NCBI RefSeq assembly: GCF_030542965.1
Contig: NZ_JAUAOA010000010.1
Span: forward strand, 1-64,000
Source of the DNA: Azotosporobacter soli
GTDB taxonomy: Bacteria > Bacillota > Negativicutes > SG130
Direction of reading: 5' to 3'
DNA length: 64,000 nt
The translations under genes and the position numbers were made by a program. Shown here piece by piece: positions 1 through 64,000 of this stretch (position 1 is the stretch's first letter; each line of letters begins with the position of its first letter). The notes under the pieces are model-generated. The model searched no databases. It was not told where the DNA came from and was given only the letters and a program-made list of their open reading frames with translations.

Positions 1-69
<69 letters not shown>

Positions 70-233
70 ATTATGAAGAAGCTTCATCAGCTCTTTATAA
101 CAAAAACATTATTGTTTGTTGAGCCATCATCACCGAAGCGATGACGTCTCCGCACATCTGGCTTTTCATTCTTTTCCACATTGTTCAGTTTTCAAGGAGC
201 ACCATTATGAGTTAGTTCATAACTCACTTCGAA

Positions 234-263
234 ATTATATCACACATGTTTTATTTATGTCAA
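234..263 (-). promoter_or_regulatory. rRNA operon promoter
   Basis: On the minus strand there is a perfect -35 TTGACA (258-263) and a perfect -10 TATAAT (234-239) with an 18-base spacer, pointing into the 16S gene. Transcription would start near 228 and leave a leader of about 160 bases before mature 16S. A small hairpin (TGAGTTA arms, 208-226) sits at the predicted transcript start. No second tandem promoter was recognised up to 383. Confidence 0.75.
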
Positions 264-383
264 TGAGTTATTCTTTGCAAGAGCATCTTAGCAACTTTAA
301 TTAAAGTTCATTTCCTTACTTCAAAACCTCAATAGATACGTCAATATAAATATAGTCGTCTTGTATTTTTGCACGGATATCAT

Positions 384-412
384 TTGCTAATTTCGTGCGA
401 ATGAACTAAAAT
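384..412 (+). promoter_or_regulatory. candidate promoter of the penicillin-binding protein gene
   Basis: TTGCTA (384-389), 17 bases, then TAAAAT (407-412) on the plus strand, about 80 bases before the start codon. The match is moderate. The stretch 264-458 otherwise shows no gene. Confidence 0.45.
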
Positions 413-491
413 ATAAGTCGGCTATCCTCGCTCAATATCACTTATCACAATCAGACTGTTGTCTATTTTTAAGGGAGGTTATTTTATCCAT

Positions 492-2594
492 ATGGACACG
501 GAAGAGATGAATCCTACACCAAGCAAAAAAAGCCCTCGCAAGCGACCTTGGAAAAAACTGTTCATTATATTAACAGTGATTATTGCTGTTATTGTTATCG
601 GTGCCGGGCTCGGCTTCGTTACTGCCAGCTTACATTCTATGCCCAGTTTAAAAGATGAAATCAGACCGGCTGCATCTTCTCAGATTTACGACAGCTCAGG
701 CAAGGTACTCACCACTATTCACTCCGTAGAAAATCGCGTGCCTGTATCCATTAATAAAATCCCCAAGGACTTGCAAAATGCTTTTGTCGCTACAGAAGAT
801 GCTCGTTTCTACCAACACTTAGGCGTCGACCCTCGTGGTATCCTCCGCGCTGTTTGGTCGAATGTTACTGGCGGAGGCCTTGCCGAAGGCGGCAGTACTA
901 TTACGCAGCAATTAGCTAAGAATGCACTTTTAACACAGGATCGTACTTTAAAGCGTAAAATTCAAGAAGCATTTTTAGCGTTGCAAATTGAACAACAGTA
1001 TAGCAAGCGTGAAATTTTGGAATTGTACTTAAATCAAATATACTTCGGGCAAGGCGCTTATGGTGTTCAATCTGCCGCCATCGTATATTTTGGTAAAAAT
1101 GTTGAAGACCTTACGCTAAGTGAATGTGCCATTTTAGCTGGCATACCCAAAAGCCCCAATTATTATTCACCATTGAATAATATGAAAGCATCAAAAGAAC
1201 GCCAAGGCGTTGTCTTAGAACAAATGGTAAAGTATGAATATATTTCACCAGACATGGCAAATAAAGCCCGCAATGTCGAAATAAAATTGGCCGCGAAATC
1301 AAATCCGGCAAACAATACTTTTGCCAGTTATTTTATCGATTACGTAACACAATATTTAATTGATAAATACGGCGCCGATTCTGTATATAAAGATGGCTTA
1401 AAAGTCTACACTACTCTTGACACCGACATGCAAACGGCTGCCGAGGAGGCAATTCATGCCTTACCCGTCTATCGTACTGACGGAAATGGTTTAAGCCAAC
1501 CACAAGGAGCCTTGGTTGCAATCGATCCACACAGCGGTCATATCAAGGCAATGGTTGGCGGACGTGGAAACGACCAATTCAATCGTGCCGTATTAGCGGA
1601 GAGACAGCCAGGTTCAGCATTTAAGCCGTTCGTTTATTTAGCTGCAATTGAAAGCGGTCTTAATGCCTCAACTATTATTGAAGATACCCCTATTTCTTTT
1701 GGCGGATGGTCACCAAGTAACTATGACGGAAAATTGCACGGCAAAGTAACGATGCGTAGCGCCTTAGAACATTCTCTTAATATCCCAACGGTAAAGTTGG
1801 CACAACAAGTCGGTCCTGATAAACCGCTCTACTATGCACAACAAATGGGGATTTCTACTCTTGTTCTTAACGGAACCACAAACGACCGCAACTTAGCCAT
1901 GTCACTAGGCGGCTTGACGCGCGGCGTTACACCACTTGAAATTGCCAGCGCTTATGGCGTGTTAGCTAACAACGGCGTTCGCGTTGAACCATTAGCCGTA
2001 TTGAAGGTCGTTGATCGAAACGGCAAAATTTTAGAGCAAAATACGCCTAAAGAACGCGCAGTAATCAATGAAAAAAGCGCCTACATCCTGACGGATATCT
2101 TGCGCGGCGTCATCTTGCGCGGCACAGGAACAGGAGCTAACATCGGCCGTCCGGCTGCTGGCAAGACCGGCACTACTGATGATTATAAGGACGCTTGGTT
2201 TGTAGGTTATACGCCAGATTTAGTAGCCTCTGTCTGGCTTGGCTTTGACAATGAAAAATATTTAAACGGAGTGACGGGCGGCACCTTGCCGGCAACAGCC
2301 TGGCGAACGTTCATGAGTAAGGCGATTGCCGGTGTGCCAGCACGAGACTTTCCACGACCTTCCGGCGTTGTGACTTCACCTATTTCTGCTGCAGACGGCC
2401 TGCAAGTGGTCGATCCAAAAGAAAAAGATGCACTAGGCGAAGTTCCTGTTGAAGGAACACAACCAACAAAACCAAGTTCGCCAGATGGAAAAAAGACAAA
2501 ACCAACTGCTGATGCTGATAAATCGGGTAATTCGAACGGTAACAAATCAAATGATTTACTACCACCGCCACCCAATACCGGTAAAAAGCCTTAA
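492..2594 (+). CDS. pbpA: class A penicillin-binding protein 1A (transglycosylase/transpeptidase)
   Basis: Bifunctional peptidoglycan synthase: an N-terminal family 51 glycosyltransferase polymerises lipid II and a C-terminal transpeptidase cross-links stems. The 700-residue protein has a basic cytoplasmic tail, one membrane anchor near residues 22-47, the glycosyltransferase catalytic region EDARFY (Glu102), and the penicillin-binding triad SAFK (Ser375), SLN (428) and KTGT (558-561). The C-terminal tail is rich in Pro, Lys, Asn and Ser and looks disordered. The start at 492 is chosen because AGGGAGG lies at 472-478; an in-frame TTG at 459 would place that ribosome binding site inside the gene. 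It is monocistronic and divergent from the rRNA operon. The symbol is generic; ponA or mrcA would be equally valid. Confidence 0.93.
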   Translation: MDTEEMNPTPSKKSPRKRPWKKLFIILTVIIAVIVIGAGLGFVTASLHSMPSLKDEIRPAASSQIYDSSGKVLTTIHSVENRVPVSINKIPKDLQNAFVATEDARFYQHLGVDPRGILRAVWSNVTGGGLAEGGSTITQQLAKNALLTQDRTLKRKIQEAFLALQIEQQYSKREILELYLNQIYFGQGAYGVQSAAIVYFGKNVEDLTLSECAILAGIPKSPNYYSPLNNMKASKERQGVVLEQMVKYEYISPDMANKARNVEIKLAAKSNPANNTFASYFIDYVTQYLIDKYGADSVYKDGLKVYTTLDTDMQTAAEEAIHALPVYRTDGNGLSQPQGALVAIDPHSGHIKAMVGGRGNDQFNRAVLAERQPGSAFKPFVYLAAIESGLNASTIIEDTPISFGGWSPSNYDGKLHGKVTMRSALEHSLNIPTVKLAQQVGPDKPLYYAQQMGISTLVLNGTTNDRNLAMSLGGLTRGVTPLEIASAYGVLANNGVRVEPLAVLKVVDRNGKILEQNTPKERAVINEKSAYILTDILRGVILRGTGTGANIGRPAAGKTGTTDDYKDAWFVGYTPDLVASVWLGFDNEKYLNGVTGGTLPATAWRTFMSKAIAGVPARDFPRPSGVVTSPISAADGLQVVDPKEKDALGEVPVEGTQPTKPSSPDGKKTKPTADADKSGNSNGNKSNDLLPPPPNTGKKP

Positions 2595-2599
2595 AAACG

Positions 2600-2643
2600 A
2601 AAAGAACGGCAGCCACAATTTTAGTGGTTGCCGTTCTTTTTTC
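2600..2643. terminator. bidirectional terminator between PBP1A and mutS2
   Basis: Long stem AAAAGAACGGCAGCCAC paired with GTGGTTGCCGTTCTTTT around a 7-8 base loop, with A- and T-runs on either side, so it can end both convergent transcripts. It reaches the stop codon of mutS2. Confidence 0.9.
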
Positions 2644-5026
2644 ATTTTAACCAAGCAACAGTTGCTCCGTCGCCGCCTTCATTTAATTCAGCCAGTTGAA
2701 ATTTCTCGACATAAGCGTTAGCCGCCAGATATTCTCTGACTCCTTTGCGCAAGGCTCCTGTCCCTTTGCCATGAATAATTAAAAGATCACGGTTTCCAGA
2801 CAGGATTGCATCATCAATGTGCTTATCCAGACGTTCAATCGCTTCCTCTACCAATAACCCTCTCAGATCAAGCTGTCTATTTGCACTCTTTATTTGCATA
2901 GGTTCAACCATGCTATTTTTACGCCTATCGGATTTGTTTTTACTCGGACCACTCTGTTTTTCCGTTTTATGGCGGCATTGAGCTCGTGGCATGGTAAGGC
3001 GCATTTGTCCAACCTGCACAACAATTCCTCCTGCTTCAATCGCTAAAACAATTCCTGTTTGTCCAAGACTCGGGATTACGATCTCTTCATTGACAAGAAA
3101 AGGACTGTTGTCGGCATCGTCAAATTCTTCTGTCTCGGTTTCCAAAATAAACGGATCCAATTCACGCAACCCTTTACGAACACCTGCAATCGTCGCATCG
3201 CGTTTATGGCGCTCTTTTTCATTAAATTGGTCTTTAAGCTGTTTAATCAAATCCGCTGCTTCCACTTTAGTTCTACGCACTAATTCTTCGGCTTCCTCTT
3301 TGGCTTTTTGAATGATTTTTTCCTGCTTTTCGCGAAGCCGTTCTTTTTCACGCCGCAGCAAACGATGGTTCTCCGCCATTTCCCGGTGCAACTCTTCCGC
3401 CTGCTCCATTTCCTCCCGGTATACCTTTTTTTCTTTTTCCAGTTCAGCAAGCAAGTTTTGCAAATTACGATGTTCTTTCGCCAGCAGAATGCTGGCGCGA
3501 TCAACAATATAACCTGGCAAACCAAGACGCTTACTGATCGCAAATGCATTGCTGCTGCCCGGAACGCCGACCAAAACACGATACGTTGGCGACAACGTTT
3601 CCATATCAAATTCGACACTAGCATTTTGCACGCCTTGCGTCATATAGGCGAAAGCTTTCAACTCGCTGTAATGCGTCGTTGCAAGAGAGCGGCAATTTAA
3701 TGCAAGCAAGTGTTCTAAAATAGAAGTCGCCAGCGCCGCCCCTTCTTCCGGATCTGTTCCCGCTCCCAATTCGTCAAGTAACACTAGGTCGTCTTCATTA
3801 ACATCACCTAAAATTCCGACTATGTTTTTCATATGGGCAGAAAAGGTACTCAGGCTCTGTTCAATACTTTGTTCATCGCCAATATCTGCAAACACCGCAC
3901 GAAACACGCCGATTGAACTGCCAAAATTAGCTGGAATAAAGAGGCCTGCCTGCGTCATCAAAACAAATAAGCCCAGTGTTTTAAGACAAACAGTTTTGCC
4001 CCCCGTATTCGGACCGGTTATAACCATAATGGAAGCGTCGCCTCCAAGCTCCAAATCAATGGGTACAACCTTCTCAGAGGGAATCAACGGATGACGCCCT
4101 TGTTTAATAGAAATCAGTTTATCGTTGTTAATATCAGCCCGTTGTGCTTTCATTTCCAATGCCAATTGCGCTTTCGCAAAATTAAGATCGATGTGTGCTA
4201 ATATCTTTCCGTTATGGCTCAAATTATCGGCCTCAACGGCAACTGCGGCTGAAAGCATCAATAGAATTCGCTCAATTTCATGTTTTTCTGCCGCCAACAT
4301 TTGTTTGAGATCATTATTAATTTGCACGACAGGCATAGGCTCGATAAATACCGTCGCGCCGCTGGCAGATTGGTCATGTATAATGCCCGGGAAAACGTGG
4401 CGATATTCCTGCTTGATCGGTATAACATAGCGATCGCCGCGCATCGAGATGATATTGTCCTGAAAGTATTTCTGAAAATTGCTATTGTGTAAAACCTGAT
4501 CTAATTTTGTTTTAATTTCTTCCTGCAGGCGTTTAATGTTACGTCTGATTCGTAATAACTCAATACTGGCGTCATCACGTACCTTACCATGATCATCTAT
4601 TGATGTTTCAATTTTATTTTCCAACTGACGCATACTGCATAATTCTTCCGCCAGTGCCGTCAAAATCGGCGTATCGACTTGTTTTTTTTCAACAAAAAAA
4701 GTCCGTACCCGCTTTGCCCCTTGCGCGGTCGAAAGAATTTGCGTCAATTCATGCGCTTCAAGTACGCCGCCGACATCGGCCCGCTTTACTGCTTGGCGGA
4801 TATCCCATATCCCTCTGAGTCCAAATCCGGGCGCTGCCATAAGCACGCTTAGCGCTTCTTGTGTTTGCATCAACCAGTCCGAAACCTCATTAATTTCAAT
4901 GCTGGGGTGAAGATTTTCCGCTAATTCCCGCCCCATACGCGTGCTGCTTTTTTCTGCCAACCGTTCCAGAATCTTGTCATACTCCAAAACGCGCAGCACG
5001 GTTTCACTCATTGCCTTCCTTGTCAT
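2642..5026 (-). CDS. mutS2: MutS2 ATPase with Smr nuclease domain
   Basis: MutS2 family, 794 residues, usual length. Known roles are suppression of recombination and, in Bacillus, rescue of collided ribosomes. The order seen is: MutS core/clamp region with coiled coil (about 130-260), ATPase with Walker A GPNTGGKT (338-345) followed by the DELGAGTDPEEGAALA region, a long charged coiled coil near 520-620, and a C-terminal Smr domain starting at LDLRG with the HGKGTG motif near the end. It has no mismatch-recognition N-terminal domain, which separates it from MutS1. Its start codon overlaps the stop of the upstream U32 gene as ATGA, so the two are translationally coupled. Confidence 0.95.
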   Translation of the reverse strand: MTRKAMSETVLRVLEYDKILERLAEKSSTRMGRELAENLHPSIEINEVSDWLMQTQEALSVLMAAPGFGLRGIWDIRQAVKRADVGGVLEAHELTQILSTAQGAKRVRTFFVEKKQVDTPILTALAEELCSMRQLENKIETSIDDHGKVRDDASIELLRIRRNIKRLQEEIKTKLDQVLHNSNFQKYFQDNIISMRGDRYVIPIKQEYRHVFPGIIHDQSASGATVFIEPMPVVQINNDLKQMLAAEKHEIERILLMLSAAVAVEADNLSHNGKILAHIDLNFAKAQLALEMKAQRADINNDKLISIKQGRHPLIPSEKVVPIDLELGGDASIMVITGPNTGGKTVCLKTLGLFVLMTQAGLFIPANFGSSIGVFRAVFADIGDEQSIEQSLSTFSAHMKNIVGILGDVNEDDLVLLDELGAGTDPEEGAALATSILEHLLALNCRSLATTHYSELKAFAYMTQGVQNASVEFDMETLSPTYRVLVGVPGSSNAFAISKRLGLPGYIVDRASILLAKEHRNLQNLLAELEKEKKVYREEMEQAEELHREMAENHRLLRREKERLREKQEKIIQKAKEEAEELVRRTKVEAADLIKQLKDQFNEKERHKRDATIAGVRKGLRELDPFILETETEEFDDADNSPFLVNEEIVIPSLGQTGIVLAIEAGGIVVQVGQMRLTMPRAQCRHKTEKQSGPSKNKSDRRKNSMVEPMQIKSANRQLDLRGLLVEEAIERLDKHIDDAILSGNRDLLIIHGKGTGALRKGVREYLAANAYVEKFQLAELNEGGDGATVAWLK

Positions 5027-7485
5027 AAAACACCTCTAAAATAGTGCCCACGCGTAATTGTGTTGTTTCCTCCATTTTCAATAATAGAGTTTCCCACATT
5101 TCGTTGCGCAGCCGCCGTCACATATTTTCTCACGATTTCTTTAAGCTTCAGTTCTTTATATCGCCCGTCAATTCGTATCCAGTCAATTCCTAATTCGCTG
5201 AAGCGTTCCACGTGCTCGAGCATGTCAAGCGTTTTGCCGTTTAAGACATGCATGCGGCAATATTGATCGCGCACAACCGGAAAATGTTCTTCCTTGCGAT
5301 CTTCCAGATAGTATATTTCATCACCGCAATTCTTGCAGCCGCCGAACGCGCCTTTCATACAATACTCTGACGTCATCAACTCCAAATTTCCATGTACAAT
5401 GCACTCCATTTCTAACCCTGCAGGAATATTACGTGTAATTTCGCTAATTTGGTTAAAAGTAAGCTCAGGTGACAAGCAGATGCCAGCACAATTTTGACGC
5501 GATAAAAAAAGGCCACTCTGCGAATTATAGATATTCAATGAGTAATCGGCATAATAAGGAATATCACGTTGCTGACGCATAATTTCAAGCGCGCCTAGAT
5601 TTCCGACCAGAACACCATCCGCTTTATATTCTTTTGCCAAATCTAATTCGCGCAAAAAAGAATCCCAATTCTTTGCCGCAATAATTTTAGGGGTTGCAAT
5701 GATCAGTTGACATTTATGCGTCTTGCAGTAAGCGGCCGCCTCACGATATTCTTCTTTCGTCAAAAAACGATGCGAAAAATTTTCGCCTCCGAAAATAATT
5801 CGCCCCGCCCCTTCATCAACAGCGAGCGTGAGATCTGCCAAATCAGAAACCTGGATCGAAATACGCGGCGCCTTTCTCTCACGCATTCCTTTCCCCCCAG
5901 CGCTACTAAACTTTTTTTCATTCAGCTTCGCTGCACGAGAAAAGTGAAGAAGGCGCGCCTCTTCAAGCTGCTTTACCGCGCGTCGCCTAAGTTCATTCAA
6001 CTCGCTGACCGGTACCATTACATTTTCTTGAATGTCTACTTGCATAAAATCCAGCGCAAAAATCGTATTGCCAAGACGATTTATTTGTTGTTCAACGGTT
6101 TCTTTACTAATTGCACGCTTAATCGCCTTTTCCGTAATAAAATCAGTACATGCTTTCCCAATATTTCCGTCTTTATCGCTCAATTCAAGTATTGCCGCTT
6201 TACCTTCTTCAATGATAACTTTTGCACGAATAAAAACGCGTTTCTGATTTTTTTCCTTTTCAAAATATTCTCTTGCATGCTGCATCAAACGTTGATCAAA
6301 TACCTTAAATACGCGATCATTCATCCGCACTGGTTGAGGCACAGCCAATTCAATTTCTTCTTGCGCTTCAGCCTCTTCACGACTGTACCCGTCACAGGTG
6401 AATTCATCAAGCGTCAAGCTGACCCTTCCGCCAACACTTACCCAAATATCAATAATATCGCCTTTGACAACGGCTTCGTCGAGCTTAATCTTGACTCTTT
6501 TTGCTGCATGATCGTAGCCCGAAATGCGGCCAATCTTTATTCCGCGATTATTGGGTCTTTGATGACTCATAAAATCAGAAGTTGGTTTTATGCCCATTAA
6601 ATAATCGCTCGTAAAATCCCGATTGAAAATTTGCGCCAAATTCATCTCAATTTTGCGACAGGCGGCCTCATCTTTAACAATTTTAGGATTGGCCATTACT
6701 TTGCGATACGATTCCACTACAACAGCCACATACTCCGGCTTTTTCATCCGTCCTTCAATCTTAAACGAAGTGACCCCCGCTTGTTCCATCTCCGGGAGTA
6801 AGCGTAGTGAATTCAAATCCTTAGGGCTTAGTAAATAATTACCTGCCGCACAATTTGCCAACAGATCATTTCCCTGCTTGTCTTGCAGCTTATACGGCAA
6901 ACGACACGGTTGCGCACAACGCCCTCGGTTGCCGCTTCGTCCGCCAATCATACTACTCATCAGACATTGCCCTGAATAGGATATACAAAGCGCACCATGG
7001 ATGAATACTTCAATTTCAGTATCTGTCGCATGACAGATTGCTTCAATGTCAGCCAAAGCCATCTCTCTTGACACCACTACGCGCTTAAATCCCTGCTGCG
7101 CTAAAAATTGAACGCCCGCTTGATTATGCACGGTCATCTGTGTACTCGCATGCAGATGTAAGTCGGGAAAACGTTCCTTTACTAACGCCGCCAGTCCTAA
7201 GTCCTGTATGATTAGCGCATCCACACAGATTTCATTAAGATAATCAATATACTTAAGCGCTGCTGAAAATTCCCGTTCATCGAGCAGTGTATTCACAGCC
7301 ACATATATTCGAACGTTATGCAAATGAGCATAACGAACCGCCTTCGCCAATTCTTCGTCATCAAAATTTGCCGCGTAGGCTCTAGCGCCAAACATTTTGC
7401 CTGCCAAATATATCGCATCGGCCCCTGCTTCAACAGCTGCGCGAAGTGCATCAAAACTGCCTGCCGGAGCTAATAATTCCGCCAT
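5023..7485 (-). CDS. U32-family protein with DUF3656-like C-terminal part (RNA hydroxylase-like)
   Basis: 820-residue protein of the U32 'peptidase' family. Members characterised in E. coli (RlhA, TrhP) are involved in prephenate-dependent hydroxylation of rRNA or tRNA rather than proteolysis; which RNA this one acts on cannot be read from sequence. It begins with the LLAPAGS motif, shows the U32 signature around residues 159-178 with Cys167 and Cys174, and has two further cysteines at 190 and 194, consistent with an iron-sulfur site. The long C-terminal half is the extra region seen in firmicute long forms. Start fixed by AAAAGGTGATTTAA before ATG. It is first gene of a two-gene operon with mutS2. 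Confidence 0.85.
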   Translation of the reverse strand: MAELLAPAGSFDALRAAVEAGADAIYLAGKMFGARAYAANFDDEELAKAVRYAHLHNVRIYVAVNTLLDEREFSAALKYIDYLNEICVDALIIQDLGLAALVKERFPDLHLHASTQMTVHNQAGVQFLAQQGFKRVVVSREMALADIEAICHATDTEIEVFIHGALCISYSGQCLMSSMIGGRSGNRGRCAQPCRLPYKLQDKQGNDLLANCAAGNYLLSPKDLNSLRLLPEMEQAGVTSFKIEGRMKKPEYVAVVVESYRKVMANPKIVKDEAACRKIEMNLAQIFNRDFTSDYLMGIKPTSDFMSHQRPNNRGIKIGRISGYDHAAKRVKIKLDEAVVKGDIIDIWVSVGGRVSLTLDEFTCDGYSREEAEAQEEIELAVPQPVRMNDRVFKVFDQRLMQHAREYFEKEKNQKRVFIRAKVIIEEGKAAILELSDKDGNIGKACTDFITEKAIKRAISKETVEQQINRLGNTIFALDFMQVDIQENVMVPVSELNELRRRAVKQLEEARLLHFSRAAKLNEKKFSSAGGKGMRERKAPRISIQVSDLADLTLAVDEGAGRIIFGGENFSHRFLTKEEYREAAAYCKTHKCQLIIATPKIIAAKNWDSFLRELDLAKEYKADGVLVGNLGALEIMRQQRDIPYYADYSLNIYNSQSGLFLSRQNCAGICLSPELTFNQISEITRNIPAGLEMECIVHGNLELMTSEYCMKGAFGGCKNCGDEIYYLEDRKEEHFPVVRDQYCRMHVLNGKTLDMLEHVERFSELGIDWIRIDGRYKELKLKEIVRKYVTAAAQRNVGNSIIENGGNNTITRGHYFRGVL

Positions 7486-7540
7486 TTAAATCACCTTTTC
7501 CTTCTTTTGCTTTTCAATCATGCAATTAATTCATTTCTAC

Positions 7541-7569
7541 ATTATATAGTAGCTATTCTAAGAACACAA
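7541..7569 (-). promoter_or_regulatory. promoter of the U32-mutS2 operon
   Basis: TTGTGT (7564-7569), 17 bases, perfect TATAAT (7541-7546) on the minus strand. It lies just downstream of the zapA terminator, so the U32-mutS2 pair is expected to be a separate transcription unit. Confidence 0.6.
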
Positions 7570-7573
7570 ATTT

Positions 7574-7610
7574 AAAAACACGCTTCTACGCAAAACATAG
7601 AAGCGTGTTT
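7574..7610 (-). terminator. zapA terminator
   Basis: AAACACGCTTCTA and TAGAAGCGTGTTT form a 13-base-pair stem with a 9-base loop. On the minus strand it is followed by TTTTTAAA, six bases after the zapA stop codon. Its T-run overlaps the -35 region of the next promoter. Confidence 0.85.
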
Positions 7611-7616
7611 ATCCAT

Positions 7617-7901
7617 TCATGATTGACCTTCTTCTTTGACCATTTTCAGTAGTTGTTTGTAGTCGTTTTCTAATTGAGCATATTCTTCTGCTAAGTTAAG
7701 TGCTGCCAATACAGCCACTTTGACCGGAGACAACCGTATGTTCTGTCGCGATACGCGTTTCATTTGGGTATCTACTAGCGCAGCCACTTTCATGACTTGA
7801 TCAATTTCACCATCACTCTTCAGTGCATATAATTCGCCAAATATTTCTACGGTTATTTTATTCTTTTTACGCTCTTTTTCAACACTTGCATCTTTTTGCA
7901 T
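7617..7901 (-). CDS. zapA: cell division protein ZapA
   Basis: Small cytoplasmic FtsZ-ring-associated protein that bundles FtsZ filaments. The 94-residue length, the N-terminal beta hairpin (KITVEIFGELYALKS) and the long C-terminal coiled coil (AALNLAEEYAQLENDYKQLL) fit the firmicute ZapA family. It is monocistronic, with its own promoter and terminator. In firmicute genomes zapA commonly lies close to pheST and mutS2, as here. Confidence 0.9.
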   Translation of the reverse strand: MQKDASVEKERKKNKITVEIFGELYALKSDGEIDQVMKVAALVDTQMKRVSRQNIRLSPVKVAVLAALNLAEEYAQLENDYKQLLKMVKEEGQS

Positions 7902-7927
7902 ATTTGCGCCACCCGATTTCTATCTGT

Positions 7928-7956
7928 TTTATAAGATACAATTCGACTCGTAGCAA
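7928..7956 (-). promoter_or_regulatory. zapA promoter
   Basis: TTGCTA (7951-7956), 17 bases, TATAAA (7928-7933) on the minus strand, about 27 bases before the zapA start codon. Confidence 0.55.
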
Positions 7957-7978
7957 ACAACTCCTGCCCTAAAAAAAT

Positions 7979-8004
7979 AAAAAGAGGAGCGAACTCCTCT
8001 TTTT
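7979..8004 (-). terminator. terminator of the amino acid permease gene
   Basis: AGAGGAG and CTCCTCT arms around a CGAA tetraloop, flanked by A- and T-runs on both sides. It lies directly after the permease stop codon. Confidence 0.88.
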
Positions 8005-8013
8005 ATCAGTAAA

Positions 8014-9405
8014 TTAGGCTGCCCGATTATCTTTGTTCAATGTGCTATTCTTGTATCCATATGCAAAGTAGACTAGAAAACCAATGGCGCTCCAGACTGC
8101 AAAACGAATCCAAGTATCCATCGGCAGATTATACATCAGATAACCGCAACTTAGAACCGCCAGCGGTGCTACGACATTGACCATCGGGCATCTGAAGGGT
8201 CGAACAAGATCCGGTTGCTTCACACGCAATACCGCAACGCCAATAGCAGCGACGACGAAGGCAAACAGCGTACCGATATTAGTCAGTTCGGCAATAATTC
8301 CTATCGGCAGGAATCCGGCGATCAGCGCAACGGCAATACCGGCGATAATCGTGATGATATAAGGAGTTCCATAAGTTGGATGAACTTTGCAAATACCAGC
8401 GGGAATCAAGCCATCACGCGACATTGCAAAGAAAATACGACTTTGACCGTACATAAGCACTAACAATACCGTAGTAATACCGCAAATTGCGCCAGTACCA
8501 ACCATGGCCGAACCAAAGTTATAACCAATTGCACGCAATGCGTAAGCGACCGGCTCCGTATTATTTAATTCACTGTAAGGAACAACGCCGGTAAGAACCG
8601 CCGCAACTGCGATATAAAGTACAGTACAGACTAAAAGTGAGCCAATAATGCCAATCGGCAGGTCACGATTCGGATTGCGACATTCTTCCGAAGCCGTTGC
8701 AACCGCATCAAATCCGATGTAAGCAAAAAATACAATCGAGGCACCCGCTGCAACGCCGGAGAAACCAAACGGCATCAACGGACTCCAGTTAGCAGGGTTT
8801 ACCTTCGGACCGGCCAAAGCCAGGAAGATAAAGACAGCCGCTAATTTAATAAATACTAAGATGCGGTTTAAACTAGCCGTCTCCTTCGTGCCGCGAACCA
8901 AGAGGAAGGTCAAAAACAGACAAATTCCAATAGCGGGTAAATTCGCAATGCCGCCATCGGCCGGTACTGCTGTCCAAGCCAACGGCAATGTAACTCCTGC
9001 TGATTTTAGAAGGCCGCCTACATAACCGGCCCATCCGGCTGCAACCGCTGCCGATCCAACCGAATATTCAAGAACCAAATTCCAGCCTACAATCCAGGCA
9101 ACAATTTCTCCTAGTGTTGCGTAGGTGTATGTGTATGCACTGCCCGCAATTGGAACCGCTGAAGCCAATTCAGCATACGCTAAAGCGGCAAAGGCGCAGG
9201 TAAGGCCAGACATGACAAAAGAAATCATAATACCGGGTCCGGCATATTTGGCTGCAGCAATACCAGTTAAAACAAAAATACCAGTACCGATAATGCAACC
9301 GATGCCCAACATGACTAAATCGAGGGCTCCAAGGGATTTTTTGAGACTTTTCTTTTCTGCACCTTCTAACATGGATTCGATACTTTTAGTCCGTAAATAG
9401 CTCAT
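8014..9405 (-). CDS. APC-superfamily amino acid permease
   Basis: 463-residue integral membrane transporter with about 12 hydrophobic segments, most like the YfnA/cationic amino acid transporter branch of the APC superfamily. The first helix has the substrate-binding GIGCIIGTGIFVLTG motif (about residues 34-48) typical of proton-coupled amino acid importers. Substrate cannot be decided from sequence. Start ATG is preceded by AGAGAGGTGGG. It is flanked by terminators on both sides and is probably transcribed alone from the 9406-9470 gap, where TATAAA at 9431-9436 could be a -10 but no good -35 was seen. Confidence 0.88.
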   Translation of the reverse strand: MSYLRTKSIESMLEGAEKKSLKKSLGALDLVMLGIGCIIGTGIFVLTGIAAAKYAGPGIMISFVMSGLTCAFAALAYAELASAVPIAGSAYTYTYATLGEIVAWIVGWNLVLEYSVGSAAVAAGWAGYVGGLLKSAGVTLPLAWTAVPADGGIANLPAIGICLFLTFLLVRGTKETASLNRILVFIKLAAVFIFLALAGPKVNPANWSPLMPFGFSGVAAGASIVFFAYIGFDAVATASEECRNPNRDLPIGIIGSLLVCTVLYIAVAAVLTGVVPYSELNNTEPVAYALRAIGYNFGSAMVGTGAICGITTVLLVLMYGQSRIFFAMSRDGLIPAGICKVHPTYGTPYIITIIAGIAVALIAGFLPIGIIAELTNIGTLFAFVVAAIGVAVLRVKQPDLVRPFRCPMVNVVAPLAVLSCGYLMYNLPMDTWIRFAVWSAIGFLVYFAYGYKNSTLNKDNRAA

Positions 9406-9475
9406 TCAAATACCCACCTCTCTCCTTTTTATAGTCGCAGTATCTCTTTGCAGGATAAATGCCTCATGATAAAAA

Positions 9476-9506
9476 GCAGGCCTGTCCAGTTTGGACAGGC
9501 CTGCAC
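9476..9506 (-). terminator. pheST terminator
   Basis: A perfect 13-base-pair stem, GCAGGCCTGTCCA paired with TGGACAGGCCTGC, with a 3-base loop and TTTTT following on the minus strand. It lies about 100 bases after the pheT stop. The gap 9507-9608 shows nothing else convincing. Confidence 0.9.
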
Positions 9507-9608
9507 AAAAACCACGTGCATGTATCCTTGCCTCCCCTGTTAACAGAATAGCATAATAAACTACTCTGGTAAAGAGTTTTTTGTGCTTTAAGCAAGGACA
9601 AACCAAGG

Positions 9609-12041
9609 TTATTTTCGTAACTCGGCTCCATATTTCTCTTCCAAGCGGACTAAGATGTTTTCGTAGTGACCTTCAATGTCACTTTCCGACAAAGTCTTGC
9701 TCGGATCGCGGAAAATTATCGAAATTGCTAAACTTTTCAGCCTATTGTCAATTTGTTCGCCGGTATAGACGTCAAACAATCGTACTTCCGTCAATAACGG
9801 ACCGCCTTCTTTTTTGATCAATGTCAAAATCCCCTGCACTTCTATATCGCGTTTTACAACAATGGCCAAATCGCGCTGAATAGACGGAAATTTAGGCAAT
9901 GCTTGATAAACAATTTTTTCAGTCAGCAGCGTGATCACTCTATCCAAATCAATGTCGAATAGATACACGCGTTTATCAATGTCAAACCGTTCAGAAACGA
10001 GCGGATGAAGTTCACCAACCCAAGCCACTTCTTCGCCGCCAACAATGAAGACCGCACTACGTCCTGGATGATATGTCGGGCAGGCAGTAGACTCGACAGT
10101 AAAGTTCAATCCAACGGACTGCAACAATTTTTCTACAATGCCTTTCGCATCATAAAAATCGACATTTTCATCATTCAAACACCATGCCACCGGATTGCGT
10201 CGACCGATAAGCAGTCCGCTGAGCCGCCAAGGTTCGCTCGGCAATTCACTCATCGGCAGATTTTTCGGAAGATACACCGCACCCACTTCATACAATTTTA
10301 AGTCATCATTGCGTCGCGACAGATTCTTCACTGCAGTTTCCAAAAGATTCGCAAGTAACGTCGTACGCATGATTGGAAAATCTTCCGTTATCGGATTCAG
10401 CAATGGAACGGCTTGGCGCTGCCGGTCATTTTCCGCTAAATTTAGTTTATCAAACACGCTTGGATGCGAAAAACTGAAACTGATCGTTTCATCCATCCCA
10501 GCTGCTGTAAGACACTGTTTAAGTCGGCTAATTACACTCTGACGTACGCTTTCACTGCCTCGAACCATTTCTCCACGCGGCGCCTTAGCTTCAATCCGAT
10601 CGAAACCGTATATTCGCGCCAGTTCTTCATATAAATCGACAGCCAGCGTGACATCGCCGCGCCATGCAGGAACAATCACGCTAATCTTATCCGTTGCGGC
10701 AGAAACAATTTCAAACCCTAGACGCTTTAGAATATCCGCCATTTCTTGTTCACTCATTGCCGTACCAAGATATCGATTTGCCTTTTGAGGAATCAATTCC
10801 AATTGACGCTGCAATGTAAATTCAGGATATTCTTCCACAATGCCTTCCATTACTTGAGCTGCCGCCACTTTTTCTAACAACTGCGCAGCCCGGTCCAATG
10901 CTCGGGTCAGGTTTGCAACATCAACGCCTTTTTCAAAACGCGAAGATGCTTCTGAACGCAAACCAAGCGCACGCGCCGTACGTCTAACGCTCGTTCCGTC
11001 AAACGCTGCCGCTTCAAGCAGTATCGTGCTGGTTGAAGCAGTCACTTCGCTAGCCAAACCACCCATTACGCCCGCAATCCCTACTGCTTGCACTTCATCG
11101 GCAATAACCAACATATCGTTTGTTAATTCACGCTTCACCTCATCGAGCGTCGTGAGTTTTTCCCCTTGATGTGCTTTGCGCACGACCAATCTATGTTTGG
11201 CAATCATATTTTGATCATAGGCATGTAATGGTTGACCCAATTCAAGCATTACATAATTAGTCACGTCAACTACATTGTTGATTGAACGCATACCTGCTTT
11301 GTGCAGTCGATCACGCAGCCATTGCGGCGAATCGCCAACCTTTATATTTTGCAGTACACGTATCGCAAAACGGCTGCAAAGCTTTTTTTCCTCAATTTCA
11401 ATTGAAACCTGCGATTTGCTGGAAACAGCTTCGTTTTCCCTTACATTGAGAATTGTCGCTTTCAGATTTGTGCTATTCAACGCGGCAATTTCTCGAGCGA
11501 TTCCTTTAATACTGAAGCAATCTGCCCGATTCGCAGTAAGTTCAAATTCAAGAATCGCATCATCCCACCCCATTGCAGTCCGAACATCCACGCCAATAGC
11601 AGTCTCTTGCGGCAACAATAAGATGCCATCAGGTATTTCGATTGACACGAGTTCCTTGTTCAAGCACAATTCATCTCCGGAGCACAGCATGCCAAAGGAT
11701 CGCACGCCACGCAATTCCGTCGGAGCAATTGTTACTCCGTTAGGAAGCTCCGCCCCTTCCGTTGCAACTGGCACTACATGACCAACGCGGACATTGGCAG
11801 CTCCAGTCACAATGGTTAGCGTTTCTGCCCTGCCGACATCCACTGTGCAAATTGAAAGTTTGTCTGCGTTAGGATGCTTTTTCATTTCGATGATGCGACC
11901 GGTTATCACATTATTGACAGACTGCGCCGGATAATGGATCGTCGCTACCGGAACGCCGGCCATCGTGAGTTGATGTGCCAATTCATCCGGAGTCTGATCA
12001 AATTCAACATATTCCTTCAACCAACTGATGGGTGCTTGCAT
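9609..12041 (-). CDS. pheT: phenylalanine-tRNA ligase beta subunit
   Basis: Large subunit of the heterotetrameric phenylalanyl-tRNA synthetase, 810 residues. Seen in order: N-terminal OB-fold tRNA-binding domain (about 40-150, Trbp111-like), B3/4 editing domain with the RSINNVVDVTNYVMLELGQP region, B5 domain, the core catalytic-like domain, and the C-terminal ferredoxin-fold anticodon-binding domain (FPSIQRDLAIVV to the end). ATG follows AAAGGAG. It lies 17 bases after pheS and shares its T-box-controlled transcript. Confidence 0.97.
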   Translation of the reverse strand: MQAPISWLKEYVEFDQTPDELAHQLTMAGVPVATIHYPAQSVNNVITGRIIEMKKHPNADKLSICTVDVGRAETLTIVTGAANVRVGHVVPVATEGAELPNGVTIAPTELRGVRSFGMLCSGDELCLNKELVSIEIPDGILLLPQETAIGVDVRTAMGWDDAILEFELTANRADCFSIKGIAREIAALNSTNLKATILNVRENEAVSSKSQVSIEIEEKKLCSRFAIRVLQNIKVGDSPQWLRDRLHKAGMRSINNVVDVTNYVMLELGQPLHAYDQNMIAKHRLVVRKAHQGEKLTTLDEVKRELTNDMLVIADEVQAVGIAGVMGGLASEVTASTSTILLEAAAFDGTSVRRTARALGLRSEASSRFEKGVDVANLTRALDRAAQLLEKVAAAQVMEGIVEEYPEFTLQRQLELIPQKANRYLGTAMSEQEMADILKRLGFEIVSAATDKISVIVPAWRGDVTLAVDLYEELARIYGFDRIEAKAPRGEMVRGSESVRQSVISRLKQCLTAAGMDETISFSFSHPSVFDKLNLAENDRQRQAVPLLNPITEDFPIMRTTLLANLLETAVKNLSRRNDDLKLYEVGAVYLPKNLPMSELPSEPWRLSGLLIGRRNPVAWCLNDENVDFYDAKGIVEKLLQSVGLNFTVESTACPTYHPGRSAVFIVGGEEVAWVGELHPLVSERFDIDKRVYLFDIDLDRVITLLTEKIVYQALPKFPSIQRDLAIVVKRDIEVQGILTLIKKEGGPLLTEVRLFDVYTGEQIDNRLKSLAISIIFRDPSKTLSESDIEGHYENILVRLEEKYGAELRK

Positions 12042-12058
12042 TTTAAAACTCCTTTCTA

Positions 12059-13102
<1,044 letters not shown>

Positions 13103-13150
13103 TTAAAATTACCTTGCATCCATCGTTGCCATCAGCATTTTGCATAAAAA

Positions 13151-13400
13151 TAAAAAAACTCCTGCCCTACAAGGGGCGGGAGTTTTTCCCACGGTACCAC
13201 CCTAAAACGATACTCTCTTAATTCCTTAACGCGGAAAACGTCTTATCTACGCAGCATAGGCCTTCAATAAGATGCTCCAGAGGGAATTTCTGCTTAAAGA
13301 TTTGAAGAGGCTCTCAATCAACGGCACTCTCTCCCTGTACAAACGGCTTACCGCATACTCGCTCTTTCATCACAGACACCTGTTAAGTTACAAGCAATAA
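13151..13400 (-). promoter_or_regulatory. T-box leader for tRNA-Phe controlling pheST
   Basis: The minus strand holds the antiterminator box AGGGTGGTACCGTGGG (13188-13203) followed by a terminator (ACTCCTGCCCC-type stem, 13157-13182, with T-run). The Stem I specifier region reads GAAATTC then CCTCTGGAGC, placing the specifier codon TTC (Phe) at 13284-13286. This is a transcriptional T-box: uncharged tRNA-Phe would stabilise the antiterminator and allow pheST expression. The 5' boundary near 13400 is approximate. Confidence 0.93.
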
Positions 13401-13442
13401 GTTCACTACTAATGCAAAATAAGTTTCCGATAGCCAATATAA

Positions 13443-13521
13443 GCAGTAATCGATCCCGTAGCTTCAAAGATTCTCCACCAAATTTCCGGGGTCAACATCA
13501 GGGATCACACCCTTTCTCTGC
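13443..13521 (-). ncRNA. unassigned structured RNA upstream of the pheS T-box
   Basis: Between the promoter at 13547-13575 and the T-box is about 140 bases of transcribed sequence that the T-box does not need. Within it GCAG (13518-13521) can pair with CTGC (13443-13446), and inside that GATCCC (13501-13506) pairs with GGGATC (13452-13457), closing a roughly 55-base apical region. A 5-bp hairpin (GATAA/TTATC) lies at the predicted transcript start. I do not recognise a riboswitch family; a weak CCCTGATGTT resemblance to 6S RNA 5' ends is not enough to name it. It may be an extended T-box leader or a separate small RNA. Confidence 0.35.
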
Positions 13522-13546
13522 AAGATAAGGCAAGGTTATCGAGGAA

Positions 13547-13575
13547 ATTATAGCATATCAGGTTGCAGATTACAA
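13547..13575 (-). promoter_or_regulatory. promoter of the pheST leader
   Basis: TTGTAA (13570-13575), 17 bases, perfect TATAAT (13547-13552) on the minus strand. It overlaps the last codons of the upstream rRNA methyltransferase gene, so pheST has its own promoter in addition to any read-through. Confidence 0.65.
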
Positions 13576-14381
13576 GCAATCTGAATTTCCTTCTGACGTA
13601 ACACCTCATACAAAATCACAGCGGCGGCCGCCGCAACATTAAGCGATTCCACTTCATGATATAAAGGGATTTTAATCTTGTCGTGACTAACTTTAATTAA
13701 CTCGGCATGAACTCCACTACCTTCATTGCCGAAAATGATTGCATTACGGCCCATATAATTCAACTTTTCATAAGAAGTCGCGCCTTCCAAGCAGGTGGCA
13801 ATGAGGCGGATCCCTTTTTCACGGCAATAGGCACTCAGCTCTTCACGCGCTACATTTTCTACTACCGGGATCTTAAACAATGCCCCCATCGCTGCACGAA
13901 CCGCTTTATCAGAAAAAGGATCTGCACAGCCAGAAGTCAGAACAACACCGCTGCAGTTTGCCGCCGCTGCAGTCCTGATGATGGCGCCTACGTTCCCCGG
14001 ATCTTGGATTTCATCTAAAACGGCGATGCAACCAAGTTGCTCAGCATTCCAATCCGTCATCTTTGTTACACGCTTTGGTATAAGCGCTAAAACGCCCTGC
14101 GAACTCTCCGTCAAGCTTATTTTTTGATAAACAGCATCACTGACCAATAAACCACGTACGCCTTTTTCTTCCAATGTCGAAATCAAAGCCACGCCACGCG
14201 GCTGAAGAAGCAGTTTTTCAGAATACACAAAGCAATGCAGCGGCCATTCTGCAGCCGCCTCTTCTACGAGGCGTATCCCTTCTGCAATAAATAGACCAAG
14301 CTTATCTCGCTGTTTTTTCGCATGCAATGCAGCAACTAGCTTTACCGTCGTATTTTGCAGACTAGTTATCACTTGATTCAC
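13548..14381 (-). CDS. SpoU/TrmH-family 2'-O-methyltransferase (YsgA/RlmP-like, 23S rRNA)
   Basis: 277-residue SPOUT enzyme that transfers methyl from SAM to a ribose 2'-OH of rRNA. It has an N-terminal substrate-binding domain (L30e-like) and the trefoil-knot catalytic domain with the three family motifs: motif 1 LDEIQDPGNVGAIIRTA, motif 2 IIFGNEGSGVHAEL, motif 3 IPLYHEVESLNVAAAAA. Position next to pheST matches B. subtilis ysgA, reported as the 23S A-loop methyltransferase RlmP; assignment to that target is by synteny and family only. Its start overlaps the ktrA stop by four bases (ATGA). Confidence 0.85.
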   Translation of the reverse strand: MNQVITSLQNTTVKLVAALHAKKQRDKLGLFIAEGIRLVEEAAAEWPLHCFVYSEKLLLQPRGVALISTLEEKGVRGLLVSDAVYQKISLTESSQGVLALIPKRVTKMTDWNAEQLGCIAVLDEIQDPGNVGAIIRTAAAANCSGVVLTSGCADPFSDKAVRAAMGALFKIPVVENVAREELSAYCREKGIRLIATCLEGATSYEKLNYMGRNAIIFGNEGSGVHAELIKVSHDKIKIPLYHEVESLNVAAAAAVILYEVLRQKEIQIACNLQPDML

Positions 14382-15040
14382 ACCATCTCCTCCAATTTTT
14401 CAATGCCGTTTCGACTGCCAACCACCACAATGATATCCTCCGCACCAAATCGCTCTGTCGGTAATGGCGATACAATCAATTCATCGCCGCGTTTTATCGC
14501 AACCACGTTTATTTCATATTTAGCCCGCAAATCTGTTTCCATGAGCGTCTTGCCATATAATTTATTCGGTGCGGAAACTTCTACGATGCTAAGTTCCGGC
14601 GACAATTCAATATAATCAAGAACGCTATTGGACACCAAATTATGCGCCACGCGTTTTCCCATATCGCGTTCAGGATAAACAACCCTGTCAACACCTATCT
14701 TTTGCAGTAATTTTCCGTGCAGTGAATTACTCGCTTTTGCTACGACATAGGGAACCCCCATTTCCTTAACTTGTAGGGCTGTTAAAATATTCGCCTGTAC
14801 ATTCTCACCAATGGCTACGATAACCACATCAAAATTTCGTATGCCCAATGCAATCAAGGATTCCTCATCAGTGGTATCCGCCTGAATGACATGCGTAACT
14901 TGATCGCTAAATTCCTGAATTCTATTCTCGTCATTATCAACCGCCAAAACTTCATATCCCATTTCATACAAAGTCGTCGCAACGCTAGTTCCAAAGCGGC
15001 CTAAGCCGATGACGGCATACTGTTTATTCTTTTTTTTCAT
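14378..15040 (-). CDS. ktrA: Ktr potassium uptake regulatory subunit (RCK domain)
   Basis: Cytoplasmic gating ring protein of the Ktr K+ transporter, 220 residues. RCK_N Rossmann fold with VIGLGRFGTSVA nucleotide-binding loop (about 11-22) and acidic VDND at the second strand for ATP/NAD binding, then an RCK_C domain from about 140 (ELSIVEVSAPNKLYGK). RCK_C domains of KtrA/KtrC are known c-di-AMP receptors, which is relevant because a c-di-AMP riboswitch also occurs in this window. It follows the membrane subunit gene by 14 bases. Confidence 0.92.
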   Translation of the reverse strand: MKKKNKQYAVIGLGRFGTSVATTLYEMGYEVLAVDNDENRIQEFSDQVTHVIQADTTDEESLIALGIRNFDVVIVAIGENVQANILTALQVKEMGVPYVVAKASNSLHGKLLQKIGVDRVVYPERDMGKRVAHNLVSNSVLDYIELSPELSIVEVSAPNKLYGKTLMETDLRAKYEINVVAIKRGDELIVSPLPTERFGAEDIIVVVGSRNGIEKLEEMV

Positions 15041-15054
15041 ATTGTTTCTCTCCC

Positions 15055-16422
15055 CTAGCCGATACTTACTTTTCCTTCCGGATATTGAATTTTCGTACGC
15101 GAACTCTTCATCGCAAGCGCCAATGCCAGCGTCACCGGTCCGACTCTTCCTGCAAACATGGTTACAATTAATAAGAATTTGGCATACGGCGATAGACTTT
15201 GCGTAATACCCGTCGTCAAACCCACCGTGCCAAAAGCCGAAACAACCTCAAACAGCAGTTTTAAAAACGAAACTTTTTCCGTAATGCTTAACAGCATTGT
15301 CACAACTATGACTAACGTAGCTGATATAAAATAAATAGCAAACGCTTTATAAACTAAAGTCGATGAGATTTTTCGCTCGAACAGTTCCACGTCACGCCGT
15401 CCGCGCATCATATCCCAAATTGCAGCAATCATAATCCCCAGCGTTGTCGTCTTAATTCCTCCGCCTGTAGATGCCGGTGACGCGCCGATAAACATCAGAA
15501 TCACCATGAAGAACAGAGTCACGTCTTGTAGTGCACCAATATCAAGTGTATTGTATCCTGCAGTCCGCGTTGTTACAGCCTGAAAATAGCTGCCTAATAA
15601 CTTTGCCCCACTTGATAGGGGACCTAGTGTTGCCGGATTTGCATATTCAAGCAAAAAAATAACCAATGTTGAAACGACAAGCAATCCAGACGTAACCACC
15701 AGCACCAGCTTAGTATGTAAGGAAAACTCTTTCCATTTTCTAAAGCTCCAAACTTCAAAAATCACCGCAAAGCCAATGCCGCCAAGAATAATCAAAGATG
15801 TCACCACCAAATTGACCGTTACATCATCCACATATTGAGTTAAACTCCTAAAGTCTCCAAACAAATCAAAGCCAGCGTTGCAAAAAGAGGACACGGCATG
15901 CCAATATCCAAAATAAACACCAGTTGCGCCCAGGTCCTTATACCAACGAATCGCCAAAATCGTTCCGCCGATAAACTCAATCAACAATGTGTTTATAATG
16001 ATCTTCTTTGTGAGTCTAACAACGCCAGACATTGTAAGCTGATTTAACGATTCTTGAATCAGCAAACGTTCTTTCAATTGTATCTTGCGCCGCATTATAA
16101 GAGCCATCAACGTTGCCATCGTCATAATTCCCAGGCCGCCGATTTGAATAAGGCTAATAATAACCATTTGTCCAAAGGTGGAAAAATAAGTTCCGGTATC
16201 AACTACAACCAATCCCGTTACACACACGGCTGATGTTGCCGTAAAGAGAGCATCAATAAATGATAAGTTCGCGTCTTCCTTTATAGACACCGGCAACATC
16301 AAAAGCAGCGCCCCGATTATTATTACCGCGGCAAAACCAATAACCAGTATTTGATATGGCGTCAACTTCCATTGCGACAAATCCGCAAGGTCAATAACTT
16401 TTCGATTAGCATCGACTGACAA
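15055..16422 (-). CDS. ktrB: Ktr/Trk-family potassium channel subunit
   Basis: Membrane pore subunit, partner of the adjacent KtrA ring. 455 residues with four membrane-pore-membrane repeats; selectivity-filter-type segments are visible as ATSAVCVTGLVVVD, AVSSFCNAGFDLFG, FQAVTTRTAGYNTLD and FEVVSAFGTVGLTTG. Start choice: a GTG at 16431 lies inside the sequence AGGTGATC, which is a full complement of the 16S 3' end, so the TTG at 16422 just downstream is the likelier start. It is first gene of the ktrB-ktrA-methyltransferase operon. Confidence 0.9.
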   Translation of the reverse strand: MSVDANRKVIDLADLSQWKLTPYQILVIGFAAVIIIGALLLMLPVSIKEDANLSFIDALFTATSAVCVTGLVVVDTGTYFSTFGQMVIISLIQIGGLGIMTMATLMALIMRRKIQLKERLLIQESLNQLTMSGVVRLTKKIIINTLLIEFIGGTILAIRWYKDLGATGVYFGYWHAVSSFCNAGFDLFGDFRSLTQYVDDVTVNLVVTSLIILGGIGFAVIFEVWSFRKWKEFSLHTKLVLVVTSGLLVVSTLVIFLLEYANPATLGPLSSGAKLLGSYFQAVTTRTAGYNTLDIGALQDVTLFFMVILMFIGASPASTGGGIKTTTLGIMIAAIWDMMRGRRDVELFERKISSTLVYKAFAIYFISATLVIVVTMLLSITEKVSFLKLLFEVVSAFGTVGLTTGITQSLSPYAKFLLIVTMFAGRVGPVTLALALAMKSSRTKIQYPEGKVSIG

Positions 16423-16459
16423 TACGATCACCTCAAGTTTTCATTATACATAATAAATA

Positions 16460-16508
16460 AAGAAAGCGAAAGTGCTTGCGCTTTCACCAAGCTCCTTTCG
16501 CTTTCTTT
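16460..16508 (-). terminator. terminator after the class II aldolase gene
   Basis: AAAGAAAGCGAAAG pairs with CTTTCGCTTTCTTT; an inner GAAAGCGC/GCGCTTTC alternative is present in the loop. On the minus strand it runs into TTTATTTATT. It lies 8 bases after the aldolase stop. Confidence 0.85.
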
Positions 16509-16516
16509 CATCATTC

Positions 16517-17365
16517 TCAGATCGCTTTTGAAATACAGTCAAAATGCAGCATGTATTTGCGGACCGACTCTTTGACGCCTTTTTTCACTACGGTCATCAG
16601 ATGAATATAGTTTGCTTTCGGATGCCTGGCCAGTTCGTCACGCAGTTTATCTCCCGCTACCATCGAAGTATCCGTCGGAATATTAATTTTTGAAATACCA
16701 ACTTGAATCGACCCAAGATAATCTTCTCGTGAAAGACGCGCTCCGCCATGCATCACAAGCGGAATTTCAACTTTTCCAGTCAGTGCGCGCACCCGTTCAA
16801 AATTCAACCCATTATCTTGGCGCATCGCGGAATTGTGGCTTCCTACCGCAACCGCTAAGGCATCAATCCGGCTTCGTTCAGCAAACATAGCCGCCTGCTC
16901 CGCATCGATGCACTGCTGCGCTTCTATTTCACAGTTTTCCGGATAACAACCAATATAGCCCAATTCCCCTTCTACTGAAACTCCAAGGGAATGGGCTATG
17001 CGAGACACTTCTTTCGTCCGTTTGATATTTTCATCCAAAGGTAACGCCGATCCGTCAAACATAACCGAAGTATAGCCCCAACGAATCGCTTTCATGATCC
17101 CTTCATATGTGTGGCCATGGTCCAAATGAAGCGCGATCGGAACATTTGATTTTTGCGCAGCTTTCACCATTGCCGCACTTAATGTTTCAACATCGACAAA
17201 TTTGAAAAAACGTTCCGTAATTCCCAGCACCAAAGGGGTTTTAAGTTCTTCTGCCACTTCCACCACGGCACCAAGGGTCTCTAAGTTAAAAACATTGAAA
17301 CCACCCACGGCATATCTCCGCTTTTGCGCGTCTTGAAGCAACTCTTTCATTGTTACTAAAGACAT
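16517..17365 (-). CDS. class II fructose/tagatose-bisphosphate aldolase family protein
   Basis: Zinc-dependent aldolase of the Fba/GatY/KbaY family, 282 residues, cleaving ketose 1,6-bisphosphate to dihydroxyacetone phosphate and glyceraldehyde 3-phosphate. Zinc and catalytic motifs: HLDHG (80-84, Asp82 catalytic base, His83 zinc ligand), VEGELGYIG, VMHGGARLS and a phosphate-binding GISKINIPTDT. The ATG at 17365 is chosen because AAAGGAGG sits nine bases upstream; the longer frame begins without such a site. Fructose versus tagatose specificity is not resolved. Flanked by terminators, so probably monocistronic. Confidence 0.85.
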   Translation of the reverse strand: MSLVTMKELLQDAQKRRYAVGGFNVFNLETLGAVVEVAEELKTPLVLGITERFFKFVDVETLSAAMVKAAQKSNVPIALHLDHGHTYEGIMKAIRWGYTSVMFDGSALPLDENIKRTKEVSRIAHSLGVSVEGELGYIGCYPENCEIEAQQCIDAEQAAMFAERSRIDALAVAVGSHNSAMRQDNGLNFERVRALTGKVEIPLVMHGGARLSREDYLGSIQVGISKINIPTDTSMVAGDKLRDELARHPKANYIHLMTVVKKGVKESVRKYMLHFDCISKAI

Positions 17366-17449
17366 GACACATAACCTCCTTTGTCTTATTTGGAACTCTA
17401 CCCTCAAACTTCGCTAAACATTCTGAAAAACCTGCCAATTCAAGGAATA

Positions 17450-17493
17450 AAAAATAGAGTTAGCGCAAGTTAATTTGCGCTAACTCTATTTTT
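17450..17493 (-). terminator. infC-rpmI-rplT operon terminator
   Basis: A perfect 19-base-pair stem (AAAAATAGAGTTAGCGCAA and its complement) with a 6-base loop, nine bases after the rplT stop codon. Confidence 0.95.
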
Positions 17494-17502
17494 TATCTTT
17501 AA

Positions 17503-17859
17503 TTATTTCAGTTGTTCCTTAGCAGCAGCAACCAGTTGACCAAATACGTTCATATCGGTAACAGCCAGATCAGCCAGCATTTTGCGGTTGACTTCGATGC
17601 CGGCTTTTTTCAGACCGTTCATCAGTTGGCTATAGGAAATGCCGTTCATACGAGCCGCTGCGTTAATACGAGCGATCCACAGTTTGCGGAATTCGCCTTT
17701 TTTAGCGCGACGATCGCGGCGTGCATAATACAGCGCCTTCATTACAGTTTCGTTGGCTTTTTTAAACAGCTTGCTCTTAGAACCACGATAGCCCTTAGCA
17801 AGTTTCAAAATCTTCTTGTGGCGTCTATGTGCAGTAACGCCTTTTTTCACTCTTGGCAC
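17503..17859 (-). CDS. rplT: 50S ribosomal protein L20
   Basis: 118-residue basic 23S-binding protein needed early in 50S assembly; the N-terminal extension [21 protein letters not shown] and the globular C-terminus are typical. In firmicutes L20 also represses its own operon by acting on the leader upstream of infC. Last gene of infC-rpmI-rplT. Confidence 0.98.
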
Positions 17860-17918
17860 GGTGAACTACCTCCTCAAACTATCTTAAATATATTTTCGAA
17901 TCTAAATGACGACCTTAT

Positions 17919-18116
17919 TTATGCATAAGGAAGCATTTTGGTTACTCTTTCATGGTCAGACTTGCTAACCAATCCAGCTTTGCGCAGGTTGCGCTTACGG
18001 GCAGGAGATTTTTTCTCCAGAATGTGCTTCTTAAAGGCTTTAGAACGTTTGAATTCACCGCTACCGGTAACTTTGAAACGTTTAGCAGCTGCTCTGCGTG
18101 TCTTCATTTTAGGCAT
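17919..18116 (-). CDS. rpmI: 50S ribosomal protein L35
   Basis: 65-residue basic ribosomal protein ([20 protein letters not shown]), standard length. It lies 15 bases after infC and 59 bases before rplT, the classical infC-rpmI-rplT arrangement. Ribosome binding site AAAGGGG. Confidence 0.98.
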
Positions 18117-18131
18117 TAGATGATCCCCTTT

Positions 18132-18656
18132 CTAATTATGCACCTTAGGTGACAATATCATAATCATGTTCTTACCCTCTAGCTTGGCCTCACGTTCAAC
18201 AATAACCATATCCATGCCCTTCAGTTGAGCCGCCATACGGTCGAGCACCTTCTTGCCTAACTCAGGATGAGAAACTTCACGCCCCCGGAACATGACAGTC
18301 AGTTTGACCTTATCGCCATCTTCAAGAAAGCGAACCGCATTCTTAAACTTAACTTCATAGTCATGATCTTCAATATTGGGACGAACCTTTACTTCTTTAA
18401 CAACGACAGTGCGTTGTTTTTTCTTGACCTCTTTGTCCCTCTTTTGTTGCTCATACTTGAATTTTCCATAATCCATAATACGGCAGACCGGCGGTTTTGC
18501 AGTAGGTGCAACTTCTACCAAGTCCATGTTCTGCTCCATCGCTAACCGTAGAGCTTCCTTCAGCGGCATGACGCCCAATTGTTCGTTGGTACTGCTGTTA
18601 ACCCGAACTTCTTTAGCGCGGATTTCCTCGTTAAGCTTCAAGCTGTCTTTGCTAAT
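18132..18656 (-). CDS. infC: translation initiation factor IF-3 (AUU start)
   Basis: IF-3 keeps ribosomal subunits apart and proofreads the start codon. N-terminal domain (LNEEIRAKEVRV..., linked by a charged helix) and C-terminal 30S-binding domain are both complete. The natural start is very probably ATT at 18656: GGAGGTG lies seven bases upstream, and reading from it gives M-S-K-D-S before LKLNEEIR, like other IF-3 proteins, for 174 residues. The in-frame TTG at 18641 has no ribosome binding site at the right distance. An AUU start allows IF-3 to repress its own translation. Confidence 0.96.
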   Translation of the reverse strand: MSKDSLKLNEEIRAKEVRVNSSTNEQLGVMPLKEALRLAMEQNMDLVEVAPTAKPPVCRIMDYGKFKYEQQKRDKEVKKKQRTVVVKEVKVRPNIEDHDYEVKFKNAVRFLEDGDKVKLTVMFRGREVSHPELGKKVLDRMAAQLKGMDMVIVEREAKLEGKNMIMILSPKVHN

Positions 18657-18796
18657 TGCCCTTCACCTCCAATATCTTTTACGACAAAATAAAAGTGCGG
18701 ATGGAAAGTCCACCCGCACCAAAGAATATCAACTCTTTGAATGACCACATCGACAAATCTGCCATGCGGTGAGAAGCGGATGGCTTCTACTTTGCA
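18657..18796 (-). promoter_or_regulatory. L20-type leader with attenuator upstream of infC
   Basis: A leader of about 140 bases separates the promoter from infC. It ends in an intrinsic terminator, GTGCGGGTGGA paired with TCCATCCGCAC (18695-18719) followed by TTTTATTTT, 35 bases before the infC ribosome binding site. The position and layout match the firmicute rpl20 leader, where L20 binding favours termination. The L20-binding fold itself was not modelled. Confidence 0.8.
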
Positions 18797-18802
18797 TAAG
18801 TA

Positions 18803-18831
18803 ATTATACTAGCTCCCATTTGACAAGTCAA
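18803..18831 (-). promoter_or_regulatory. infC operon promoter
   Basis: TTGACT (18826-18831), 17 bases, perfect TATAAT (18803-18808) on the minus strand, immediately after thrS. No terminator is seen between thrS and this promoter, so read-through from thrS into the attenuated leader is also possible. Confidence 0.8.
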
Positions 18832-18838
18832 GCGATTT

Positions 18839-20755
18839 TCAAATCTTTTTTTCCGCAACATCAGTCTTTAATTGACGCATAAACGATTCAACCGTCGTCG
18901 CGCCCAAGTCGCCTTCACCACGTTTGCGTACCGCCACCTGACCCGATTCCATTTCCTTATCGCCAACGACAAGCACATACGGAATCTTAGCCATTTGCGC
19001 TTCCCTGATTTTATAGCCGATTTTTTCATTGCGACTGTCCACTTCCACACGAACGAATTGCTCCTTCATGCTGGCCGCTAGCTTTTCGGCATACTCGGCC
19101 TGACGCGCAGTGATTGGCAAAATCTTGACCTGAACCGGAGCCAACCAGACCGGGAAAGCTCCCGCATAATGCTCGATCAGGATGCCGATGAAGCGCTCGA
19201 TGCTTCCGTACACGACGCGATGGATCATAACCGGTCGATGTTTAAGACCGTCTTCGCCGACATAAGTGAGGTCGAATTTTTCCGGCATCTGCATGTCGAG
19301 TTGAATCGTGCCGCACTGCCAAGTACGACCGATTGAATCCTTCAGATGAAAGTCGATCTTCGGACCATAGAACGCGCCGTCTCCCTCATTGATACGGTAC
19401 GGCATTTCAATCTCATCCATCGCTTCTTTCAACGCATTGGTCGTTAAATCCCAAATTTCCTGCGCGCCCATCGCTTTTTCCGGCTTCGTGCTCAGTTCCG
19501 CATGATAGGAGAGGCCGAATACGCTATATACTTCCTTAAATAGGCCGATTGTTCGTTGGATTTCCGCCTTGATCTGCGACGGCAGCAGGAAAATATGCGC
19601 ATCATCCTGCGTAAAGCTGCGTACTCGCATCAGACCATGCAACGCACCGGAAATCTCATGCCGATGCACGAGTCCAAGTTCCGCCGTTCTGAGCGGAAAA
19701 TCGCGATAGCTATGGTGCTGGCTACGATATACAAGAATGCCGCCAGGACAATTCATCGGTTTTACCGCATACCCTTCGTCATCAATCGACGTGAAATACA
19801 TGTTTTCCCGATAATGATCCCAATGTCCCGATTGCTGCCACAATTTTTGATGCAAAATAATCGGCGTCTTAATCTCCTGGTAGTCATATTTGAAATGAAT
19901 CGTACGCCAGAACGCTTCCAGCTCATTGCGAACCACCATACCTTTCGGATGAAAGAACGGGAATCCCGGCCCCTCTTCCTGGATACTAAAAAGATCCAAT
20001 TCACGCCCCAGCTTCCGATGGTCGCGCTTAGCCGCCTCTTCCAGCATCAGCAAATAAGCATCGAGTTCTGTTTTCTTTTCAAACGAAGTCCCATAAACGC
20101 GTTGCAACATTTTTCGTTTTTCATCACCGCGCCAATACGCCCCTGCTAAACTCTGCAATTGAATCGCTTTGATTTTCCCGGTCGACGGCAAATGAGGCCC
20201 CGCACACAGATCCAGAAATTCCCCTTGACGGTACAGCGTAATCACCGCATCTTCCGGCAAATCTTGAATGATCTCAACTTTATAGATTTCCCCCTGCGCA
20301 GCAAACAGGTCTAGCGCCTCTTGACGACTGACTTGACTGCGTACAAGCGGTAGATCTTCTTTAACAATTTTCTCCATCTCTTTTTGGATTTTTGCTAAAT
20401 CTTCCGGCTTAAACGGTTCCGGAACATCAATGTCATAATAGTAACCATTGGCAATCGCAGGCCCGATGGCAAATTTCGCCTCTGGGAAAAGACGCTTTAC
20501 CGCTTGAGCAAGAACGTGCGACGATGTGTGCCGAAATGCATGCCGCCCTTCTTCATCTTCAAACGTGTAGAAAGCTACCGAAACATCCTCCGTCAACGTA
20601 TCGCTCAAATCCTTAATTTCACCATTTATCCCCGCAGCCAAAACAGCTTTTCCCAAGCTACGGCTGATGCTTGATGCCAATTCCGCTAATGTTGTGCCGG
20701 ATAAAACCTCACGCACACTACCATCTTTCAACGTTACTTTCACACTGCCCGCCAT
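18839..20755 (-). CDS. thrS: threonine-tRNA ligase
   Basis: Class II threonyl-tRNA synthetase, 638 residues. Domains in order: TGS domain (1-62), editing domain with the HTSSHVLAQAVKRLFP zinc-type motif (His in HTSSH and later CAGPHLPSTG), catalytic core with MNCPGGILVY (Cys zinc ligand) and motif 2/3 regions, and C-terminal anticodon-binding domain (VWLAPVQVKILPI onward). ATG at 20755 chosen over an in-frame TTG two codons earlier; AAAGGGG precedes both. Controlled by a T-box leader. Confidence 0.97.
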   Translation of the reverse strand: MAGSVKVTLKDGSVREVLSGTTLAELASSISRSLGKAVLAAGINGEIKDLSDTLTEDVSVAFYTFEDEEGRHAFRHTSSHVLAQAVKRLFPEAKFAIGPAIANGYYYDIDVPEPFKPEDLAKIQKEMEKIVKEDLPLVRSQVSRQEALDLFAAQGEIYKVEIIQDLPEDAVITLYRQGEFLDLCAGPHLPSTGKIKAIQLQSLAGAYWRGDEKRKMLQRVYGTSFEKKTELDAYLLMLEEAAKRDHRKLGRELDLFSIQEEGPGFPFFHPKGMVVRNELEAFWRTIHFKYDYQEIKTPIILHQKLWQQSGHWDHYRENMYFTSIDDEGYAVKPMNCPGGILVYRSQHHSYRDFPLRTAELGLVHRHEISGALHGLMRVRSFTQDDAHIFLLPSQIKAEIQRTIGLFKEVYSVFGLSYHAELSTKPEKAMGAQEIWDLTTNALKEAMDEIEMPYRINEGDGAFYGPKIDFHLKDSIGRTWQCGTIQLDMQMPEKFDLTYVGEDGLKHRPVMIHRVVYGSIERFIGILIEHYAGAFPVWLAPVQVKILPITARQAEYAEKLAASMKEQFVRVEVDSRNEKIGYKIREAQMAKIPYVLVVGDKEMESGQVAVRKRGEGDLGATTVESFMRQLKTDVAEKKI

Positions 20756-20780
20756 AATCAACTCGCCCCTTTCAGTTAAT

Positions 20781-21055
20781 AAAAATTAAAAACACTCCCA
20801 TCCCTCGAAAGGGACGGAAGTGTATTCCGCGGTTCCACCCTAGTTGAGCCGATATTTCAGCTCCCCTCAGTCGGCACAGGATAACGGTCGGCAAAACCGG
20901 CAACTCCTACGCAAAGATGCCTGACATCTCCTTCGGATCGCAGCTCCAAGGGGGTAACAAGAAGCGATCGATGCGCAAAATGCTTTCAGCCCTGGCATTT
21001 CTCTCTGCTGCGTGATCTTTCTTCCGCCAATTCCTCATCATCACCTAGTATTATC
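20781..21055 (-). promoter_or_regulatory. T-box leader for tRNA-Thr controlling thrS
   Basis: The minus strand has the antiterminator box AGGGTGGAACCGCGG (20827-20841) and a terminator made of ACACTTCCGTCCC and GGGATGGGAGTGT arms (20792-20823) followed by a T-rich run. The specifier region reads ACC-CC-CTTGGAGC, exactly parallel to the pheS leader, placing codon ACC (Thr) at 20953-20955. The 5' boundary is approximate. Confidence 0.93.
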
Positions 21056-21067
21056 TACTTCTTTCTA

Positions 21068-21097
21068 ATAATATATCACGATTGTCAACAAAGTCAA
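21068..21097 (-). promoter_or_regulatory. thrS leader promoter
   Basis: TTGACT (21092-21097) with TATATT (21070-21075, 16-base spacer) or TATTAT (21068-21073, 18-base spacer) on the minus strand, directly after the upstream GRAM-domain gene. Confidence 0.6.
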
Positions 21098-21433
21098 TCA
21101 TCTTACGCCGATATTTCGCTGCTGCAGCTTAATTTCATTTAACCACGCATCTCGGCCGCCAACGACAAATTTCAGACTCCGACCGCGTATCGTTTTCAGC
21201 ACAATCGCATTTGGAATTAGCCACAAAGAGGTAGCTGGAGCGATTGCTTCAATATGTTCAAGAGGCACTTCCTCCAGATATTTATTCGTAATCTCGAGCA
21301 GATAGCCAACAAATACAATCCGTTCATTTGTCAAATATATTGCGCCATTGAAAGAATCCCCTTCCGTAGTCATACTCGCCAAACTTTTGCGCAATATTCG
21401 TTCACTTTCTTCCAGCGGAAATTGATACATCAA
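21098..21433 (-). CDS. small GRAM/PH-like domain protein
   Basis: 111-residue cytoplasmic protein of unknown function. The central GAIYLTNERIVFVGY segment followed by strands carrying LEHIEAIAPA and IVLKTIRGRSLKFVV is the pattern of GRAM domains, a PH-like beta fold that in other proteins binds lipids or proteins. No signal peptide or membrane segment. A perfect TATAAT lies upstream at 21527-21532 but the best -35 (TTGCTG) has only a 15-base spacer. Function is not inferred. Confidence 0.7.
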   Translation of the reverse strand: MMYQFPLEESERILRKSLASMTTEGDSFNGAIYLTNERIVFVGYLLEITNKYLEEVPLEHIEAIAPATSLWLIPNAIVLKTIRGRSLKFVVGGRDAWLNEIKLQQRNIGVR

Positions 21434-21632
21434 ATTCTCGTCCCTTCATAATAACAGTTCCGAAAGCGTTGTCTCTCAATGATAACTCTCAACGGCAAAA
21501 ACATGTTGTGCAAAACCTTCATCTGAATTATATCATTCTATTTTATCCAGCAAAATAATTTCTCCGTAAATTTTCCCTGTCCGCTCAGAATTTTAGCTAA
21601 CGGGAGTGATACTGCCAATAATTTCACCTTCT

Positions 21633-22535
21633 TTACTTACTCTTATGAATGAAGGCCAACGCATCACTCAGTTTCGGAAAACGAAAGATAAACCCATTCT
21701 TCTGTGCCCGAACCGGTAAAACACGTTGCCCTTTCAGTAACACATCTTCAGCTAGTTCTCCAAAAAGCAGACGCAGAATCCACTCAGGCAAACGCGTCCA
21801 GCTTTTTCGACCTAAGGCCAGCCCAATCAATTCGCTCATTTCAGCCATGCGCACCGGTTCTGGCGCACATGCATTGTATACGCCATACCAAGAATCATCT
21901 TCCAGGGCCGTTAACACCATCGCCACTAAATCATTACGGTGAATCCACGAAACCCATTGACGTCCTGAACCGATATAACCGCCGACATGATAGCGAAAAG
22001 GCTGTTCCATTCGAGCCAAAAAACCACCATCCGAAGCCAAAATATGACCGAAACGCAAAACAACGACACGCACGCCAATTTCTTCCGCTTGCAGAGCAAT
22101 TCCTTCCCATTTTCGGCAAACCTCCGCTAAAAAATCACGGCTATATGAATCACTTTCGTCAAACGTCTTCTCTAAGTCCGTACCATAATAGCCGATTGCA
22201 GATGCATTGATTAGCCACTTCGGTTGTCGACCATACTCATCGTATGCCCGCCGCATCAAACGCACAATTGTCTGTGTCGTCTCGACACGACTAGCTGCAA
22301 TTGCTGCTTTTTTTCTCATCGTCCACCGACCTGAGGCAATATTTTCCCCTGCCAAATTGATCACACCATCCAGGTTCGAAAGAAACAACTCATCCAAACT
22401 TCCCCAATTTACACAACTTTCCCGTAGGCTGCCGCAACGGCGAGACAGTATGACCACTTCATGATTTTGCTCCGTTAACTGCGCAGCCAAAGCCTTGCCT
22501 AGAAATCCGCTGCCACCAGCGATTAATATTTTCAC
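21633..22535 (-). CDS. TIGR01777-type NAD(P)-dependent epimerase (YfcH/SDR39U1-like)
   Basis: 300-residue short-chain dehydrogenase-like protein. It starts with the Rossmann motif KILIAGGSGFLGKALA (2-17), has YYGTD as the YxxxK-equivalent region, and ends with the DUF1731-type C-terminal segment (GQRVLPVRAQKNGFIFRFP), which is characteristic of this family. Substrate is unknown; it is not a proven sugar epimerase. The GTG at 22535 is chosen since GAGGAGG lies eight bases upstream and the family length is about 300; a longer frame would add 45 unrelated residues. Divergent from the ferritin-like gene. Confidence 0.85.
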   Translation of the reverse strand: MKILIAGGSGFLGKALAAQLTEQNHEVVILSRRCGSLRESCVNWGSLDELFLSNLDGVINLAGENIASGRWTMRKKAAIAASRVETTQTIVRLMRRAYDEYGRQPKWLINASAIGYYGTDLEKTFDESDSYSRDFLAEVCRKWEGIALQAEEIGVRVVVLRFGHILASDGGFLARMEQPFRYHVGGYIGSGRQWVSWIHRNDLVAMVLTALEDDSWYGVYNACAPEPVRMAEMSELIGLALGRKSWTRLPEWILRLLFGELAEDVLLKGQRVLPVRAQKNGFIFRFPKLSDALAFIHKSK

Positions 22536-22718
22536 CACACTCGCCTCCTCGGGATTTATTGTAATCCCCCCCGAATCAGTTACACGCTTACGAACCTCTT
22601 CTTTTTTTCTAATAATTTTTCCTGCATAATAAATAAAGACAGATTCCTCAGCAGGACTTTTACTTCTCATGGTGAAAAATCAAAGTAAAGGAAAAGACAT
22701 TTTTAGGAGGTATCTGCC

Positions 22719-23243
22719 ATGCAGCAAGCGTTAGCAATTCTTGAATTTGCTCTGTCCATGGAAAAATCCGGCGAAACTTTTTTTCGCGATGCGGCAAAAA
22801 AAGTCAGCCACGCCGATGCCAAAGCCATGTTTACTGAACTTGCCGACTGGGAAACGATGCACCAAAACTATATCTCGGAACAAATCCAGAGCCTCAAAGA
22901 ACAAGGCGCCTGGAAAAAACCAGCCATTTCCAATGAACAATTTACTCAGAACGTAACTTCTTATGAAATCTTTTACCGCCATGAGTCTGGCGAGGGAGCA
23001 GAGCCAACCTTACCGCTCAGCGAGCGCAGCAGCGATTTGGCAGCTTTACGCATGGCGTTGGTCATCGAAGGAGATTTGCACAATTTCTATAAGAAAGCAA
23101 TCACCACAATTCAGGACCCCGAGGGAAAAAAGACACTTCAATTACTGGCAGAATGGGAATCTGAGCATCAAACTATCATCCAGGCACAATACGAATCACT
23201 CCAACATTTTTTTTGGTCTCAGATGGGTTTTTCTCCGTTTTGA
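22719..23243 (+). CDS. ferritin-like (rubrerythrin-type) diiron protein
   Basis: 174-residue four-helix-bundle protein without the C-terminal rubredoxin domain. Two half-repeats each supply a Glu and an ExxH: MEKSGE then WETMHQ in the first, VIEGD then WESEHQ in the second, enough for a diiron site. Such proteins act in peroxide reduction or iron handling in anaerobes; the reaction here is not determined. Start fixed by TAGGAGGT eight bases upstream. It is a single plus-strand gene between two minus-strand units and ends in a strong terminator. Confidence 0.8.
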   Translation: MQQALAILEFALSMEKSGETFFRDAAKKVSHADAKAMFTELADWETMHQNYISEQIQSLKEQGAWKKPAISNEQFTQNVTSYEIFYRHESGEGAEPTLPLSERSSDLAALRMALVIEGDLHNFYKKAITTIQDPEGKKTLQLLAEWESEHQTIIQAQYESLQHFFWSQMGFSPF

Positions 23244-23292
23244 AACGAAAGGCTGTTGCAAACTCAATTGTTTGCGACAGCCTTTCGTTTTT
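23243..23292. terminator. bidirectional terminator
   Basis: AACGAAAGGCTGTTGCAAA pairs with TTTGCGACAGCCTTTCGTT (one mismatch) around an 8-base loop, with T-runs on both strands. It serves the ferritin-like gene and the convergent small gene. Confidence 0.92.
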
Positions 23293-23602
23293 ACTTCTCA
23301 TTTGGTTTTACAGCCTTATAGCGATCCCAAGTTTCAGCAACCTTTTTCCGATAGGCTTCAAGTCGTTTTGCCATGACTTTTTCCCCTTTACGTTCCGCAT
23401 CGATCGACAGATCGTATAGGGTGTTGGAAAGAGAATATACCATCCCGGTTAGTAATTCCTGCAACGGCAGAACGTTCTCCGTTTCTGTCTCTACGCAGTC
23501 TTGCTGCGCTCCTGCTATTTTTCGAATTGCGCGTAGCGCACCAGCAAGTTTTGCTTCCGGGAGTCCTTCTATTAATTGAATCAGTTTTTGTTTTTCATCC
23601 AT
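23291..23602 (-). CDS. hypothetical protein, 103 residues
   Basis: I do not recognise this family. The protein is acidic to neutral, predicted helical, cytoplasmic, with the N-terminus KQKLIQLIEGLPEAKL and a charged C-terminal helix (KGEKVMAKRLEAYRKKVAETWDRY). The start at 23602 is chosen because AAGGAG lies nine bases upstream; an upstream extension would run into the neighbouring GGDEF-type gene. It follows that gene by 37 bases and probably shares its transcript with the multicopper oxidase-like gene further upstream. Confidence 0.65.
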   Translation of the reverse strand: MDEKQKLIQLIEGLPEAKLAGALRAIRKIAGAQQDCVETETENVLPLQELLTGMVYSLSNTLYDLSIDAERKGEKVMAKRLEAYRKKVAETWDRYKAVKPNEK

Positions 23603-23639
23603 AGTATGATCTCCTTGTTCGTCAAATAATAAACCATTA

Positions 23640-24446
23640 TTACATTTTATCATGACGGACATGATTCTTCCCATCTTTTTTTGCATACGCCATTACTTCA
23701 TCAAGCGCATCAAGCACTTCTTCGATTGACGACGGCGCTACGCCGAAAGTAATTGCACCAAACGAAAAACCAATGGGCCAATAATTTTTTCGAGCCTCTT
23801 TTGCCAATAACTGTTTCATTTTTTGAATAACATATTCGCTTGCCTCATTATCCGTTTCCGGCAGCAATATAGCAAACTCATCCGCGCCGATTCTTCCAAT
23901 GCAATCACCAAATCTTAAGTGATCACGTACCGTCGTAGCAACCATTCTCAGCACCTTGTCACCTTCCGCCTGACCACCCGCTTCATTCACTTCATGAAAA
24001 TTACTGATATCAAAATTGACCACCGTCAACGAGCGTTGATATCGCCTGCTCCGCTCCATTTCTTCCGACAGTTTCTGCAAAAAGTAGCGCCGTGTCAGGA
24101 CCTCTGTGATCTCATCGGTCTGGCGCGATATCTTCCCTCGTTCAAGCGAGAGACGCAGCTCTCGAACGCAATACCAAATCGCCGCAATGGAAATGGTTTC
24201 AAGTACGCGATTTACCCATGCGATCCAGTCGCCGCCGATCCCCCAATAAACGCTCCAACCAACAACGAATAAGAGGGCATATTCCGCTTGTTTCTGCGAT
24301 CCATACCAACTGACGCAAGCTATCGGAAGCGCCAATAGCAAGAGCACGTTCAAACGTTGCTCAAACTTGATGTCAACTGCGACGGCCACAATCGTCAATA
24401 TACAATTCACTGTCACCAGTAACGGCCCAGCAACTATCCGCCGCAT
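23640..24446 (-). CDS. membrane GGDEF-family protein with altered signature (GADEF)
   Basis: 268 residues: about four N-terminal hydrophobic segments (1-95), a short linker helix, then a GGDEF domain. The signature reads RIGADEFAILLP, with Ala replacing the second Gly of GGDEF, while the metal-binding Asp in VVNFDISNF and the Asn-containing NEAGGQAEGD loop are present. An RFGD motif five residues before the signature matches the RxxD inhibitory site that binds c-di-GMP. It could therefore be a weak cyclase or a c-di-GMP sensor. It lies 14 bases downstream of the multicopper oxidase-like gene, suggesting one operon. Confidence 0.83.
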   Translation of the reverse strand: MRRIVAGPLLVTVNCILTIVAVAVDIKFEQRLNVLLLLALPIACVSWYGSQKQAEYALLFVVGWSVYWGIGGDWIAWVNRVLETISIAAIWYCVRELRLSLERGKISRQTDEITEVLTRRYFLQKLSEEMERSRRYQRSLTVVNFDISNFHEVNEAGGQAEGDKVLRMVATTVRDHLRFGDCIGRIGADEFAILLPETDNEASEYVIQKMKQLLAKEARKNYWPIGFSFGAITFGVAPSSIEEVLDALDEVMAYAKKDGKNHVRHDKM

Positions 24447-24460
24447 ACTACGCCTCCTTA

Positions 24461-25711
24461 CTAATTAGCCCGCAGTACGGTAATCATCCCACCGTCAGCA
24501 TGTTTGGCCTCCTGGCAGTACACCATCCAATCGCCTTTCGCCTTCATGACAAAAGCCACATCTATGTAGGTCGCAGACGGAATCGCAACCGTATCCTTCC
24601 AACTGACTGGTTCTTTTGTACGGCCATTTTCGCCCACGATTAAAAAATGTGTTCCCTGTATGTGGATCACATGTGTAGCCGTCGCATCCGTATTCCAAAG
24701 GCGCAGGCGCACCACTTGGCCTACATTGATTTTATTCAGGTCGGTATCAGGAAATGATTTTCCATTGACGTTCCATTGACGCATTCCTTCCCCTAGACCT
24801 TCGGCAAACGTTAACGTATAATCATTTTTCTCACTAAGATTCTTCAACCAATCCGGCATTGATTCTGGAACATAGACATAAGCCGCAGAGCTATTGCCGC
24901 CTTTTTCATAAAGAATAGGAATAATCGTCCGATCATTCAACTGCAACTCATAACGTTCGCCGGCTTTTCCCTCCATTTTGATTTCAGCGTCAATTCGTTC
25001 ACCTGGCCACAATTCAAATCCGCCTGTTTCATACGGTTTAAACACGCCATATCCATCCATGTGCGTGACGCGAAACAAATGCCCCGTCATTTTTATTGAA
25101 AGTGCGCCCTCCGTCATTGCATTAATAAAGCGAACCTTTTGCACATCTCCCGTCTTTACCATCAAAGGCGTGACGCCATTCGCCGCTTGTCCATTAATCA
25201 GCAACCCAATGCCATTTGGGTTATGGCTGCTGCTCGGCATAACGCCATAATGCTTGCCAATAATAAAAGTATGGTCGCCTTGGTAATTATCATCTTCCGC
25301 TCGTTTTACAATAAAAGCTCCGTAGAGTCCCATTTCCATTTGCTGCGCCATCGGATTTTTAAAGCTATGGTACCAGTAGGTACCCGCTTCTTCTGGGGTG
25401 AATTCGAAAGAAAAACGTTCCCCTGCGATGATATTTTTCATCATGCCGTCCTGATTGTTGGGAATAGACAGGCCATGCCAATGAATATTACTATGCCCTG
25501 TAAGACCATTCACACCACGGATCGTTATGCTTTCACCTACTTTGCAAACAATGGTCGGTCCTGGCAATGTGTTGCCGTATAACCAGAAGACGCGCGAACC
25601 ATTGCCAAGATCCTTTTCTACATTGGTCATATCCAGATTGGCAATTGACTCCGCAAATCCCGCCCCACATATTCCAAGCCAGCAGACAAGAATGGCTGCC
25701 GCCTTTTTCAT
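24461..25711 (-). CDS. multicopper oxidase-like cupredoxin protein with incomplete trinuclear site
   Basis: 416-residue exported protein: signal peptide (about 1-20, ending GFAES), then three cupredoxin-like domains as in laccases/CueO. Type 1 copper ligands look intact: His347, Cys399, His404, Met409. Of the eight histidines for the type 2/3 cluster only four remain: His77 and His79 (HWH), His115 and His350. The partners are replaced by Phe117 (HSF), Gln352 (HIQ), and Tyr398 and Gln400 (YCQ for HCH). Oxygen reduction by the classical mechanism is thus unlikely; electron transfer, copper binding or a structural role like FtsP/SufI are alternatives. ATG at 25711 follows GGGAGGTG. Confidence 0.85.
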   Translation of the reverse strand: MKKAAAILVCWLGICGAGFAESIANLDMTNVEKDLGNGSRVFWLYGNTLPGPTIVCKVGESITIRGVNGLTGHSNIHWHGLSIPNNQDGMMKNIIAGERFSFEFTPEEAGTYWYHSFKNPMAQQMEMGLYGAFIVKRAEDDNYQGDHTFIIGKHYGVMPSSSHNPNGIGLLINGQAANGVTPLMVKTGDVQKVRFINAMTEGALSIKMTGHLFRVTHMDGYGVFKPYETGGFELWPGERIDAEIKMEGKAGERYELQLNDRTIIPILYEKGGNSSAAYVYVPESMPDWLKNLSEKNDYTLTFAEGLGEGMRQWNVNGKSFPDTDLNKINVGQVVRLRLWNTDATATHVIHIQGTHFLIVGENGRTKEPVSWKDTVAIPSATYIDVAFVMKAKGDWMVYCQEAKHADGGMITVLRAN

Positions 25712-25816
25712 AACCGCACCTCCCATTTGTCTTTTGATCTTTTCCGCTTACAAATTCGGACGCATACTCCGTCTACTCGGTACAATAACCAAACAGATCT
25801 GACAGACCTTCTTCAA

Positions 25817-26446
25817 CTAAAGACCTCTAATATGGCTGAAATCATTCATATATTCAATCGTCTTTTCGCCCCATTTATTGCAGCTTAAGAGCGACATTGA
25901 GCCTGGCGCCGCCGTCAACGAAACAGGTAGCTTTTTATGCTCGTCAAGCCGATATGCGAGCCACCAGATCACGACATTGATTAACGTTCCACGATGTGCA
26001 ACAATTACCATACGATTATTTTGACAATTTTCAATTTCGTCAAGAAATTCTTCAACCCGGCGGTTAAACTCGCGCCAGGTTTCACTCCCCGGATAATGTC
26101 GCCAATCAAGCAGATCATGATCGGTAGTCTGATTCGCAATCCGATGCGCCTCTTTTTCTGTCAAACCGGCCGCTTTGCCATTATTCATTTCTCGCAGCGC
26201 AATCGTTGAAATCGCTTTCACTTTGCATCGATTGGCGATGGCATCCGCAGTCTCTTTCGCTCTATGCAAATCACTTGTGTAGAGTGAAAAAGGCTCACCA
26301 CTCCACAGCGCAGCAATTCTTGAAGCAACAGCTTCCGCCTGCCTCTTGCCGCGTTCTGTGAGATGGGTATCTGTCCAACCGCCAGTCAATCCATTGACAT
26401 GATGATCCGCTTCACAATGACGCACCAATAATATCGTTGTCATCAT
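25817..26446 (-). CDS. histidine phosphatase superfamily protein
   Basis: About 209 residues, phosphoglycerate mutase-like fold. The phosphohistidine motif reads LLVRHCEAD (RHC instead of the usual RHG), followed by LTERGKRQAEAVA, the second-half conserved YTSDLHRAKETA, and the late catalytic His in IVAHRGTLINVV. Members range from alpha-ribazole phosphatases (CobC) to broad phosphatases; no cobalamin genes are nearby so the substrate is open. Two adjacent ATG codons (26446, 26443) follow GGAAGG; the first is given. Confidence 0.82.
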   Translation of the reverse strand: MMTTILLVRHCEADHHVNGLTGGWTDTHLTERGKRQAEAVASRIAALWSGEPFSLYTSDLHRAKETADAIANRCKVKAISTIALREMNNGKAAGLTEKEAHRIANQTTDHDLLDWRHYPGSETWREFNRRVEEFLDEIENCQNNRMVIVAHRGTLINVVIWWLAYRLDEHKKLPVSLTAAPGSMSLLSCNKWGEKTIEYMNDFSHIRGL

Positions 26447-26587
26447 AGCACTTCCTTCCTCACGCACTTGGCGCAAATGCACTGCAAACTATATGATTCA
26501 TAGATGATACTACCAATTACTTTCGCTTAAAATCAGAATTTTACCTCTTTTTATTCTTGCAGACTCGTTCTTTCCCTAAGAAAAAGA

Positions 26588-26615
26588 TTGACTTTTAAGT
26601 TTACCGTAATATAAT
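26588..26615 (-). other. see plus-strand promoter entry: no minus-strand feature here
   Basis: The only signal recognised here is the plus-strand promoter listed separately for the first tRNA-Val gene. The minus strand of 26447-26627 shows no convincing promoter for the phosphatase gene. Confidence 0.2.
26588..26615 (+). promoter_or_regulatory. promoter of tRNA-Val copy 1
   Basis: TTGACT (26588-26593), 16 bases, perfect TATAAT (26610-26615), 12 bases before the tRNA. The block GTTTACCGTAATATAATTAATC is shared with the second copy's promoter almost base for base. Confidence 0.85.
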
Positions 26616-26627
26616 TAATCTTGCTAA

Positions 26628-26704
26628 GGGGTTATAGCTCAGTTGGTTAGAGCGCTTCGTTGACATCGAAGAGGTCTGCGGTTCGAGTCCGCCTAACCCC
26701 ACCA
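26628..26704 (+). tRNA. tRNA-Val (GAC), copy 1
   Basis: Full cloverleaf with GGGGTTA/TAACCCC acceptor stem, anticodon stem CTTCG/CGAAG, loop TTGACAT giving anticodon GAC, T arm GCGGTTCGAGTCCGC and encoded CCA. Confidence 0.97.
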
Positions 26705-26716
26705 TCTTCAAGATAG

Positions 26717-26757
26717 ACGCCGCATGCTACGACAGTCATGTTGCGTTTTTATTTTTT
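26717..26757 (+). terminator. terminator of tRNA-Val copy 1
   Basis: ACGCCGCATG pairs with CATGTTGCGT (one mismatch), followed by TTTTATTTTTTT. Confidence 0.75.
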
Positions 26758-26823
26758 TCATTTGCTGGAACAAGCATAACTCGATAAACGGAAGGTCTTT
26801 CAATAAAACTTTCAAAAAAGGCA

Positions 26824-26852
26824 TTGACTTTTTTTGTTTACCGTAATATAAT
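26824..26852 (+). promoter_or_regulatory. promoter of tRNA-Val copy 2
   Basis: TTGACT (26824-26829), 17 bases, perfect TATAAT (26847-26852). Nearly identical to the copy 1 promoter, differing by one base in spacer length. Confidence 0.85.
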
Positions 26853-26865
26853 TAATCTCGTTCAA

Positions 26866-26942
26866 GGGGTTATAGCTCAGTTGGTTAGAGCGCTTCGTTG
26901 ACATCGAAGAGGTCTGCGGTTCGAGTCCGCCTAACCCCACCA
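26866..26942 (+). tRNA. tRNA-Val (GAC), copy 2
   Basis: Identical over its 77 bases to copy 1, 238 bases upstream, anticodon GAC, CCA encoded. The pair looks like a tandem duplication that included the promoter but not the terminator. Confidence 0.97.
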
Positions 26943-26953
26943 TTTTATAAAAC

Positions 26954-26993
26954 AAGCGCTACGCAGCTCTCTTGGCTACGTAGCGCTTTTCTT
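26954..26993 (+). terminator. terminator of tRNA-Val copy 2
   Basis: AAGCGCTACG pairs with CGTAGCGCTT, followed by TTCTTTT. Unrelated in sequence to the copy 1 terminator. Confidence 0.85.
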
Positions 26994-27013
26994 TTGCAAA
27001 TCCTGTTTCTGAT

Positions 27014-27056
27014 AAAAAATGCGCAATGGAATTGAAATTCCATTGCGCATTTTTTA
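27014..27056 (-). terminator. terminator of the 3D-domain gene
   Basis: AAAAAATGCGCAATGGAAT pairs perfectly with its complement, with a short loop and TTTTTT runs on both strands, 12 bases after the stop codon at 27068. Confidence 0.93.
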
Positions 27057-27067
27057 TTTTTATCTTC

Positions 27068-27730
27068 TTAATCCAAAATATTCACGGTAATTCGTTGTCG
27101 CCCAAATTGAATCGCTTCTTCATGACTATCAAAAGCCAGATCAATTTTATTGCCTCGAATCGCTCCACCAGTATCGTCCGCAATAGCATAGCCATAACCA
27201 GGAATATACAATCTCGTCCCAAGCGGAATAACATTAGGATCAACCGCTACTAAACCTTTGCGCAGCAAGTTACCGCGGCAAGTATAATCCGAATTTCCCG
27301 CATCAAAGCGCGAATACGCTGAAGCACTCATAGTCAACGAGCGGCTGAACCGGCTCGTTGAAATACCCGAGGCCTCGCTCCGTTTCATTGTTGCCAATGT
27401 TTCTTTGCCAACAACGCCATCCGCAATCAGGTTATGGACCGTTTGAAAATCTCGCACCGCTTGCAGCGTGCCATTGCCAAAAATACCATCAATATCTCCA
27501 ACGTAAAATCCCATTTCCGCTAAAAGGCGCTGAACAATTTTAACTTCTTCTCCCCGCATCCCCAAACGAACAGTACCGTCATCCACAACTGTCGGTTGCG
27601 CTTGCACCGTTGATGTTTTCCCAACAGCTGCCGCTTTTACTTGTGATGTGGAAGAAGCCGCATCAGCGGAAGTCGAAACCGTTAGCACCAAACATGCAGC
27701 AAGCATACTGAGATAGGCGTTTTTTTTCAA
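27068..27730 (-). CDS. exported peptidoglycan-binding and 3D-domain protein (cell wall hydrolase-like)
   Basis: 220 residues. Signal peptide (MKKNAYLSMLAACLVLTVSTSADA), Ser/Thr/Ala/Val-rich linker, a PG_binding_1 repeat (LRLGMRGEEVKIVQRLLAEMGF-type, about 55-110), then a C-terminal 3D domain with the three conserved aspartates (VAVDPNVIPLGTRLYIPGYG; AIADDTGGAIRGNKIDLAF). 3D domains occur in lytic-transglycosylase-like wall enzymes related to MltA and Rpf/YocH. The TTG at 27730 is preferred because AGAGAGGTG lies eight bases upstream, while the GTG at 27739 overlaps that ribosome binding site. Controlled by a c-di-AMP riboswitch. Confidence 0.87.
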   Translation of the reverse strand: MKKNAYLSMLAACLVLTVSTSADAASSTSQVKAAAVGKTSTVQAQPTVVDDGTVRLGMRGEEVKIVQRLLAEMGFYVGDIDGIFGNGTLQAVRDFQTVHNLIADGVVGKETLATMKRSEASGISTSRFSRSLTMSASAYSRFDAGNSDYTCRGNLLRKGLVAVDPNVIPLGTRLYIPGYGYAIADDTGGAIRGNKIDLAFDSHEEAIQFGRQRITVNILD

Positions 27731-27751
27731 CAGAAACACACCTCTCTTTCT

Positions 27752-27876
27752 TTATCGCCTCCGGAGTTAGCTGACGGGTTCGGGCTAAAGAGAAGTAGTA
27801 GAAATTTGCCCTTTCGCGATGCGAATTCACCCCAATTATTGGTTCCCCCGTACCTTATCATAGGATTCGGCGTATT
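27752..27876 (-). promoter_or_regulatory. ydaO/yuaA-type cyclic di-AMP riboswitch
   Basis: The minus strand carries the conserved ydaO features: CGCCGAATCC at the 5' side, GGGTGAATTCGC in the middle, AGGGC pairing region, and the highly conserved 3' block CCCGAACCCGTCAGCTAAC followed by CCGGAGGCG that closes P1. The class binds c-di-AMP and commonly controls cell wall hydrolases and osmolyte or K+ transport genes; the downstream gene here is a wall enzyme. No intrinsic terminator is visible between the aptamer and the start codon, and the ribosome binding site begins about ten bases after P1. Confidence 0.93.
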
Positions 27877-27880
27877 CAAT

Positions 27881-27909
27881 ATTTTACTATATATTTTTTC
27901 ACAAGTCAA
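27881..27909 (-). promoter_or_regulatory. promoter of the c-di-AMP riboswitch transcript
   Basis: TTGACT (27904-27909), 17 bases, TAAAAT (27881-27886) on the minus strand, just upstream of the aptamer. Confidence 0.75.
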
Positions 27910-27939
27910 AAATCAACCCGACGACTTTCTCTTAAACAA

Positions 27940-29160
27940 TTATTGCGCCAGCCTCATCAACGCTTCCGTCATCACTTCAACAGCATTTTCAATTTCTGAA
28001 GACTCCACCAGTTGTTCATTAATGGTTCCTCTAACGGGCAAGACCAATAAGCCCGCACTACAAATCCGCGCCATATGCATCGCATTTTTCCCGGAAGCAT
28101 TTTCAAGTCGTTTGCATCTAATTCCTTTGACCTGGCATAAATCCTCTATCAATTCAATAATTGTTTCGGATAATCGCACCGCTCGATCTGCCGACAACAT
28201 TTCAATGCACACAGTCGTCTCTTCTTCCTCGGCGATCGTACTAATTGCATCTTTGACCTCCTGCAAACATTCAATAACACTTTCGCCATTTCGCCCGCAT
28301 ATTTCCGCCCACATTTCAACCTGTCCTGGAACCACATTGATTGCACCAGGAGAAACCTTCAGCTGCCCGATTGTTGCAATAATTCCTTCTCCCGAGTGTT
28401 CTTGTGCAATTTCCTGCACGGCGAGAATCATCTTTGCCGACGTCACCAACGCATCTTGACGTTCCTCTACCGGCGTAACGCCAGTATGAGCTGCCAAACC
28501 CTCTACCACAATTTTAAATCGAATCGGCGCTACGCCTTCTTCAACCATCCCTAATGACATGCCAACCTTTTCAAGAATACCGCCCTGTTCTATATTCACT
28601 TCTAAAAACGCTTTAATTTCACCTTTACTTCGTGTTGCGTTCGGAATATCCACCCACGCTAATTCAAATTCTTCAAAAGCATTTTTCAGATTTGTACCTG
28701 TCTCATCTTTCAATTTTTGCCAATTTCCAGGATCCGCAAGTCCAACCATCGCTTTACAGCCAATGGCCTCGAGGCCAAAACGACTAGGCTCTTCACCGGA
28801 AAACACGATCAATTCTACCGGATGACGCAGCTCACCTTGCTTAGCAGCAGCCTTAACTGCGGCAAGCGAACACAGCACCCCTAGCACCCCATCCAGTCTG
28901 CCCCCCTCTGGAACCGTGTCCAAGTGCGAACCGGTCGCAACTACCGCAGCACCACTATCGCGCCCTTCCAATCTGCCAATCAAATTTCCTGCTGCATCCA
29001 CACGCGTCTGCATGCCAATTTCTTGCATGAGTGATTCAATATGAAGACGAGCCGCTTTCTCTTCGGGCGAAAAAGCAAGCCGGCTGATTCCTTTGTTGCC
29101 TACACTAAATTCAGCTAACTTTTTCAATTCACGTTCAATCCAAAGCCATTCTCCAGCCAT
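27940..29160 (-). CDS. M20-family Zn amidohydrolase (allantoate amidohydrolase / N-carbamoyl-L-amino acid hydrolase type)
   Basis: 406-residue member of the hydantoinase/carbamoylase branch of M20 metallopeptidases, which hydrolyse N-carbamoyl amino acids, allantoate or ureidoglycine-like compounds. Metal-site motifs: TGSHLDTVPEGGRLDGVLGV (His and Asp ligands), SGEEPSRFG (Glu-Glu), and the lid/dimerisation domain with VEGLAAHTGVTPVEERQDAL. The exact substrate cannot be assigned; no hydantoinase or allantoinase gene is adjacent. ATG at 29160 is taken; a GTG at 29169 sits too close to AAAGG. Its transcript would run towards the riboswitch promoter without a clear terminator. Confidence 0.83.
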   Translation of the reverse strand: MAGEWLWIERELKKLAEFSVGNKGISRLAFSPEEKAARLHIESLMQEIGMQTRVDAAGNLIGRLEGRDSGAAVVATGSHLDTVPEGGRLDGVLGVLCSLAAVKAAAKQGELRHPVELIVFSGEEPSRFGLEAIGCKAMVGLADPGNWQKLKDETGTNLKNAFEEFELAWVDIPNATRSKGEIKAFLEVNIEQGGILEKVGMSLGMVEEGVAPIRFKIVVEGLAAHTGVTPVEERQDALVTSAKMILAVQEIAQEHSGEGIIATIGQLKVSPGAINVVPGQVEMWAEICGRNGESVIECLQEVKDAISTIAEEEETTVCIEMLSADRAVRLSETIIELIEDLCQVKGIRCKRLENASGKNAMHMARICSAGLLVLPVRGTINEQLVESSEIENAVEVMTEALMRLAQ

Positions 29161-29186
29161 CTCCGTCACCCTTTCTTATCAGTTTG

Positions 29187-29223
29187 CAAAAAGGCAAAAC
29201 AAGCTCTGCTGTTTTGCCTTTTA
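29187..29223 (-). terminator. terminator of the siroheme-type gene
   Basis: AAAAGGCAAAACA pairs with TGTTTTGCCTTTT around AGCTCTGC, three bases after the stop codon at 29226, with a T-run on the minus strand. Confidence 0.88.
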
Positions 29224-29225
29224 AC

Positions 29226-29897
29226 TCAACCGAGGATTGCCGCTTTCACAGATTCAAATCCGAGCCGCTCAATCATCATTCCCATTCGTTCATTTGTCTT
29301 AGCGTTTTTCTTGTAATAATCAACAATCTTATCTACAACTGCTATAACTTCTTCCTGAGGCACAGCATCCATGAGACGATCCGCAAGTCGTGGTTTCACG
29401 CCGGCATTGCCGCCGATAAAAATGCTATAACCCTTTGGTGTTCCCATCAGCCCAAGATCTTTGATCGCATTTTCACTGCAGGAATTCATGCAGCCGGATA
29501 CGCCAATTTTAAATTTTGACGGCAGTGCCATGCCATGATACCGTTCGTCAAGAGCTAGACCCAATGTTACGGCATCTTGTTGTGCCCGTTTGCAAAAATG
29601 AGTTGCCGGACAAATCTTAACGCTTCGTACACATAAACCAATCGCACTTCCCTTATCCATATCTAGTTCTGCCCACGCTGCATCAATTTGCGCTTCTTCG
29701 ATCCCCACAATGGCAATTCTTTGCGCACTAGTGACTTTTAACGCTTTCGCATTATACTTATCAGCAACATCAGCAATTTTTCTTAACACATTGGAATCTA
29801 AGATGATACCGCCCGGGATATGCGGCGCAATCGCAAATGTTTTTTTGTCCCGCTGCAGTATAGCCCCTTTTTCTAATAAATCCTTTTTAATTTCCAT
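29226..29897 (-). CDS. nitrite/sulfite reductase half-domain protein (siroheme/4Fe-4S type)
   Basis: 223-residue protein consisting of one ferredoxin-like half-domain (about 10-70, GAILQRDKKTFAIAPHIPGGII) and one siroheme-4Fe-4S domain with the ligand pattern CPATHFC (C-x5-C) and CMNSC (C-x3-C). Full assimilatory reductases have two such repeats and are about twice as long, so this is the short single-module type found in anaerobes, whose reaction is not settled. ATG at 29897 is fixed by GGAGG seven bases upstream. It has its own promoter and terminator. Confidence 0.83.
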   Translation of the reverse strand: MEIKKDLLEKGAILQRDKKTFAIAPHIPGGIILDSNVLRKIADVADKYNAKALKVTSAQRIAIVGIEEAQIDAAWAELDMDKGSAIGLCVRSVKICPATHFCKRAQQDAVTLGLALDERYHGMALPSKFKIGVSGCMNSCSENAIKDLGLMGTPKGYSIFIGGNAGVKPRLADRLMDAVPQEEVIAVVDKIVDYYKKNAKTNERMGMMIERLGFESVKAAILG

Positions 29898-29941
29898 AAC
29901 CAAACCTCCATCTCTCATCCTCTAAAACTATAACAAAAATA

Positions 29942-29970
29942 ATTGTATCAAATTGTTTTTGCTTCGTCAA
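29942..29970 (-). promoter_or_regulatory. promoter of the siroheme-type gene
   Basis: TTGACG (29965-29970), 17 bases, TACAAT (29942-29947) on the minus strand, about 45 bases before the start codon. Confidence 0.6.
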
Positions 29971-29995
29971 TAATTGTTATCTATTAGTTATCGCT

Positions 29996-30130
29996 TCATA
30001 TCGTGAGGAAAGATAGTATAACGACCACCAAAATGGCTCCTGCAACACAGCCGCCAATCATCATCGCCGTACGATTGACTTTATCCACTTCACTTCTCTG
30101 TATCGCTCTTTTTCCAATTGCTTTTGCCAT
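29996..30130 (-). CDS. small single-pass membrane protein, 44 residues
   Basis: A short open frame with a clear GGAGG nine bases before ATG. The product starts with a basic region (MAKAIGKRAIQRSEVDKVNR) and ends with one hydrophobic segment (MMIGGCVAGAILVVVILSFL). It fills the gap between the ferritin-like gene and the siroheme-type gene and stops 26 bases before that gene's promoter. No family recognised; the clean ribosome binding site and hydrophobic segment are the evidence for coding. Confidence 0.6.
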   Translation of the reverse strand: MAKAIGKRAIQRSEVDKVNRTAMMIGGCVAGAILVVVILSFLTI

Positions 30131-30262
30131 CTGATCGTTCCTCCTTTTCTTTCAGACCTCTATGCCTAGTTTAATTTACCATTTCCTCTGAAAGATCCTG
30201 CAACAACTAAAAACAAAACTATTATTTCGTTTATCTACTTCGCTTAGTAAAAAAGCGAATAG

Positions 30263-30306
30263 GAAAAACCGCCTCAATCGATATAACTCTTTTGAGACGG
30301 TTTTTC
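30263..30306 (-). terminator. terminator of the ferritin-like gene
   Basis: AAAACCGCCTCAA pairs with TTGAGACGGTTTT (one G-T type mismatch), two bases after the stop codon at 30308, with T-run on the minus strand. The stretch 30131-30262 shows no gene. Confidence 0.88.
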
Positions 30307-30307
30307 G

Positions 30308-30805
30308 TTATGCCCAACCTTTAATAATTTCACGCAGTTTAACTACATGCGTTTGTTCTTCTTCTTTGAGCTTACTGAAAATTTTCTTGGCCTTTTCAAA
30401 CTTAGACTGACGTGCAAGCTCGTCATAAAACAAAATAGAATCTTTTTCCGCCTGCAACGCTAATTTGAGTACCTCTTCTAAAGAATCCATTTTAGCAACG
30501 GCAGTCGCAGCCGTATCACTTGCAGGAAAAACATGTCCTTCAGCCAAGACCGTCAAGTAACGTGAAGATTCCTGATCAAACAAATACTCCGTATCCTGCG
30601 AACCATCTTGCGCTTTTATTTGTTCATACATAGACTTAAACGCCTCATAGTGAGCAACTTCCTCGTGTTTTAAAAACAAGAACAAATCCTTATGTTCTGG
30701 CTTTTGTGCATGCTCATACGCTTTTTGATAAAAAGCCATGCCGCGCGCCTCAATTTCCATCGCTATCCGTAATCCTTCTACATCGCTGAACAGTTTTTCT
30801 CTCAT
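30308..30805 (-). CDS. ferritin-like (rubrerythrin-type) diiron protein
   Basis: 165-residue helical bundle with two Glu + ExxH half-sites: MEIEARGMAFY with KHEEVAHYE, and LQAEKDSILFY with KEEEQTHVV. No rubredoxin domain. It is of the same broad class as the protein at 22719-23243 but not a close copy. It is divergent from thiol peroxidase across a 157-base gap with two Fur/PerR-like inverted repeats, which points to a role in peroxide or iron stress. Start ATG preceded by GGGCAGGCGAT, a weak ribosome binding site. Confidence 0.8.
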   Translation of the reverse strand: MREKLFSDVEGLRIAMEIEARGMAFYQKAYEHAQKPEHKDLFLFLKHEEVAHYEAFKSMYEQIKAQDGSQDTEYLFDQESSRYLTVLAEGHVFPASDTAATAVAKMDSLEEVLKLALQAEKDSILFYDELARQSKFEKAKKIFSKLKEEEQTHVVKLREIIKGWA

Positions 30806-30826
30806 AATATCGCCTGCCCTTCCATA

Positions 30827-30841
30827 TGATATTACTTATCA
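30827..30841. promoter_or_regulatory. Fur/PerR-like operator 1
   Basis: TGATATTACTTATCA, a 7-1-7 style inverted repeat with perfect TGATA/TATCA outer arms, 22 bases upstream of the ferritin-like gene. It resembles the Fur box TGATAATNATTATCA. No regulator gene is in the window, so the binding protein is inference. Confidence 0.45.
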
Positions 30842-30880
30842 TCTTTCGACGTGAATCGTCAAATTCCTTTGGGAATTAAT

Positions 30881-30895
30881 AAATAATAATTATCA
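30881..30895. promoter_or_regulatory. Fur/PerR-like operator 2
   Basis: AAATAATAATTATCA matches 12 of 14 fixed positions of the Fur 7-1-7 consensus. It abuts the -35 element of the tpx promoter, so binding there would block tpx transcription. Confidence 0.5.
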
Positions 30896-30924
30896 TTTAC
30901 TTTTTTTATTTATTATGCTACGAT
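30896..30924 (+). promoter_or_regulatory. candidate tpx promoter
   Basis: TTTACT (30896-30901), 17 bases, TACGAT (30919-30924), 38 bases before the tpx start. The region is very A+T-rich so alternatives exist. Confidence 0.45.
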
Positions 30925-30962
30925 AATTTATATAAAATATACCTAGGAGGTAGTGTTTAGTT

Positions 30963-31478
30963 ATGAATAAGCGTAATGGAATCGTAAAGTTCGGCGGCCA
31001 TCCCGTTACCCTGGTCGGCACTGAAGTTAAAATCGGTACTTCTGCACCAAATTTTACTGCTTTGAATACGGATTTGACTCCGTTTACTTTAGAAAGCACA
31101 GCCGGCCATATCCGTATCATCAGTGTCGTTCCATCTATCGACACCTCTGTGTGCGATATGCAAACACGTTGGTTCAATGAAGAAGCCGCAAAATTGCCAA
31201 ACGTGAAAATCATTTCTATCAGCGTTGATCTTCCTTTTGCTTTGAAAAAATATTGCGCCACACAAGGCATTGAAAATGTGCACACGGTTTCCGATCATAA
31301 GGATCTTAACTTCGGCCTAAATTATGGTTTTGTAATTGATGAATTCCGATTGCTTACCCGTGGCATTGTCGTCATCGACGCCGCCGGCATCGTCCGTCAT
31401 GTTGAATATGTGCCGAATGTTGGCGATCAACCGAATTACGAATCGGCTCTGCAAGCGGTTAAAGCTGCTCTTAAATAG
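30963..31478 (+). CDS. tpx: thiol peroxidase (2-Cys peroxiredoxin)
   Basis: Cytoplasmic Tpx-family peroxiredoxin, 171 residues, normal length. Peroxidatic cysteine in VVPSIDTSVCDMQT and resolving cysteine in LPFALKKYCATQGIENV, plus the closing YVPNVGDQPNYESAL motif typical of Tpx. Ribosome binding site TAGGAGG. It reduces alkyl hydroperoxides and hydrogen peroxide with thioredoxin. Probably co-regulated with the divergent ferritin-like gene. Confidence 0.96.
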   Translation: MNKRNGIVKFGGHPVTLVGTEVKIGTSAPNFTALNTDLTPFTLESTAGHIRIISVVPSIDTSVCDMQTRWFNEEAAKLPNVKIISISVDLPFALKKYCATQGIENVHTVSDHKDLNFGLNYGFVIDEFRLLTRGIVVIDAAGIVRHVEYVPNVGDQPNYESALQAVKAALK

Positions 31479-31537
31479 AAAAAACAGAAGAAGCCTGCAA
31501 AGCACTTCGTTGCTTTGCAGGCTTCTTCTGTTTTTTT
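31479..31537. terminator. bidirectional terminator between tpx and glutamine synthetase
   Basis: A very long stem: AAACAGAAGAAGCCTGCAAAG arms (about 24 base pairs) around ACTTCGT, flanked by A- and T-runs. It abuts both stop codons. Confidence 0.95.
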
Positions 31538-33434
31538 AAATCAAGTTACGTTTGTATTCTTGGTAAGCAATGATCAGCTGACCCATTTTTTCTGTCATAA
31601 GGATTTGCAATTCCGAGGCTTTCTCATAGTCGCAGCTAGTAATCGCATCTTTAATCTGCGTAAAAATCGATTTTTGCGCACCACTGTCTTTAGCAAGTTC
31701 ACTACGCAAAGATTGAACAGCCTTCCAGTTGGTTGCATCCACTTCATTGCCAGCATCGGCTAAGCTGCAAGCTTTGCAGCTTCTTACCACTTCAAGATTA
31801 TCCGGGATAATGCGAGTCAGAATTTCTGTTTTCCAGCGAACCAGTGCGCCTGCAACAAAAGCGTCAATAATAGCACTGCTGAATGCCTTGCTTGCCGTAA
31901 TCGCAGCTACTTTTTCCGGATATTGAGAAATTCCTTGCATGTTTTCCCAAACAGTAGCAGGTGGTTTACCAAACAAACGCGCCCGTTCCTCATCACTGTA
32001 ATCATCAAACACGTCATGCTCACTACGATACGCACGATTTTTGTCTAGATAGAATCCGGTCTCGCCAGCTTCCTTCGACAACTCAGCAAGCAACCCGTTC
32101 GTGTCCTTGCCCGATTCGACAGCTGCTTTTACGCCATCCAATACGGTCAGATAAATCGCCGCCAATGCAATGTATGTATTGGTGAACGGATTCGGTGAGC
32201 GCATTTCAAAACGCGTTGCGCGCGGATTGTTGATGTCTCGAACCAGACCGGCCAAAATTGTACGGTTACGCGAGGGGACTTCCGGAGTGTGTCCAAGCGA
32301 CGTAACGATGCAAACAGGCGCTTCAAAACCTGGCTTTAGACGATTCAACGAATCATTGGTCGAAGAAATGAACGGATTGACTACTTCGTAGTGCTTCAGA
32401 ACGCCCATAATTGCGCCATAACCAACTGCACTCAAGAAATCCTTTTTCATGTCTTCCGGCGAAAACAAGTTAACGACTTTGCCGGATTTTAATTTCGCTG
32501 CCAGACCGATGTGCGTGTGTTCGCCGTTGCCGGCAACGCCGATGATCGGTTTCGCTTTAAAATTGACCTCCAACCCGTTTGCACGGAAAACTTCTTTTAC
32601 GACAATTCGGGCTTGCAATTCATTGTCGGCCGTTTGCAAGCCGGTCGAGAATTTCCAGTCGATTTCGAGTTGTTCCATAACGTGACTCAGTCGACCGCCT
32701 TCATCAATTTGCGCTTTTACGCCGCCGACTTCCTTATGCCCCATTTCCGGCTCCAAACCGTACTTTTCAAGCATGATGACGGCTTGTTCCATCGCCGTCC
32801 GAACTTCGCCGCGCGTACGCTGCCAATATTGTTCCTGCATGACTTGTGATGCTGACAATTCGCCTACTTCCGCACGGTTAGCCGGAGTTTTTACCCAAAA
32901 TTCCAATTCTGTTGCCGACGTGAAGATGATGTCTTCGATTTCGCTGGCATCAATATGACTGAGACCGGCAACTTTGGGATTGCTTTTGAACAAGGCCATC
33001 AGCTCGTCCTTTGCATACGCCAAGCTGTCCGCCAACACAGCACGCGAGTCAACGCGCACGCCGTTATGAACCAAGAAGCATGGAATGCGCAGCGTGCCGA
33101 CCGGTTTGCCGGTTTCTTCATCGAAATGTTCATGATTGTAATCGACGAACCAGTTCACATCCATATCGGCCAGCATGTCCACTTTGGCATTGTTCAGCGT
33201 TGCAATGCCGGTCAGCACAACCGACGACCCGTCGGTTTGAACTGCGCCGCCATTGACAAAGGAATCCATGTCGTCTAGGAACAACGACATCGGGATTTTT
33301 TCATCCGTATCATTGCCTGCCAAGTCGATGCCGACCAGCGAAACGAATTTGATTTCGGAATGATTTTTTAACAACTCCACCAATTCTTGCTTTTGATATT
33401 TACCCGCCGGAACCAGATACAACAACTCACTCAT
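31536..33434 (-). CDS. glutamine synthetase, large form
   Basis: 632-residue glutamine synthetase with the catalytic beta-grasp and Gln-synt_C domains: metal-binding TSATELEFWV, the PMGHKEVGGVKAQ-like EMGHKEVGGVKAQ segment, the ATP-site GVAGNGEHTHIGLA and the late NRTILAGLVRD...RATRFEMRSPNPFTN block with the conserved Arg. It makes glutamine from glutamate, ammonia and ATP. It is longer than classical GlnA (about 440-470) and shorter than GlnN (about 700), with an extended C-terminus. ATG at 33434 follows GGAGGGG. It is transcribed behind an attenuator-like leader. Confidence 0.9.
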   Translation of the reverse strand: MSELLYLVPAGKYQKQELVELLKNHSEIKFVSLVGIDLAGNDTDEKIPMSLFLDDMDSFVNGGAVQTDGSSVVLTGIATLNNAKVDMLADMDVNWFVDYNHEHFDEETGKPVGTLRIPCFLVHNGVRVDSRAVLADSLAYAKDELMALFKSNPKVAGLSHIDASEIEDIIFTSATELEFWVKTPANRAEVGELSASQVMQEQYWQRTRGEVRTAMEQAVIMLEKYGLEPEMGHKEVGGVKAQIDEGGRLSHVMEQLEIDWKFSTGLQTADNELQARIVVKEVFRANGLEVNFKAKPIIGVAGNGEHTHIGLAAKLKSGKVVNLFSPEDMKKDFLSAVGYGAIMGVLKHYEVVNPFISSTNDSLNRLKPGFEAPVCIVTSLGHTPEVPSRNRTILAGLVRDINNPRATRFEMRSPNPFTNTYIALAAIYLTVLDGVKAAVESGKDTNGLLAELSKEAGETGFYLDKNRAYRSEHDVFDDYSDEERARLFGKPPATVWENMQGISQYPEKVAAITASKAFSSAIIDAFVAGALVRWKTEILTRIIPDNLEVVRSCKACSLADAGNEVDATNWKAVQSLRSELAKDSGAQKSIFTQIKDAITSCDYEKASELQILMTEKMGQLIIAYQEYKRNLI

Positions 33435-33480
33435 TACATACCCCTCCAGTTTAATTTTATGATGAAAATGAATTACCGCT

Positions 33481-33544
33481 GGAAAAACAGAGAACTCCCG
33501 TTGTCTCAACCAAGTTGGTGATACACGGGAGTCGCCATTGACTC
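33481..33544 (-). promoter_or_regulatory. attenuator with competing hexaloop hairpin upstream of glutamine synthetase
   Basis: On the minus strand, ACTCCCGT and ACGGGAGT (33494-33532) form a terminator stem with an inner ACC/GGT helix, followed by TCTCTGTTTTT. Just 5' is a hairpin GAGTC-AATGGC-GACTC (33529-33544) whose 3' arm overlaps the terminator by four bases, so the two cannot form together. The six-base loop has A at position 1 and G at position 4, as in RNAs bound by ANTAR antiterminators. Only one such hexaloop is obvious, whereas known ANTAR sites have two. Confidence 0.6.
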
Positions 33545-33567
33545 TAAATATTATTACTATGTTACGT

Positions 33568-33596
33568 ATTATAACTTTATCATAATCAATTGTCCA
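33568..33596 (-). promoter_or_regulatory. glutamine synthetase promoter
   Basis: TGGACA (33591-33596), 17 bases, perfect TATAAT (33568-33573) on the minus strand, giving a leader of about 125 bases. The remaining gap 33597-33832 is A+T-rich and shows nothing further that I can support. Confidence 0.75.
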
Positions 33597-33832
33597 GCAG
33601 TTTTTTTCATAAATCCATGTATACGTGTAACAAATTTTCTTATATTTCTCCTTTGATCGTACTTGGCTTTTGCAATGGCTGTCTTTTAACAGCGGACATC
33701 GTTTCTATAAAAATTAGCTGTCGATAGTTTTGTATTCATTATGCATATCTATGTGCGTTAATTATCAATCTAAGGCGATTTTTTGCGTCTTATTCGTTTT
33801 TTATTTCACACTAAAGTATGATAATATATTGT

Positions 33833-33855
33833 TTGAGTAGTTTGAAACTACTCAA
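33833..33855. repeat. perfect 23-bp palindrome before the asparaginase gene
   Basis: TTGAGTAGTTT, a central G, then AAACTACTCAA: perfect 11-base arms, 26 bases upstream of the asparaginase start and just after the TATGATAATATA region that may be its -10. It could be a dimeric repressor operator or a 5' untranslated hairpin. No poly-T follows, so it is not a terminator. Confidence 0.7.
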
Positions 33856-33880
33856 TATTCTAATTAAAGGAGTTGGTTTT

Positions 33881-34960
33881 ATGAAGAAACGGTACGTCAC
33901 ACTTCTCTCTCTCGTCTGTCTCCTCATGTTCAGCATGCAAGTCGGTTTTGCAGCTGAAACCCCGGCCAAACTGCCCAACGTGAAAATTCTGGCCACCGGC
34001 GGAACGATTGCAGGTTCCGGCGCCAGCAGCACGACTACGGTCGGCTACACCGCAGCAGTGTTCCCGGTTGATGCATTGATCAACGGCGTTCCTGAATTGA
34101 AGCAAGTTGCCAATGTCAGCGGCGAACAGATTTCGCAAATCGCCAGTGAAAACATGACGAACCAAGTTTGGCTGAAACTGGCCAAACGCGTCAATGAACT
34201 GCTCGCTTCCGATGATGTAGACGGAATTGTCGTAACACACGGCACCGACACGATCGAAGAAACGGCCTATTTCTTAAATCTTGTTGTAAAAAGCAACAAA
34301 CCGGTTGTCATTGTCGGCGCAATGCGCCCGCCTACGGCGATGAGCGCTGACGGCGCAATGAACCTGTACAACTCCGTAATTCTTGCCGGCAGCAAAGAAG
34401 CGCGCGGCAAAGGCGTCATGGTTTGCATGAACGATGCAATCAACGGCGCACGTGAAGTAACCAAGACCAACACCGCATTGCTCGACACCTTCCGCGCACC
34501 GGAACTTGGCTATCTCGGTTATATGCAAGCCGGTAAAGCGCATTTCTATAAAGAAAGCACTCGCAAGCACACCACGAAATCCGAATTCGACGTACGCAAC
34601 CTGACAGATCTGCCACAAGTCGATATCGTATATGAACATGCCAATGTCAGCCGCGTAGCTGTTGACGCCTTTGTCGCCGCTGGAGCAAAAGGCATTGTTT
34701 GCGCGGGCGTCGGCGACGGCAGTCTGGCAAACCCGGTCAAAGACGCGCTGGTTGATGCGCAAAAACAAGGCATTGCGATCGTCAGAAGTTCGCGTACCGG
34801 CAACGGCATCGTTGCACGCAACGGTGAAGCAAATGATGATGCTCTGCACTTCTCGGCTTCTGATACACTGAACCCGCAAAAAGCTCGCATCCTGCTGATG
34901 CTGGCACTGACTAAAACCAATGATCCGGCTGAAATTCAACGGATTTTCTGGGAATACTAA
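33881..34960 (+). CDS. ansB: type II (exported) L-asparaginase
   Basis: 359 residues. Signal peptide (1-24, MKKRYVTLLSLVCLLMFSMQ then VGFA), then the asparaginase fold with nucleophilic Thr42 in ATGGTIAG, and Thr122-Asp123 in THGTDTIEETAYFL; substrate loop and Lys-containing second half are present. It hydrolyses asparagine to aspartate and ammonia in the periplasm, giving a nitrogen source; the divergent neighbour is glutamine synthetase. AAAGGAG lies ten bases before ATG. Confidence 0.95.
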   Translation: MKKRYVTLLSLVCLLMFSMQVGFAAETPAKLPNVKILATGGTIAGSGASSTTTVGYTAAVFPVDALINGVPELKQVANVSGEQISQIASENMTNQVWLKLAKRVNELLASDDVDGIVVTHGTDTIEETAYFLNLVVKSNKPVVIVGAMRPPTAMSADGAMNLYNSVILAGSKEARGKGVMVCMNDAINGAREVTKTNTALLDTFRAPELGYLGYMQAGKAHFYKESTRKHTTKSEFDVRNLTDLPQVDIVYEHANVSRVAVDAFVAAGAKGIVCAGVGDGSLANPVKDALVDAQKQGIAIVRSSRTGNGIVARNGEANDDALHFSASDTLNPQKARILLMLALTKTNDPAEIQRIFWEY

Positions 34961-34967
34961 TCTTTAG

Positions 34968-35018
34968 TAAAAAAGGTGTCTCAGATAGGCTTTCCGCCTT
35001 ATTTGAGACACCTTTTTT
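34968..35018 (+). terminator. asparaginase terminator
   Basis: AAAAAGGTGTCTCA pairs with TGAGACACCTTTTT, followed by TTC; symmetrical enough to act on both strands. Confidence 0.92.
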
Positions 35019-35063
35019 CTTTATTGCTAGAAACCGAATAATGAGAAACAATATTCTTTTAAG

Positions 35064-37994
35064 CTAAAACAGCCCGATATCAATTAGTTTTTCAAAGCGG
35101 TCTGCTGCATCACGGATCGCGGTTTCATTGCCCATAACGCAAAGATAATCTTCCGCCATGGCCGCTTGAATGAGCTCGGCTAATTCCCGTATATCCTCCG
35201 GTGTCGTCGCAAGGATTTCATTGCGCTCTCGCTGGCGTTCTTCGTCGTCAATGTTTCTCCAATACCAATTTTCAACCTGTTCACCTTTTTGTTGGGCAGT
35301 CAGCGGCATGTCCATTTGGCTCATCGTACCAATTATGTATTTCAGCATATCGCGCTCACTGAGCAAAAACGTCTTCAGGTATTGAGCCGTGCGATCATAT
35401 ACATCCAACGTTTCCAGTAAATTAGGGTCACGATATGAGCCAAAGATCATATTCCCATTTCTATCGAAGCGAACAAAGGCACCATAAGCGCCGCCTTGCA
35501 CCCTAATTTTTGTCCAAAAATAATCATAACGAAGTATCGTTTCCAATACCTTCATGCTGCCGGTGTACTGGTATCCTAAATCACGATAATTTGCCGCTTT
35601 GACGACGTATTGAACTTGCGCCGGCATCAGAAGACCTTCATTGCGAGTCGTTTTATTGCTGTTCATTTTTGCATCCGGTACCGACTTCTCAGCTTTGTTC
35701 GGCAGCGCGGCTATGAATTCATTAAACGTCACTGCAAGTAATGGGCCTTTATTCTCTTCCAAAGTAATTCCCAGCGTCAAGTTTTCCCGCGTAATCACAC
35801 CTCGGGAAATCCGCTTCAAGCCTTCAACAACGGCTTGCTTTTCCTGCTCCCATTTTTTCTCAATTTGGCAAAGAAAATGATAAAAATCAAGTGCACCACC
35901 TTCACTAAATTGAGCCGCAGCTGAAAAATAAGACAAAACGCGATTACTTACCAACTGTTGACCGCGTCGAAACAAATTCGTCTGCCAGTCCGCCTTCAAC
36001 TCACGAACAATTTCATACAAACGTTCTTCTTTCTCAAATAAACTTTCTAACAATATTTCCTGGAGCAAGGCCGTAACCTCACTTATTTTCTCCGCTAAAA
36101 CCTTCGTCCTGACCACCATTTTCCCTTGAAAAAGCCTGTGGTTAGAGTGATTCGTGTAGACTTTGATTCCGTAATCAATTCCACCACAGCACAAATCCAC
36201 TCGACTGACCAGGTCTTCATAGCTACTTTTGCCTGTATCAATTTTACCAAGGCATTCTGCCAATAAGTAAACGAATGAAACATCCTGTTTGTCAAGCTGA
36301 CTCAAATCAAAATAAAGATTACAATATACGATCCCTCTCGTATCGCAATATGTCTGAACAACGGTACTGTTATTCCATTGTTCAACCCGGTTATCATATT
36401 GATCAATTTCTTTTTTTATGTCACCTATTGCCAGTAAAGGAATTGCTTCCAGTGCTTCTGGCGAATCGGGCTTTTCTTGTTCGCTACGCAGCTTTTCCGA
36501 ATCGTTTATCAATGCTACGATCTCTTCTTGCGTAAGTATCGATTTATATTCTGAAAGTTGTGCTCGTTCTTGCACAGCCTCCACATCAAGCAACCCAGGC
36601 TCCGGTGACAGCACCACGGTAACTCGATGCTGGTTGGCAAGAAAATACGTATCAATCAAACGCTCAAAGTAGCCATTCGCCACTTCGCGTTTAATCTTTT
36701 CTAGCGGCTGCATATAGCTAAGATGCAACAGCGGATTAGCGTCATAGAGCCAACTATCCATACAACGGATATTGTAAATTAATCCTTTGGGGTAACTGCC
36801 AAAATTTGCTTCACGCAAAGAAAATTCGAGTCGATGCAGCGCCGCTTGCTTTAGCATTAGATCAATGCCATCCTCACGCAACCGCTTCAATTCATGTAAG
36901 ACCACTGTACGAAATTTTTCGCAGTCATCTTTTTCTGCACCGCTGACAATAAAACTGAACACCGGCTGCAGTAAACTCTTAGCATAGGCACCGCTGACTT
37001 CTTTGCCGATTCCCGCCGCAATAAGAGCTTTTTTAATCGACGCAGCTGGGCTATCCAATAATATATAGTTTAACAATTGCATGCCAAGTGTCAACTCAGC
37101 ATCAAAGCCTTCGCCAACAACAAAACTCATGTTAAGGTATGTTTTACCCGATGCATCTTCACTTTCCGGTATCGGATATCCAGCTTGGCGAATTTGTTCC
37201 GTTTCAACAACTTGTTTTGGAATATTCGATTGAATGGGCATCGCTTCAAAATGCTGCAGATATTCTGCATTAATGAACGCCAATGTTTCTTCGATATCCA
37301 TATTGCCATATAGATACAGATAAGCATTCGCCGGGTGATAAAATTTCTTATGAAAATCCAGAAAGTCTTCATAATTCAATTCAGGAATACATTTAGGATC
37401 CCCGCCCGATTCAAAACCATACGTAGTATCCGGAAACAACGCTTCCATCACACTTTGTTCCAATCTTGTATCCGGCGATGAAAAGACGCCTTTCATTTCA
37501 TTATAAACAACGCCTTTATAATTCACGTCATCATCTACGGAATCCAATTCATAATGCCAGCCTTCTTGCTTAAAGATATCCGGCCGATCATAAATTTGCG
37601 GAAAAAACACCGCATCCAAATATACATCCATTAAATTGCGAAAATCTTTTTCATTGCGGCTGGCTACCGGGTACATCGTTTTGTCAGGGAAGGTCATCGC
37701 ATTTAGAAACGTATTCATCGAACCTTTCACCAGTTCAACAAATGGTTCCTTCAGTTTAAACTTACGTGAGCCGCATAATACGCTGTGCTCTAAAATATGA
37801 GCTACCCCCGTATTATCAGTCGGCGGCGTGCGAAAGGTTATTGAAAAGACCTTGTTATCATCTCCGGTTTCCACATATAATAAACGTGCACCGGTTTTTT
37901 CATGTTCTAACATATAGCAGCGGGCCGTCAGTTCCTCAACTAATTCGCAACTACGCACCTTGAATCCGTGATACACCTTCTCACACTCTAGCAT
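35064..37994 (-). CDS. M16C-family zinc metalloprotease (presequence protease-like)
   Basis: 976-residue insulinase-family protease made of four homologous M16 domains, like PreP/Cym1 and clostridial homologues that degrade short unfolded peptides inside a closed chamber. The inverted zinc motif HILEH is at 66-70 (His66, Glu69 base, His70), with the distal Glu in the following helix region. No signal peptide, so cytoplasmic. ATG at 37994 follows TAGGAGG. The gap 35019-35063 holds nothing recognised. Monocistronic and divergent from a small membrane protein gene. Confidence 0.9.
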   Translation of the reverse strand: MLECEKVYHGFKVRSCELVEELTARCYMLEHEKTGARLLYVETGDDNKVFSITFRTPPTDNTGVAHILEHSVLCGSRKFKLKEPFVELVKGSMNTFLNAMTFPDKTMYPVASRNEKDFRNLMDVYLDAVFFPQIYDRPDIFKQEGWHYELDSVDDDVNYKGVVYNEMKGVFSSPDTRLEQSVMEALFPDTTYGFESGGDPKCIPELNYEDFLDFHKKFYHPANAYLYLYGNMDIEETLAFINAEYLQHFEAMPIQSNIPKQVVETEQIRQAGYPIPESEDASGKTYLNMSFVVGEGFDAELTLGMQLLNYILLDSPAASIKKALIAAGIGKEVSGAYAKSLLQPVFSFIVSGAEKDDCEKFRTVVLHELKRLREDGIDLMLKQAALHRLEFSLREANFGSYPKGLIYNIRCMDSWLYDANPLLHLSYMQPLEKIKREVANGYFERLIDTYFLANQHRVTVVLSPEPGLLDVEAVQERAQLSEYKSILTQEEIVALINDSEKLRSEQEKPDSPEALEAIPLLAIGDIKKEIDQYDNRVEQWNNSTVVQTYCDTRGIVYCNLYFDLSQLDKQDVSFVYLLAECLGKIDTGKSSYEDLVSRVDLCCGGIDYGIKVYTNHSNHRLFQGKMVVRTKVLAEKISEVTALLQEILLESLFEKEERLYEIVRELKADWQTNLFRRGQQLVSNRVLSYFSAAAQFSEGGALDFYHFLCQIEKKWEQEKQAVVEGLKRISRGVITRENLTLGITLEENKGPLLAVTFNEFIAALPNKAEKSVPDAKMNSNKTTRNEGLLMPAQVQYVVKAANYRDLGYQYTGSMKVLETILRYDYFWTKIRVQGGAYGAFVRFDRNGNMIFGSYRDPNLLETLDVYDRTAQYLKTFLLSERDMLKYIIGTMSQMDMPLTAQQKGEQVENWYWRNIDDEERQRERNEILATTPEDIRELAELIQAAMAEDYLCVMGNETAIRDAADRFEKLIDIGLF

Positions 37995-38087
37995 GCTTAT
38001 TCCTCCTATCAATAATCGCCCTTGTTTATATTCGTCCATTTGTAAAACCAATCCTTGTCTAATTCTATCTAAAAAGGAGTTATTATT

Positions 38088-38294
38088 ATGTTCGATTTTT
38101 CAGCACTCATTAATCTGGCTTCTTTTGCCGGAGGCATTCTACTTGGCATCACACTGATCGGAGCTGCATTCTTGTCCTATAAAGCCAACGCAAATCTTCA
38201 GCGTGCCATTTTAATGTTCCTAGCCGGAATTATCTTCCTACTTATTGCAATTCGCGACTTCTCTCCGCCATTCCTACCAGCATTACTTCCTTAA
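38088..38294 (+). CDS. small two-segment membrane protein, 68 residues
   Basis: Two hydrophobic stretches (about 9-30 and 40-57) separated by SYKANANLQRA, suggesting a hairpin in the membrane. Clear ribosome binding site AAGGAG before ATG. I do not recognise the family. It is divergent from the M16 protease and followed by a terminator. Confidence 0.65.
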   Translation: MFDFSALINLASFAGGILLGITLIGAAFLSYKANANLQRAILMFLAGIIFLLIAIRDFSPPFLPALLP

Positions 38295-38320
38295 TGAAAA
38301 CGGCTTACGATATTTGCAAA

Positions 38321-38359
38321 ACAAACGACCGTCTGCTGCTGTGAGCAAACGGTCGTTTT
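38321..38359. terminator. bidirectional terminator
   Basis: AACGACCGT pairs with ACGGTCGTT around an 18-base loop, T-run on the plus strand; it lies between the two convergent small genes. Confidence 0.8.
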
Positions 38360-38617
38360 CTATTTAAACAATACCGCTCCAACGGCTTTTTTCCATTTTT
38401 CATAAGGCTTCATAAGCTTAGAAAAATCCAAAAACGCTATCATACTACCATTCAAACCGGCCACAATCTGATGGACTTTATTTTTATCATCATTTTCGCA
38501 TAAGACTTTCTCTACCGCCATAATATCCTGAATCATGTCTTCCTTCATTATTTCGGCAATCGTTAAATTACGAATGCTTTCTATCAATTCTAAAGCGGCC
38601 TCACGTATATCGTCCAT
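38360..38617 (-). CDS. hypothetical protein, 85 residues
   Basis: No family recognised. Helical, acidic N-terminal half (MDDIREAALELIESIRNLTIAEIM) and a basic C-terminus (KPYEKWKKAVGAVLFK), no signal peptide or membrane segment. AGGGGGG lies six bases before ATG. It is a lone gene between a terminator and the tRNA operon terminator. Confidence 0.6.
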   Translation of the reverse strand: MDDIREAALELIESIRNLTIAEIMKEDMIQDIMAVEKVLCENDDKNKVHQIVAGLNGSMIAFLDFSKLMKPYEKWKKAVGAVLFK

Positions 38618-38655
38618 TGAAGACCCCCCTCAAAATTTTCATGAAAATGAATACT

Positions 38656-38686
38656 AAAAAACTCCTGACTAGTCAGGAGAAAAAAT
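38656..38686 (-). terminator. terminator of the Asp-Phe-Gly-Cys-Leu tRNA operon
   Basis: CTCCTGACT/AGTCAGGAG, a perfect 9-base-pair stem with essentially no loop bases beyond CTAG, flanked by A- and T-runs, directly downstream of tRNA-Leu on the minus strand. Confidence 0.88.
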
Positions 38687-38692
38687 GAACAG

Positions 38693-38781
38693 TGGTGCGA
38701 GCGGCCGGAATCGAACCGGCACGGGTATCACTACCCGACGGATTTTAAGTCCGTTGCGTCTGCCAGTTCCGCCACGCTCGC
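38693..38781 (-). tRNA. tRNA-Leu (TAA)
   Basis: Class II tRNA with long variable arm; anticodon stem CGGA/TCCG, anticodon TAA, acceptor GCGAGCG/CGCTCGC, CCA encoded. Last gene of a five-tRNA operon. Confidence 0.96.
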
Positions 38782-38837
38782 ATTGCAGATAGGCTATTGC
38801 CTAGGCATCCTCTATATTAAACATATAAATTTAAATT

Positions 38838-38912
<75 letters not shown>

Positions 38913-38919
38913 TCGAATA

Positions 38920-38994
38920 TGGAGCGGAAAAGGAGATTCGAACTCCCGACCCTCGCCTTGGCAAGGCGATGCTCTACCGCTGAGCTATTTCCGC
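38920..38994 (-). tRNA. tRNA-Gly (GCC), copy 1
   Basis: Anticodon stem TCGCC/GGCGA with loop TTGCCAA giving GCC, acceptor GCGGAAA, CCA encoded. Identical to the copy at 40915-40989. Confidence 0.96.
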
Positions 38995-39000
38995 AAATGA

Positions 39001-39076
<76 letters not shown>

Positions 39077-39080
39077 AAAA

Positions 39081-39157
39081 TGGCGACCCTGAACGGATTT
39101 GAACCGTCGATCTCCGCCGTGACAGGGCGGCATGTTAGACCGCTACACCACAGGGCC
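39081..39157 (-). tRNA. tRNA-Asp (GTC), copy 1
   Basis: Anticodon stem CCGCC/GGCGG with loop CTGTCAC giving GTC, acceptor GGCCCTG, discriminator G, CCA encoded. First gene of the operon; identical to the copy at 40993-41069. Confidence 0.96.
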
Positions 39158-39177
39158 GTTAACCAATCACATTGACT

Positions 39178-39207
39178 ATTATAGGTCATCGCACAATGTA
39201 TTGTCAA
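39178..39207 (-). promoter_or_regulatory. promoter of the Asp-Phe-Gly-Cys-Leu tRNA operon
   Basis: Perfect TTGACA (39202-39207), 18 bases, perfect TATAAT (39178-39183) on the minus strand, about 20 bases before tRNA-Asp. Confidence 0.85.
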
Positions 39208-39260
39208 CACTTTTTTGTTACCATAATAATTTTATCTTTGCAACAAAATTCCCACCTTGA

Positions 39261-39632
39261 TTATACCGCATCCAAATCTAGTACTTTCTTCACTATAGAG
39301 GCGACCTTTTCCGGATCAAAGGGTTTAACAATAAAATCTGCCGCTCCCGCTCTCAGCGCATCAGTGATAATGGCCTTTTGCCCTAAAGCAGTAACCATAA
39401 CAATCCGCGCTACCGGATTTAATTCATGAATCCGCCTCACTGCCTCTATGCCATCCATTTTAGGCATCGTTATGTCCATCGTCACTAATTCTGGTTGTAA
39501 TTTTTCGTATTGAGCGACAGCTTCCATTCCATCGCCAGCTTCTCCGACGATTTCATGTCCCTGTTCAATCAGTACTTTTTTTAACATCATTCTCATAAAA
39601 GCAGAATCATCGCAGACCAAGATTTTAGCCAT
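39261..39632 (-). CDS. cheY: CheY-like single-domain response regulator
   Basis: 123-residue receiver domain alone. Acidic pocket CDDSA (Asp8, Asp9), phosphoacceptor Asp in TMDITMPKMDG, Thr/Ala in VTALGQ and Lys in IVKPFDPEKV are all present. Such proteins carry chemotaxis phosphate signals to the flagellar switch, but no kinase or flagellar gene is nearby, so it may serve another pathway. It lies 14 bases after an unknown 224-residue gene and probably forms an operon with it. Confidence 0.9.
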   Translation of the reverse strand: MAKILVCDDSAFMRMMLKKVLIEQGHEIVGEAGDGMEAVAQYEKLQPELVTMDITMPKMDGIEAVRRIHELNPVARIVMVTALGQKAIITDALRAGAADFIVKPFDPEKVASIVKKVLDLDAV

Positions 39633-39646
39633 TTTTCACCTCTCCT

Positions 39647-40321
39647 CTACACAGCTGTCTCATTGTCAATTTTCCCCCGCATATACTGCAACACCTCTTC
39701 CAAATGCTGCTTTATTATCACATCGAGTTCCTTTGTTGTTGTCGCATCAAATAAAGTTGTCATTTCCGGCAAACGATGAATTCTAATTTCGGCAAAAAAG
39801 TCATCACGAAACATATTATAATATACCACCAAATTACTTTCATTTAAAAAGTCACTATAATCCAGCACCATATAGGATCCATTGATCACTTTAACCGGGC
39901 GACAAGGCTCGACAAACAATAAGAAGCCGTGGCTTTTCGCGGACAACTCAAGTTCTCGCCCCCACTGCAGTATCTCTTTCTTAATAACGATGGAATCCAA
40001 TAAAGCTTCGTCAAAATTACTCATTTGCCTCATACTCTCTTGCATTCGCTCCTGCAAAAGCTGTTCAAATCTAGGTAACTGTTCTGTACAAAAGTCAATA
40101 TCGCAGAATTCGGTTAAACCAATTTTACGTCTGATACTGTATTCTTTTGTATTTTTATCATACATTGCAGAAAAGCCTAGTCGCTTTTTATCATCCTGGT
40201 AACTAAACAACTGGGTTCGCCCTGCAAGTTTTTGCTCTTGTAAGTCCAAAGAAAAGCCGAGCACCGTTGTCGGTAATTCTTTTAAAAAAGGCCATTCCTG
40301 CGTTTCGATCTGTTCGCTCAT
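39647..40321 (-). CDS. hypothetical protein, 224 residues, upstream partner of the CheY-like regulator
   Basis: Not recognised. Soluble, no signal peptide, mixed alpha/beta with a Gln/Met-rich helical middle (RFEQLLQERMQESMRQMSNF) and a late segment WGRELELSAKSHGFLLFVEPCRPVKVINGSYMV-like beta core. Two cysteines in CDIDFC. Conserved spacing to the CheY-like gene suggests a signalling role, which is inference. Ribosome binding site AGGAGG five bases before ATG. Confidence 0.65.
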   Translation of the reverse strand: MSEQIETQEWPFLKELPTTVLGFSLDLQEQKLAGRTQLFSYQDDKKRLGFSAMYDKNTKEYSIRRKIGLTEFCDIDFCTEQLPRFEQLLQERMQESMRQMSNFDEALLDSIVIKKEILQWGRELELSAKSHGFLLFVEPCRPVKVINGSYMVLDYSDFLNESNLVVYYNMFRDDFFAEIRIHRLPEMTTLFDATTTKELDVIIKQHLEEVLQYMRGKIDNETAV

Positions 40322-40405
40322 TGTATCCTCCTTTCATTCAATGTTATATAATTCGCTAGTTTAATAGGAAAACCTGCTGCCCATCATTTCTTCTTCATAA
40401 ACAAG

Positions 40406-40430
40406 AAAAGTCACAGAGAAACTCTGTGAC
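40406..40430 (-). terminator. terminator downstream of the 65-residue membrane protein gene
   Basis: GTCACAGAG and CTCTGTGAC arms with an AAA/TTT loop, followed on the minus strand by TTTTCTTGTTT. It isolates the 224-residue gene from upstream transcription. The stretch 40322-40552 shows nothing else. Confidence 0.75.
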
Positions 40431-40552
40431 GCATAAACCCACGCTTGAGTATATCACTCGGGACAACCTATGTCCAATCCGATTTTCCATTTCACAATCA
40501 TTCCATTAAGCTCCCTGCTATATGAAAACCTTATGAAAAATAAAAGAACTGA

Positions 40553-40750
40553 CTATTTTTTGAAAATCCAGGCGCAGACATAACGCTGCAACAAGACCGA
40601 CATAGCCAGAACCAGTAGCCCTTTGACTGTCATTTCACCGCTTTTTTCCATCATAAACGATAGGCCTACCAGCATTGCGAAAACAACGTTGCCCAATTGC
40701 CATAAACCAGTAACTAGTTTTTCGTTCCAACGATTCATTTTCTTATCCAT
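40553..40750 (-). CDS. small membrane protein, 65 residues
   Basis: Two hydrophobic segments (about 17-33 and 42-60) after a charged N-terminus (MDKKMNRWNEKLVTGLWQL). ATG at 40750 follows AGGTGG. Family not recognised. Confidence 0.6.
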   Translation of the reverse strand: MDKKMNRWNEKLVTGLWQLGNVVFAMLVGLSFMMEKSGEMTVKGLLVLAMSVLLQRYVCAWIFKK

Positions 40751-40796
40751 TGCGCCACCTGCATTTAATATATTTACCGCTTTCAATCGCTACAGA

Positions 40797-40828
40797 CAAA
40801 AAGGGATCTCTCTTTTGAGAAATCCCTT
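40797..40828 (-). terminator. terminator of the Asp-Gly-Trp tRNA operon
   Basis: AAGGGATTTCTC pairs with GAGAGATCCCTT (one mismatch) around AAAA, followed by TTTTTG on the minus strand. Confidence 0.88.
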
Positions 40829-40835
40829 GGAATTC

Positions 40836-40911
40836 TGGCAGGGGCAGAAGGACTTGAACCCTCAACCAACGGTTTTGGAGACCGCTACTCTACCAATTGA
40901 GCTATACCCCT
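40836..40911 (-). tRNA. tRNA-Trp (CCA)
   Basis: Acceptor AGGGGTA/TGCCCCT, anticodon loop CTCCAAA giving CCA, discriminator G, CCA tail encoded. Confidence 0.96.
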
Positions 40912-40914
40912 AAA

Positions 40915-40989
40915 TGGAGCGGAAAAGGAGATTCGAACTCCCGACCCTCGCCTTGGCAAGGCGATGCTCTACCGCTGAGCTATTTCCGC
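40915..40989 (-). tRNA. tRNA-Gly (GCC), copy 2
   Basis: Identical to the gene at 38920-38994. Confidence 0.96.
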
Positions 40990-40992
40990 AAA

Positions 40993-41069
40993 TGGCGACC
41001 CTGAACGGATTTGAACCGTCGATCTCCGCCGTGACAGGGCGGCATGTTAGACCGCTACACCACAGGGCC
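40993..41069 (-). tRNA. tRNA-Asp (GTC), copy 2
   Basis: Identical to the gene at 39081-39157. First gene of the three-tRNA operon. Confidence 0.96.
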
Positions 41070-41085
41070 ACTTGCTACGTTATCT

Positions 41086-41114
41086 ATATTACCATAAGTA
41101 AAATAACCTGACAA
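41086..41114 (-). promoter_or_regulatory. promoter of the Asp-Gly-Trp tRNA operon
   Basis: TTGTCA (41109-41114), 17 bases, TAATAT (41086-41091) on the minus strand, just after the pyrE stop codon. Confidence 0.65.
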
Positions 41115-41155
41115 GATGCTTTTTTATCTTTTATGTAAATTTATCACTGTTTTAT

Positions 41156-41731
41156 CTATTTAATGTTACGACTACCTCTTTTAGTCATCGGTTCCCCGGC
41201 TTTACACATCGGACATTCTTCTGCCGAATAGGCCTCAATCGTCAGGTCCAGCAATGATTCCAGCGGAGCCTCAAAAGTCGCCTTGCCGCCGCTACGATTC
41301 ACCAGTACGCCGACGCCGACGAGTTCGCCGCCTTGCGCTTTGACAACTTCAATAACCTCATCAACCGAGCCTCCGGTAGTGATGATATCTTCGACAACCA
41401 AAACTCGTTCTCCCGGTTCGATGCAAAAACCTCGACGCAACGTCATCTTCCCGTCGACTCGTTCAGTAAAGATCGCCCTCGTACCGAGCGCTTTGCCTAC
41501 TTCATGTGCAAGAAGAATACCTCCTGTCACCGGACCAATCACGACACCGACATTAGCCATTTTAAAGCGCTCGGCCAATGCAGCGCAGAGACATTCGGTA
41601 TATTTCGGATGTTGCAACACCTGAAATTTTTCGACGTACATCGCACTATGCAAACCAGACGTCAAAAGAAAATGTCCCTCCATGATCGCACCAGTTTCAA
41701 TGAACAACTTTTTCACTTCCGCCTCGTTCAT
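41156..41731 (-). CDS. pyrE: orotate phosphoribosyltransferase
   Basis: 191 residues; converts orotate and PRPP to OMP. Substrate and PRPP motifs present: GVVIGPVTGGILLAHEVGKALG and the PRPP loop VLVVEDIITTGGSVDEV. A CxxC-like ECPMCKAG at the C-terminus is a feature of the clostridial/archaeal-type PyrE. Its start overlaps pyrF by four bases; the ribosome binding site AAGGAGG is inside pyrF. Last gene of the pyr operon; no strong terminator was seen in the 42 bases before the tRNA promoter. Confidence 0.96.
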   Translation of the reverse strand: MNEAEVKKLFIETGAIMEGHFLLTSGLHSAMYVEKFQVLQHPKYTECLCAALAERFKMANVGVVIGPVTGGILLAHEVGKALGTRAIFTERVDGKMTLRRGFCIEPGERVLVVEDIITTGGSVDEVIEVVKAQGGELVGVGVLVNRSGGKATFEAPLESLLDLTIEAYSAEECPMCKAGEPMTKRGSRNIK

Positions 41732-42447
41732 AACTTTCCCTCCTTCATTTGGCGTAAAATATCTTCCGCCACTTTGCGCGGCTCTAGTGCAGCTGTAATC
41801 GGCCGCCCGACAACCAAGTAATCGGCTCCAGCCTCAATCGCTTCTCTAGGCGTCAAAATTCGCGCCTGATCGTCCGTCGCACTGCCAGCCGGACGAATTC
41901 CCGGCGTTACGATTGCGAACGAATCGCCGCACGCCTTGCGAATCAACGCCGCTTCTTGCGATGATGCGACAACGCCGTCCAATCCGGCCGCCTGCGCCAT
42001 TTTCGCCAATTCACTAACCTGCTGGGCTATTTCACGCACGCAGCCCAACGATTCCCATTCTGTTGCATCCATGCTGGTCAGCACCGTAACTGCAATCAGT
42101 TTCGGACAAGGCACATTGCGCAGCTTAGCTTCCTCGCGCAGCGCCGTCGCCGCCGCTTTCATCATTTTTGTGCCGCCGGACGCATGCAAATTGAGCATCG
42201 TCGCGCCAAGACCGACGAGCGGACGCAGTGCCTGCGCCACGGTGTTCGGAATATCGTGCAGTTTCAAATCGAGAAACACTTCTTTTCCCTGTTGCCGCAG
42301 ACAGCGGACGATGTCCGGTCCCTGGCTGTAGAATAATTCCATACCCACTTTATAATAACCGACCAACTCTCCCAATTCGCCGACCAGAGCTTCCACGCGC
42401 GCTCTATCCGTTGTATCAAGCGCCACAATCAACCGTTGATCCGCCAT
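41728..42447 (-). CDS. pyrF: orotidine 5'-phosphate decarboxylase
   Basis: 239-residue class I OMP decarboxylase giving UMP. Catalytic Lys-Asp cluster DLKLHDIPNTVA is present, with the N-terminal LIVALDTTD and the phosphate-binding late motif VVGRPITAA. ATG at 42447 follows AAGGAGG. It follows pyrD after a 266-base gap occupied by a palindromic element, which is unusual in an otherwise overlapping operon. Confidence 0.96.
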   Translation of the reverse strand: MADQRLIVALDTTDRARVEALVGELGELVGYYKVGMELFYSQGPDIVRCLRQQGKEVFLDLKLHDIPNTVAQALRPLVGLGATMLNLHASGGTKMMKAAATALREEAKLRNVPCPKLIAVTVLTSMDATEWESLGCVREIAQQVSELAKMAQAAGLDGVVASSQEAALIRKACGDSFAIVTPGIRPAGSATDDQARILTPREAIEAGADYLVVGRPITAALEPRKVAEDILRQMKEGKL

Positions 42448-42536
42448 CCGCTCCGCCTCCTTTTTCATTGACCATAACTATTCCCGTTCTTCCATTGGTG
42501 ATTACCTCAAATGCACGTTTGCAACAATTTAACTAT

Positions 42537-42654
42537 ACACAGAGGAGTAAGAGGGAAATGTGGGTTTCGAAGAGGGATTATTATTGTTTTTTTGCTGGGG
42601 CGATATGTATCGCCTCAGCTCTTCGTTTTCCTCTCATCCCTTGCCCCTCTGTGT
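42537..42654. repeat. 118-bp palindromic element inside the pyr operon
   Basis: Terminal arms ACACAGAGG and CCTCTGTGT (9 bases, perfect), further inside CGAAGAG (42568-42574) with CTCTTCG (42619-42625), an imperfect GAGGGAAA/TTTTCCTCTC pair, and at the centre GCTG-GGCGAT/ATCGCC-CAGC (42594-42618). No coding frame. Layout is that of a REP/BIME- or MITE-like element able to fold as one long hairpin in RNA. No second copy was seen in the window. The rest of the 42448-42713 gap shows nothing else. Confidence 0.75.
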
Positions 42655-42713
42655 TTCGTTTTTAAAAATTGTTTTTTAGACAACCCCTACAATTTTCGTG
42701 TTAAACCGTCTTG

Positions 42714-43655
42714 TTACACGATCAGCTTGCCGACCAAATCGCCGACTTGATTCAGACCGCGTTCTGTGAGATAGTCGCCGATTCCGACAGCAACATCGAC
42801 AGCTGCGCGCGGGTTGACGAAATTGGCCGTGCCGATCGATACCGCACTTGCACCGGCCAGCAAAAATTCGACCGCGTCTTCAGCGGTCATGATGCCGCCC
42901 ATGCCGATGATCGGAATGTTGACGGCAGACGCCGTCTGCCAGACCATTCGCAACGCGACCGGCTTCACCGCTGGGCCGGACAGGCCGCCGACGACATTAC
43001 CGAGGCGCGGCCGCCAGCTGCGCACATCAATCGCCATGCCCAGCAACGTATTGATCAGCGACAGCGCATCGGCACCGGCTGCTTCGACGCGCTTGGCAAT
43101 TTGCGTCACATCGGTCACATTTGGTGACAACTTGACGATCACCGGTTTCGACGTGCGCTTTTTCACCGCTTCGACGACACTGGCCGCCATTTCGGGGTCG
43201 GTGCCGAACGCAATACCACCTTGCTTGACATTGGGACAGGATATGTTCAGTTCTAGCGCCGCAATCGGCGTAGAGTCAAGGCGCGCCGCCAATTCGCCGT
43301 ACTCGTCGGACGTGTTGCCGGAAATATTGACGATCACCGGCACATCATAGCCGGACAGTTTCGGCAAAATCGTTTCGATCAGTTGATCGACGCCTGGATT
43401 TTCCAGGCCGATCGAATTAAGCATCCCTGCCGGCGTCTCGGCGATCCTCCGTCCGCCGTTGCCGGCGCGTGGCGCAAGCGTCGTTCCTTTGACGACCAGC
43501 GCGCCGAGTTCGTTCAAATTAACGTAGTCTTCATATTCCAACCCGAAACCGAATGTGCCGGATGCAACCATGACCGGATTTTTCATCCGGATTCCGGCCA
43601 CCGTCACCGCCAGCCGTTCGTTCTGTTCGCTTTGCGTATAATCTCCCTGCTTCAT
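42714..43655 (-). CDS. pyrD: dihydroorotate dehydrogenase B, catalytic subunit
   Basis: 313-residue FMN flavoprotein of class 1B, which uses the PyrK subunit and NAD rather than quinone. FMN/substrate motifs: [15 protein letters not shown], the active-site [11 protein letters not shown] (class 1 catalytic Cys), KLSPNVTDV, and [20 protein letters not shown]. Its ATG overlaps the pyrK stop by four bases. Confidence 0.96.
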
Positions 43656-44422
43656 CCGAACACCTCCTCGGCGTCAAACACCGGTCCGTCCAGACAAATT
43701 TTCGCGCGGCCGCCGTTCGTTTTCGCACAGCTGCAGGCCAGGCAGGCGCCAACGCCGCAAGCCATATATTCTTCCAGCGATACCTGGCAATCGATCCCGT
43801 ATTCTTTGGCCAACGCAGCGATTTTTTCCATCATCGGCCGCGGTCCGCAAGTATAAACGGAATCATAGCCGCCTGCGGCCAATAGTTGCGGCAACAGGTC
43901 GACCACGGTCCCCTTCAGGCCGGCCGAACCGTCGTCGGTTGTCAGATGTGCATTTTGACAGCTGGAAGCAAACGCTTCCGTCCAAAACAATTCTTCTTTG
44001 CCGCGGCCGCCCAGCAAAATTTCGGTCGGACGAGGGCAAAGCGCTTTGGCCAGTGCCACCAACGGCGCAAGTCCCATGCCGCCGCCGACCAGCAGCGGTT
44101 TTTCGCCGCGCAGCGCAAAACCGTTGCCGAGCGGGCCCATGCAATCGACCCATTCGTCGGCCTCCAGCTGCGCCAATAGCGCCGTGCCTTTGCCAACGAT
44201 TTTATAGAGTAGCGTCAACCGTCCCACCGCCCGATCAATGTCCGAAATGCTGATCGGACGCCTGAGCAGCGGGTCCGCGCCGATTTCACGGCAGCGCAGA
44301 TGCAGGAATTGGCCGGGAACGGCCAATTCCGCCAGTTCTTTCGCTTCGATAATCAGCCGTTTGATGCCAGTCGCCACATATTCGTTGGCAACGATTTTTC
44401 CGTGCAGCAGCCGTTTAGGCAA
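43652..44422 (-). CDS. pyrK: dihydroorotate dehydrogenase B, electron transfer subunit
   Basis: 256 residues if read from the TTG at 44422, matching the usual family length. Ferredoxin-reductase-like FAD domain (RPISISD), NAD-binding domain ([16 protein letters not shown]) and a C-terminal 2Fe-2S loop [11 protein letters not shown] then a distant C in AKICLDG. The TTG is preferred because GGAGGAGGGG ends six bases before it; the upstream in-frame ATG at 44443 has only a weak site. The gene then overlaps carB by eight bases. Confidence 0.93.
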
Positions 44423-47400
44423 GCGCGTCCCCTCCTCCGACATAATCCTGCAGCGCCAACACATAGACCAGCCGGCGTTCACGCATGAATTGCAGCACTT
44501 TAAGCACCGCTTTTGCAGTATCCATCGACGTCAGGCAGGGGATGCCGTGTTCAACCGTCGCACGACGAATCTTAAAGCCGTCACGCTCCGGCTCCTTGCC
44601 TTGCGTCAGCGTGTTGACGACCATGTTTATTTTTCCGGTCTTAATCATTTGAATGATATCCGGTTTCAGTTCATGCACTTTATGAACCACATTCACTTCC
44701 AGATCCAGGCTGCTTAGATACGCCGCAGTTCCGCTCGTCGCAATCAGATGGTAGCCCAGTTCATCAAAGCCTTTGGCCAGCACGCCGGCTTCGGCCTTGT
44801 CCTTGTCGGCGACGGTGAACAAGATGTTGCCGCGTTCCGGCACGTTCATTCCGGCTGCGACAATCGCTTTATACAGCGCACGCGCATAATGATAGTCCGA
44901 GCCCATCACTTCGCCGGTCGATTTCATTTCCGGCCCGAGCGAAATGTCGACTTGTTGCATCTTGGCAAACGAGAACACCGGCGCTTTGACCGCAACATAC
45001 GGTTTGGCCGGCAACAAGCCTTCGCCGTAACCCATGTCGGCAATTTTCACGCCCAGCGCGGCGCGCGTCGCCAAATTGACCATTGGAATGTTCGTGACCT
45101 TGCTGAGGAACGGAATCGTGCGGCTCGAACGCGGATTCACTTCAATCACATAGACTGCGCCGTCGACCACGACGTATTGGATGTTGATCAGTCCTTTGAC
45201 CGCCAATCCGCCGGCCAGTTTCTTCGTGCAATCGACGATTTTATCCAACACGTCCTGCGCCAGTGTTTGCGGCGGATATACCGCGATGCTGTCGCCAGAA
45301 TGGACGCCGGCCCGTTCGACATGTTCCATGATGCCGGGTATCAGCACCGTCTCGCCGTCGGAAATCGCATCGACTTCCACTTCTTTGCCCTGCATGTAGC
45401 GGTCGACCAGCACCGGATACTCCGGCGACGCCTTGACCGCATAGCGCATGTAGTTGCGCAGATCCGCTTCGCCGTACACGATTTCCATTGCCCGGCCGCC
45501 AAGCACATAGGACGGACGAACGACGACCGGATAGCCGATGGCGGTTGCGGCTTCGACCGCCCCTTGCTCATCAACGACCGTTGTACCACGCGGCCGCGCA
45601 ATGCCCAGTTTTTCCAACAGTTCTTCAAATTTTTCGCGGTTTTCCGCGCGATCAATGTCGGCAACGCTGGTGCCGAGAATCGGAATTCCGGCGCGCGCCA
45701 GAGGTCCGGCCAGATTGATTGCGGTTTGGCCGCCAAACTGCACAATCACGCCTTCCGGCTGTTCCTTGTCAATGATGTTCATTACGTCTTCCGTCGTCAG
45801 CGGTTCGAAGTACAACCGGTCGGCCGTATCGAAGTCGGTGCTGACCGTCTCCGGGTTGTTGTTGACGATAATCGTTTCAAAACCGAGTTCTTTGAGCGCC
45901 CAGACCGAATGAACCGAGCAGTAGTCAAACTCGACGCCCTGCCCGATCCGAATCGGACCGGAACCGAGAACCAGCACTTTCTTACGCGTCGATGGTGCCA
46001 CCTCGTCTTCCTGCGCGTATGTCGAATAATAGTACGGCGTCGTCGCTTCAAATTCGGCCGCGCAGGTGTCGACAATCTTGTAGACCGGCGTCAGTCCAAG
46101 CTGTTTGCGCAGCACGCGGATTTCGTCTTCGCTTTTGTCGACTAGGCGAGCAATCGCACGGTCGGCGAACCCTTTTTTCTTCGCCGCTTCCAGCAGCTCC
46201 GGCAGACAGCCGCGCGTCGCCAGTTCCGCTTCCAACAGCACGATCGAGTTGATTTTGTGCAGGAAGAACGGATCGATGCCGGTTACCGCATGGATTTCCG
46301 TCACGTCAATGCCGCGGCGCAGCGCTTCGGCCACGACGAACAGCCGTTCATCGTCGGTTTCCTTGAGCAGCTTGCGGATTTCATCAACGCTTTGCTCGGC
46401 CAGCGCCGGCAGCTCGATATGGTTGAGACCGATTTCCAGCGAACGGATCGCCTTGAGCAGCGACGCTTCAATGCTGCGGTCAATCGCCATCACTTCGCCG
46501 GTCGCTTTCATTTGCGTGCCCAGTTCACGATCGGCAAAATTGAATTTGTCGAACGGCCAGCGCGGGAATTTCGTTACAACATAGTCAAGCGTCGGTTCAA
46601 ACGAGGCCATCGTTTTGCCGGTGATCGCGTTTGGTATTTCGTCGAGATGGTAGCCGATCGCAACCTTAGTCGCTACTTTGGCAATCGGATAGCCGGTCGC
46701 TTTCGACGCCAGCGCGCTGGAACGGCTGACGCGCGGATTGACTTCGATTACGATGTAGCGTTCGCTTTTCGGATCGAGCGCATATTGCGCGTTGCAGCCG
46801 CCTTCAATCCCGAGTTCGCGAATGATCGTCAGCGATGCGCTGCGCAGCATTTGGTATTCGCGGTCGGTCAGCGTTTGCGACGGCGCCACGACGATGCTGT
46901 CGCCGGTATGCACGCCGACCGGATCAATGTTTTCCATATTGCAGACGACGATGCAGTTGTCCGCCGCATCGCGCATCACTTCATATTCGATTTCTTTCCA
47001 ACCGGCAACGCTGCGTTCGATCAGTACCTGACCGATCATGCTGTGCTTGAGACCGCGCGTGACGATTTCCGTCAGTTCTTTTTCCGTTTGCGCAATACCG
47101 CCGCCGGTGCCACCCATCGTATAGGCCGGGCGCACGATCAGCGGAAAACCGATCTCGCCGGCAAACTGCAGCGCGCTGGCCACATCTTCGACAATCGTGC
47201 TTTCCGGGATCGGCTGACCGATTTTTTCCATCGTTTCTTTGAACAGTTCGCGGTCTTCCGCTTTTTTGATCGCTTCCAACGATGTGCCCAAAAGCTCGAC
47301 GCCAAACTTTTTCAAAATCCCTTCTTCATGCAGCTTGACCGCCAGGTTCAGACCGGCTTGCCCGCCCAATGTCGCCAGCAATCCATCCGGACGCTCTTTT

Positions 47401-47636
47401 GCAATGACCGCTTCGAGAAAATCCACCGTCAATGGTTCAATATATACGCGGTCGGCAATATTCGCATCTGTCATAATCGTCGCCGGGTTGCTGTTGACGA
47501 GAACAACTTCAAGTCCTTCTTCTTTCAACGCGCGGCAAGCCTGTGTGCCGGCGTAGTCGAATTCGGCCGCCTGTCCGATGATGATCGGACCGGAGCCAAT
47601 CACCAATACTTTTTTCAGATATTGTTTTTTTGGCAT
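44415..47636 (-). CDS. carB: carbamoyl-phosphate synthase large subunit
   Basis: 1073 residues, full length. Two homologous ATP-grasp halves (start [21 protein letters not shown] and the matching [20 protein letters not shown] near residue 550), oligomerisation domain between them, and a C-terminal MGS-type allosteric domain ([15 protein letters not shown] onward) that in other species binds UMP or ornithine. Makes carbamoyl phosphate for PyrB. Overlaps the end of carA by 22 bases. Confidence 0.97.
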
Positions 47637-48703
47637 AATGCGACCTCCTTAGCCAGCAGTTCCATAAATTGTTCAAACAGATACACATTGTCATCCGGGC
47701 CCGGTGCGGCTTCCGGATGGTATTGCACCGAAAACACCGGCAGCAGTTGATGCTTCATTCCTTCGACGCTGCCGTCGTTCACCGCGCGATGCGTCACGAC
47801 GAGCCCTTTGTCAGCCAGCGATTCTTCGCGCACGGCGTAGCCATGATTTTGCGACGTGATGTGCACGCGGCCGCTAGCCAGATTTTTCACCGGATGGTTC
47901 GAGCCGCGATGGCCGAACTTCATCTTGTAGGTGTCCGCACCGAACGCCAGCGCCAGCAGTTGATGACCGAGGCAGATCCCGAACATCGGCCAGCGGCCGA
48001 TCATTGCGCGGATCGTTTCAATCGCAAATGGCACCGCCTTCGGATCGCCGGGGCCGTTCGACAGGAATACGCCGTCCGGCTGCAGTTCGCGAATCTCCTG
48101 ATAGCTGGTATCGGCCGGCACCACCGTCAGGCGGCAACCATGCTCGGCCAGCGAGCGCAGAATGTTTTTCTTGATTCCGAAATCCATTACCACGACATGC
48201 GGTCCGTCATTGGCAATTTCATAGCGCTGCGGCGTCGTCACTTCCTTGACGACATCGGCCGACAGCGTTTGCTGCCAACGTTTGGCGATTTCCGCCTCCT
48301 CCAGTTCCGCCGCTACGATGATCCCGCGCATCGCGCCGGTTGAGCGGATTTTGCGCGTTACCGCACGCGTATCGACGCCATGCAGACAGGGGATTTTATT
48401 CTTCAGCAGATACTCGCCGAGCGTACCTTCCATCGTCCAGTTGCTCGGATGATCGCACAATTCGCTGATTACAAAGCCTTTCACGAATGACTGTCGCGAC
48501 TGTTGAAACCGTTCCGCGACGCCATAATTTCCGACCAGCGGATATGTCAGCGTCACGATTTGGCCGCAATACGACGGATCCGTTAAGATTTCCTGGTACC
48601 CGGTCATCCCGGTATTGAACACGACTTCGCCGATCGCCTCTGCCGCGCCAAGCAATTCGCCGTGAAATACGCTGCCGTCTTCTAAGATCAATTTTCCTTT
48701 CAT
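47615..48703 (-). CDS. carA: carbamoyl-phosphate synthase small (glutaminase) subunit
   Basis: 362 residues. N-terminal CPSase_sm_chain domain ([14 protein letters not shown]) and class I amidotransferase domain with nucleophile Cys in [13 protein letters not shown] and the His-Glu pair in [12 protein letters not shown]. Releases ammonia from glutamine for CarB. ATGA overlap with pyrC. Confidence 0.97.
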
Positions 48704-49989
48704 ACCGTCACCTCGCCATCCTTCATCACAATCCGTCCGTCGACGATCGTCATCACCGCCTTGCCGCGCAAGCTCCGTCCTTTGAACGGCGAATGCTGGC
48801 CGCGCGTATAAAACTTCTCCGGCTCAACCGTCCAGACAGTATCCGGTTCAATCACCGTCAAGTCCGCCGCCGCGCCGACAATGATTTTTCCGCCGTCGAT
48901 TCCGAGCACCCGTGCCGGATTGACCGACATCCAGCGCACAATGTCTTCCAGGCTGAAACCGCGTTTGTGATGCAATTCTTCGAGCACCACGCCCAGAGAC
49001 GTTTCAAGACCAGTAAAGCCGCTCGGCGCCGTCTTGAATTCGACGTCTTTTTCTTCAAATGCATGCGGCGCATGGTCGCAGGCAATTACTTCAATCGTAC
49101 CATCTTTCAGTCCGGCAATCAGCGCGTCTTGATGATCGAGCGAACGAAGCGGCGGATTCACCTTGAACGCCGTGTCGAAGCGCTCTATTTCGCTGTCGGT
49201 CAGCGCCAGATGATGCGGCGTCACTTCCGCGCTCACCGCCACGCCGCGCTGTTTTGCGCTGCGCACCTGTTCCACCGCACCCTTTGAACTGATATGCGCA
49301 ATATGCACCGGTGCGCCGACGAATTCGGCCAGCAATACGTCGCGGGCGACCGCAATGTCTTCGGCCACGGCCGGACGGCCTTTCATCCCCAGTTTGGCCG
49401 ATACCGCTCCTTCATGCATAATGCCTTCTTCGACCAGTGATTCTTCTTCGGCATGCGAAATGATCACTTTGTCAAACATGCTGGTATATTCGAGAGCCGT
49501 ACGCATCAATTTTGCGTTGCCGACGCAATGGCCGTCATCGGAAATCGCCACCGCGCCGGATGCGATCATATCACCAATTTCCGCCAGTTCCTGACCGCAC
49601 TGCCCTTTGCTCAAGCCACCGATCACGCCAACCTTGGCTGCGCCACATTCCGCCGCCCGGCTCAAAATCCCTTCAACCAGAATCGATTGATCAACAACAG
49701 GCTTCGTGTTCGGCATGCAGGCGACGTAGGTAAAACCGCCGGCGGCCGCCGCACGCGTGCCTGTATAAATGTCTTCTTTCGCCTCCAGCCCCGGATCGCG
49801 CAGATGGACATGCATGTCGATCAAGCCCGGCACAACCGTTTTCCCGTCCAAGTCGATCACCGTCGCCGCAGCATCCTGCAGCGCGTTGCCGATCGCCGCA
49901 ATTTTTCCGTCTTCAATCAGGATATCGCCGCGGCCGGAAAATTCTCCGGCCGGATTAATGATCGTTGCGTTCTTAAGCAAGTGTTTCAA
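48700..49989 (-). CDS. pyrC: dihydroorotase (type I)
   Basis: 429-residue zinc amidohydrolase that cyclises carbamoyl aspartate. Metal motif [16 protein letters not shown], carboxylated-lysine region and late DHAPH motif ([13 protein letters not shown]). Starts inside the end of pyrB (17-base overlap). Confidence 0.96.
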
Positions 49990-50929
49990 CTTGTTTCCCT
50001 CCCATCAGTACTAAGAATAACAGCGCCATCCGTACCGCCAGGCCGTTTTTGACCTGTTCTTGAATCAGCGAGCGTGCACCATACGCCACATCCGGCGCAA
50101 TTTCCAGGCCACGATTCATCGGTCCCGGATGCATGACAATCGCATCTTCTTTTGCCAGCGCCAGCCGCTTTTGGTTGATTCCGAACAGCCGCGCATATTC
50201 GCGCGCCGACGGAAACAACCCTTTTTGCTGCCGTTCGCGCTGGATGCGCAGCACATTGACGACATCCGCGCCGTCGAGCGCATCTTCAATTCGTTTGTGT
50301 ACGTGCGCGCCGCAGGCTTCCAATTCTTGCGGCAGCAGCGTGCGCGGCCCGAACAGATGCACCTCGGCACCCATTTTCGTCAAGCCCCAGATATTCGAAC
50401 GAGCTACGCGGCTATGGCGGATATCACCGATGATTGCAACTTTCAAACCGCTCAGCGATTGTTTCTGCTCGCGAATCGTAAACATGTCCAACAATCCTTG
50501 CGTCGGGTGCGCATGCGCGCCGTCACCGGCATTGATGATTGCCGCTTTTGAAATCCCCGCCGCAAACTGCGCTGCGCCTTCGGCTTCATGACGCATCACA
50601 ATCGCGTCGACGCCCATCGCTTCAACCGTATACAGCGTATCACGCAAGCTTTCGCCTTTGACTAGGCTGCTGGCGCTCGTCGTAATATTCACCACATCAG
50701 CGCCGAGATATTTTCCGGCCAGTTCAAACGAGGTGCGCGTACGCGTGCTCGGTTCAAAGAACAGATTTACGACCGATTTGCCGCGCAATGTCGGCACTTT
50801 CTTGATATCGCGGTCAATGATCGTTTTCATTTCCTTTGCCGTATCCAACACCAATTCGATTTCAGCCTGCGACATCGTCTCCAATCCCAGAATGTCTTTG
50901 CCGCGCAGCGACACGTTACCTTTTGCCAT
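49973..50929 (-). CDS. pyrB: aspartate carbamoyltransferase catalytic subunit
   Basis: 318 residues. Carbamoyl-phosphate loop [13 protein letters not shown], second-subunit loop [13 protein letters not shown], and aspartate-side [11 protein letters not shown]. No regulatory PyrI gene adjoins, as usual in firmicutes. First structural gene of the operon; its ribosome binding site TAGGAGGGG overlaps the stop codon of a possible leader peptide. Confidence 0.97.
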
Positions 50930-50940
50930 GCCAACCCCTC

Positions 50941-50985
50941 CTAAAATATGAATAACTCCTTGCAGCCGGATAAGACACCTTGCAT
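50941..50985 (-). CDS. candidate 14-residue leader peptide upstream of pyrB
   Basis: ATG at 50985 with GGGGAGGA five bases upstream, coding [14 protein letters not shown] and stopping in TAG, whose bases belong to pyrB's own ribosome binding site TAGGAGGGG. The strength of the initiation site and the stop/ribosome-binding-site overlap are the evidence; composition cannot be tested on 14 residues. It could couple translation to pyrB or act in attenuation. Confidence 0.45.
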
Positions 50986-51097
50986 AAACATCCTCCCCGA
51001 CCTTTCCGAATCACCTTAAACGACTTAATATGAAGGGTCTTTCATGCCGACCTGTCGCCATAAGCTGTTTATTTATACAAAAACAGATTATATATAT

Positions 51098-51125
51098 ACT
51101 ATCAGGTTCGCGCTGTCATTGTCAA
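51098..51125 (-). promoter_or_regulatory. possible second pyr promoter downstream of the attenuator
   Basis: Perfect TTGACA (51120-51125), 16 bases, GATAGT (51098-51103) on the minus strand, between the PyrR terminator and pyrB. The TTGACA lies in the loop of an inverted repeat GCGCTGT/ACAGCGC. If active it would bypass PyrR control. Confidence 0.35.
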
Positions 51126-51143
51126 TCAACAGCGCGGCGGCAT

Positions 51144-51228
51144 AAAAAAATACCTTCTTGGCGCGTGCGGCACAAGAAGGCATAGAAAATTCCCTTGAAG
51201 TATGTCTCCTTTCCGGCCTCACAGGACC
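51144..51228 (-). promoter_or_regulatory. PyrR-type attenuator of the pyr operon
   Basis: On the minus strand GGTCCTGTGAGGCC (51215-51228) matches the PyrR binding consensus ARUCCNGNGAGGYU at 12 of 14 positions. It is followed by a terminator, CCTTCTTG/CAAGAAGG (51153-51180) with TTTTTTT (51144-51150). With UMP bound, PyrR would hold the anti-antiterminator and end transcription. pyrR itself is not in the window. Confidence 0.85.
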
Positions 51229-51262
51229 AGTTTAAAGGCGCTATTCAGTTTCCTTGAGTAGT

Positions 51263-51291
51263 ATGCTATCACGCAGCGTCAACTTTGTCAA
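51263..51291 (-). promoter_or_regulatory. pyr operon promoter
   Basis: Perfect TTGACA (51286-51291), 17 bases, TAGCAT (51263-51268) on the minus strand, about 25-30 bases before the PyrR site. Confidence 0.65.
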
Positions 51292-51363
51292 TGGTATTTT
51301 GCCTGGTTGTCTCGTAATCACGCTAACACGAAAGCATTTGTCTTTTCATTAAACACAAACAGT

Positions 51364-51407
51364 AATGGTGCGGCATCTAGGCAAATCCGCCTGCCTGCCG
51401 CACCATT
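51364..51407 (-). terminator. terminator of the RTX lipase gene
   Basis: AATGGTGCGGCA pairs with TGCCGCACCATT around a 20-base loop that holds its own GGCAGGCG-type helix, nine bases after the stop codon. The following T-run is weak (ACTGTTTGTG). Confidence 0.65.
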
Positions 51408-51415
51408 CAGTTCTC

Positions 51416-53893
51416 TTACGACACTTTTACGAATTGATTGTGATCAATTTTGTACAGACCGTCACTGAATGAAAATTGATTTACTTTATCGCCGACGGCC
51501 CAATTGCTGATCATCAATTCATTGACGCGCGGCAAACCGCGCTGTTGATAATCGATGACAAGATCATTGCCTTTTTTCAATAGCGAAAACTCATCGACAT
51601 TAAACGCTTGGTTGAAGCGCACAGTATCGTCGGCATCGCTGACCGCGATCTGATCATGTCCGAAATTGTTTTCAAATACGAACGCATCGTGTCCTTTGCC
51701 GCCGAACAGCAAATCATTGCCGCTGCCGCTCGTCAGCACGCTGCCGTCCGCCGTGCCAATCAAAATGCTGCCCTTGTACGCGCCGCTTGCATCGGCGGCA
51801 ACATTTTTGCCGGCCCGCACATGATACAATTCATCATCTTGATACAACCGGCCATTTGTAAATTTAAAGTCGAGTTGATTGTCATTTGCCGCAAACATGT
51901 CCAGCGCATTTTTGAACGTAACCGTCGCCGTTTTGTCGCCTTTGTTGTCGGTCATCACAATGTCCGCGCCATTTTGCGACCACTGCATGTCGCCAAAGCG
52001 AATCTCATCGACAAAATTAAATGTCAGGTGACCTGTTTTCTCCATTGCCCCTTCAATGCTCACGATATCGTTGCCGAAATTTTTGAAATTTCGTTCCCAT
52101 TTGATTTGCGTGTCGCCGCTTGCGCCGGCTTTGACTGTGATCGTGTCATTGCCGCTTCCGCCGCGAATGATGTCGTTGCCGGCCGACCAAACAAACGTAT
52201 TGTTGCCTGTTCCGCCAAACAACAGCGAGTCGCCGCTGCCGCCGACAATCACGTTATTGCCACTGCCGGCATAAATGATATCGTGACCGCCGCCGCCGTA
52301 AATCAGGCTGTTGCCGCTGCCGCCGTAAATGTAGTTGTCACCCTTGCCTGCATAAATCGTCTGGTTGCCGGCACCGTTGACGATCTGATCGCCATTGTCG
52401 CTGCCGAACACAATGTGATTGCCGTCGCGCGTAAACACAGCGGCGTTTTGTTTGCCATGCACCGCATTCTTCACGTTGATCACGCTGTTGCTGTTATCGG
52501 CGAACAGCTTCACTTCGGCAATCGTCAGATCCGACCCCGTCCATACTTTCTTCGGTGGCCCGTAATCGCGAAATACCGCTGTGCCGAGACCGATATCTCC
52601 GTCAAAATCCTTCAGACCGACCGCAGTGCCGGACCACAGCGCATCGGATTGATCCGGTTCATGGCGATCAAAGCGCGTCGCGCTGATGTCATGAAGTCCA
52701 TCCATAATCCCCAACGGATCATGCGGCATCGTCGACGGCGTCGTAATGTTTTGTTCATTGACCGGCTTCAGCGCAACGTATTCGATGTCCTGCAAATCTT
52801 CACGCGCGGTCAGGAAATGCGGTGCGATGATATCGACGCCGACATGGCCGTCTTTGCTCGGATCCACGTTATAGTTGACGTGACCGACTGGATCGAGATC
52901 GGTAATCAGATTTACCACATTACTGAAGTCTTCCGATTTAAATCCGGCTACAAGCGCTTTTGCCTCGTTGGCGCGCTGCAGCAGCGTTCCGGCATGCAGT
53001 TTGTAAGTTCCACCAGTCGGCAAATGAATCGTTTCGCCGGCCAACAATTGCTGTTCTGCATACATTTCCAATTGCCGCAACATGCCGGGGCCGGCCTCCG
53101 CAACTGTCGGCAGCGCTTTGCCGGTATCGATGAAGTACATACCAGACAGAAGCTGCGCAAGTCCGCCGCCAAGCGAATGGCCGGCCACCGACAGACCGTA
53201 GCCCTGCGCAACAAATTTGTTTTCCACATCGGCAACGATTTTTTTGAATGCCTCGTACCCTTCACGCATTTGCGGCGGAATCACGCCGAGACCGATCTCC
53301 AGATCCGTCAAGCCGTCCTTGCTGAGCCACAGCGGACTCAGCTTGCTGTTCGGCTGCGTCCCTTCCAGCGTAATAGCAACCTGTTTGTTCGCTTCGTCAA
53401 TGTAGGTGCGGCTGTTGTAGCCATGACTCGTTTCGACGTCATTGTACAGTTTCCATTTATCAGTAATTTGCGTGTTCGTCACCATTTTCGCTTTGTAAAT
53501 CAGCCAGGACAGATCGCCGAGCGACGCTTCGCTGTGATAGTGAGCGTCCGCAATCACCTTATTCGGTTCCGCATTGATGCTGCCAGGCAGCGTCTCGACA
53601 ACCGGCATGCTGCCGTGTCCCGGCAGTGCATTGAAAATATTGATCGCGGTATCGGCCGCAATCGTTCCGACGCCTTCGACAAAGCTGACCGCGTCGCGAA
53701 TCGGATGCGGCCCGTCCTGACCGAAAATGGCATGACCGGCATCTTCGACCACATCCTTGATCACTTTGACCGGGCCCTGCCGCACAACCCGGGAAACCTG
53801 GCCCCCAACCACGTCGCCCAAATCTTCAGCCAACCCTTTTACATCGCTTTTAAAATCCGTAAACAAGCGATCCGCCAAACTTTTAATAATCAT
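51416..53893 (-). CDS. RTX-repeat class 3 lipase-like protein, type I secretion substrate
   Basis: 825 residues, no N-terminal signal peptide. The N-terminal half is a class 3 lipase-like alpha/beta hydrolase with nucleophile elbow GHSLGG (Ser240) in VAGHSLGGGLAQLLSG, a preceding ITLEGTQ oxyanion-type strand, and Asp/His candidates in NLITDLDPVGH and HVGVDIIAPH. Residues about 488-585 hold calcium-binding RTX nonapeptides (GGSGNSLIY, GGGGHDIIY, GGSGDSLLF, GGSGNDTIT), with a smaller second block about 711-750. The C-terminal end should carry the uncleaved type I signal. ATG at 53893 follows GAGGAGAG. The lipase substrate is unknown. It lies directly downstream of the secretion genes and has its own promoter. 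Confidence 0.88.
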   Translation of the reverse strand: MIIKSLADRLFTDFKSDVKGLAEDLGDVVGGQVSRVVRQGPVKVIKDVVEDAGHAIFGQDGPHPIRDAVSFVEGVGTIAADTAINIFNALPGHGSMPVVETLPGSINAEPNKVIADAHYHSEASLGDLSWLIYKAKMVTNTQITDKWKLYNDVETSHGYNSRTYIDEANKQVAITLEGTQPNSKLSPLWLSKDGLTDLEIGLGVIPPQMREGYEAFKKIVADVENKFVAQGYGLSVAGHSLGGGLAQLLSGMYFIDTGKALPTVAEAGPGMLRQLEMYAEQQLLAGETIHLPTGGTYKLHAGTLLQRANEAKALVAGFKSEDFSNVVNLITDLDPVGHVNYNVDPSKDGHVGVDIIAPHFLTAREDLQDIEYVALKPVNEQNITTPSTMPHDPLGIMDGLHDISATRFDRHEPDQSDALWSGTAVGLKDFDGDIGLGTAVFRDYGPPKKVWTGSDLTIAEVKLFADNSNSVINVKNAVHGKQNAAVFTRDGNHIVFGSDNGDQIVNGAGNQTIYAGKGDNYIYGGSGNSLIYGGGGHDIIYAGSGNNVIVGGSGDSLLFGGTGNNTFVWSAGNDIIRGGSGNDTITVKAGASGDTQIKWERNFKNFGNDIVSIEGAMEKTGHLTFNFVDEIRFGDMQWSQNGADIVMTDNKGDKTATVTFKNALDMFAANDNQLDFKFTNGRLYQDDELYHVRAGKNVAADASGAYKGSILIGTADGSVLTSGSGNDLLFGGKGHDAFVFENNFGHDQIAVSDADDTVRFNQAFNVDEFSLLKKGNDLVIDYQQRGLPRVNELMISNWAVGDKVNQFSFSDGLYKIDHNQFVKVS

Positions 53894-54250
53894 CCCGCAC
53901 TCTCCTCTCTTTTTTGCAACCCAACCCCTACGCGTTATTCGTTCCCCTTTCACTCCTCGTCATTTTCTATTTTGAACGCGGCGCCGCGTACAAAACAACA
54001 GCATTCGGCAACAGAACAACAATGAAAATGGGCGCAAAAAAAACAGGTCCTTGTCGGCGTCGTCGCTGGACGCGCCGCCCGAATGAACCTGCGCACACTT
54101 CTTGTTCTCTTGCACTTGTATATGTATGTAGTTGAGAGTATAAACTGACTGACCAGACAGTCTTTCACGAGCAAAAAGCAACAGGCGCTTGCGTCTGTCG
54201 GAACTCGCAAACAATTCCGAGTTGTCCGTTTATTTCGAATTTACATTTTG
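53894..54250 (-). promoter_or_regulatory. long 5' leader of the RTX lipase gene
   Basis: About 350 bases separate the predicted promoter from the lipase start. It contains an inverted repeat AACTCG/CGAGTT near 54205-54225, a GACTG/CAGTC pair near 54145-54165, and CGGCGCCGCG near 53980. The frames crossing it have no good ribosome binding sites and I call no gene. Known RNA classes were not recognised. Confidence 0.45.
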
Positions 54251-54279
54251 ATTATAAAGAATTTCCCTGAAACTGGCAA
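54251..54279 (-). promoter_or_regulatory. RTX lipase promoter
   Basis: TTGCCA (54274-54279), 17 bases, perfect TATAAT (54251-54256) on the minus strand. Confidence 0.7.
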
Positions 54280-54388
54280 GTGTTATTTTCATAACAAATC
54301 ATCCCATTTGTTCCTATTCTTCTGCATAACACGCCTTGCCTGCTTCCATAAACAGTCAGCGCACCGTTCGCATCCGCATATAAAGAAC

Positions 54389-54422
54389 GCTGTCCCAACC
54401 GGCAAACGCCCATTGAGACAGC
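54389..54422 (-). terminator. terminator of the secretion operon
   Basis: GCTGTCTCAA pairs with TTGGGACAGC (one mismatch), inner GGCG/CGCC-like pairs, followed by GTTCTTTAT on the minus strand, nine bases after the stop at 54431. It separates the transporter genes from the lipase. Confidence 0.7.
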
Positions 54423-54430
54423 ATCATAGC

Positions 54431-56566
54431 TTACGCAAATTGCTGCATATACAACTCGTGATAATAGCCACGCAGTTCCAGCAGCTCTTCATGCGTTCCC
54501 GCTTCGACCAACCGGCCGCGCTCCATTACGAAGATCGTATCGCAATCGCGCACCGTTGCCAGTCGATGCGCAATCATAATCAGCGTGCGACCCGCGGCAA
54601 TCTGTGCCAAATTGTCCATGATGATTTTTTCTGATTCGCAGTCCAGCGCACTGGTCGCTTCGTCGAAAATCAATATTTTCGGATCGGTGAGAAGTGCCCG
54701 CGCAATCGCCACCCGTTGCCGCTGTCCGCCGGACAGCGCCGCGCCGCGTTCGCCAACCAGCGCGCCATACTGCTCCGGCATCTCGGCAATAAACCCGTGC
54801 GCGCCGCTGATGGTTGCGGCTTGCGTCACTTCTTCGTCCGCTGCGCCGATCCGCGCCGCCGCAATGTTGTCGCGCACTGTACCGTTGAACAAGAAATTCT
54901 CCTGCAACACCACGCCGATTTGGCGCCGCAGCCACGCCGGCTCGACTTGTGCCAGATCGACGCCGTCAATCATCACACGGCCGGAATCCGGCACGTACAA
55001 CCGCTGAATCAGTTTGGTCAGCGTGCTTTTGCCGGAACCGGAACGACCGACAATGCCGATCCGGCTACCGGCTTTGATTCGAAGGCTGAGATTAGCCAAT
55101 ACTTCCGGCAGATCGCTGCGATAGCGAAAAACGACACGGTCAAATACAATCTCGCCGGAGATCGCCGGCAGCGTCGTCCGGTTCGGATTGAACGAAGGCT
55201 CCGCGCCTTCATTCATAATGTCGCCCAACCGGTCAATCGACACTTGCGTCTGCTGGAAATTCTGCCACAGATTGACCAGCCGCAGAATCGGCGCGACAAC
55301 TTGCCCGGCCAGCATTTGAAATGCAACCAATTCGCCGACGCTCAATTTATCCTGCATCACCTGCAACGCGCCCAGCCAAAGAATGGCCAACGTGAAAATC
55401 TGCTGAATCAACGAGCCGATGTTGCCGGCTACATTGGCCAGATTGGCAGTGGAAAACGCGCTCTTGATATAACGCGCCAATAGCCGTTCCCACTTCTGGA
55501 TAAATTGATTCTCAATCGCCAGCGATTTAACGGTTTGAATCCCAGTCACCGCTTCAATCATGAAACTTTGGCTGTCAGTGGCCGCGTTGAATTTTTCGTT
55601 GAGCCGCGTCCGGTAGATCGGCGTGACAACCAGGTTCAGCAGCACATACGCCGGCAAAATCACCAGCGCAACCAGCCCGAGATAGCTGCTGTATGTAAAC
55701 ATCACCACAATGTAAATCAAAGCAAACACTGCATCCAGCACGACCGTCAGCGCCGTGCCGGTAATGAACTGGCGGATGTTCTCCAGTTCGCGCACGCGCG
55801 CCACAATATCGCCAACCTGCCACTGTTCAAAATATTTCATTGGCAGCGCCGTGATATGACGAAACAGCTTGGTGCTCAAAATCACGTCTATCCGGTTCGT
55901 CGTATGCGTAAACGAATAGCTGCGCAGCGCTTGAATCCAGGTTTGAAACAGCGACACGAACACCATGCCGCAAACCAGAACATCGAGCGTCGGCGCACTG
56001 CGATGCACCAGTACCTTGTCAATGATGATTTGCGTAAACATTGGGCTGACCAGACCGAATAGCTGCAGCACCAACGACAGAAACAACACCTGAAACATTG
56101 GCTGCCGGTATCGCCAAACAATCGGCAAGAACCAGCGAATCCCGAATAAGCGCTTCTTCGCCTCTTCGGTCCAGCGCCGCGTGAACAACACCACCGTGCC
56201 GTTCCAGGCACCGGCAAAATTCGCCGCCGGCAGCAAAAACGGCGTCGGCCGGTACGGATCGAACAGCACCAAGCTGCCGTCTTCCTCGCGCCGCAGCACT
56301 ACCACATAATTGCCGTTTTTCAATTGTGCGACGAGCGGCAACGGCAAGCGCTCGAACTGGCGCTGATCCGTCTGTATCGGTTTCGATTTCAAGCCGATTT
56401 CTTTGGCTGCCCGCGCCATCCCCAGCGCATCCATGCTGCCGGCTACAACATAAGCCCGTTTGAGCTGCTGCTCGTCGGCCGGAATGCCGTAGTATTTTGC
56501 AGCAACGACCAGGCAGCTGAGACCGGTATCAATCAGTTTTTCTTGTTTATTATTTTCATCTGCCAA
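54431..56566 (-). CDS. type I secretion ABC transporter (HlyB-like), second copy
   Basis: 711 residues: N-terminal C39-peptidase-like domain (1-130) without the catalytic Cys (the DCG position reads DTG), six-helix exporter domain with HlyB-like FRHITALPMKYFEQWQVGDIVARV, and an ABC ATPase with Walker A GRSGSGKST, signature LSGGQRQRVAIARALL, Walker B ILIFDEATSALD and H-loop IAHRLATVR, all apparently functional. The dead C39 domain is the form that binds unfolded RTX substrates. Start is a TTG three bases after hlyD stops, with GGGAGCG as ribosome binding site. Third gene of the secretion operon. Confidence 0.92.
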   Translation of the reverse strand: MADENNKQEKLIDTGLSCLVVAAKYYGIPADEQQLKRAYVVAGSMDALGMARAAKEIGLKSKPIQTDQRQFERLPLPLVAQLKNGNYVVVLRREEDGSLVLFDPYRPTPFLLPAANFAGAWNGTVVLFTRRWTEEAKKRLFGIRWFLPIVWRYRQPMFQVLFLSLVLQLFGLVSPMFTQIIIDKVLVHRSAPTLDVLVCGMVFVSLFQTWIQALRSYSFTHTTNRIDVILSTKLFRHITALPMKYFEQWQVGDIVARVRELENIRQFITGTALTVVLDAVFALIYIVVMFTYSSYLGLVALVILPAYVLLNLVVTPIYRTRLNEKFNAATDSQSFMIEAVTGIQTVKSLAIENQFIQKWERLLARYIKSAFSTANLANVAGNIGSLIQQIFTLAILWLGALQVMQDKLSVGELVAFQMLAGQVVAPILRLVNLWQNFQQTQVSIDRLGDIMNEGAEPSFNPNRTTLPAISGEIVFDRVVFRYRSDLPEVLANLSLRIKAGSRIGIVGRSGSGKSTLTKLIQRLYVPDSGRVMIDGVDLAQVEPAWLRRQIGVVLQENFLFNGTVRDNIAAARIGAADEEVTQAATISGAHGFIAEMPEQYGALVGERGAALSGGQRQRVAIARALLTDPKILIFDEATSALDCESEKIIMDNLAQIAAGRTLIMIAHRLATVRDCDTIFVMERGRLVEAGTHEELLELRGYYHELYMQQFA

Positions 56567-56569
56567 TTT

Positions 56570-57943
56570 TTATCGCTCCCGTAACGCTTCGCTCTTGTAC
56601 TGCCGGAACGGATCGAGGAAGAACTCGATCACGCGCTTCTGCCTGATTTTGATTTCGCCGGTCGCCGTCATCCCCGACGTCAATGCCACTTCTTTACCGT
56701 TCACTTCAACCCAGGCCCGTTTCAGCTTCAGCAGCACGCGATACACCCGTCCTTTATCCTTGTCTTCGGTCGCATCGGGACTGATGTCCGTTACCTCTGC
56801 ATCAAGCGTACCGAATTTTTGGAAGCTGAACGTCTCTATTTTCACTTCCGCCGCTTGACCGATTTGCACAAAGCCGATATCTTTGTTTGCAACCCAAGCC
56901 TCGACTAGCAATTCGGCATCTTCCGGCACGATGTCCATCAACGGCTGCGCCGGCGTCACGATTCCTCCGACCGTATGCAGCGCCAACTGGCTGACGCGGC
57001 CGTCCATCGGCGCAACCACGCGTGTCAGCAGATCTTTATTTTGAGCTTTTTTCAATTCTTCGCTGTAGGATTGAAATTGCTTTTGATCATCGACCAATTT
57101 CGTCGTCACATCACGCATTCGTTCCGCCTGCGTCAGTTGAATCGCTTCCTGGCTTTGCACAATCCCCCATTGCAAACGGCTGATTTCTGATGCCTGCGCA
57201 CTGATGTCCTGTTGCAACTCCAACCGTTTCGCCTGATGGTCAAACAGCGTAAATGTAGCCACCGCATTTTCATTGACTAAGCTCTCAATCCGCCGTTCCT
57301 TTTCCTGCGCAATCGCGAATAAGCCGACCTGTTTATCCTGTGTAGCCAGCGCAGAACGTAGCGCCGCTTCGCTTTGCGCAAGGTTCGCCTGCGCCGACAT
57401 CATCTTTGTCCGGTACTCGGACAGCCGACTTCCATACAAGCTTTGCTGATAGGCCAGATCTTTCGCTTCAATCCCCTGATATTTTTGCATATCCGGCACA
57501 AACGGCAAACCGTCGCGCTCGGCCAGCAAGCGGTCGATTTCTAGCTGCAGATAGGCGCTTTCTTTCTTCAGACGCTCCAAATCCGCCGCGGTAACTGTCG
57601 TATCGAATTCCAGCAGCAGTTCGCCGGCGGAAACGCGCTGCCCTTCCTTGACGTAAATTTTCTTTATAATTCCTTTATCTTCCGCTTGCAGCGTTTTGAC
57701 ATAACCGATCGGCATCACCTTGCCCGGCGCAATCGCCACTTCGTCGACATTGCCGAGAATCGACCAAATCAACGCACAAACAACTACTGCAAACAGCGTC
57801 CACAGCACAATCCGTCCGACCGGTGATGGCGGCGTTTCGACAACCTCCAGCGCCGCCGGCAGAAATTCGGTCTCTTCTTTACCCCAATCCGGACCTTCCT
57901 GCAGGAAGAACTGCCGGCATTTTTGTTTCCATGTTTTGAACAT
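56570..57943 (-). CDS. HlyD-family membrane fusion protein of type I secretion
   Basis: 457 residues. Short cytoplasmic tail, one membrane segment (about 43-66), lipoyl half-motifs (GKVMPIGYVKTLQAEDKGIIKKIYVKEG-type, then GGIVTPAQPLMDIVPEDAEL), a long coiled coil (about 130-300), and the C-terminal VKIETFSFQKFGTLDAEVTDISPDA hallmark of HlyD/LapC adaptors. It bridges the inner-membrane ABC protein to an outer-membrane TolC-type channel. It sits between two ABC genes with gaps of four and three bases, so all three are one operon. ATG follows AGGAGGGC, which lies inside the end of the upstream ABC gene. Confidence 0.93.
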   Translation of the reverse strand: MFKTWKQKCRQFFLQEGPDWGKEETEFLPAALEVVETPPSPVGRIVLWTLFAVVVCALIWSILGNVDEVAIAPGKVMPIGYVKTLQAEDKGIIKKIYVKEGQRVSAGELLLEFDTTVTAADLERLKKESAYLQLEIDRLLAERDGLPFVPDMQKYQGIEAKDLAYQQSLYGSRLSEYRTKMMSAQANLAQSEAALRSALATQDKQVGLFAIAQEKERRIESLVNENAVATFTLFDHQAKRLELQQDISAQASEISRLQWGIVQSQEAIQLTQAERMRDVTTKLVDDQKQFQSYSEELKKAQNKDLLTRVVAPMDGRVSQLALHTVGGIVTPAQPLMDIVPEDAELLVEAWVANKDIGFVQIGQAAEVKIETFSFQKFGTLDAEVTDISPDATEDKDKGRVYRVLLKLKRAWVEVNGKEVALTSGMTATGEIKIRQKRVIEFFLDPFRQYKSEALRER

Positions 57944-57947
57944 TTCC

Positions 57948-60086
57948 TCAGCCCTCCTGTTGTTGCTGCAAACGATAATAAATGCCTTGCTTGTCCACTA
58001 ATTCGTCATGCGTGCCCTGCTCCGCAATTTCGCCTTTTTCGACGACGAAAATCCGATCGCATTTGCGAACCGTCGACAGGCGATGCGCGATCATGATCAG
58101 CGTGCGTCCTTTCGCCACATTCTCCATGTTGTCGAGAATGATCCGCTCTGAATGGTAATCGAGCGCACTGGTCGCTTCGTCAAAAATAATAATCCGCGGA
58201 TTGTTAAGCAGCGCTCGCGCAATCGCAATGCGCTGTTGCTGACCGCCTGACAGAGACGAACCGCGCTCGCCGACCATCGTGTCATACCCCTCAGCCAGTT
58301 CCAGAATGAATTCATGCGCACCGGCCAGCCGGGCCACCTGAATGACTTCTTCGATCGAAGCACTTGGACGCGCCAAGGCAATGTTTTCGCGTACGCTGCC
58401 GTTAAACAGAAAGTTCTCCTGCAGCACTACGCCGATTTGCCGACGCAGCCACAGCGGATCAATCTCCGCCATATCGATTCCGTCGAGCCGGATTGTTCCT
58501 GCTTCCGCCAGATAAAGCCGCTGCATCAGCTTGGTGATCGTACTCTTGCCGGAACCGGAACGACCGACAATGCCGATCTTCATTCCCGCTTCAATCGCCA
58601 ATGTTGTTTCATTCAGCACCAGCGGCGCGTCCGGACTGTAGCGAAACGCTACTCTTTCAAACGTAATCGCACCATTCAATTGCGCTGGGATATCGCCTTT
58701 GCGCTGGAACATTTCCGGCGCCGTATTCAAAATGTCGCCGAGTCGCTCGACCGACAGCGCCGTCTGCTGAAACAGCTGCCACATGCCGCTGAGCCTTGAG
58801 ATTGGGGCGCCAACCTGACCGGCCAGCATTTGAAATGCGACTAGCTGGCCGATCGTCATCTGGCCGTCCATGACTTTGTGGCCGCCCCAAAATAAAATCG
58901 CAAAGCTAACGATGCTCTGAATCGCCGTTCCCGCGCTGTTAAGCCCAATACCGAGCGTCGCATTGTTAAATGACGTGCGAATATATTTTGCCACAAGCAT
59001 TTCCCAGCGGTAGTTGAATTGCGGCTCCAAAGCCAACGCTTTTACCGTTTGCATGCCCGTTACCGTTTCCACAAGAAACGCATTGTTTTCCGCTCCAGCT
59101 GCCCAGGATTTTTCCAACCGTTCTCGATACAGCGGCGTCGCATAGACGTTTTGCACAATGTACAGCGGTACAGCCAGCAGCGCTAACAACGTCATACCCG
59201 GACTGTAAAACCACATAATTAAGACAAAAACAAGCGAAAAAAACGCATCAAGAGCGCCGGTCAATACCGAGCCAGTCAAAAATTCGCGAATTCCGTTCAG
59301 TGCCGCCACCCGCGTCAGAGTGTCGCCGACGCGCCGTAATTCGAAATAACGCAGCGGCAATGCAGTCAAATGCCTGAACAAACGCGCACCTAAAATCATA
59401 TCTATCTTATTCGTGGTGTGTGAGGATAAATACGTACGCAAGATGCCCATTACACACTGAAATACTGCTGCAATCAAGAATACGATCCCGAGTACGTCAA
59501 GCGTCGAAATGCCTTTTTGCCCTAAAACCTTGTCAATGATAACCTGGGTAAATAACGGAGTTGCTAAAGCGAAAATTTGGAGGAAAAAAGATGCTAAGAT
59601 AATTTCAACAAAGATTTTTTTATAACGCACCAAGACGGGCCAAAACCATTCAAGATTAAAACGTCGTCCTAATTCCTTAAGCGAAAATGGTTTTTGCAGC
59701 GTAATAACAATTCCGCTGCAGTTTTGCACAAAGTCAAACACAGGCATAGCCTGTCCACGTTTTTCTTTTGGATCAAAAATCATAATAGTTTTTCCGTCAT
59801 TACGGCCAATCACAAGATATTGTTGATCCTTCATTTCAGCAATCGCAGGTACCGCGATTTTCTGCAATGTTTCAGCATTCGTCAGCTTATAACGTTTTGT
59901 TTTTAGTTTTAATCTTTTCGCAGTAAAAATAATTCTAGTGCTAATTACTTCTCCCGCACTCGATTTAAGCCATTCTAATATCTGCTCATCTGCTATCCCA
60001 ATGCCCAATGTTTTGGCAATGACACCCAATGATAACGCCGCCGTATGCAACTGTTCACTTTGCTTCTCCTTATCTGTTGGCTCCAT
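57948..60086 (-). CDS. type I secretion ABC transporter (HlyB-like), first copy
   Basis: 712 residues with the same plan as the second copy: C39-like domain lacking Cys (HTAALSLGVIAKTLG), six-helix exporter domain (FRHLTALPLRYFELRRVGDTLTRV), and an intact ABC ATPase (GRSGSGKST, LSGGQQQRIAIARALL, IIIFDEATSALDYHSE, IAHRLSTVR). The two copies differ across their whole length, so this is not a recent duplication. First gene of the operon; GAGGTG eight bases before ATG. The first third of the gene is visibly less G+C-rich than the rest. Confidence 0.92.
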   Translation of the reverse strand: MEPTDKEKQSEQLHTAALSLGVIAKTLGIGIADEQILEWLKSSAGEVISTRIIFTAKRLKLKTKRYKLTNAETLQKIAVPAIAEMKDQQYLVIGRNDGKTIMIFDPKEKRGQAMPVFDFVQNCSGIVITLQKPFSLKELGRRFNLEWFWPVLVRYKKIFVEIILASFFLQIFALATPLFTQVIIDKVLGQKGISTLDVLGIVFLIAAVFQCVMGILRTYLSSHTTNKIDMILGARLFRHLTALPLRYFELRRVGDTLTRVAALNGIREFLTGSVLTGALDAFFSLVFVLIMWFYSPGMTLLALLAVPLYIVQNVYATPLYRERLEKSWAAGAENNAFLVETVTGMQTVKALALEPQFNYRWEMLVAKYIRTSFNNATLGIGLNSAGTAIQSIVSFAILFWGGHKVMDGQMTIGQLVAFQMLAGQVGAPISRLSGMWQLFQQTALSVERLGDILNTAPEMFQRKGDIPAQLNGAITFERVAFRYSPDAPLVLNETTLAIEAGMKIGIVGRSGSGKSTITKLMQRLYLAEAGTIRLDGIDMAEIDPLWLRRQIGVVLQENFLFNGSVRENIALARPSASIEEVIQVARLAGAHEFILELAEGYDTMVGERGSSLSGGQQQRIAIARALLNNPRIIIFDEATSALDYHSERIILDNMENVAKGRTLIMIAHRLSTVRKCDRIFVVEKGEIAEQGTHDELVDKQGIYYRLQQQQEG

Positions 60087-60142
60087 TTATGCACCTCAAG
60101 CTTATTAATAAAATTGTAAAATACGTATATCAATACCAAATA

Positions 60143-60170
60143 ATTATAGTATATATTTTCCCCGAATCAA
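60143..60170 (-). promoter_or_regulatory. secretion operon promoter
   Basis: TTGATT (60165-60170), 16 bases, perfect TATAAT (60143-60148) on the minus strand, leaving a leader of about 50 bases before the first ABC gene. Confidence 0.65.
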
Positions 60171-60263
60171 TATTATTAAAGTTTATTGACCAAAATCACT
60201 GTGAAATATTTGCAAAAATCCAACCATTTAAATTTTTATGCTCGCCAATATAATGTTGGAAGT

Positions 60264-60297
60264 AAAAAAAGCTTGCAAATTACTTTGCAAGCTTTTA
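60264..60297 (-). terminator. terminator of the tRNA-Leu pair
   Basis: AAAAGCTTGCAAA pairs with TTTGCAAGCTTTT around a 4-base loop, with TTTTTTT on the minus strand. Confidence 0.9.
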
Positions 60298-60306
60298 AAT
60301 GATTTT

Positions 60307-60390
60307 TGGTGCGGTTGGTGGGATTTGAACCCACACGGGTCTCCCCGCCACCCCCTCAAGATGGTGCGTCTGCCGTTCCGCCACAACCGC
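60307..60390 (-). tRNA. tRNA-Leu (GAG)
   Basis: Class II tRNA; acceptor GCGGTTG/CAACCGC, anticodon loop TTGAGGG giving GAG, long variable arm, CCA encoded. Confidence 0.94.
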
Positions 60391-60417
60391 ATTGGGGTAA
60401 GTAACTATGAAATTAAG

Positions 60418-60503
60418 TGGTGCGGTCGAGTGGATTTGAACCACCACGAGGTTGCCCTCACTAGCTCCTGAGGCTAGCGCGTCTGCCGTTCCGCCACGAC
60501 CGC
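60418..60503 (-). tRNA. tRNA-Leu (CAG)
   Basis: Class II tRNA; acceptor GCGGTCG/CGACCGC, anticodon loop CTCAGGA giving CAG, long variable arm, CCA encoded. Upstream member of the pair. Confidence 0.95.
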
Positions 60504-60531
60504 ATGTTTTCCGCCTTTCAGCGACATATAT

Positions 60532-60561
60532 ATATTACCACATATATTATGTAATCGTCAA
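60532..60561 (-). promoter_or_regulatory. promoter of the tRNA-Leu pair
   Basis: TTGACG (60556-60561), 18 bases, TAATAT (60532-60537) on the minus strand, between the binding-protein gene's end and the tRNA genes. Confidence 0.7.
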
Positions 60562-60573
60562 TGCTTTTTTATT

Positions 60574-62190
60574 TTATTTCATCTCTATTTCCCAAGCATT
60601 CCAAAATCGACCGCCTTTCCATGGCAGCGGGCGATAATTTTGTACCGATTCTTTCGCTACATCGAGCGCCGCACGAAAATAGAGCGGCACGATCGGCACA
60701 TCGTCAATCATGCATTCTTGTATGCGACCATAGTACTGTTTTCGTGTTTGATAATCAAACGTTTGACGCCCTAGCAACGTCAATTGATCGACCTCTTGAT
60801 TACGCCAACCGGCGTAATTTCGACCACCATAACCATTCTTGCTTGTCGGAATTTGTGAACTGTTCCAAAGATCATAATTGTCCGGTTCTTCGTTAGTTAC
60901 AAGTGCAAACAACGCCAGTTCGAAGCGTCGCATCGGCAGGCGTTCATTAAAGAACAATTGTTCATCAACCGTCTGGACTTCCACTTGCATGCCGGTTTCA
61001 CGCAATTGGCTCGCAAGATAAAAAGCCACCTGCTCGCGCAACTTATTGCCGCTTGGCACTTGAATTGAAAAAGCAAGTTTTTTACCGTTTTTCTCCCAGA
61101 CGCCATTCGGTCCTTGCGTCCAGCCACTCTGCGCCAGCAACTCTTTCGCCGCCGAAACATCGCGCGTACCCGCTTTGAGATCTGTTCGTAGCGCCCAGGC
61201 TCCCATCGGTTGATCCCCGGCCGCTACATGCGCGACACCTTTCAAGACTTGGCTGACGATACCGGGACGGTCAATGCTCTTATCCATCGCCATCCTGACA
61301 TTTGCATCCTGAAATTGCGGCAAGTCCAAATTGATCGCCAATTCTTCCAATATTCCAGTCGGCACCAACACACTTTTGCTGCCTGAAACAGCGCGACCCT
61401 GGTCAGCTGATGCGAATGGCAAATTCACTGCGATGTCTACTTCACCGACTTTCAGTTGGTTTAATAAAATATCGTTATCTGTGACAAATTTATAATTAAT
61501 TTTGTTTAGACGCGGTTTCCCTCGATAATACGAGCTATTGGCTTCCAATTCGATTTGTTCTGCCAGTTGCCAATTAACAAATTTGAAAGGCCCCGTGCCA
61601 ATTGGCGCACGATTTAAAGGACTCTTTAACCAGTCCGCTTCTTTTTCCCATAAATGTTTTGGCATAAGAAAAGGAAACAAGCTCAAGTATCCCGGGTACG
61701 GATCTTTGAATCGTACAATAACCGTTGTCGGATTCGGCGTGTCAATGCCGCTGATCTGCTCGTATCCGTCACGCGAAATTTTCAGCTTTTTACTCATGAT
61801 CATTTGCCAAGTAAACTTTACATCATCAGCTGTAAATGCAACGCCATCATGCCAAGCAACTCCAGGACGCAAATGATAGGTCAGTACCCTGCCGTCTTGA
61901 CTGATGCCTCCATTTTGACTGCTCGGCACATCGAGAGCAAGATCCGCTTGCCAGCTTCCTTTATCATCACAGAAAAGCAAGCCGCTATAAATTAACCGGT
62001 CAACATCGTACGCTGCTTCATTTTCCGCCAACAGGGGATTAAGCAGATTCGGTTCTTGCAGACTGGCAATCGTAAGCCTCCCACTGGCTGCTTGCGGCTT
62101 ACTGTTCGGCGTCGTTATTTCGATATTCTGCTTGCCGCATCCGGCTATTGTCAATGCCAATAGTGCGACGGCCATGATTTTTTTTATCAT
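60574..62190 (-). CDS. peptide/nickel-type ABC transporter substrate-binding lipoprotein (SBP_bac_5)
   Basis: 538-residue extracytoplasmic binding protein of the OppA/DppA/NikA family. Lipoprotein signal with lipobox LTIAGC (Cys18), then the family features LTIASLQEPNLLNPLL, DGRVLTYHLRPGVAWHDGVAFTADDVKFTW and the IPLYFRA-like C-terminal region PIVPLYFRAALDVAK. Substrate unknown; no permease or ATPase genes are adjacent, so it is an orphan or works with components elsewhere. ATG at 62190 lies four bases after the lytic transglycosylase stop. Confidence 0.9.
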   Translation of the reverse strand: MIKKIMAVALLALTIAGCGKQNIEITTPNSKPQAASGRLTIASLQEPNLLNPLLAENEAAYDVDRLIYSGLLFCDDKGSWQADLALDVPSSQNGGISQDGRVLTYHLRPGVAWHDGVAFTADDVKFTWQMIMSKKLKISRDGYEQISGIDTPNPTTVIVRFKDPYPGYLSLFPFLMPKHLWEKEADWLKSPLNRAPIGTGPFKFVNWQLAEQIELEANSSYYRGKPRLNKINYKFVTDNDILLNQLKVGEVDIAVNLPFASADQGRAVSGSKSVLVPTGILEELAINLDLPQFQDANVRMAMDKSIDRPGIVSQVLKGVAHVAAGDQPMGAWALRTDLKAGTRDVSAAKELLAQSGWTQGPNGVWEKNGKKLAFSIQVPSGNKLREQVAFYLASQLRETGMQVEVQTVDEQLFFNERLPMRRFELALFALVTNEEPDNYDLWNSSQIPTSKNGYGGRNYAGWRNQEVDQLTLLGRQTFDYQTRKQYYGRIQECMIDDVPIVPLYFRAALDVAKESVQNYRPLPWKGGRFWNAWEIEMK

Positions 62191-62194
62191 TTGC

Positions 62195-62761
62195 TCACTT
62201 TCCCTCTGCATAAAGCTGATGATAGCGCTGTTTGCTGCTCAGCACCCGTTCCGCATAGCGACGTGTTTCCGGATAGGGTATTTGATTGATATCAGCAAAC
62301 TGCATCGTCCAACCATATTGCAACATCCAGTTTTTCACATTGCCGCGACCGCCGTTATAGGCGGCTAATACTAATACTTCATTGTTATCGAACTCTTTCT
62401 GTAGCGAAGCAATATACCAAACCCCCATCTTGATATTACTATCGGGGTCATTCAATTCGCTGACTTGAAAGCCATCTTTTTTCTGTTGCCCTGCAATCCA
62501 CATCGCCGTTTCCGGCATTAACTGCATCAATCCAATCGCACCGCGGTTAGATCTGGCTTGCGCAGAAAATTTACTTTCATTTTTGATTACTGCGGCAATC
62601 AAACAGGGATCGACGCCATATTCTGAGGCATAGCGTTCTATAGAATTTTTATATGGCAGCGGATAGATAAAACTTCGCTGAAACCAGTCACAATTATATG
62701 TAAAGCACAGTAAAACTGCTGCTATCAACAGCCCACCGATTATTTTCGCCTTCAAAACCAT
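62195..62761 (-). CDS. membrane-anchored lytic transglycosylase (SLT domain)
   Basis: 188 residues: N-terminal signal anchor (1-25), then a Slt70-like catalytic domain with ES motif (AVIKNESKFSAQA, catalytic Glu), GLMQLMPETA, N-rich middle and AAYNGGRGNV. Cleaves peptidoglycan glycan strands to anhydromuropeptides. Coupled to the peptide-binding lipoprotein gene downstream, which hints at recovery of wall peptides (inference). Ribosome binding site GTGGGGT is modest. Confidence 0.9.
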   Translation of the reverse strand: MVLKAKIIGGLLIAAVLLCFTYNCDWFQRSFIYPLPYKNSIERYASEYGVDPCLIAAVIKNESKFSAQARSNRGAIGLMQLMPETAMWIAGQQKKDGFQVSELNDPDSNIKMGVWYIASLQKEFDNNEVLVLAAYNGGRGNVKNWMLQYGWTMQFADINQIPYPETRRYAERVLSSKQRYHQLYAEGK

Positions 62762-62798
62762 ATCAACCCCACTTGTTACCTTTTCACTCAGACCACTA

Positions 62799-63392
62799 TT
62801 ATAACAGAAGCCGAGCAGATAGTATCGCTATTTGTGCTCTTGTCTTCGCCAAATCACCGCTATTATCAATGATTACATCGGCAACCTTCTGTTTTTCTTC
62901 TATGCTTTTTTGCGCATGGATTCGCGCCAACGCCTGCGCTTTGCTCAAGTGATTGCGTGCCTGCAGACGTTCCAGTTGAAGCTGCTGCGAAGCATACACC
63001 AGCCAAATTTCATCCACCTTTTCTTGCCAATTGCACTCAATCAAAAGCGGAATGTCGAGTATTACCTGTTTCACGCCTTGCGCAGCGTAATGCGTCGCCG
63101 CATCATTCATGACAGCCCAAATACGCGGATGCGTTATCGCCTCCAATTTTGCACGCGCAGTAGGATCAGTGAATATAATGTCGCCTAAACGCCGCCGATC
63201 AATAATTCCATCTGTCGTCAAAATCTCCCGCCCAAGCCAAGCAACAATTTCCTGCCAGGCCGTTTGACCAGGTTCCATAATGCGATGTGCAATTTCGTCC
63301 GCATCGATAACGATAATGCCACATTCGCGCAACATGCCCGCTACGGTGCTCTTGCCACTGGCGATGCCGCCAGTAAGTCCGATCTTAATCAT
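62799..63392 (-). CDS. coaE: dephospho-CoA kinase
   Basis: 197 residues; last step of CoA synthesis. P-loop GLTGGIASGKST at the N-terminus, DADEIAHRIMEPGQ and DIPLLIECNW motifs are typical. ATG at 63392 follows AAGGAGG and overlaps the mutM stop as ATGA. The mutM-coaE order is common in firmicutes. Confidence 0.96.
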   Translation of the reverse strand: MIKIGLTGGIASGKSTVAGMLRECGIIVIDADEIAHRIMEPGQTAWQEIVAWLGREILTTDGIIDRRRLGDIIFTDPTARAKLEAITHPRIWAVMNDAATHYAAQGVKQVILDIPLLIECNWQEKVDEIWLVYASQQLQLERLQARNHLSKAQALARIHAQKSIEEKQKVADVIIDNSGDLAKTRAQIAILSARLLL

Positions 63393-64000
63393 CGAAGAAC
63401 CTCCTTTTCCGGCTGACAGCAACGACAAAAATGAGTTCCTCGCCCCGCCACTACGCTACGGCTAATTGAAGTTCCGCAACTTTCACAAGGCTCTCCGGCA
63501 CGACCATACACTTTTAAAAAGAGTTGATTGTGTCCTTTTTTACCTTCGCCATCCACATAGTCACGAAATGTTGTACCGCGATTTTTAATCGCAGCCGCAA
63601 TAATCTCATTGATTGCGACAAACAAGTGTTCCCGCTCTGTTTCACTCACACCATTCGCGATTCGACATGGATGTAAGCGTGCTTGGTAAAGCGCTTCATC
63701 GACATAAATATTGCCTAGTCCTGCAATCTTTCTCTGATCCAATAAAAAGCCTTTGATCTTGCCACGACTTTTTCGCATAGTTTCCGTCAGATAGGCTAAT
63801 GTAAAAGTTTCACTCAGCGGTTCCGGGCCCAAATTCTTCAGATATGGGATCTGTTTTATTTCAGACAGTTTAACTAAGTGCAAGGTGCCAAACGTCCGGA
63901 CATCTTCATAAACCAACTCTTCCTGATTATCCAGGCTGAATAGAATGCGAACAAACTTTTCTTTCGTCCCCACTTCACGTCGCACATATAAACGCCCCGT
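63389..64000 (-). CDS. mutM: formamidopyrimidine-DNA glycosylase, C-terminal part (5' end outside window)
   Basis: Base excision repair glycosylase for 8-oxoguanine. The window holds about 203 residues from the TGRLYV segment to the stop: end of the beta-sandwich, the helix-two-turn-helix (KIAGLGNIYVDEALY) and the zinc finger with cysteine pairs CESC and CRCC near the C-terminus. The N-terminal PE catalytic end lies to the right of the window. The frame is open to base 64000. Confidence 0.96.
   Translation of the reverse strand, partial: TGRLYVRREVGTKEKFVRILFSLDNQEELVYEDVRTFGTLHLVKLSEIKQIPYLKNLGPEPLSETFTLAYLTETMRKSRGKIKGFLLDQRKIAGLGNIYVDEALYQARLHPCRIANGVSETEREHLFVAINEIIAAAIKNRGTTFRDYVDGEGKKGHNQLFLKVYGRAGEPCESCGTSISRSVVAGRGTHFCRCCQPEKEVLR

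Follow-up and report, generated by a model that had tools for sequence, protein, structure and literature searches.

A single-hexaloop hairpin that overlaps the terminator before glutamine synthetase is a probable ANTAR-controlled attenuator in Negativicutes

Why should two RNA hairpins be needed for ANTAR-dependent antitermination, if the protein dimer holds only one of them? Structural work has left this question open, and current models rest on a few dual-hairpin leaders. According to Ramesh et al. (PMC3369931), the ANTAR target consists of two hairpins and deletion of the first abolishes induction; antitermination by EutV is described as requiring both (PMC3369931, PMC8934654). In the crystal structure of Walshe et al. 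2022 (PMC8934654), the EutV dimer contacts one hexaloop, and the minimal motif is redefined there as one. Could a single hexaloop suffice at a natural leader? The leader of a glutamine synthetase gene of Azotosporobacter soli, which we analysed within a window of 64,000 nucleotides (the whole stretch of DNA under analysis), raises this question. Judged from sequence, it is very probably a transcription attenuator for which a single hexaloop is enough and which answers to an ANTAR response regulator. It seems that the hairpin catches what is probably a nitrogen-linked regulatory protein and decides read-through into glutamine synthetase, here and in relatives.

The locus lies on the minus strand. 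A sigma-70-type promoter (TGGACA-17-TATAAT, 33568..33596) agrees with the consensus at 11 of 12 positions and puts the inferred transcription start at about 33561, which gives a leader of about 127 nt and bears out the preliminary description, with its leader of some 125 bases behind a strong promoter. The -10 box is followed after 23 nt by the hexaloop hairpin (33529..33544), our proposed ANTAR site and antiterminator, composed of GAGTC (33544-33540), the loop AATGGC (33539-33534) and GACTC (33533-33529). An intrinsic terminator (33483..33533) follows, with the 5' arm GACTCCCGT (33533-33525), the 3' arm ACGGGAGTT (33501-33493) and, downstream of the latter, CTCTGTTTTT with a T run at 33487-33483. 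The 3' arm of the hairpin and the 5' arm of the terminator have 33533-33529 in common, and the sharing of an arm before the T run, as first described, is thereby confirmed. The overlapping structures stand 95 nt upstream of the start codon (33434). A Shine-Dalgarno-like GGAGGGG (33441..33447) precedes the regulated gene, a glutamine synthetase of 632 aa (31536..33434) that matches PF00120 with an E value of 5e-39 and TIGR00653 with 4e-40, the latter under that model's own cut-off. We also noticed a perfect 10-bp inverted repeat (TTGAGTAGTTTGAAACTACTCAA, 33833-33855, plus strand), a possible operator or leader hairpin, just before a divergent gene (33818-34960, plus strand) that resembles a secreted L-asparaginase, a name given from the translation only.

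How would such a leader fold? Taken alone, the hexaloop hairpin has a computed energy of -5.2 kcal/mol and the terminator of -19.7 kcal/mol; the leader up to the T run reaches -22.7 kcal/mol when free and -16.6 kcal/mol with the hexaloop hairpin forced. The energies favour the terminator, which should therefore win unaided. By itself the folding of the leader is mildly unusual (z -1.6). No Rfam family matches the leader at gathering level, and relaxing the threshold yields chance-level matches to unrelated families; the covariance model of the glutamine riboswitch (glnA RNA) has no match at this leader, and a search of a phage collection with this region found nothing. Elsewhere on the minus strand of the window lie a strong c-di-AMP riboswitch match (98 bits, 27741-27882), a PyrR binding site (51143-51242) and an L20 leader (18683-18798), both just over threshold, and two tRNA clusters (38696-39157 and 40839-41069), some members of which score identically, which suggests local duplication.

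Is the hairpin kept in relatives? Relatives of the glutamine synthetase are present in 354 of the 380 genomes of the class. We read 90 leaders from class genomes, a set weighted toward near relatives, 80 from named records, and 30 more from selected genomes, including one second gene copy; the first two sets share species (e.g. G219 and L146), so that the 170 leaders, and the 120 considered below, are not all independent. For each pair of letters at loop positions 1 and 4, we counted, among the 170 leaders, the hexaloop hairpins whose 3' side begins a terminator. A1 and G4, the letters to which attention had first been drawn in AATGGC, occur in 99 of the 170, followed by G1/G4 in 10 and by every other letter pair in at most 6. 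It is because of this comparative evidence, and not because of the folding, that we judge the feature not to be chance. Named records with the hairpin include Selenomonas, Mitsuokella, Schwartzia, Pectinatus, Anaerovibrio, Propionispira and Veillonella, and in the relatives the hairpin is preceded by similar promoters of the form TAGACA/TGGACA...TATAAT. From the hairpin to the 3' arm of the terminator, 123 leaders have a median of 26 nt (range 7-90). The finder returned no match in the leaders of Sporomusa ovata (L122) and of G298, G299 and G300; in G299 and G300, inspection by eye shows a hairpin of similar form with a single U-U mismatch. Two leaders, L193 (-275) and G080 (-256), fall outside the counting range of -220 to -60 and were scored as without hairpin; also outside it is a false match in the ANTAR-less genome G061, a G1/C4 loop in a terminator upstream of the promoter. 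As for the genes themselves, the glutamine synthetase frame of L227 (G041) runs on across two TAG codons, for which errors or an altered code may account, and G321 (L225, L231) has a second, neighbouring copy without the hairpin behind the first.

The preliminary description had staked its reading on covariation of the stem among orthologues, and covariation is what we found. An alignment of 65 rows, about one per genus, scores 0.448, compared with 0.141 for shuffled versions, none of which reached the observed score in 500; slid structures score 0.221 at most. The finder required G at loop position 4, A or G at position 1, a stem of three or more pairs (the inner three) and two G-C pairs, and the constancy of these features in the alignment is by construction. 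Free of its conditions are the closing pair (C-G in 65/65 rows), the third pair (G-C in 64/65), loop A2, the alternative second pairs (U-A in 35 rows, G-C in 30) and the outer two pairs, which take several forms; on the evidence of these rows, the stem changes in sequence while its pairing is kept. That the gene is unregulated, behind a terminator that acts constitutively and a hairpin that is there by chance, is extremely improbable: a short stem and unexceptional folding would suit it, but the loop letters are conserved, the stem changes are compensatory, and the same architecture returns at amt genes, as described below.

Could a first hairpin of the kind known from other ANTAR sites have been overlooked? 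The dual stem-loop definition of 2012/2021 comprises a six-base loop with A1 and G4, a second hairpin at a linker of 2-25 nt (as given in PMC8164766), overlap with a terminator, and an ANTAR protein in the same genome. The loop, the overlap and the protein are all found here; the second hairpin is absent in the window, and with one hexaloop only the site is not of the tandem form, while one G4 hexaloop on a short stem is what the minimal motif, as put forward in PMC8934654, describes. That only one hexaloop is evident, as noted at the outset, holds here and in nearly all relatives. In the interval from promoter to hairpin, 2 of 120 leaders, which are two records of a single species, have a further A1/G4 hexaloop on three or more pairs. 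A1/A4 (23 leaders) and A1/T4 (11) are commoner there, so that A1/G4 first hairpins are not enriched. The ability of the finder to see a first hairpin rests on these two records, L101 (1-460) and L146. Their species, one of the Selenomonadaceae, has, 31 nt before the usual hairpin, an extra 10-bp stem with the A1/G4 loop AACGGC, possibly an intermediate between one- and two-hairpin sites.

This strong hairpin, together with the 21 of 120 leaders that have some G4 hexaloop upstream when any first letter is allowed, is what speaks for an ordinary ANTAR site with two hairpins, the first of which escaped us, either because transcription starts farther upstream or because that hairpin departs from the A1/G4 rule. 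We consider this very improbable. Besides the rarity of A1/G4 in the interval, the window has a single A-x-x-G loop from promoter to stem, which would be closed by a C-A mismatch, and the promoters themselves bear on the matter. Among 103 leaders with a recognisable promoter, identified by consensus only, the -10 box ends 19-28 nt before the stem in 75 and 6-11 nt before it in 11; in the latter, the hairpin would begin at about the first transcribed base. As far as consensus promoters tell, then, some leave no room for a first hairpin.

A single-hexaloop attenuator of the ANTAR type calls for a regulator. An ANTAR response regulator had been suggested as something to look for in the genome, and one is encoded there: a single match over the Pfam cut-off (E 5.2e-20), with the ANTAR domain joined to a receiver domain and a PAS/HisKA_2 kinase encoded by the adjoining gene. 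By sequence, the nearest solved structures are 1s8n and 6wsh, the latter of which we take to be EutV. The former is Rv1626 of M. tuberculosis (PMC8934654), and the roles of EutV residues in RNA contact are those described in the same paper. With EutV numbering placed on our alignment by ourselves, the RNA-contact residues R142, K143, K149, E160 and M172 are the same in every one of the 31 ANTAR proteins that we compared; at K147 all 31 have R, R175 is kept in 30 and Y164 in 28 (F in 3), the R168 position is mostly Q, and the N173 and R177 positions are variable.

Do regulator and hairpin occur together? An ANTAR match over the cut-off was obtained in 272 of the 380 class genomes. In 50 named genomes tested, the hairpin is present in 18 of 25 with ANTAR and in 0 of 25 without, many of the latter belonging to a Quinella-like rumen group (Fisher p 5e-8, ancestry ignored). 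For the 119 class genomes with leaders read, the counts are 73 of 103 with ANTAR, among them a probably false match in G289 (-215, no promoter), and 3 of 16 without (Fisher p 1e-4, ancestry ignored). All 16 ANTAR-positive genomes of the selected batch carry the hairpin. We also searched 140 glutamine synthetase loci, with flanks of up to 1.5 kb, for the regulator, and in two of them (L171 and L147) glutamine synthetase is followed immediately, and in the same orientation, by an ANTAR gene, 14 nt and 256 nt, respectively, from the end of one match to the start of the other.

Is ANTAR then the reader of the hairpin, or a mere passenger beside another RNA-binding protein or a ligand? The three genomes with hairpin and without ANTAR are G293, which is 88% complete, and G238 and G239 (L202, L088), single-contig genomes of one genus (g62). 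In G238 and G239, hairpin and terminator are kept with the loop AGCGTT, and there is neither an ANTAR match nor an amt match; so far, they are true exceptions to the co-occurrence. Such exceptions, and a loop that starts with G in 4 of the 65 rows of the alignment, speak for a passenger role. Against it stand the absence of the hairpin from all 25 ANTAR-less named genomes and from the ANTAR-less genomes read in the lineages g2, g7 (G020), g16, g20, g47 and g66, as well as the two loci with the ANTAR gene directly behind glutamine synthetase and the lack of any Rfam match to the leader, the glutamine riboswitch included. We regard a reader other than ANTAR as very unlikely. The support for the ANTAR reading is comparative, and on that footing the reduced, single-hexaloop ANTAR site proposed in the preliminary description is supported.

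Thirty of the 103 ANTAR-positive class genomes lack the hairpin before glutamine synthetase. Could the regulator have other targets? A hairpin-only model ranks the window site, which belonged to its training set, first genome-wide with 30 bits; the second-best match, weak by itself (21.4 bits, E 0.13), lies before an ammonium transporter gene (amtB) and has its own terminator. We read 30 amt leaders from 42 genomes with a match. A1/G4 units are found in 28 of the 30 and units with other letter pairs in at most 3; two or more A1/G4 units, commonly 45-54 nt apart and each with its own terminator, occur in 20. An A1/G4 hexaloop lies 2-25 nt upstream in 5 of 49 amt units, mostly on A+T stems. G071, G075 and G314 have ANTAR and A1/G4 amt units, yet no glutamine synthetase hairpin, and their amt units may explain part of the mismatch between regulator and hairpin. 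In other genomes, similar units precede genes for P-II (L311), sodium:alanine symporters (L266, L276), an amino-acid permease (L317), a solute-binding protein (L326), an aminotransferase (L321), an AbgT transporter (L256), AroM (L278), a PdtaS-like kinase (L328) and a protein without Pfam match (L329); apart from the symporters, these non-amt units are single cases. Many weak matches inside coding regions were set aside, and of 20 match regions read, 6 have a convincing overlapping terminator (L311, L317, L321, L326, L328, L329), 8 have none, and 6 are weak or inside genes. The sensor kinase gene of L328 lies behind its own hexaloop-terminator unit, an arrangement in which the regulator system may control itself.

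How might one hexaloop decide between termination and read-through? We infer a course of events that covers regulator binding, its dependence on phosphorylation, the direction of control and the signal. By default, the leader would fold into the terminator and transcription would halt before glutamine synthetase. The partner kinase would phosphorylate the ANTAR regulator in response to a signal that is presumably nitrogen status, and the phosphorylated dimer would clamp the single AATGGC hexaloop as the RNA leaves RNA polymerase. The 5' arm of the terminator would then be kept in the hairpin, its first five pairs denied, and polymerase would read through. The median 26 nt between hairpin and terminator 3' arm may provide the time window for binding. 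One way in which a single site might suffice, and here we speculate, is that a promoter-near hairpin forms once the RNA emerges.

It is likely that the Negativicutes share an ANTAR nitrogen regulon built on one hexaloop per terminator, in which the 'recruitment' hairpin, so far taken as obligatory, is missing and its place may be filled by a short and fairly constant spacing from the promoter. ANTAR control of glutamine synthetase is in itself not new, since predicted ANTAR targets in earlier work (PMC3369931; PMC3369936) already include nitrogen genes, among them those for glutamine synthetase and ammonium transporters; that ANTAR proteins control nitrogen genes had been named as known when the leader was first described. 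New, it appears, is the class-wide set of one-hexaloop attenuators: in the open-licence literature, supplementary tables excluded, we found no earlier report of single-hexaloop control or of ANTAR control in Negativicutes. Searches that require two hairpins will have missed such attenuators, and with many natural examples at hand the two-hairpin question becomes directly testable. For a class with many gut, rumen and oral bacteria, the set further provides a candidate circuit of nitrogen control.

How does the leader compare with known systems? With the dual-hexaloop ANTAR RNAs (E. faecalis eut/EutV, nasF/NasR, amiE/AmiR) it shares the short stem, the six-base A1/G4 loop and a 3' side within the terminator. 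Those RNAs have two hairpins a few bases apart, both needed, whereas here only the terminator-overlapping one is present; NasR is reported to bind one hairpin weakly, with an affinity of about 12 uM (PMC7496416). Like the motif of Walshe et al., the site has one hexaloop; these authors anticipate single sites where no moving polymerase limits the time for binding (PMC8934654), while the single sites described here lie on terminators. The glnA RNA, which accompanies genes for glutamine synthetase, P-II and ammonium transporters and sometimes occurs in tandem (PMC2864571), is likewise associated with glutamine synthetase, but differs in that the present leader has no Rfam match. Finally, the RAT antiterminators of the SacY/BglG type also rely on one protein-stabilised hairpin that competes with a terminator, but, as described in PMC3369936 and PMC3369931, they depend on another protein domain and have internal loops within the stem.
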